Shown here one piece after another: positions 1 through 20,424 of a DNA stretch of 20,424 nucleotides. The DNA comes from a virus. The notes under the pieces are model-generated. The model ran no database searches, had not been told where the DNA came from, and was given only the letters and a program-made list of their open reading frames with translations. A program made the translations under genes and the position numbers. Every line of letters starts with the position of its first letter. Position 1 is the first letter of the stretch. Location of the stretch: positions 1 to 20,424 of the IMG/VR virus record IMGVR_UViG_3300008448_000858; one strand, 5' to 3'.

Positions 1-315
1 TATTTAGCTATAGTGGCTGTTGCTTTTATGGATGGGTTTTTCGGTATAGTTGCTGGTACTAAGAAAGAAGGATTTAAAACTTATAAAGCAGTTAAAGTAT
101 TAAAAACCACATTTACTTGGTTAGTTATACTAACAGTAATATTAATGGTAGAAATTGGATTTCCAGGTACATCTTGGCTCTCAGAAACTATTATAATGCC
201 GTTTGTAATATTCCAAATAGTTAGTGCTTTAAAAAATGCTTCAAATGCTGGTTTTATTAAACATTCTATATTAAATAAAATTTTAGAAAAAATCGATAAA
301 CATAAAGATAATTAA
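1..315 (+). CDS. Phage holin, 5' end outside the window
   Basis: Small hydrophobic protein placed directly before the endolysin, so most likely the holin that opens the inner membrane for it. The reading frame is open to the first base of the window (it begins Tyr-Leu-Ala-Ile-Val-Ala-Val) and this upstream part continues a membrane helix. I therefore treat it as 5'-truncated instead of starting at the GTG at 13. In the 104 visible residues I see three hydrophobic stretches, at about 2-19, 38-54 and 63-77. The first contains a Met-Asp-Gly-Phe-Phe-Gly-Ile turn followed by a Lys-rich loop, resembling the D-x-x-x-G-I signature of the phage_holin_4 type family. The C-terminus is Lys-rich and probably cytoplasmic. 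Two bases separate it from the endolysin start. The family assignment is from pattern and context, not a search. Confidence 0.75.
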   Translation, partial: YLAIVAVAFMDGFFGIVAGTKKEGFKTYKAVKVLKTTFTWLVILTVILMVEIGFPGTSWLSETIIMPFVIFQIVSALKNASNAGFIKHSILNKILEKIDKHKDN

Positions 316-317
316 CT

Positions 318-1148
318 ATGTTATTAAAAAAAGGTGATAAAAATGAACAGGTGAGACAACTTCAAGTAAAATTAGGAATTGATCCTGTTGGTACATTTGG
401 TCCTAAGACTGAAGAAGCTGTTAAAAAGTATCAAGCCGCTAATGGATTAGTAGCAGATGGTATAGTAGGAGATGCAACTTGGAATAAAATCATGGGTTCA
501 GCTCCAACAGCACCTGCTACTCCTGCTGTAGTAGTTCCTGCTTCTAGCTTTAAATTAGATAAATTAAAAGGACACATTCCTGATGCTGTATTAGTTCAGA
601 TTCCTGACACTGCTGCTAAGTTTAATATAACTAATCCCTTAAGATTAGCTCATTTCTTAGCCCAATGCGGTCATGAGTCAGGGGGTTGGAAGGCAACTTC
701 AGAAAATTTAAATTACTCTTCTAAAGGTTTAATGGGTATTTTTAAAAAATATTTCCCTACTTTAGCTTTAGCTGAACAATACGCTCGTAAACCTATTGCT
801 ATTGCCTCTCGTGTTTACGGAGGTAGAATGGGTAATGGGGCTGAAGCTACTCAAGATGGATTTAAATTTAGAGGTCGTGGTTATATCCAATTGACTGGTA
901 AAGATAATTATTCTGCTTTTGATAAATTCGTTCCTGAAGAAATTTTAGCTAATCCTGATTTGGTTGCTACTAAATATCCTTTAATGTCTGCTGCTTGGTT
1001 CTTTAATAAAAATGGACTTTGGAGTATTTGTGATAAAGGAGCTGACCAAGGAACTGTAACTGCTGTTACTAAAAGAGTAAATGGTGGAACAATTGGTTTG
1101 CCTGATCGTATTAAACATTTTAACGAGTATTATAATTTATTAAAATAA
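318..1148 (+). CDS. Endolysin: peptidoglycan-binding domain plus GH19 glycoside hydrolase
   Basis: Cell-wall-degrading lysis enzyme that cuts the glycan strands of host peptidoglycan. Residues about 3-60 form a PG_binding_1 type domain (LLKKGDKNEQVRQLQ, then TFGPKTEEAVKKYQ and DGIVGDATWNKI). A Pro/Ala/Thr linker follows at 61-77. Residues about 85-276 are a glycoside hydrolase family 19 (chitinase/lysozyme) domain. Visible GH19 signatures are CGHESGGW with the presumed catalytic Glu120, FRGRGYIQLTGKDNY near 184-198, PLMSAAWFFNKNGL near 221-234, and TKRVNGGTIGLPDRIKHFNE near 251-270. There is no signal peptide, so it should depend on the holin upstream for access to the wall. The length suits a modular phage GH19 lysin. 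Its stop overlaps the next start by one base (TAATG). Confidence 0.93.
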   Translation: MLLKKGDKNEQVRQLQVKLGIDPVGTFGPKTEEAVKKYQAANGLVADGIVGDATWNKIMGSAPTAPATPAVVVPASSFKLDKLKGHIPDAVLVQIPDTAAKFNITNPLRLAHFLAQCGHESGGWKATSENLNYSSKGLMGIFKKYFPTLALAEQYARKPIAIASRVYGGRMGNGAEATQDGFKFRGRGYIQLTGKDNYSAFDKFVPEEILANPDLVATKYPLMSAAWFFNKNGLWSICDKGADQGTVTAVTKRVNGGTIGLPDRIKHFNEYYNLLK

Positions 1149-1525
1149 TGAATGAGTTTCAATTAAACCCCGGACAAGGATATATCTATGTTGGAGAATA
1201 CTTTCATAAGTTTGGAAAAGATGTTCCAACTGAAAAGAAAATAGGTAAAACAGATTCTTTGTTAAATATTCCTCAAATCGATGATTATGCTTTTAGTTTA
1301 GATTTTCATACACCAGATATCTACTTAGTAGATGATGTTGAAAAATTATATAAAGCATTAACTACTATTTTAGATCATGACCAACTTAAAGAAGATTGGT
1401 TTGAAGATACTGATGGAGATTTAAAGGATCGTGTTGCTAAATTTATGGATGCTTTTGGTTATAAAGAAATAGCAGATGTAGATGGAGATGGGATACCAGA
1501 CCATCTAGATGACACTATTGGTTGA
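1148..1525 (+). CDS. Small protein: degenerate GIY-YIG/T5orf172-like N-terminus plus calcium-loop-like C-terminus
   Basis: 125-residue protein of unknown function, coupled to the endolysin by a TAATG overlap. The N-terminal part (GYIYVGEYFHKFG at 11-23, KKIGKTDSLL at 30-39, then a DDVEKLYKAL helix at 62-71) has the spacing of the T5orf172/MUG113 branch of the GIY-YIG nuclease fold. However, the Arg usually found just after the K-I-G-x-T strand is absent, and the usual Leu-Glu...Leu-His helix reads Leu-Tyr...Leu-Thr, so it looks catalytically dead if the fold is right. The C-terminus has two Asp-rich segments: EDTDGDLKDR at 86-95 and DVDGDGIPDHLDD at 110-122. The second closely resembles thrombospondin type 3/EF-hand calcium loops. 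Position suggests a late gene, perhaps lysis-associated. The existence of the gene is well supported; both domain readings are tentative. Confidence 0.75.
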   Translation: MNEFQLNPGQGYIYVGEYFHKFGKDVPTEKKIGKTDSLLNIPQIDDYAFSLDFHTPDIYLVDDVEKLYKALTTILDHDQLKEDWFEDTDGDLKDRVAKFMDAFGYKEIADVDGDGIPDHLDDTIG

Positions 1526-1540
1526 TTTTGACACCTGACG

Positions 1541-1570
1541 TGACCTAAATAAGGTAGTTTAATATAGACA
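1541..1570 (+). promoter_or_regulatory. Candidate promoter element upstream of the 1607 gene
   Basis: The box TGACCTAAAT (1541-1550) lies 12 bases before TATAGACA (1563-1570). The same layout, TGGCCTAAAT-N12-TATATTTG, occurs in the gap at 2051-2080. The match in both sequence and spacing suggests a shared promoter type. The -7 part here departs from the Bacteroidetes TAnnTTTG consensus, so an activator may be needed. Confidence 0.4.
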
Positions 1571-1598
1571 CTATATGAAGGTTTATGACGTCTATATT
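1561..1598. repeat. Inverted repeat with 9-bp perfect arms and a 20-base spacer
   Basis: AATATAGAC at 1561-1569 is the exact reverse complement of GTCTATATT at 1590-1598. It fills the centre of the 81-base gap before the 1607 gene and overlaps the candidate -7 element at 1563. It could be an operator or an RNA stem near the start of the transcript. The long loop and lack of a T-tract argue against a terminator. Confidence 0.45.
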
Positions 1599-1606
1599 TA
1601 TCGTAT

Positions 1607-2047
1607 ATGGATGTAGATAAAATATTTGATTTATTTAATAATAAAGAGCCTGATTCTCTAAAAGAGAAGGCACAGGCAACAGATATTTTAATAACAGACT
1701 ATAAAAACCACCCTTTATTTTGGGTTGGAATGTTTAAAAAGCTTATTTATAATCATAACCTATTTAACTCACAATTACTTAAATTTTTTGATAAATTAGA
1801 AGAAGGATTAGATATAACAGATATAGATAAAGCAGGTGAATTTGTAGTGTTTACTAAAGCATGGGAATATATTCAAAAAGTAAATCCTAATAATTTTTCA
1901 CACCAAGAAGCTCTGTACCATTTTTCAGATATACAATTGAAAACAGCATTAGAATTATCTATAAGTTACTTTCAAGAAATAGAAGAGTATGAAAAATGCT
2001 CACATCTTAAAAAGAATTTAGAATTTGTAAAACTCCTTTTGGCTTAA
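1607..2047 (+). CDS. Hypothetical protein, helical, with UVR-like C-terminus
   Basis: 146-residue acidic and apparently all-helical protein that I do not recognise. It contains an aromatic cluster near residues 37-46 (PLFWVGMFKK) and helices rich in Lys, Glu, Asp and Leu. Its last 25 residues (YFQEIEEYEKCSHLKKNLEF near 121-140) resemble the UvrB/UvrC interaction motif, in which a helix with E-[FY]-E-K-[AC]-x-x-L-[KR] packs as a hairpin against a partner protein. That would fit a protein-protein interaction role, but it is inference. It stands alone between two promoter-like gaps, with 81 bases before it and 57 after, so it may be expressed on its own, perhaps earlier than the virion genes. 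Another ATG at 1611 is in a different frame. There is no Shine-Dalgarno sequence. Confidence 0.75.
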   Translation: MDVDKIFDLFNNKEPDSLKEKAQATDILITDYKNHPLFWVGMFKKLIYNHNLFNSQLLKFFDKLEEGLDITDIDKAGEFVVFTKAWEYIQKVNPNNFSHQEALYHFSDIQLKTALELSISYFQEIEEYEKCSHLKKNLEFVKLLLA

Positions 2048-2048
2048 A

Positions 2049-2080
2049 TTTGGCCTAAATGGGATGTCATGTTATATTTG
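2049..2080 (+). promoter_or_regulatory. Bacteroidetes-type primary sigma promoter (TTTG-N20-TATATTTG)
   Basis: TTTG at 2049-2052 (-33 element) and TATATTTG at 2073-2080 (-7 element) are separated by 20 bases. This matches the known Bacteroidetes consensus TTTG-N19-21-TAnnTTTG at every fixed position. It begins just after the stop of the 1607 gene, and transcription would start a few bases after 2080, giving a leader of roughly 20 bases before the ATG at 2105. It should drive the 2105 gene and probably the HD hydrolase and sigma factor behind it using unmodified host polymerase. Confidence 0.7.
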
Positions 2081-2104
2081 TACTACACGGGTTAAAAAAA
2101 GGAT

Positions 2105-2299
2105 ATGAAACATAGAGACATAATAATGAGAAGGATGGAAAGGGTAGAAGGGGGAATTGAGAAACTGCAGTTTGCGCTACGACAGAATAACTGGGCTTTG
2201 GTAGATGAGATTATTCAAGAAATGAGGGATAATATTAATGACGCTAAGGCGTTTGTACAACAGGAACCATTAGGACCCGGAGAAATTAACAGATTTTAA
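2105..2299 (+). CDS. Small hypothetical helical protein
   Basis: 64-residue protein with no recognised family. It is probably one helical hairpin: residues about 8-30 (MRRMERVEGGIEKLQFALRQ) and 31-55 (WALVDEIIQEMRDNINDAKA) have heptad-like hydrophobic spacing, and the tail is Gly/Pro-containing. It is the first gene after the strong host-type promoter at 2049-2080 and is preceded by an A-rich leader (a run of As then GGAT directly before ATG). That leader is typical of Bacteroidetes starts and too close to act as a Shine-Dalgarno sequence. Its base composition is visibly less AT-rich than its neighbours, with codons such as CTG, GCG, CGA and GGG that are rare elsewhere here, so it may have a different history. 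One base separates it from the HD hydrolase. Confidence 0.7.
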   Translation: MKHRDIIMRRMERVEGGIEKLQFALRQNNWALVDEIIQEMRDNINDAKAFVQQEPLGPGEINRF

Positions 2300-2300
2300 T

Positions 2301-3086
2301 ATGCAATTAACAGCTGAACAGATCCAAGCTAATTGGAATGAATTAATGTCTTTTATTGAGGATTATATTTCTGAACCTCGTAAAACTAAACTAATTGAAT
2401 TTTATGAAAAGTATGCTGAACGTTTAATGTTAATGCCTGCTGCCCATAAAAAAGAATATCATAATGCTTTCCCTGGAGGATATGTAGAGCATGTTAATCG
2501 TGTTATTACTTGTGCTCTTCATCTTCATAAACTTTGGGAGAAAATGGGAGCTGATATTACTACTTATACTGAAGAAGAATTAGTGTTTTCTGCTCTAAAT
2601 CATGACCTGGGTAAATTAGGTGATGAAGAACATGACTCATATATTCCTCAAACTGATAAATGGAGACAAGATAAATTAGGTGAAGATTATATGTTTAATG
2701 ATAAACTTGCTTTTGCCTCTGTACCTGATCGTGGCTTATATTTACTCCAGGCTCATGATATTAAGTACTCGTTTAATGAAATGATTACAATTCAAACTCA
2801 TGATGGTTTATACGATGAAGCAAATAAGAAATATTTAATGACTTATATGCCAGAGACTAAACCTAGAACTAGTTTACCTTACATTGTACATCAAGCTGAT
2901 TTAATGGCTGCTAGAATTGAGTTTGAAAGAGAATGGTTACCTAAATTTAAAGGTAACTTGGATAAGCCAAAGAAATCATTTACCTTGGAATCCAACAAAA
3001 AAGCGCCTTCATCAAACGCTACTAAGCAAAAAGCATTAGGTAGTATAAAAAGTGAAGGCTTAAAAAATATGTTAGATAATTTATGA
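2301..3086 (+). CDS. HD-domain metal-dependent phosphohydrolase
   Basis: 261-residue protein of the HD superfamily, which hydrolyses phosphodiester or phosphomonoester bonds of nucleotides or RNA with bound metal ions. Residues about 45-210 carry the motifs: HNAFPGGYVEHVNRV at 54-68 (GG-x-x-x-H, His64), the HD pair in LNHDLGKLGD at 99-108 (His101-Asp102), further histidines in AHDIKYSF and THDGLYDE near 151-174, and HQADLMAARIE at 197-207 with the closing Asp200. The GGYVEH...HDLGK layout resembles YhaM-type 3'-5' exoribonucleases and related HD enzymes, but no OB-type nucleic-acid-binding domain is present. A Lys/Ser-rich tail covers about 218-250. It overlaps the next gene through ATGA. The substrate cannot be told from sequence; nucleotide or signal-nucleotide turnover and RNA processing are both possible. 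Confidence 0.85.
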   Translation: MQLTAEQIQANWNELMSFIEDYISEPRKTKLIEFYEKYAERLMLMPAAHKKEYHNAFPGGYVEHVNRVITCALHLHKLWEKMGADITTYTEEELVFSALNHDLGKLGDEEHDSYIPQTDKWRQDKLGEDYMFNDKLAFASVPDRGLYLLQAHDIKYSFNEMITIQTHDGLYDEANKKYLMTYMPETKPRTSLPYIVHQADLMAARIEFEREWLPKFKGNLDKPKKSFTLESNKKAPSSNATKQKALGSIKSEGLKNMLDNL

Positions 3087-3364
3087 TATTAACTTTAATA
3101 CTTTTAGGTTTGATGGTCGTGGTCTTAGGATACACGACCTTTAATCTTCTTAGGAAAAATGAAAAACAAGAAGACATCTTAGCAGGTTACATGACCTACC
3201 TAAACAAAATCTCAGACACTATTGAAATGGCTGAAAAGAAATTAATGGAAGTAGACGCTAAAGGTAGTTTTAAATCAGATGATGAAATTGGATTTTTCTT
3301 TGAACAAATTAAAACAATTCAAACAGCGTTAAATTCTTTTGTTATTAAAAATATTTCAAAGTAA
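3083..3364 (+). CDS. Small single-pass membrane protein with coiled-coil tail
   Basis: 93-residue protein starting inside the stop of the HD hydrolase (ATGA overlap). Residues about 2-22 form one hydrophobic helix (LTLILLGLMVVVLGYTTFNL) followed by a basic Arg-Lys stop, so the tail should face the cytoplasm. The rest is helical and amphipathic, with a short acidic segment FKSDDEIGFFFEQIKTIQ at about 63-80. I recall this S-D-D-E-[IV]-G-x-x-F pattern from small proteins of other marine T4-like phages, where it also lacks a known function; that memory is not a database check. Its place between an enzyme and the late sigma factor suggests a conserved accessory role. It shares a TAATG junction with the sigma gene. 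Confidence 0.7.
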   Translation: MILTLILLGLMVVVLGYTTFNLLRKNEKQEDILAGYMTYLNKISDTIEMAEKKLMEVDAKGSFKSDDEIGFFFEQIKTIQTALNSFVIKNISK

Positions 3365-4074
3365 TGGAAGAGGTAGTTGTAAAAAAGAAAAAGAAAGGCA
3401 TACAGTACTTTACTCAAGATACTGAGGATGCTATCATTCTGTATAACAATACAACTGATTTTGAGTTAAAAAGTAGATTATACAATGATAGAATTCATTA
3501 TGCCTTTTTTAAACTTACCGAAAATATTATCCATACGTTTAAATTTTATTATACTGAGGTAGATAATATTGAGGATTTACAACATGAAGTAATCACTTTC
3601 CTTTTAACTAAAATTCATTTATTTAATCCAGAAAGAGGAGCTAAAGCATATTCATATTTTGGTACTATTGTTAAACGTTATTTAATTCTTTCAAACCAAA
3701 AAAATTATAAAAAACGTATTGATACTTTGCCTATTGAAACATTAGAGGAAGATGAAAACCATTCTTATGATATTGAAGAGTCTCCTTATAATGAACGTTT
3801 ATCTATGTTTATAGATGAATATGTAGAACATTGTACTAAATATATTTATGATTTATTTCCTAAAGAATATGATGCTCAAATAGCAGATGCTATTCTTGAG
3901 TTATTCCGTAAACGAGAATTTTTAGATGTTTTTAATAAAAAAGCACTTTACATTTATATCCGTGAAATCATAGATGTTAAAACTCCTAAGATTACAAAGA
4001 TAGCTAATCAACTCTATGATATTTTTAAAGAAGGTTATGTATTTTATTTAGAACACGGATATACAAAGTTTTAG
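3364..4074 (+). CDS. Late-transcription sigma factor, T4 gp55-like
   Basis: 236-residue protein with a sigma-70 region 2-like core. Residues about 44-110 contain an amphipathic helix (FFKLTENIIHTFKFYY), an acidic NIEDLQHEVITFLLTKI segment and the RGAKAYSYFGTIVKRYLI segment near 91-108, where region 2.3/2.4 residues would melt and read a -10 element. No region 4 helix-turn-helix is evident. This is expected of gp55-type late sigma factors, which recognise only a short AT-rich -10 box and rely on clamp and coactivator proteins. T4 gp55 ends in a hydrophobic clamp-binding peptide; here the end is EGYVFYLEHGYTKF, aromatic but not obviously the same motif. It sits immediately upstream of the virion genes, several of which are preceded by TATTTATAA motifs. 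Assignment is by region 2 pattern and context. Confidence 0.75.
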   Translation: MEEVVVKKKKKGIQYFTQDTEDAIILYNNTTDFELKSRLYNDRIHYAFFKLTENIIHTFKFYYTEVDNIEDLQHEVITFLLTKIHLFNPERGAKAYSYFGTIVKRYLILSNQKNYKKRIDTLPIETLEEDENHSYDIEESPYNERLSMFIDEYVEHCTKYIYDLFPKEYDAQIADAILELFRKREFLDVFNKKALYIYIREIIDVKTPKITKIANQLYDIFKEGYVFYLEHGYTKF

Positions 4075-4080
4075 TTTTCA

Positions 4081-4110
4081 TATTTATAAGAAACTAAATG
4101 TATATTTATG
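4081..4110 (+). promoter_or_regulatory. Candidate late promoter, doubled TATTTAT motif
   Basis: The gap between the sigma gene and the first virion-region gene holds TATTTATAAG (4081-4090) and, 20 bases later, TATATTTATG (4101-4110), whose last three bases are the start codon. The first copy contains TATAAGAA (4085-4092), close to the T4 late box TATAAATA and 15 bases before the ATG. It lies directly downstream of the gp55-like gene. Related motifs occur before the genes at 6887, 9504 and 15567. Confidence 0.4.
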
Positions 4111-4443
4111 TCACAATTTGATAACATAATTTTTAAAAATAAAAAATTCTCTGATGTTTTAGAGGAAATCTATAACAATCAAAAGAAAAAAGATCAACAG
4201 GTTTCTGCTTTAATCTCTGAATTAAAACCACTTATCTCTGATATTGGTGACGCAACATTAGTTGTTCCTTTAATTAAGGAATATATGGAGATAAGTGTTA
4301 AAAATGATGATTTATTAATTAAGATGGCAGCCCTAGCTCAACGAGCTATGAATACTCAAACTGCTGAAGGAGCTTTAACTATTTCTGATGAAGAAAAAGA
4401 GCAGTTAATAGCTGCTATGAACGAGTTAAAAGGAGATAAATAA
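4108..4443 (+). CDS. Hypothetical protein preceding the baseplate hub
   Basis: 111-residue soluble, helix-rich protein with no family I recognise. The N-terminal half is Lys-rich with a likely coiled coil (VLEEIYNNQKKKDQQVSALI near 17-36). A hydrophobic LVVPLIKEYMEISV segment follows, and the tail is acidic (ISDEEKEQLIAAMNELKGDK at 92-111). It is the first gene after the late sigma factor and is joined to the spike gene by a TAATG junction, so it is expected to be made in step with it. A small virion protein or an assembly factor for the hub would fit the position; the sequence alone does not decide. The end of this gene carries AGGAG at 4431-4435, seven bases before the next start and the only good Shine-Dalgarno sequence I see in the window. 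Confidence 0.7.
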   Translation: MSQFDNIIFKNKKFSDVLEEIYNNQKKKDQQVSALISELKPLISDIGDATLVVPLIKEYMEISVKNDDLLIKMAALAQRAMNTQTAEGALTISDEEKEQLIAAMNELKGDK

Positions 4444-5717
4444 TGGCTTACGGGTTAAAAGCTAATACTAATAATATTATATCTAGTGTTAACACTATAG
4501 CTTCCCAGTCTCCTAATGGTCTTACTGCTTCCCCTGCTTCCTTTAAAGCGGGTAGAGTAAAAAGTATTATTTTAGATAATAATCATCCTAAATTTAAAAA
4601 ATTTGGTGAATGGAATGCTTTAGGTGTAATTGAATATCAAGATATAACATTACCAGCTTCTAAAACAGCTTTTGCTAGACCTTATTTTAGTAATATAAAA
4701 CAATTACCTGTCTTAGAAGAAATTATTTGGATTGTAACTTTACCTGATACTAGTTTAAATGGTACCCCTGATAAAGGAGGTATAACAACTAATACTTCAG
4801 ATTATTATATTTGTCCTGCCTCATTATGGAATCATCCACACCATAATGCTTTTCCTTCAAATCCAGAAAAATTACCTCAATCTCAACAAAAAGATTATAT
4901 TCAAACACAAGTAGGTAATGTTAGAAGAGTAACAGATCAATCTACAGAAATAGATTTAGGTAGTACTTTTATAGAACGTTCAAATATCCATCCATTATTA
5001 CCTTTTGAAGGTGATATAATTTATGAAGGTAGATGGGGTAATAGTATACGATTTGGTTCTACTAATAAAAGAAAAATAGCAGGAATTATACCTGATGCTT
5101 TAAATAATTGGTCAAAAGGAAAAAGTACATCTGGAGATCCTATAATTATTTTTAGAAATGGTCAAGGTACTCAAACTGAAGAAGGATGGATACCTATTAC
5201 TGAAGATATTAATAATGATGATGCTTCTATTTATTTAACTAGTACTCAAAAAATACCTTTAAAAACAGCTAGTTCAAATTATTTTAGTTACAAAAAAAAC
5301 ACCCCTGAACAACCAGACCAATACATTGGAAAACAAATTATAATCTCCTCAGGTCGATTAGTGTTTAATTCATCATTAGATCATATTTTATTAAGTTCTA
5401 ATAAAACTATAAATTTAAATGCTGTTTTAGGAGTTAACATTGATACACCCATAGTAACTATTCAATCTCAAAATATATTTTTAGGTTCCAAAAATGCTAA
5501 TGAACCTTTATTATTAGGTAATCAAACAGTAAACTTACTAAATCAATTAATAGAAAATATTCAAGCATTCTCTACTATTTGTTCCACTTTAGTTTCCACT
5601 CCTCCAGGTACTCCTTTAGCTCCTTTAAACACTGCTGCTTTACAATTAAATGGTGTGTTAGATTCTTTACAATCTAATTTAAATAACTTAAAATCTAAAT
5701 ATAACTACACAGTATAA
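4443..5717 (+). CDS. Baseplate central spike/hub protein, gp5/VgrG-like without lysozyme domain
   Basis: 424-residue protein read as the trimeric needle tip below the tail tube. Residues about 36-100 look like the OB-fold of gp5/VgrG/gp45-type spikes (AGRVKSIILDN, ALGVIEYQDI and PVLEEIIWIVTLPD). Residues 187-210 contain LLPFEGDIIYEGRWGNSIRF, a common signature of these spikes. Residues about 298-362 are short alternating strands (IIISSGRLVFNS, HILLSSNKTINLNAV, VTIQSQNIFLGS) that fit the start of an intertwined beta-helix, and the last 60 residues are helical. T4 gp5 has a lysozyme domain between the OB-fold and the helix; here that place holds only a His/Pro/Asn-rich loop and no catalytic signature. 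It follows a real Shine-Dalgarno sequence (AGGAG) and overlaps the next gene by one base. Confidence 0.8.
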   Translation: MAYGLKANTNNIISSVNTIASQSPNGLTASPASFKAGRVKSIILDNNHPKFKKFGEWNALGVIEYQDITLPASKTAFARPYFSNIKQLPVLEEIIWIVTLPDTSLNGTPDKGGITTNTSDYYICPASLWNHPHHNAFPSNPEKLPQSQQKDYIQTQVGNVRRVTDQSTEIDLGSTFIERSNIHPLLPFEGDIIYEGRWGNSIRFGSTNKRKIAGIIPDALNNWSKGKSTSGDPIIIFRNGQGTQTEEGWIPITEDINNDDASIYLTSTQKIPLKTASSNYFSYKKNTPEQPDQYIGKQIIISSGRLVFNSSLDHILLSSNKTINLNAVLGVNIDTPIVTIQSQNIFLGSKNANEPLLLGNQTVNLLNQLIENIQAFSTICSTLVSTPPGTPLAPLNTAALQLNGVLDSLQSNLNNLKSKYNYTV

Positions 5718-6874
5718 TGGCTACTCCTATTGAATTAGAACAACAAAGACAAGAAGAAGCAGCAGCCGCTGAAAAACAAACTTTATCGGCTAATCAAAAA
5801 TCTGTGGAAACAAATCAAATTCAAAAGTCAACTCCTGAAGATCAAAAACCTAAAGGAGCTGCTAAGTTATCTTCAATTTTATTTACTTTAGGTTCTCAAA
5901 TCCCTCAAATTATACAACCTTCTTTAGAAAATTTAATCAATAAATATATTCAAGATCCTAATGTATGCCCAGCTGGAGTAAATTTAACTGAATTAATTGA
6001 TCAAAGAAACAATATTACTGATCAACTAAATAATATAGGTGTAAGAATAAATCAAACAGGAACAGCCATAACAGGTATATCTAATTTTTTAGGTGTTATT
6101 ATTCCTATTCTAACAGCTGTAGATATAGCCGCTGTTGGTGTGTCTACTGCTTCTAAATTTTTACCTACTGTACCTGGAGCTGTACCTGCTGCTTTAAATG
6201 ATATTCAAACATTTATTAGAAAAACAACATTTGACCAATATGGTAATTCTAAATTAGCTAAATTACAAGGAGTAATAAGTAGTTCAGCTTTATCTATTTC
6301 TATTGTTGGTTCATATGTTTTAACAGCTGTTAATACCTTATCATTAATTGATGCTTTTATTTTATCTTGTGATAAATTTTCTAATTTAATACCTACAACC
6401 CCAGAAATTAATAGTATAGCAGACTCACAAAGACAAGCTAACCAGACACAAAACCAAACAACTTATAAAGGATTTATAATTGAGATTGAAATAGTACCTT
6501 TTACTCCTACAGTTAACCGTAGAAGAGCAATTGGTAAAAATTCTCAAGGTATCAAATTGGTAGCTAGTGATTTATCATTTACAACAAATGATTTAACATT
6601 AATTAATGAGTTAAAACTAATAATTGATAACAATAATTTATTTGCAGAGATACCACCACCACAATCTGTAACCTCTATAACCTCTACAACTATTGAATTA
6701 CCATCTACAACTTCTTCTACATCAACTACCCCTACAGGTGATCCTACTCCTTTAGGTTATTTAGGTAAATATGTTGGTGAAAAAGGATATGATGTTCGAG
6801 ATAATGGTTCTGTTGAAGATGTATATGATTGGGATGGTAGTAAATGGATTTTTATAGAAACTAGAAACATTTAA
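5717..6874 (+). CDS. Putative baseplate/hub-associated virion protein with two hydrophobic segments
   Basis: 385-residue protein of unrecognised family. Residues 1-50 are Gln/Glu/Lys-rich and probably disordered or coiled. Two long hydrophobic stretches, at about 119-150 (ISNFLGVIIPILTAVDIAAV onward) and 186-217 (SALSISIVGSYVLTAVNTLS onward), look like membrane helices, flanked by amphipathic helices. Residues about 250-310 form an alpha/beta region (YKGFIIEIEIVPF...). A Thr/Ser-rich linker at 317-345 leads to a small aromatic C-terminal module (LGYLGKYVGEKGYDVRDNGS, then YDWDGSKWIFIE). Placed between the spike and the wedge genes, it could be a hub-associated protein that enters the host membrane on contraction. 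That function is inferred only from position and hydrophobicity. It is TAATG-coupled to the spike gene. Confidence 0.7.
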   Translation: MATPIELEQQRQEEAAAAEKQTLSANQKSVETNQIQKSTPEDQKPKGAAKLSSILFTLGSQIPQIIQPSLENLINKYIQDPNVCPAGVNLTELIDQRNNITDQLNNIGVRINQTGTAITGISNFLGVIIPILTAVDIAAVGVSTASKFLPTVPGAVPAALNDIQTFIRKTTFDQYGNSKLAKLQGVISSSALSISIVGSYVLTAVNTLSLIDAFILSCDKFSNLIPTTPEINSIADSQRQANQTQNQTTYKGFIIEIEIVPFTPTVNRRRAIGKNSQGIKLVASDLSFTTNDLTLINELKLIIDNNNLFAEIPPPQSVTSITSTTIELPSTTSSTSTTPTGDPTPLGYLGKYVGEKGYDVRDNGSVEDVYDWDGSKWIFIETRNI

Positions 6875-6886
6875 TATTTATAAACA
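6875..6886 (+). promoter_or_regulatory. TATTTATAA motif before the 6887 gene
   Basis: TATTTATAAACA fills the 12-base gap between the stop at 6874 and the ATG at 6887. It matches the motifs at 4081 and 15546. As a -10 box it would place the transcript start inside the following gene, so if real it would serve gp25 and gp6 further on, or act as an A-rich translation leader. Confidence 0.25.
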
Positions 6887-7228
6887 ATGAAACCATCAGA
6901 TTTTAAAAAAATGATCAAAGAAGCAGTAAAGGAAGCTATTCAAGAAGAATTGAAAGATATTCTATTGGAAGCTGTTCGTGCTCCTAAGACAATTGTTACA
7001 GAGTCAATTAGAGATACTTATGCTCAACCTCATCTTTCAAAACCAAAACAACTAACACCTCAAGAAAGACAAGCAATGTTTGGAGGTATTTTAGAAGAAA
7101 TGCAAGGTGGTGGAGCAGCTACTTCAGCTTATGCTGGTGAATTTAAACCTCAGTCTGTAGATCCTAATGGGGCTTTACCTGAAGGTAGTGTTGGATTAGA
7201 TCAAATAATGAATTTATTAAATAAATAA
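6887..7228 (+). CDS. Small hypothetical virion-region protein
   Basis: 113-residue protein that I cannot assign. Residues 1-33 form a charged amphipathic helix (MKPSDFKKMIKEAVKEAIQE and a second EELKDILLEAV turn), a pattern often seen in short N-terminal docking helices of phage structural proteins. The centre is Pro/Gln-rich with LTPQERQAMFGGILEEMQ near 56-73. A Gly/Ala stretch (GGGAATSAYAGEF) and a C-terminal helix SVGLDQIMNLLNK follow. It ends in a TAATG junction with gp25, and its position among baseplate genes suggests a minor structural or assembly role. A minus-strand frame across its end is a shadow of this gene and gp25. Confidence 0.7.
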   Translation: MKPSDFKKMIKEAVKEAIQEELKDILLEAVRAPKTIVTESIRDTYAQPHLSKPKQLTPQERQAMFGGILEEMQGGGAATSAYAGEFKPQSVDPNGALPEGSVGLDQIMNLLNK

Positions 7229-7635
7229 TGGCGTTTGGAGCTAAAAAAATATTTCCTGTAGACTTAAAACCTGGCACTGCTGTTGGGGTGGCTCTACCTT
7301 TTAATGCTCCTGCTGTTTTTCGTTCAACATACACTACTAAAGAAGCTATTAAGAATAACTTAATTAATTTCTTTTTGACTAACCAAACCGAAAGATATTT
7401 AAATCCTACTTTTGGAGCCAATTTAAGAGCTTTTATTTTTCAACAAATTGCTGTTGGAAATTTAGAAAGTTTAAAACAAAATATACAACAACAATTAAGT
7501 ACTTATTTTCCTAATGTTAATGTAGCAAGTTTAAATATTGACTCTATTAATGACCTTAACCAAGTGAATATTGAATTAACATACAATGTAATTGACACTG
7601 GTATATCTGATAACATTAATATTACCTTTACATAA
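7228..7635 (+). CDS. 25: Baseplate wedge protein gp25 (GPW/gp25 family)
   Basis: 135-residue member of the gp25/P2 gpW family, the small wedge component conserved in contractile tails, type VI secretion (TssE) and R-type pyocins, where it helps the baseplate start sheath polymerisation. The family core is visible: TTKEAIKNNLINFFLTNQTE, directly followed by RYLNPTFGANLRAFIFQQ (about residues 35-72). The Leu-Thr-x-x-x-E-R-x-x-x-P-x-F-G pattern is the gp25 hallmark. A helix and a C-terminal beta pair (VNIELTYNVIDTG) follow. Length is normal for the family. It lies directly before gp6 with a TAATG junction; the same gp25-then-gp6 (W-then-J) order occurs in many contractile phages, and the products assemble in the same wedge. 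Confidence 0.9.
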   Translation: MAFGAKKIFPVDLKPGTAVGVALPFNAPAVFRSTYTTKEAIKNNLINFFLTNQTERYLNPTFGANLRAFIFQQIAVGNLESLKQNIQQQLSTYFPNVNVASLNIDSINDLNQVNIELTYNVIDTGISDNINITFT

Positions 7636-9494
7636 TGGCTAATAAAAAAAACATACAATACATAAATAAAGATTTTACAGAATTAAGAGCTAGTCTTATT
7701 GACTATGCTAAAACTTATTTCCCAAACACATATACAGACTTTAGTCCTACCTCACCAGGTATGATGTTTATGGAAATGGCCGCTTATGTTGGTGATGTTT
7801 TATCTTTCTATATGGATAACCAAATCCAAGAAAACTTTTTACAATACGCTAGACAACCTAATAATTTGTATGAGTTAGCTTATATGTTTGGTTATAAGCC
7901 TAATGTAACTCAAGTAGCTACTACTATTGTTGATTTTTATCAACAAATACCAGCTACTGGACCTACATCAAGTCGAGTACCTGATTTTAGTTATTCCCTT
8001 TTTGTACCCGCGAATTCAAATGTGACCTCAACTTCTAATGCATCTATATCTTTTCTAATTGAAGATCCTGTAGACTTTTCAGTCTCAAGTTCAGGTGACC
8101 CAACTGAAATTACAGTCTATGAAGTTGATGGAAGTGGTACTCCTTTATATTTTCTTTTAAAGAAATCAAGAAAAGCAATATCTGCTAACATAAACACTGT
8201 ACCTTTTAGTTTTGGTGCTCCAGTTCAATTTTCAACTGTAGACATTAATGATGATAAAATTATTGGTATTTTGGATATTATTGATACTGATGGAAATGAA
8301 TGGTATGAAGTAGATTATTTAGGTCAAGAAATGATTTTTAATTCTATTAAAAATACAAATGTTAATGACCCTAATTTATCTCAATATGCTGGTGATACTC
8401 CTTATATTTTAAAATTAGAAAAAATCCAACGTAGATTTGCTACTCGTGTTATTAATACTGGATCTTTACAATTACAATTTGGAGCAGGTACAGCAGATGA
8501 TACAGATGAGGAAATCACTCCAAATCCAAACAATGTAGGTATTGGTTTACCTTTTGAACAAGATAAATTAACAACTGCTTATTCACCTGAAAATTTCTTA
8601 TTTACTAAAACATATGGTATAGCCCCTTCCCAGACAACTTTAAATGTTAGATATCTAACAGGCGGAGGAGTAGAAGCAAACGTACCGGCTAATGATTTAG
8701 CCACTTTAAACTCTACCATTACTTTCTTAAACACAGGTTTAGCAACTGACACTGCTAATTATGTATTTGCTAGTTTAGCAGTTACTAATCCAGCGGCCGC
8801 TGATGGAGGTGGTGATGGAGATACAATTGAAGAAATTAGACAAAACTCTTCAGCTAATTTTGCTACTCAATTACGTAACGTAACTCAAAATGATTATTTA
8901 GTAAGAGCACTTTCAATGCCTGCTAGATATGGAGTTGTTTCTAAAGCATATATTGAGCCTACTAAAGCACAATCTATTTCAGCTGGTGAGTCTCAATCAG
9001 TATTGGATTTATATATTTTATCATACAATGTAAATAACCAACTAACAACTACTTCTTTAGCTTTAAAACAGAATGTTATAACTTATCTTTCTCAATATAG
9101 AATGGTAAATGATTCTGTAACAATTAAAGATGCCTTTATTATTAATATTGGAGTAAATTTTGATATTATTGTTTTACCTAACTTTAATAGTAATGAAGTA
9201 TTAACAAGATGTATCTTAGCTTTACAAGAATATTTTGCTATTGATAGATGGCAAATTAATCAACCTATTGTTTTAAGAGACATTTATATTCTTTTAGATA
9301 GAATTGAAGGTGTACAAACTGTTAAGACAATTAACATTACTAATTTAGTAGGAGAAAGTTTAGGGTATAGCAAATACGCTTATGATATAAACGGAGCCAC
9401 AGCAGATAATGTGGTTTATCCCTCATTAGACCCGTCTATATTTGAAGTAAAATACCCTAACCAGGACATCCAAGGAAGAGTAGTACCTTTATAA
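7635..9494 (+). CDS. 6: Baseplate wedge protein gp6 (Baseplate_J family)
   Basis: 619-residue wedge protein of the gp6/P2 gpJ family, which forms the inner baseplate ring and changes shape when the tail contracts. The N-terminus is diagnostic of T4-type gp6: NIQYINKDFTELRASLIDYA, FPNTYTDFSPTSPGMMFMEM and AAYVGDVLSFYMDNQIQENF within residues 6-74. The middle is beta-rich. The Baseplate_J region follows with TIEEIRQNSSANFATQLRNV and TQNDYLVRALSMPARYGVVS (about 395-434), and later FAIDRWQINQPIVLRDIYIL. T4 gp6 is of similar size. A short TTTATAATAAAA motif spans the stop and the gap to the next gene. This is the clearest evidence that the tail is contractile. Confidence 0.93.
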   Translation: MANKKNIQYINKDFTELRASLIDYAKTYFPNTYTDFSPTSPGMMFMEMAAYVGDVLSFYMDNQIQENFLQYARQPNNLYELAYMFGYKPNVTQVATTIVDFYQQIPATGPTSSRVPDFSYSLFVPANSNVTSTSNASISFLIEDPVDFSVSSSGDPTEITVYEVDGSGTPLYFLLKKSRKAISANINTVPFSFGAPVQFSTVDINDDKIIGILDIIDTDGNEWYEVDYLGQEMIFNSIKNTNVNDPNLSQYAGDTPYILKLEKIQRRFATRVINTGSLQLQFGAGTADDTDEEITPNPNNVGIGLPFEQDKLTTAYSPENFLFTKTYGIAPSQTTLNVRYLTGGGVEANVPANDLATLNSTITFLNTGLATDTANYVFASLAVTNPAAADGGGDGDTIEEIRQNSSANFATQLRNVTQNDYLVRALSMPARYGVVSKAYIEPTKAQSISAGESQSVLDLYILSYNVNNQLTTTSLALKQNVITYLSQYRMVNDSVTIKDAFIINIGVNFDIIVLPNFNSNEVLTRCILALQEYFAIDRWQINQPIVLRDIYILLDRIEGVQTVKTINITNLVGESLGYSKYAYDINGATADNVVYPSLDPSIFEVKYPNQDIQGRVVPL

Positions 9495-9503
9495 TAAAAC
9501 GAA

Positions 9504-10649
9504 ATGGCTGTATTAAAAATATTCCCCGAAAAAGACACAACATTATACTCTTTATTCCCTAATATGAATACAGGGTTAGATGAGATAGTTGAAGCTACTC
9601 TTACAACTTTTGCTTATTCTGATCCTAACCCCCAAACAAGTAGATTTTTAATTAAATTTGCTGATGAAGACATAACAGCTGCTTTTGACCCAATGCCTGA
9701 TAATATCTATCAAAGCGGAAGTTGGAATGCTATATTACAATGTTGGGTTTCTACAGTCACAGGATTAAATATTACTACTTCAGTTGATTGTTTCCCTGCT
9801 GCCCAAGAATGGGGAATGGGTACAGGACGTTACTTAGATGATCCTATTTCAACAGATGGTGCTAGTTGGATCTGGGCTGACTACTCAGGTAGCAATCAAT
9901 GGATTATTCCTCCAGTTGCTGGTGCTACATCATCATTTACATCTTCTGTTCCTTCAGGAGGAGGCACTTGGTATACAGGATCTCAATATACAGCGTCTGT
10001 AACTTTTAGTTATAGAACAGATAAAGATCTTAATTTAAATGTAACTAACACTCTTAGAGCTTGGACAACAGGTTCTGGGTCTGTACCTCTTACAAAATTA
10101 CCTAACCATGGTTTCTTATTAAAACAAAGACAAGAATTTGTTAATAATAAAAACTATCAACCGGAATTAAAATATTATTCTGTTGATACTAATACTATTT
10201 ACCCTCCAGCTTTACAAATTAGTTGGTTTGATTTTTCTTGGAATACAGGGTCATCAACTCAAACAATATTAAATACACTTCCTGCTACAATTAACTTAGC
10301 AGATAATCCTGGTGTTTTCTATAGCCAGAGTATAAACAGATTTAGAGTTACTGCTCGTCCTGAATACCCAATTCAATTATGGCAAACATCTTCAGTATAT
10401 ACAAACAATTTCTATTTACCTTCAGGTTCATCAACTTGGGCTATTAAAGATTTAGAAACTAATGAATATATAGTTGATTTTGATAATAGCTATACTCAGA
10501 TTAGTGCGGATGCTACTTCAAGTTATTTTGATGTTTATATGGATTTCTTACAACCTGAAAGATATTATAACATTTTAATTAAAACTACTTTAAATGGTTC
10601 AACAATAGTATTTAACAATCAATATTACTTTAAAGTTATTAATGGATAA
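9504..10649 (+). CDS. Baseplate/tail adhesion protein with DNRLRE-like domain
   Basis: 381-residue beta-rich virion protein. Residues about 5-245 show the order of features of a DNRLRE (CBM96-like) jelly-roll module, known from secreted and surface carbohydrate-associated proteins: FPEKDTTLYSLFPNMNTGLD at 7-26, a strand SRFLIKF at 46-52, CFPAAQEWGMGTG at 96-108, DLNLNVTNTLRAW at 175-187, LPNHGFLLKQ at 199-208 and PPALQISWFDFSW at 234-246. Residues about 250-381 look like one or two further beta-sandwich domains ending in YFDVYMDFLQPERYYNILIK. It follows gp6 and precedes a large wedge/fibre-like protein, so a peripheral baseplate protein that may touch host glycans fits. The DNRLRE reading is from pattern only. 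Confidence 0.75.
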   Translation: MAVLKIFPEKDTTLYSLFPNMNTGLDEIVEATLTTFAYSDPNPQTSRFLIKFADEDITAAFDPMPDNIYQSGSWNAILQCWVSTVTGLNITTSVDCFPAAQEWGMGTGRYLDDPISTDGASWIWADYSGSNQWIIPPVAGATSSFTSSVPSGGGTWYTGSQYTASVTFSYRTDKDLNLNVTNTLRAWTTGSGSVPLTKLPNHGFLLKQRQEFVNNKNYQPELKYYSVDTNTIYPPALQISWFDFSWNTGSSTQTILNTLPATINLADNPGVFYSQSINRFRVTARPEYPIQLWQTSSVYTNNFYLPSGSSTWAIKDLETNEYIVDFDNSYTQISADATSSYFDVYMDFLQPERYYNILIKTTLNGSTIVFNNQYYFKVING

Positions 10650-10999
10650 TGTCTGAAACTATACAATTAAATAAACAAGTATATGTAAAACCCCAATATG
10701 AAAGGGTTATTGATACTTCTTTTACTCAATTAGTTCAACCACCACCAGTAGCTCCTACCTCAATACCTGCTATAACAGTAGCAGAATTTTTTCAAAATTA
10801 TCAAGAAATATTTTTCCAAATACCTAAATTTGGAAGTGTAAATTCTCATGAGTACCTTATACAAACGAGCCAAGGTTACATAGGTGGTAATCAAGCTGAT
10901 GATGGTACTATACAAGCTTTAATTGATGAAATAACTCAATTAAGACAAGAAAACTTAGACCTACAACAACAAATTTTAACAGGAAGTCTACCAATATAA
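10649..10999 (+). CDS. Small baseplate-region protein with C-terminal coiled coil
   Basis: 116-residue protein of unknown function between two large structural genes. The N-terminus is extended and Pro-rich (VQPPPVAPTSIPAITV near 29-44). It then has VAEFFQNYQEIFFQIPKFGS at 44-63 and SHEYLIQTSQGYIG at 66-79. The last 30 residues form a Gln/Leu heptad helix (IQALIDEITQLRQENLDLQQ then QIL), suggesting oligomerisation, probably a trimer or dimer. Such a short adaptor may join the gp6/wedge layer to the peripheral protein encoded next, but this is inference. The start overlaps the previous stop (TAATG), and one base separates its stop from the next ATG. Confidence 0.75.
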   Translation: MSETIQLNKQVYVKPQYERVIDTSFTQLVQPPPVAPTSIPAITVAEFFQNYQEIFFQIPKFGSVNSHEYLIQTSQGYIGGNQADDGTIQALIDEITQLRQENLDLQQQILTGSLPI

Positions 11000-11000
11000 A

Positions 11001-14000
11001 ATGAATAGAATAGTAAATATCAATTCAATTAACCCTGAAACATTTGAACTTCAAACATATTCTGTTGAAGATAGTTCTCTTATTGCTTCCTTTGAGGTAG
11101 AAACTTCATTTAATCCATCTATAGATAAAGTTGAGTATTTTATTTATGATTTAAATGGTCAAATAGTTTATAGTAATGTTAATGGTTATCCTAACTATTC
11201 ATTAGTTAATAACACCTTAACCCTTGATCCTGTACAAGATTTAACTCAACAAGGATTTAATAATGGACAATATAATACTGTCTATAATTTTGTAAGCCCT
11301 AAACTTTCATCATCACCTACTTTCCCTTATTTTATTTCAGAAATAAGTTCAGACGGTACTGAAGTAAGATTAGATACTACAATTATACCTAATCAACAGG
11401 TAATTTCTTCTTCATTAGAATTAATAAATAGTATTAATACTACTACAGGAAGTTATTATGATTTTTATTTAGATTTTGGAGATAATAATTTATTAATTGC
11501 TGTTAATGCTTTACTTGATACTTCAAGTATTGATAACCCTACAGTGTTAATTAAGTTATATGAACCATTACCATCTTTATTTCCATTACAAACTCAATGT
11601 TGGGTTGTTACTCAAACAGCTAACTCTATAGCTTATAACATTGATATTAATTATGTTTTTGATAATTTAGATAACAATGTTTATTTAAAAGGTCCTAACT
11701 ATAATTTAAGCTTATCAGATCAAATAAACAATTCAACTGATTATATTAACTATAGTAATTTAAAAAATGCTACTAGTTCTTATAGCCAGGGAACAGGTAG
11801 TTTTAACTACCAATTAAATAATATTTTAGCTCAAACAGGAATAAACATTAATGTTGATTATTCTGAATATTCTAACTTTATACATTTTTCTTCTGCTTTA
11901 ACTAGATTAGAAAATTTTTATTATAAATTAGGATTATTAGAAGAATACACATATAGTGCTAGTTTATCAAACATTCCTTCAAGTGGTTCTTATTATGTTT
12001 CTTCAAGTAATATAGTTTATCAAAATAAAATTGATGAAATTATTACTACTTTTGACTCATATGAATATTATCTTTACTATACTTCAGGATCTACATCTTG
12101 GCCTAAAACAAATAGTAACCCACCATATATAAATGTTTCAACTACTTCAACAGCTGGTTTAAACTTTTTAGCTACCCAATCATTAGTAGCTGAAGAATAT
12201 GACCTTGAAAATAACGATGCTTTAGTTTTAGCTATACCTTCTTACATTAGAGAGGATAGTGAAAATGCTAATTATGAGTTATTTGTTGAGATGATAGGTC
12301 AAATGTTTGATAATGTTTTCTTATATTTACAAAACATTACTACTAAATTTGACGCTGATAATAGATTAAATTATGGTGTTTCAAAAGATTTAGTAGCTGA
12401 TATTTTAAGAGATGCTGGTATAACAATATATCAAAATAATTTCTCATCTAATGATTTATATCAAGCTTTATTAGGTATAACTCCATCAGGTAGTTTATAT
12501 AATTTACCTTATACAACAACTCAATACCCTGTACCTTCTGATTCTTTCCTTGATTATATAACAAATTATGTTACTGCTTCTTCTACCTCATCTTTATACC
12601 CTACAGATGATATAAATAAAGAAACATATAAACGTATTTATCATAACTTACCTTTATTATTAAAGAAAAAAGGATCAGTAGCAGGTTTAAGAGATTTAAT
12701 TACTACTTATGGTATCCCTGATACTGTTTTAAGAATTAATGAGTTTGGAGGTAAAGATAAAAATATAAATAGCTATGATAACTGGCAAGATGAATATAAT
12801 TATTCATTCTATACTAGTGGTTCATCTTATATAAGTTCATCATTTGAATTAAACACATTATGGGGAGCTACAGGTGATGTTCCTAGAGCTGTTGAATTTA
12901 GATTTAAAACAGATGGTTTACCAACTAATACAGCTTCAATTAGTAATGTAACTTTATTTGAAGCAATAGGATTAGTTCTTGAACAAAGTATCTTATCTTT
13001 AAGATATACAGGCTCAGGATATGTAAGTGCCTCTTACTCAGGTTCAATCCCTAGTCCTTATAATGAGTATGCTATATTAGATTTTGTTCCTGATAGAAAT
13101 AACCCAACAATTTCATCTAGTATTTATTTACCTTTTTATGATGGAGGATGGTGGTCAGTCTTAGTAAATACAGACAGTACTACAGGCTTTACTTTATATG
13201 CTGCTAACAAAAATTATGATGGAGAAGATGGAAACACAGTTAGTTTCCAAGCCTCATCTTCAGTGACCGCTGCCCAAACAATTTGGAATGCTACAAACAC
13301 TATATATTTTGGTAGAGAGGTATTTAATGCTACTCCTTTATTTACTGGTTCGTTCCAAGAAATTAGATATTATTCTCAACCAATAACTAAAGATAATTTT
13401 GATTCTTATGTTATGAATCCTTACTCTATTGAGTCAAGTGAATTCTTAGCATTTAGAGCTTCATTAGGAGGAGAACTATACACTGGTTCAAATTCAATCC
13501 ATCCTAAAGTAACAGGTTCTTGGGTTGCTACATCATCTTTTGCTTCAAATAGTGTTTTTAATTTTAGTGGAAGTTATTCTTGGGTTCCTAACACTGAAGT
13601 ATTCTATTTTGATCAAGTACCAGCAGGTATTCAAAATGCTATATCTCAAAAGATAAAAACAGGAAATACTGTTTTACCTTATAGTAGTAGTTTAGCTAAC
13701 GTTCCTGATGCTAACGTTTTATCTCCTTTTAGATCTATTCAACAACAATTTCCAGCTAGTGAAAGTTATACTAGAGATATTGATTATGTTGAAATAGCTT
13801 TTTCACCTCAAAATGAAATTAATGAAGATATAAATTCTCAATTTGGTTATTTTAACATTGGTGATGTAATTGGAGATCCTAGATTTCAATCTTCATCTTT
13901 AGATTATTATCCTGATTTAGAAGATTTAAGTTATGCTTATTTTGAAAAATATGAATCTAACTATGATTGGAATGATTACATTAGATTAATTAAATTTTTT

Positions 14001-15524
14001 GATAACTCATTATTCAAATTATTACAAGACTTTACTCCGGCTAGAGCTAGTTTAGCAGCAGGTATTGTTATTAAAAATACATTATTAGATAGAAATAGAT
14101 ATCGTGTACCTCAAGTAACACCTTCATCTTCTATTGCTTTTATAGGTAGTGGCTCAACTAATATTCCTTATGTAGTTGAAGACCAAACTATTACTGGATC
14201 TATTGATGTTGGAAATATTGAAGGAACAAATGGTGGTTCAATGCCTGAATTATTTGGACAAACTTCCTCAGTATTCACTTATCCAGGAGCAGTAAATGTA
14301 AACCAAGTATGGTATGGGTCTACTCCGTCTTTAAGCGGCTCTGTTCCTTTTACCGAATCAGCACAATTAGAATTCTTTAATGGTGAATTAAGCGGTTCAA
14401 ATATAGTAGCTACAACAGGATTATTAAGTGATTGCAATGTAGAAATAATTCAAGTATATAGTACTGCCTCACTTCCATTACCTAAAGTATTAGCTGGTAC
14501 TTATCCTTTTACAAGTTATAGACTTAATGTAGAAAAAACATATTATATTTCATTCACTTTAAGCAATGATGCTGGAGCATCAGGTACTGGAGGAGGAAGA
14601 ATATTTTATTTTGATGAAAATGGAACTGATTATGTCATTTATGATAATGATACTTTAGCACCAGGAGCATCAGTTACTATCACTCAGTTAGAAATTAGTA
14701 ATGTTTTAGGAAATCAATTTTCTAATGCTTCATTAGGGACAAACCCAACAACATTTAATGTTCCTCTTTATTTTGTAGGATTAGATCAAAATATTATCAA
14801 TCCATCAACTCCAACTTTAACCAACTTCATTATATATGAGGCTTATATTGAGCCAGATTGTTTAGTTGTGTCTGGAGACGCCCAAGTACCTAGACCTAGT
14901 TCTAAATACATGGCTGTTGACTTTGGAGGTGAACAAATTATAGCAATTAATGAACAATCTATTTTAAGTGGAAGCGCTACTAAAGCTGCTGTTCCTGATT
15001 CTAATTATTCTACAGCTAGAATAACTAATCCTAGATACAATGGTTGTAAATTAACAACCTATGCTTCAAGATCAGCCGCGGAAACTTATGTAGAGTATTT
15101 TGGATATTTTAAATATATTGAACCAAAAACACGCATCCCTAGTCCTTTAGGTGTAGTTAATTTGTTTGCTATAATTGATATTAATGGAAAATCTACTGTA
15201 ATCAATAGTAGTGATACTCAATTAGGTACTGTTGAAGATATGTTCCTTTCAGGCTCATTAGCTACAGTTTTATTCCCTACAGTGTCTACAGGTAGTATTC
15301 TTACAGGAAGTCAATACCCAGTAGAAATACCAGCTGGATTTTATGGACCAGGTAATAATTACCCTATAACACAAAGTGCATTTAGCGTGACTCTTGACAG
15401 TTATTTCCTTAACTTATCACAATCAAGTAATGATGGAATTATCATACCAGGTAATTTTAATCCTTACTTTACTGGATCTTTTATAGAACTAGCACAAAAT
15501 GCAGGATACTTTAAAACTTTATAA
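11001..15524 (+). CDS. Giant baseplate/tail-fibre protein with gpI/gp7-like wedge motif and laminin-G-like domain
   Basis: 1507-residue protein, the largest in the window. Residues 1-400 are Ser/Asn/Tyr-rich and beta-rich. Residues about 400-590 turn helical (YELFVEMIGQMFDNVFLYLQ) and end in RIYHNLPLLLKKKGSVAGLR and TTYGIPDTVLRINEFGG at about 544-582. The K-K-G-[ST]-x-x-x-L-x-x-L-x-x-x-[YL]-G-I pattern resembles P2 tail protein I, the counterpart of T4 gp7 that pairs with gpJ/gp6. Residues about 629-810 look like a concanavalin/laminin-G domain, with AVEFRFKTDG at its start and FTGSFQEIRYYSQPITKDNF at its end. A second helical block (IRLIKFFDNSLFKLLQDFTP) lies near 993-1033. About 470 further residues are beta-rich. 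Gene order after gp6 supports a wedge role; the laminin-G part suggests surface binding. Confidence 0.75.
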   Translation: MNRIVNINSINPETFELQTYSVEDSSLIASFEVETSFNPSIDKVEYFIYDLNGQIVYSNVNGYPNYSLVNNTLTLDPVQDLTQQGFNNGQYNTVYNFVSPKLSSSPTFPYFISEISSDGTEVRLDTTIIPNQQVISSSLELINSINTTTGSYYDFYLDFGDNNLLIAVNALLDTSSIDNPTVLIKLYEPLPSLFPLQTQCWVVTQTANSIAYNIDINYVFDNLDNNVYLKGPNYNLSLSDQINNSTDYINYSNLKNATSSYSQGTGSFNYQLNNILAQTGININVDYSEYSNFIHFSSALTRLENFYYKLGLLEEYTYSASLSNIPSSGSYYVSSSNIVYQNKIDEIITTFDSYEYYLYYTSGSTSWPKTNSNPPYINVSTTSTAGLNFLATQSLVAEEYDLENNDALVLAIPSYIREDSENANYELFVEMIGQMFDNVFLYLQNITTKFDADNRLNYGVSKDLVADILRDAGITIYQNNFSSNDLYQALLGITPSGSLYNLPYTTTQYPVPSDSFLDYITNYVTASSTSSLYPTDDINKETYKRIYHNLPLLLKKKGSVAGLRDLITTYGIPDTVLRINEFGGKDKNINSYDNWQDEYNYSFYTSGSSYISSSFELNTLWGATGDVPRAVEFRFKTDGLPTNTASISNVTLFEAIGLVLEQSILSLRYTGSGYVSASYSGSIPSPYNEYAILDFVPDRNNPTISSSIYLPFYDGGWWSVLVNTDSTTGFTLYAANKNYDGEDGNTVSFQASSSVTAAQTIWNATNTIYFGREVFNATPLFTGSFQEIRYYSQPITKDNFDSYVMNPYSIESSEFLAFRASLGGELYTGSNSIHPKVTGSWVATSSFASNSVFNFSGSYSWVPNTEVFYFDQVPAGIQNAISQKIKTGNTVLPYSSSLANVPDANVLSPFRSIQQQFPASESYTRDIDYVEIAFSPQNEINEDINSQFGYFNIGDVIGDPRFQSSSLDYYPDLEDLSYAYFEKYESNYDWNDYIRLIKFFDNSLFKLLQDFTPARASLAAGIVIKNTLLDRNRYRVPQVTPSSSIAFIGSGSTNIPYVVEDQTITGSIDVGNIEGTNGGSMPELFGQTSSVFTYPGAVNVNQVWYGSTPSLSGSVPFTESAQLEFFNGELSGSNIVATTGLLSDCNVEIIQVYSTASLPLPKVLAGTYPFTSYRLNVEKTYYISFTLSNDAGASGTGGGRIFYFDENGTDYVIYDNDTLAPGASVTITQLEISNVLGNQFSNASLGTNPTTFNVPLYFVGLDQNIINPSTPTLTNFIIYEAYIEPDCLVVSGDAQVPRPSSKYMAVDFGGEQIIAINEQSILSGSATKAAVPDSNYSTARITNPRYNGCKLTTYASRSAAETYVEYFGYFKYIEPKTRIPSPLGVVNLFAIIDINGKSTVINSSDTQLGTVEDMFLSGSLATVLFPTVSTGSILTGSQYPVEIPAGFYGPGNNYPITQSAFSVTLDSYFLNLSQSSNDGIIIPGNFNPYFTGSFIELAQNAGYFKTL

Positions 15525-15545
15525 TTAAAATTTAATAAACTTATA

Positions 15546-15557
15546 TATTTATAATAA
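15546..15557 (+). promoter_or_regulatory. Candidate late promoter before the 15567 gene
   Basis: TATTTATAATAA lies in the 42-base gap 15525-15566, the longest non-coding stretch in the virion region. It contains TATAATAA (15550-15557) nine bases before the ATG at 15567. It matches the motif after the sigma gene at 4081 and the TTTATAATAAAA before the 9504 gene. The A-rich sequence after it probably also serves as the ribosome-binding leader. Confidence 0.4.
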
Positions 15558-15566
15558 AAATAACAA

Positions 15567-16226
15567 ATGGGATATTTAAATAATACCGTAGTAACAGTAG
15601 ACGCTATCTTAACTGATGTAGGACGCCAATTGTTAGCTCAACAAAATGGCCAATTCAGAATCACTCAATTCGCTTTAGCTGATGATGAAATTGATTATAC
15701 TCTGTATAACCCAACCCATCCATCAGGTTCTGCTTATTATGGACAAGCAATTGAAAATATGCCTTTATTAGAGGCATTTCCTCAAGCTACTCAAACTATG
15801 AAATACAAGCTTGTTACATTGCCTAGAGGAACAGCTGTTATGCCTATTCTTAATGTTGGATATTCTTCAATCACTTTAAAACAAGGTGCTTCATTAGCAA
15901 TTAATCCTCAAACATTAAATTATTTAGGAGGAACAGTAGTTGAATCTTCTGGTTATACAGCTACTATTTCTGATATTAGATTATTATCTACTTTCCAAGG
16001 TGTAGGTATTAACACTCCAGATGTTCAAGCTCTTAATTTAGCCAACCAAACAACTACAATTGGTACTTCAGTATCAAGAACAGTAGTTGGTACAACTATT
16101 AATATGATTGCAACTACTGTAAATACATTATTTAGTTCAACCAGTCAATTACAAGCTACTTTAACTATCACAGGTAGAGATAGTGGAGCTAGTGTAACTA
16201 TTCCTGTAACAGTAACTCAAAATTAA
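15567..16226 (+). CDS. Conserved-looking tail/baseplate structural protein
   Basis: 219-residue virion-region protein. Its N-terminal half is highly patterned: TVVTVDAILTDVGRQLLAQQ at 7-26, FRITQFALADDEIDYTLYNP at 30-49, AIENMPLLEAFPQATQTMKY at 61-80 and KLVTLPRGT at 81-89. I associate this V-D-A-[IV]-L-T...G-R-x-L-L-A...F-A-L-[AS]-D-D-E-I-D-Y pattern with virion proteins of uncultured marine T4-like phages, from memory and not from a search. The C-terminal half (about 95-219) is Thr/Ser/Val-rich beta structure resembling an Ig-like domain, ending in LTITGRDSGASVTIPVTVTQ. It has its own candidate promoter in a 42-base gap, so it may be made in larger amounts than its neighbours. Confidence 0.75.
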   Translation: MGYLNNTVVTVDAILTDVGRQLLAQQNGQFRITQFALADDEIDYTLYNPTHPSGSAYYGQAIENMPLLEAFPQATQTMKYKLVTLPRGTAVMPILNVGYSSITLKQGASLAINPQTLNYLGGTVVESSGYTATISDIRLLSTFQGVGINTPDVQALNLANQTTTIGTSVSRTVVGTTINMIATTVNTLFSSTSQLQATLTITGRDSGASVTIPVTVTQN

Positions 16227-16236
16227 AAAATAAAAA

Positions 16237-17283
16237 ATGTCTTTTGAAAGATTCACACCCGATGATTTTATAGTTAGCTCTGATGCCATTTCAGCTACAG
16301 CCTGGACAACAGGAGCTCCTACATTAATAACTTTCTTTACATCATCTACTCAAGCAGGTGGTAGTTCTGGAGCTTATTATTTAAATGTTTACCAAACATC
16401 TTCAGCTTTATCTGGCTCAGCAGTTCAATTTGCTATCGCTTTTGGTAATGCTAATGGTAGTGGTAGTGCTAACTATGATAATGCTGTTAATGGTAAATCA
16501 CCTACAGGAACTGTATTTGGTCAATGGCAAGATTTAGTTATTGGAGATGAAAATACTAACTTTACTTTTGGAGCTATTACATCATCACAATTCTTTGCTT
16601 TACCTTTAGAAAGAACTTGTTACAAAGAAGCCTTATTCTTAGGTTCCTTAACTTTGAAGTTATCAGGTAGTGAAGGTACTATTTCTTTAACAGACAATAG
16701 TAATTATGTAACAACAGTTCAATATGGAGCTGCTGGTAGAATATTTCAATTAATTACAGGATCAGCTGGAACTAGAGCAACAATTACCTCTAGAAATACA
16801 GTTGATGGATATTCAGCTACTTCAGGATCTTATGGTTGGTTATTACCAGACATTGGAACTATTATTTTAAATCCTTTAGCATTAGCTCAACCTTCAGGAA
16901 GTGGAGGTATTAATTTTGTATATAGTGGATCAGCTTCAGCTACAGGCTCTATAGTTGTTACCCCAAATACTTCTTTATATCAAGCGTTATCAGGTTCAGG
17001 TGCTTCATCATTCACAATTAACTCTCAAGAAACAATTACTTCAGATTATGTGTTTGTAAGACCTAAGAGTTCACAATTTAACTACTCAGAAAATCCTTCA
17101 TTTATTTCAGGTTCAACTGGTGAGGTTTTATACCCTCAATTTATTAATAATCCTCAAACCTATATTACAACTATTGGATTATATAATGATACAAATGAAT
17201 TATTAGCAGTTGCTAAATTGTCAAGACCTTTACCAAAAGATTTTACTAAAGAAGCTCTTGTAAGAGTTAAACTTGATTTCTAA
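16237..17283 (+). CDS. Tail structural protein, member A of a tandem pair
   Basis: 348-residue Ser/Gly/Thr-rich beta protein. The N-terminus is MSFERFTPDDFIVSSDAIS, followed by repeated short Ser-Gly strands and by TVFGQWQDLVIGDENTNFTF near 90-110 and FALPLERTCYKEALFLGSLT near 119-138. The last 71 residues (about 278-348) contain FNYSENPSFISGST and TYITTIGLYNDTNELLAVAK LSRPLP, and closely parallel the C-terminus of the next gene. The preceding ten-base gap is a run of As broken by one T, typical of a Bacteroidetes leader without Shine-Dalgarno sequence. Likely a peripheral tail or tail-tip protein; the function is unknown to me. Confidence 0.75.
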   Translation: MSFERFTPDDFIVSSDAISATAWTTGAPTLITFFTSSTQAGGSSGAYYLNVYQTSSALSGSAVQFAIAFGNANGSGSANYDNAVNGKSPTGTVFGQWQDLVIGDENTNFTFGAITSSQFFALPLERTCYKEALFLGSLTLKLSGSEGTISLTDNSNYVTTVQYGAAGRIFQLITGSAGTRATITSRNTVDGYSATSGSYGWLLPDIGTIILNPLALAQPSGSGGINFVYSGSASATGSIVVTPNTSLYQALSGSGASSFTINSQETITSDYVFVRPKSSQFNYSENPSFISGSTGEVLYPQFINNPQTYITTIGLYNDTNELLAVAKLSRPLPKDFTKEALVRVKLDF

Positions 17284-17288
17284 AATGA

Positions 17289-18308
17289 ATGGGTGCCTAC
17301 AAACAGTTTCTAGCATCGGATATAGTAGTTACTCCGCTTGAATTAAACAAATCGTTTAATTTTAGAGGGTCTGCGGCTTTAACAGGTTCAGATGTAGGTA
17401 TTGATAGACTTTTAGGTTTATGTACTAGTTCTTTATTTAATCCTTTAACTGACCCAACAACAGGTCAAAGTGGAATTCAATATCAAAGACTAGTTTATGA
17501 TTCTATTAAACACCTATACTATTCAAATTTTTTAAATTCAACAGCTAGTTTAGGTTCACCTTTAGTAACTGCTAGTTTAGTTCCTGGATCTACTCCTGCT
17601 GGTGATGTTTTAGTAGGTCCAACCTCATCGGCTGGTCGTTATTATAATTATCCCCAAACAGATTTAACTTTTGAGCATTATTTACCTCAAAATATAGATT
17701 CTACAATAGGAGTATTATCTGTTCCCTCAAAACTATATGGTAATCATATAGCTCCTAATTCATTTAGATGGACAGCTGAAAGTGGTTCAGTTTATGATGA
17801 TGGTGAAGGAAATTTAATATTTCAAACCACAGGAGAAATTTGTGGTAATATATTCTATTACCATGGAATAGCTATTATAACTAGTGATTCTCAACCTAGT
17901 GGTGATGTTTATGGGACAGCGATTTATGGTTCTTCAGTTTACGGAGCTTCAGATGCTAGTATTATTAATAATTTAGTTAATTCTTCTAATGTTACTTGTT
18001 CATTTTCATCCTCACTTACTATTTTTGAAACTCAATATAAGTGTTCAATTAGAGAAAATGAATTTAATTTTAGTCAAAACCCAACCATAACTTCAGGTAG
18101 CACAGCTAATTCAAGTTCAATTGGAACATTTTTTACTCCAGGACAATACTTATTACCTTTTGCTACTAGTTCTTATTTTCAACCTTATGTGACAACTGTA
18201 GGTTTATACAATGAACAGCAACAATTATTAGCAATAGGAAAGTTATCACAACCTCTACCTTTATCGCCTACAACAGATACTACAATACTTATAAACATAG
18301 ATAGATAA
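17289..18308 (+). CDS. Tail structural protein, member B of a tandem pair
   Basis: 339-residue protein following member A with a five-base gap. The N-terminus MGAYKQFLASDIVVTPLELN and the YQRLVYDSIKHLYYSNFL segment near 65-82 differ from member A. The last 84 residues (about 256-339) share its C-terminal module: FNFSQNPTITSGST here against FNYSENPSFISGST, then YVTTVGLYNEQQQLLAIGKL against YITTIGLYNDTNELLAVAKL, both ending in S-[RQ]-P-L-P. A Gly/Tyr/Ser-rich stretch GDVYGTAIYGSSVYGASDAS lies near 205-224. The ATG at 17285 is out of frame and runs for only about 18 codons, so 17289 is the start. Probably a virion protein attached at the same kind of site as member A through the shared C-terminus. 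Confidence 0.75.
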   Translation: MGAYKQFLASDIVVTPLELNKSFNFRGSAALTGSDVGIDRLLGLCTSSLFNPLTDPTTGQSGIQYQRLVYDSIKHLYYSNFLNSTASLGSPLVTASLVPGSTPAGDVLVGPTSSAGRYYNYPQTDLTFEHYLPQNIDSTIGVLSVPSKLYGNHIAPNSFRWTAESGSVYDDGEGNLIFQTTGEICGNIFYYHGIAIITSDSQPSGDVYGTAIYGSSVYGASDASIINNLVNSSNVTCSFSSSLTIFETQYKCSIRENEFNFSQNPTITSGSTANSSSIGTFFTPGQYLLPFATSSYFQPYVTTVGLYNEQQQLLAIGKLSQPLPLSPTTDTTILINIDR

Positions 18309-18311
18309 ATT

Positions 18312-18752
18312 ATGTGGTTATACAATGAACAAGTTATTAGCTCAATTGAGGATATGCCTCAAGGAACATTTGGTTTTGTTTATATTGTGACTCATAATCC
18401 AACCGGAATATCATATATTGGTAAAAAATCATTATTCCACAATATAAAGAAAAAACTAACAAAAAAGGAACTAGCAGAACAAACAGGACCAGGCAGGAAG
18501 TCAGCCACTCGGGTGGTAGTAAAGGAATCAGACTGGAAAACCTATTATGGATCTGCTAAACCAATTATGGAACTCATAAAAGGAGGTAAACAAGAGGAAT
18601 TTACCCGTGAGATTTTACAATTGGTTCCTAATAAAAAACTTCTTACTTACTATGAATGTAAGTACTTATTTAAATATGGGGTGTTAGAATACCCCCTAGA
18701 ATATTTTAATGATAATATTTTAGGAAAATTTTATTCCAAAGATTTTATTTAA
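18312..18752 (+). CDS. GIY-YIG-family endonuclease-like protein
   Basis: 146-residue protein with a GIY-YIG nuclease fold. FGFVYIVTHNPTGISYIGKK at 20-39 supplies the two strands, with VYI in place of GIY and Y-I-G intact at 35-37. A Lys-rich insert, EKLTKKELAEQ-like in character, follows. DWKTYYGSAKPIMELI at 74-89 and FTREILQLV at 97-105 come next, then the helix TYYECKYLFKYGVL at 112-125 with Glu115 as the presumed metal ligand. These segments also occur in small nucleases of other T4-like phages. There is no separate DNA-binding domain as in I-TevI, so it may be a resident nuclease and not a mobile homing enzyme. It sits at the border between virion and replication genes. A 6-bp hairpin follows its stop. 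Confidence 0.75.
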   Translation: MWLYNEQVISSIEDMPQGTFGFVYIVTHNPTGISYIGKKSLFHNIKKKLTKKELAEQTGPGRKSATRVVVKESDWKTYYGSAKPIMELIKGGKQEEFTREILQLVPNKKLLTYYECKYLFKYGVLEYPLEYFNDNILGKFYSKDFI

Positions 18753-18767
18753 CTTGGCAATCCAAGT
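18752..18767 (+). terminator. Short hairpin after the GIY-YIG gene, possible weak terminator
   Basis: ACTTGG-CAAT-CCAAGT forms a perfect 6-bp stem with a four-base loop, beginning at the last base of the TAA stop. The sequence after it is T-rich (AGTTCTTATTATATT) but not a clean T-tract, so it is at best a weak terminator or an mRNA 3'-end protector between virion and replication transcripts. Confidence 0.35.
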
Positions 18768-18782
18768 AGTTCTTATTATATT

Positions 18783-19718
18783 ATGGTTATGCTCAATCAA
18801 CCACTGATTGCTTTAATTAACTCTGTATTAGGAACTGGTAAACAGACATCAAAAGGAAATTTTGCCTATCATTGTCCGTTTTGTAATCACCATAAGCCAA
18901 AGTTAGAGGTTAACATGACTGAAAATAAAAAGGGTGAAAATCCTTGGCATTGTTGGGTGTGTGATAAGCGTGGTAAAAAAATCCATCAATTATTTAAACA
19001 AGTTAAAGCATCTCCTGAAGCATTATTAGAGTTAAGGTCTATTATTAAAACTGAGACAGCAGATAAAGAAACAGTAGTTACAGAAAAACTTAATTTACCT
19101 AAAGAGTTTAAACCATTACTTAATATTCAGAAATCAGATATTATTGGTAGACATGCCTTAACTTATATTAAATCAAGAAACATAACTGAAGAAGATATAC
19201 TTAAATACAATATTGGTTATTGCGAATCAGGACCATATAAAAACATGGTTATTATTCCTTCATATGATGAAAATGGAATATTGAATTATTTTACAGGTCG
19301 TTCATTTGAAAAAGAAGCCAAAGTAAAATATAAGAACCCATCTGTCTCACGTGACATCATACCGTTTGAGTTGTTTATTAATTGGGATTTACCGTTTATA
19401 TTATGCGAAGGACCATTTGACGCCATCGCTATTAAAAGGAATGTTATACCGTTATTAGGCAAAAATATACAGTCTAAACTAATGAGGAAGATTGTTAAAT
19501 CTTCTGTTGATAAAATATATATTGCCCTTGATAAAGACGCTCAAAAACAAGCCTTATCGTTTTGTGAGCGACTTATGAATGAGGGTAAAGAAGTATACCT
19601 TGTAGATATGCAAGATAAGGACCCAAGTGAAATGGGTTTTAAAACTTTTATAGATACAATTACAGAAACTTACCCCTTAACACTCTCAGGTTTACTTGGG
19701 AAAAAATTATTTTTATGA
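18783..19718 (+). CDS. DNA primase, T4 gp61-like (zinc ribbon plus TOPRIM)
   Basis: 311-residue primase that lays down RNA primers for lagging-strand synthesis. Residues 30-60 form the zinc-binding domain: HCPFC (Cys31, Cys34) and WHCWVC (Cys57, Cys60) around a Lys-rich loop. A helical region (ITEEDILKYNIGYCESG at 134-150) and VIIPSYDENGILNYFTGRSF at 156-175 lead into the TOPRIM core, with FILCEGPFDAIAIKRN at 205-220 (Glu209 as metal ligand) and IYIALDKDAQKQAL at 245-258 (Asp250 and Asp252). Then comes VYLVDMQDKDPSEMG at 271-285. No helicase domain is attached, so it is a stand-alone T4-type primase whose helicase should be encoded elsewhere. The second Met (18789) is an alternative start. 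It overlaps the nuclease gene by ATGA. Confidence 0.9.
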   Translation: MVMLNQPLIALINSVLGTGKQTSKGNFAYHCPFCNHHKPKLEVNMTENKKGENPWHCWVCDKRGKKIHQLFKQVKASPEALLELRSIIKTETADKETVVTEKLNLPKEFKPLLNIQKSDIIGRHALTYIKSRNITEEDILKYNIGYCESGPYKNMVIIPSYDENGILNYFTGRSFEKEAKVKYKNPSVSRDIIPFELFINWDLPFILCEGPFDAIAIKRNVIPLLGKNIQSKLMRKIVKSSVDKIYIALDKDAQKQALSFCERLMNEGKEVYLVDMQDKDPSEMGFKTFIDTITETYPLTLSGLLGKKLFL

Positions 19719-20424
19719 GTAAAATAAAAAAATCTTACAATAGAATCCTAGAAGTATCAGATGATGCTAAACAAATAACATTACCAGACTCTCGTTATTA
19801 CAGACGAAATGGTGAATACTATCCTTCAATTACTTATGTTTTAGGTTATTATCCTAAAGGTAAGTTTTTTGAAGACTGGCTTAAAAAAGTAGGTTACTCT
19901 GCTGAACACATTGTTAAAAAAGCAGGTGAAGAAGGAACAGCAGTTCATGAAATGATTGAGGAATACCTTGAAGGTAAAGAAATGAATTTTATGAACCAAT
20001 ATGGTAATCCTCAATACAGTCCTGATGTGTGGCAAATGTTCTTACGTTTTGTTGATTTTTGGGAAACATATAATCCTAAATTAATTGAAGCCGAAGTTCA
20101 TTTATTTTCAGATGAACTAAAGGTAGCAGGTACTTGTGACTTGATTGTTGAAATTGAAGATAAACTTTGGTTAATTGATTTCAAAACTTCAAACCATATC
20201 CAGCCTACTTATGAACTACAGACAGCAGTTTATGGTAAATGTTATGAGGAATGTTATGGTAAAAAAGTAGATAACTATGGTATACTTTGGTTAAAATCAT
20301 CTAAACGTAAATCTAATAAAGAAAAAATGCAGGGTAAAGGATGGGAAATGGTTACCTCCACTAGAACACAAGAGGAAAACATTGATATTTTTAAAACAGT
20401 AAAACGTTTATTTGATTTAGAAAA
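19715..20424 (+). CDS. RecB-like PD-(D/E)XK nuclease, 3' end outside the window
   Basis: 236 codons are visible before the window ends, with no stop. Key residues of the RecB/Cas4-like exonuclease fold appear in order: a Gly-Thr-Ala-Val-His motif with His78, HLFSDELKVAGTCDLI at 129-144 (Asp142), LWLIDFKTS at 151-159 (Asp155, Lys157) and ELQTAVYGKCY at 167-177 (Gln169). This H...GT-x-D...D-F-K-[TS]...Q-x-x-x-Y layout is the standard metal-binding site for DNA ends. The ATG at 19715 overlaps the primase stop at 19716-19718. Coupling to a primase suggests a role in replication or recombination, such as end resection, and not host defence, but degradation of host DNA is also possible. A minus-strand frame at 19841-20035 is a shadow of this gene. 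Confidence 0.85.
   Translation, partial: MSKIKKSYNRILEVSDDAKQITLPDSRYYRRNGEYYPSITYVLGYYPKGKFFEDWLKKVGYSAEHIVKKAGEEGTAVHEMIEEYLEGKEMNFMNQYGNPQYSPDVWQMFLRFVDFWETYNPKLIEAEVHLFSDELKVAGTCDLIVEIEDKLWLIDFKTSNHIQPTYELQTAVYGKCYEECYGKKVDNYGILWLKSSKRKSNKEKMQGKGWEMVTSTRTQEENIDIFKTVKRLFDLE

Follow-up and report, generated by a model that had tools for sequence, protein, structure and literature searches.

A putative gpI-type baseplate wedge protein of aquatic phages with a predicted laminin-G-like domain inserted in its core

For contractile tails, it has long been asked how receptor contact is signaled to the sheath. BW3 is the outer wedge subunit, in the place of P2 gpI and T4 gp7. Receptor-binding proteins of other phages attach to BW3 (PMC10811340), and those of XM1 are held by gp17, the gp7 orthologue, at a loop and at its C-terminus (PMC10457771). 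Phage Vp4 Gp119, a BW3, carries carbohydrate-binding modules and decorates host cells, and its Deep-Blue homologue Gp177 is without carbohydrate-binding domains (PMC11406892). Binding domains on the wedge itself thus have a precedent in another phage, shown once before. For AlgoCIS, a host-binding domain on the wedge, or contraction trigger, was proposed (PMC8894135).

The window analyzed here is a 20,424-nucleotide stretch of viral DNA (IMG/VR record IMGVR_UViG_3300008448_000858), and all features described are on its plus strand. Positions 11001–15524 form a single open ATG frame of 1507 aa. Full-length relatives occur in many contigs, so the frame is not due to chance, and the 1507-residue protein of the initial annotation is real. 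An assembly or gene-prediction artefact was considered and set aside, with relatives at 99–100% in independent contigs. The family has at least 579 confirmed members among 600 pattern matches listed; relatives come from many environmental assemblies, and members with names carry the label "hypothetical protein". It is a large family of aquatic phages. The host is probably a member of Bacteroidota, and a CIS12 search in that phylum gave few, mostly weak matches. Scans of the protein and its relatives with Pfam, PHROG, and NCBIfam returned no informative match. HMM searches of solved-structure sequences with family profiles gave no match at E 10, and strong-E matches in BFVD were solely uncharacterized or unnamed viral proteins.

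The gene is located in a baseplate operon near gp25 and gp6/J, as expected of BW3. A gp25-like sheath initiator/baseplate wedge gene (7228–7635; Pfam GPW_gp25 E 2.8e-9; PHROG 261 E 4e-15) precedes a gp6/J-like baseplate wedge gene (7635–9494; 619 aa; PHROG 219 and 10646, "baseplate wedge subunit"), whose product is 46% identical to the immuto baseplate wedge protein. A conserved 381-aa protein with no family match, Pfam included, is encoded at 9504–10649; its gene lies after gp6 and ahead of the wedge gene in 16 of 16 loci, sometimes with extra genes. Directly upstream of the 1507-aa gene, positions 10649–10999 encode a 116-aa protein with a coiled-coil-like C-terminus, a neighbor kept in most relatives, which had weak matches to coiled-coil models and no others. 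The order gp25, gp6, two genes, 1507-aa gene is kept in 16 loci, as far as the loci reach. The gene was initially placed two positions after gp6; it is in fact the third, with the 381- and 116-aa genes intervening.

Residues 1–395 (11001–12185) comprise a beta-rich N-terminal part (1–230) and a helical part (231–395), a layout based on secondary structure predicted in a homologue lacking the laminin-G-like (LamG) domain. This region is conserved in Flavobacterium phage immuto, Microcystis phage Mel-JY01, and LR756508. Residues 396–590 (12186–12770) represent the first half of a putative gpI-like helical core and residues 926–1062 (13776–14186) the second half; some homologues stop about here. 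The sequences indicate that these are two halves of one core, since the domain between them is absent in immuto-type relatives, where the blocks are joined by ~60 residues. The initial annotation described a separate wedge core and a second helical block, near residues 993–1033, flanking a lectin-like domain. Helices are predicted there, at about 971–1011, but they belong to a core half and do not form a separate domain.

The evidence for a gpI-type core centers on residues 544–584 (12630–12752; KRIYHNLPLLLKKKGSVAGLRDLITTYGIPDTVLRINEFGG), which contain the KG[ST]...[FY]GG motif common to P2 gpI-type proteins and are among the family's most conserved stretches. The KG-to-GG spacing is 26 residues, equal to that of Vibrio phage X29 gpI. 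A core profile searched against 12 whole phage genomes gave a single match, the KGT region of X29 gpI (E 0.003). The hhalign score of the core against gpI was 29.6, and none of 400 column shuffles reached it (best 22.3). Against about 80 EYGG-type gpI proteins, 36 ungapped columns aligned with P 3e-4 to 8e-4. The motif similarity is significant but short. The predicted order of elements (helix, KGS, helix, strand, insert, strand, helices, strand) also fits gpI. The second core half had no significant sequence match to gpI.

A gp7-like motif was also claimed initially; the gpI resemblance stands, with element order and the gp25–gp6 position in its favor, but the 1507-aa protein showed no feature peculiar to T4 gp7, and hhalign of the core against a T4 gp7 alignment was not significant. 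In filterless hmmsearch, X29 gpI ranked top and other gpI/gp7 proteins ranked among shuffled controls, so single-sequence scores were not taken as evidence. PF09684, TIGR01634, phrog_48, and phrog_964 do not match the protein; this is weak evidence because T4 gp7 itself fails TIGR01634. A PDB fold search with a LamG-less core model (pTM 0.35) returned no solved gp7 or gpI among its matches, which were weak, small beta-barrels (Z about 7) confined to residues 105–215. The wedge identity proposed at the outset therefore rests on motif, predicted element order, and the gp25–gp6 neighborhood, and the structural search does not add to it.

The lack of any gp7/gpI fold or family-model match, the two genes between gp6 and this gene, and a gpI match of about 36 columns would also fit another large peripheral baseplate or fiber-network protein that is no gpI/gp7 orthologue and has acquired the KG[ST] and [FY]GG motif by convergence. 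We regard this as improbable: the sole place matched in 12 phage genomes is gpI, the shuffles and the X29-like spacing argue against convergence, and searches of relatives' genomes with TIGR01634 and phrog_964 gave no match at this gene and no better gpI/gp7 candidate. The missing family-model match again counts for little, given the failure of T4 gp7.

Residues about 596–871 (597–871 at 12789–13613) are predicted by AF2 to form a laminin-G/pentraxin-like beta-sandwich of ~275 residues with high confidence (pLDDT about 90). The model has the two-sheet jelly-roll of laminin-G/pentraxin (concanavalin-like) domains. Closest folds were PAPP-A (VIA Z 17.8; rmsd 3.7 Å over 208 residues) and a putative carbohydrate-binding protein of B. 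ovatus (Z 17.4), followed by pentraxins (Z 15–16) and neurexin and laminin LG domains (about 13.5). Pfam laminin-G/pentraxin models gave no match at E 1 with three inserts searched; the sequence is divergent. Structure prediction and fold search thus bear out the laminin-G-like domain seen at first, in a concanavalin-like sandwich, but with an extent of about 596–871 rather than 629–810. The fold alone does not prove ligand binding.

The sandwich is inserted into the putative gpI core. G584 and F934 are separated by about 60 residues in the 19 homologues of immuto type and by at least 333 in the other 93, and R545 and G584 always by 39, with or without the sandwich. The earlier description of a fusion is better worded as an insertion into the putative gpI fold; end-to-end fusion applies only to the C-terminal third, for which relatives have separate genes. 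The 19 homologues are from relatives of Flavobacterium phage immuto. Nine of them were placed in the tree, where they form one group with 100/100 support. A binding-type domain is thus absent in a sister homologue, as for Vp4 Gp119. The tree suggests one loss of LamG under midpoint rooting, with long branches making the root unsure. A LamG-less ancestral state was considered and dropped, LamG being present also in the deep Mel-JY01/LR756508 branch. A whole phage clade does without the sandwich, which counts against the explanation favored below.

The sandwich is exchanged between close relatives. In five comparisons, both flanks have 89–97% nucleotide identity and the inside 53–79%; the exchanged cassette spans about residues 600–800. 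Median dN/dS is 0.19 for the sandwich versus 0.07 for core block 1. The cassette exchange and these dN/dS values speak for a ligand-binding role, as do the BW3-attached receptor-binding proteins of other phages and the cell-decorating Vp4 Gp119. On the other side, dN/dS of the sandwich is below 1, and residues 1–230 and the C-terminus are likewise exchanged, which means that the sandwich is not the only part to be swapped.

Within a gpI/gp7-type wedge, the sandwich could instead be a docking platform for a fiber, a spike, or a neighboring wedge protein, its exchange tracking the partner. The XM1 gp7 orthologue holds tail spikes by a loop and its C-terminus (PMC10457771), receptor-binding proteins generally dock on BW3 (PMC10811340), and Alg12 is reported to have a gp7-like part that acts as a hotspot for binding different fibers (PMC8894135). 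Many sandwich residues are conserved at 90% or more and dN/dS is well under 1, as a docking surface would also allow. We consider docking unlikely, as pentraxins and a putative carbohydrate-binding protein are among the nearest fold matches, swapping between genes otherwise 92–97% identical is typical of ligand recognition, and immuto-type phages manage without the sandwich.

The explanation we moderately favor is that the 1507-aa protein is a BW3 wedge subunit of a contractile-tailed phage, with a gpI-type core, whose inserted sandwich binds a surface ligand at adsorption. The core (396–590 plus 926–1062) would pair with the gp6-like protein. The sandwich would occupy the hairpin loop of gpI: the KG[ST] helix is followed by a strand, and the insert would come between this strand and the next one of the core. 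Inserted in the wedge core, it would be present once in each of six wedges. Adhesion by the modeled sandwich, to a surface ligand that is probably a glycan, would occur when the baseplate touches the cell, in which case the wedge itself would take part in adsorption. The frequent binding of glycans by laminin-G and pentraxin-like domains, and relatives in many environmental assemblies, would also suit a decoration by which free virions are tethered to particles or to polysaccharide outside cells, with no part in the adsorption trigger; this appears very unlikely for a domain inside a presumed wedge core, at what T4-type baseplates suggest is the cell-facing side.

The C-terminal third would be a further peripheral module, fused here and separate in sister phages. 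Residues 1063–1155 (14187–14465) form an adaptor-like module that is a separate gene of 159–182 aa in four relatives (L186, L188, L193, and L201). Residues 1156–1507 (14466–15521) form a variable beta-rich module, a separate gene of 637–909 aa in several relatives. Overall, seven relatives encode the variable third apart from the wedge gene, in one or two genes downstream of it.

It was initially suggested that host binding would be placed on the part that triggers contraction if the wedge carries a binding domain itself. The idea is reasonable, though it has been published before for Vp4 (PMC11406892) and put forward for AlgoCIS (PMC8894135). More tentatively, a BW3 that is the presumed contraction trigger and holds an exchangeable lectin domain in its core might combine ligand binding and triggering in one molecule, and a cassette swap might shift host preference with fibers untouched; we hold this as a possibility on the doubtful side. 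A wedge with a swappable domain, a LamG-less sister clade, and a fused or separate C-terminal module are a natural series for testing wedge positions in host contact. The wedge assignment would also aid annotation of aquatic phages, because the family is large and its named members have only hypothetical-protein annotations.

Like P2 gpI, R-pyocin PA0619 (Tri2), and T4 gp7, the protein has a KG[ST] helix motif and a position after gp25 and gp6/J; EYGG-type gpI proteins share its strand ending in [FY]GG, and among BW3 members T4 gp7, too, is very large. It differs from P2 gpI in length (1507 versus 176 aa), the laminin-G insert, the two genes separating it from gp6, and a fold that is putative. 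AlgoCIS Alg11/Alg12, of a marine Algoriphagus contractile system, are likewise wedge proteins with carbohydrate-binding modules and a variable gp7-like part in Alg12 (PMC8894135), but those modules sit in Alg11, caging the spike, and in the present case it is the putative gp7/gpI protein that carries the domain. In XM1 gp17, loop (80–106) and C-terminus are decorated, two kinds of places common to both proteins; gp17 has only 242 aa, and its spikes are separate proteins. A close parallel in kind is Vp4 Gp119, a wedge-3 protein with carbohydrate-binding-type domains of its own that are absent in a homologue. Gp119 is an 831-aa Herelleviridae protein with CBM16-type and Xyn10B-module-like folds, whereas the present protein, from another lineage, has a laminin-G/pentraxin sandwich placed inside a putative gpI core as an exchanged cassette, as known from sequence and model.

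The window is a virus fragment of 20,424 bases, in which the gene at 11001–15524 encodes a 1507-residue putative baseplate wedge protein. Upstream lie a gp25-like gene (7228–7635; Pfam GPW_gp25, E 2.8e-9) and a gp6-like gene (7635–9494; PHROG baseplate wedge, E 2e-17), the latter separated from the wedge gene by two genes encoding 381 and 116 residues. The 1507-residue protein had no match in Pfam or PHROG and no informative match in NCBIfam. Its named relatives are in Flavobacterium phage immuto, Microcystis phage Mel-JY01 and one 484-kb uncultured phage. Homologues are very numerous in IMG/VR, with at least 579 confirmed (579 of 600 among the pattern matches listed). One bacterial bin, a Winogradskyella MAG, carries a copy of the wedge gene; its contig L259 holds an entire baseplate locus with a wedge protein of 2172 residues, which points to a host in the Flavobacteriaceae or to co-binning of a phage contig.

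Other genes were annotated. The conserved 381-residue protein adjoining gp6 (9504–10649; N-terminus PEKDTTLYSLFPNMNTG) begins with a segment that by eye recalls DNRLR/CBM96-like domains; a Pfam search with this protein gave no match. The adjacent proteins at 16237–17283 and 17289–18308 share the C-terminal motif YxTTxGLYNxxxxLLAxxKLSxPLP. The first has weak matches to DUF7209 and phrog_1215, and four consecutive Mel-JY01 proteins match it. A SegE-type GIY-YIG endonuclease gene (18312–18752; Pfam E 3e-27) separates the structural genes from the primase gene, a position kept in several relatives. The window also carries a peptidoglycan-binding and GH19 endolysin-type gene (318–1148) and, at 3364–4074, the gene of a possible late sigma factor, which weakly matches sigma-70 region 2.

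Residues 385–1062 of the wedge protein were modeled using AlphaFold2 with an alignment of 67 sequences, and pLDDT was about 90 across a sandwich domain. The model was searched by fold using Foldseek and VIA-align. Model residues 212–487, corresponding to protein residues 596–871, matched the PAPP-A LG domain (Z 17.8), a putative carbohydrate-binding protein of Bacteroides ovatus (Z 17.4), pentraxins (Z 15–16), and neurexin and laminin LG domains (Z ~13.5). Because of this model confidence and these matches, the predicted laminin-G/pentraxin-like fold is well supported; the initial annotation had placed such a domain at 629–810, and its extent is now about 596–871.

Lengths were compared among 112 near-full-length proteins (109 when three named-phage copies are left out). 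The R545–G584 distance is 39 residues in all 112, whereas the G584–F934 distance is about 60 residues in 19 immuto-type proteins, which lack the laminin-G domain, and at least 333 in the other 93. The lectin-like part is therefore an insertion in one continuous core. The domain proposed initially is predicted here too, but its placement between two independent blocks does not hold, given the short G584–F934 distance in the 19 proteins. In the tree, the proteins without the insert form a single group with full support, and the deep Mel-JY01/LR756508 branch carries it, so a single loss is the simplest history, with the root uncertain. The insert is homologous among the domain-bearing proteins compared, with identity falling to very low values for the two distant phages.

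The core was compared with gpI by three sequence tests: a profile scan of genomes, hhalign to a gpI alignment, and alignment to EYGG-type gpI. A profile of residues 385–600, scanned over 12 complete phage genomes including T4 and P2 with a cut-off of E up to 10, gave a single match, which covers the KGT motif within gpI of Vibrio phage X29 (E 0.003). With column shuffling as a lenient null, the family scored 29.6 against the gpI alignment (best of 400 shuffles, 22.3) and 31.6 against the EYGG-type alignment (best of 300, 27.3). About 80 EYGG-type proteins align ungapped over 35–36 columns (P 3.3e-4 and 7.9e-4), with identical KG[ST] and [FY]GG spacing. The predicted element order (helix, KGS, helix, strand, insert, strand, helices, strand) fits gpI. 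Against this, the sequence match reaches no significance in the second half of the core, T4 gp7 has no sequence match to the family, and a model lacking the laminin-G domain (pTM 0.35) matched neither gp7 nor gpI among solved structures. On this balance the core is probably gpI-like. Of the gpI/gp7-like core first proposed, the gpI-type motif was recovered and the T4 gp7 sequence match was not. The insertion would then sit in the loop that follows the [FY]GG strand, ahead of the next strand (YVEIAFSP in the window).

Exchange of the sandwich was examined in 29 laminin-G-bearing gene pairs with ≥88% nucleotide identity in both flanks (residues 300–590 and 880–1062). Residues 600–800 fall at least 8 points below both flanks in 8 of 29 pairs, representing five comparisons of relatives' loci: L185 with L182 and L179 (53–55%), L166/L168 (71%), L182/L179 (76%), L018-type/L028 (79%) and L178/L200 (79%). 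Identity falls from residue 600–605 and recovers at ~800–890, near the domain edges. The sandwich has a median dN/dS of 0.19, compared with 0.07 and 0.09 for the two core blocks and 0.28 for the variable C-terminus. Given these drops and medians, the sandwich is an exchangeable, faster-evolving module under purifying selection. Its exchange lends support to a role in recognition but falls short of proof, because residues 1–230 are likewise exchanged in some pairs and residues 600–800 were picked once the fold had been seen; a docking role would fit the exchange too. In the N-terminal beta-rich part (residues 1–230; 11001–11690), replacement leaves 63% nucleotide identity in L018/L028 and 77% in both L159/L155 and L199/L198, compared with ~89–96% in their cores.

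The C-terminal third is the most variable part of the protein, and the shortest homologues stop 30 residues past R1031. In five relatives (L186, L188, L193, L201 and L208) the wedge gene stops near residue 1060 and the missing parts are on the next gene or genes, which match residues 1067–1155 and, further on, ~1195–1431; the wedge genes of L178 and L200 break off near residue 1147. Because these parts are separate genes there, the window protein is in this respect a fusion. Across these seven relatives the C-terminal third occupies one or two genes of its own, a natural fission or fusion of wedge and peripheral module. If the protein is present in one copy per wedge, as T4 gp7 is, the fused module would not be an ordinary trimeric fibre. 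Two C-terminal endings recur (14466–15521 in the window): NFNPxx...LAxxAG in the window, L031 and L018, with a similar form in L193, and LPxYxS...NLxxIVxNLxxKxL in L008, L009 and L017, with a similar form in L201. These alternatives suggest exchange of the tip.

BW3 proteins (gp7, gpI) are the attachment site of receptor-binding proteins in T4, A511, pyocin and others (PMC10811340), and in XM1 the spikes are held by a loop and the C-terminus of the gp7 orthologue (PMC10457771). In the window protein, a single polypeptide would carry large domains at two places, an internal loop of the putative core and the C-terminal end. Read most simply, each wedge would display a putative ligand-binding sandwich together with a variable peripheral module, so that cell-surface contact could act directly on the wedge. 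Separate fibres still exist: further downstream, immuto has genes for a tail fibre and a tail spike.

A wedge with its own binding domains has precedent. AlgoCIS Alg11 has carbohydrate-binding modules in the spike cage, and the gp7-like Alg12 was termed an evolutionary hotspot (PMC8894135). No paper describing a laminin-G domain in a wedge was found in a literature search with thin coverage of subscription journals. Added here are a different fold, its insertion within a putative gpI core, one clade without the insert, cassette exchange, and C-terminal modules that are fused or separate. The Vp4 BW3 protein Gp119 bears two carbohydrate-binding modules and decorates sensitive cells of Bacillus cereus; its homologue Gp177, which lacks these modules, does not decorate them (PMC11406892). 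The window protein differs from Gp119 in having a predicted laminin-G fold in place of carbohydrate-binding modules.
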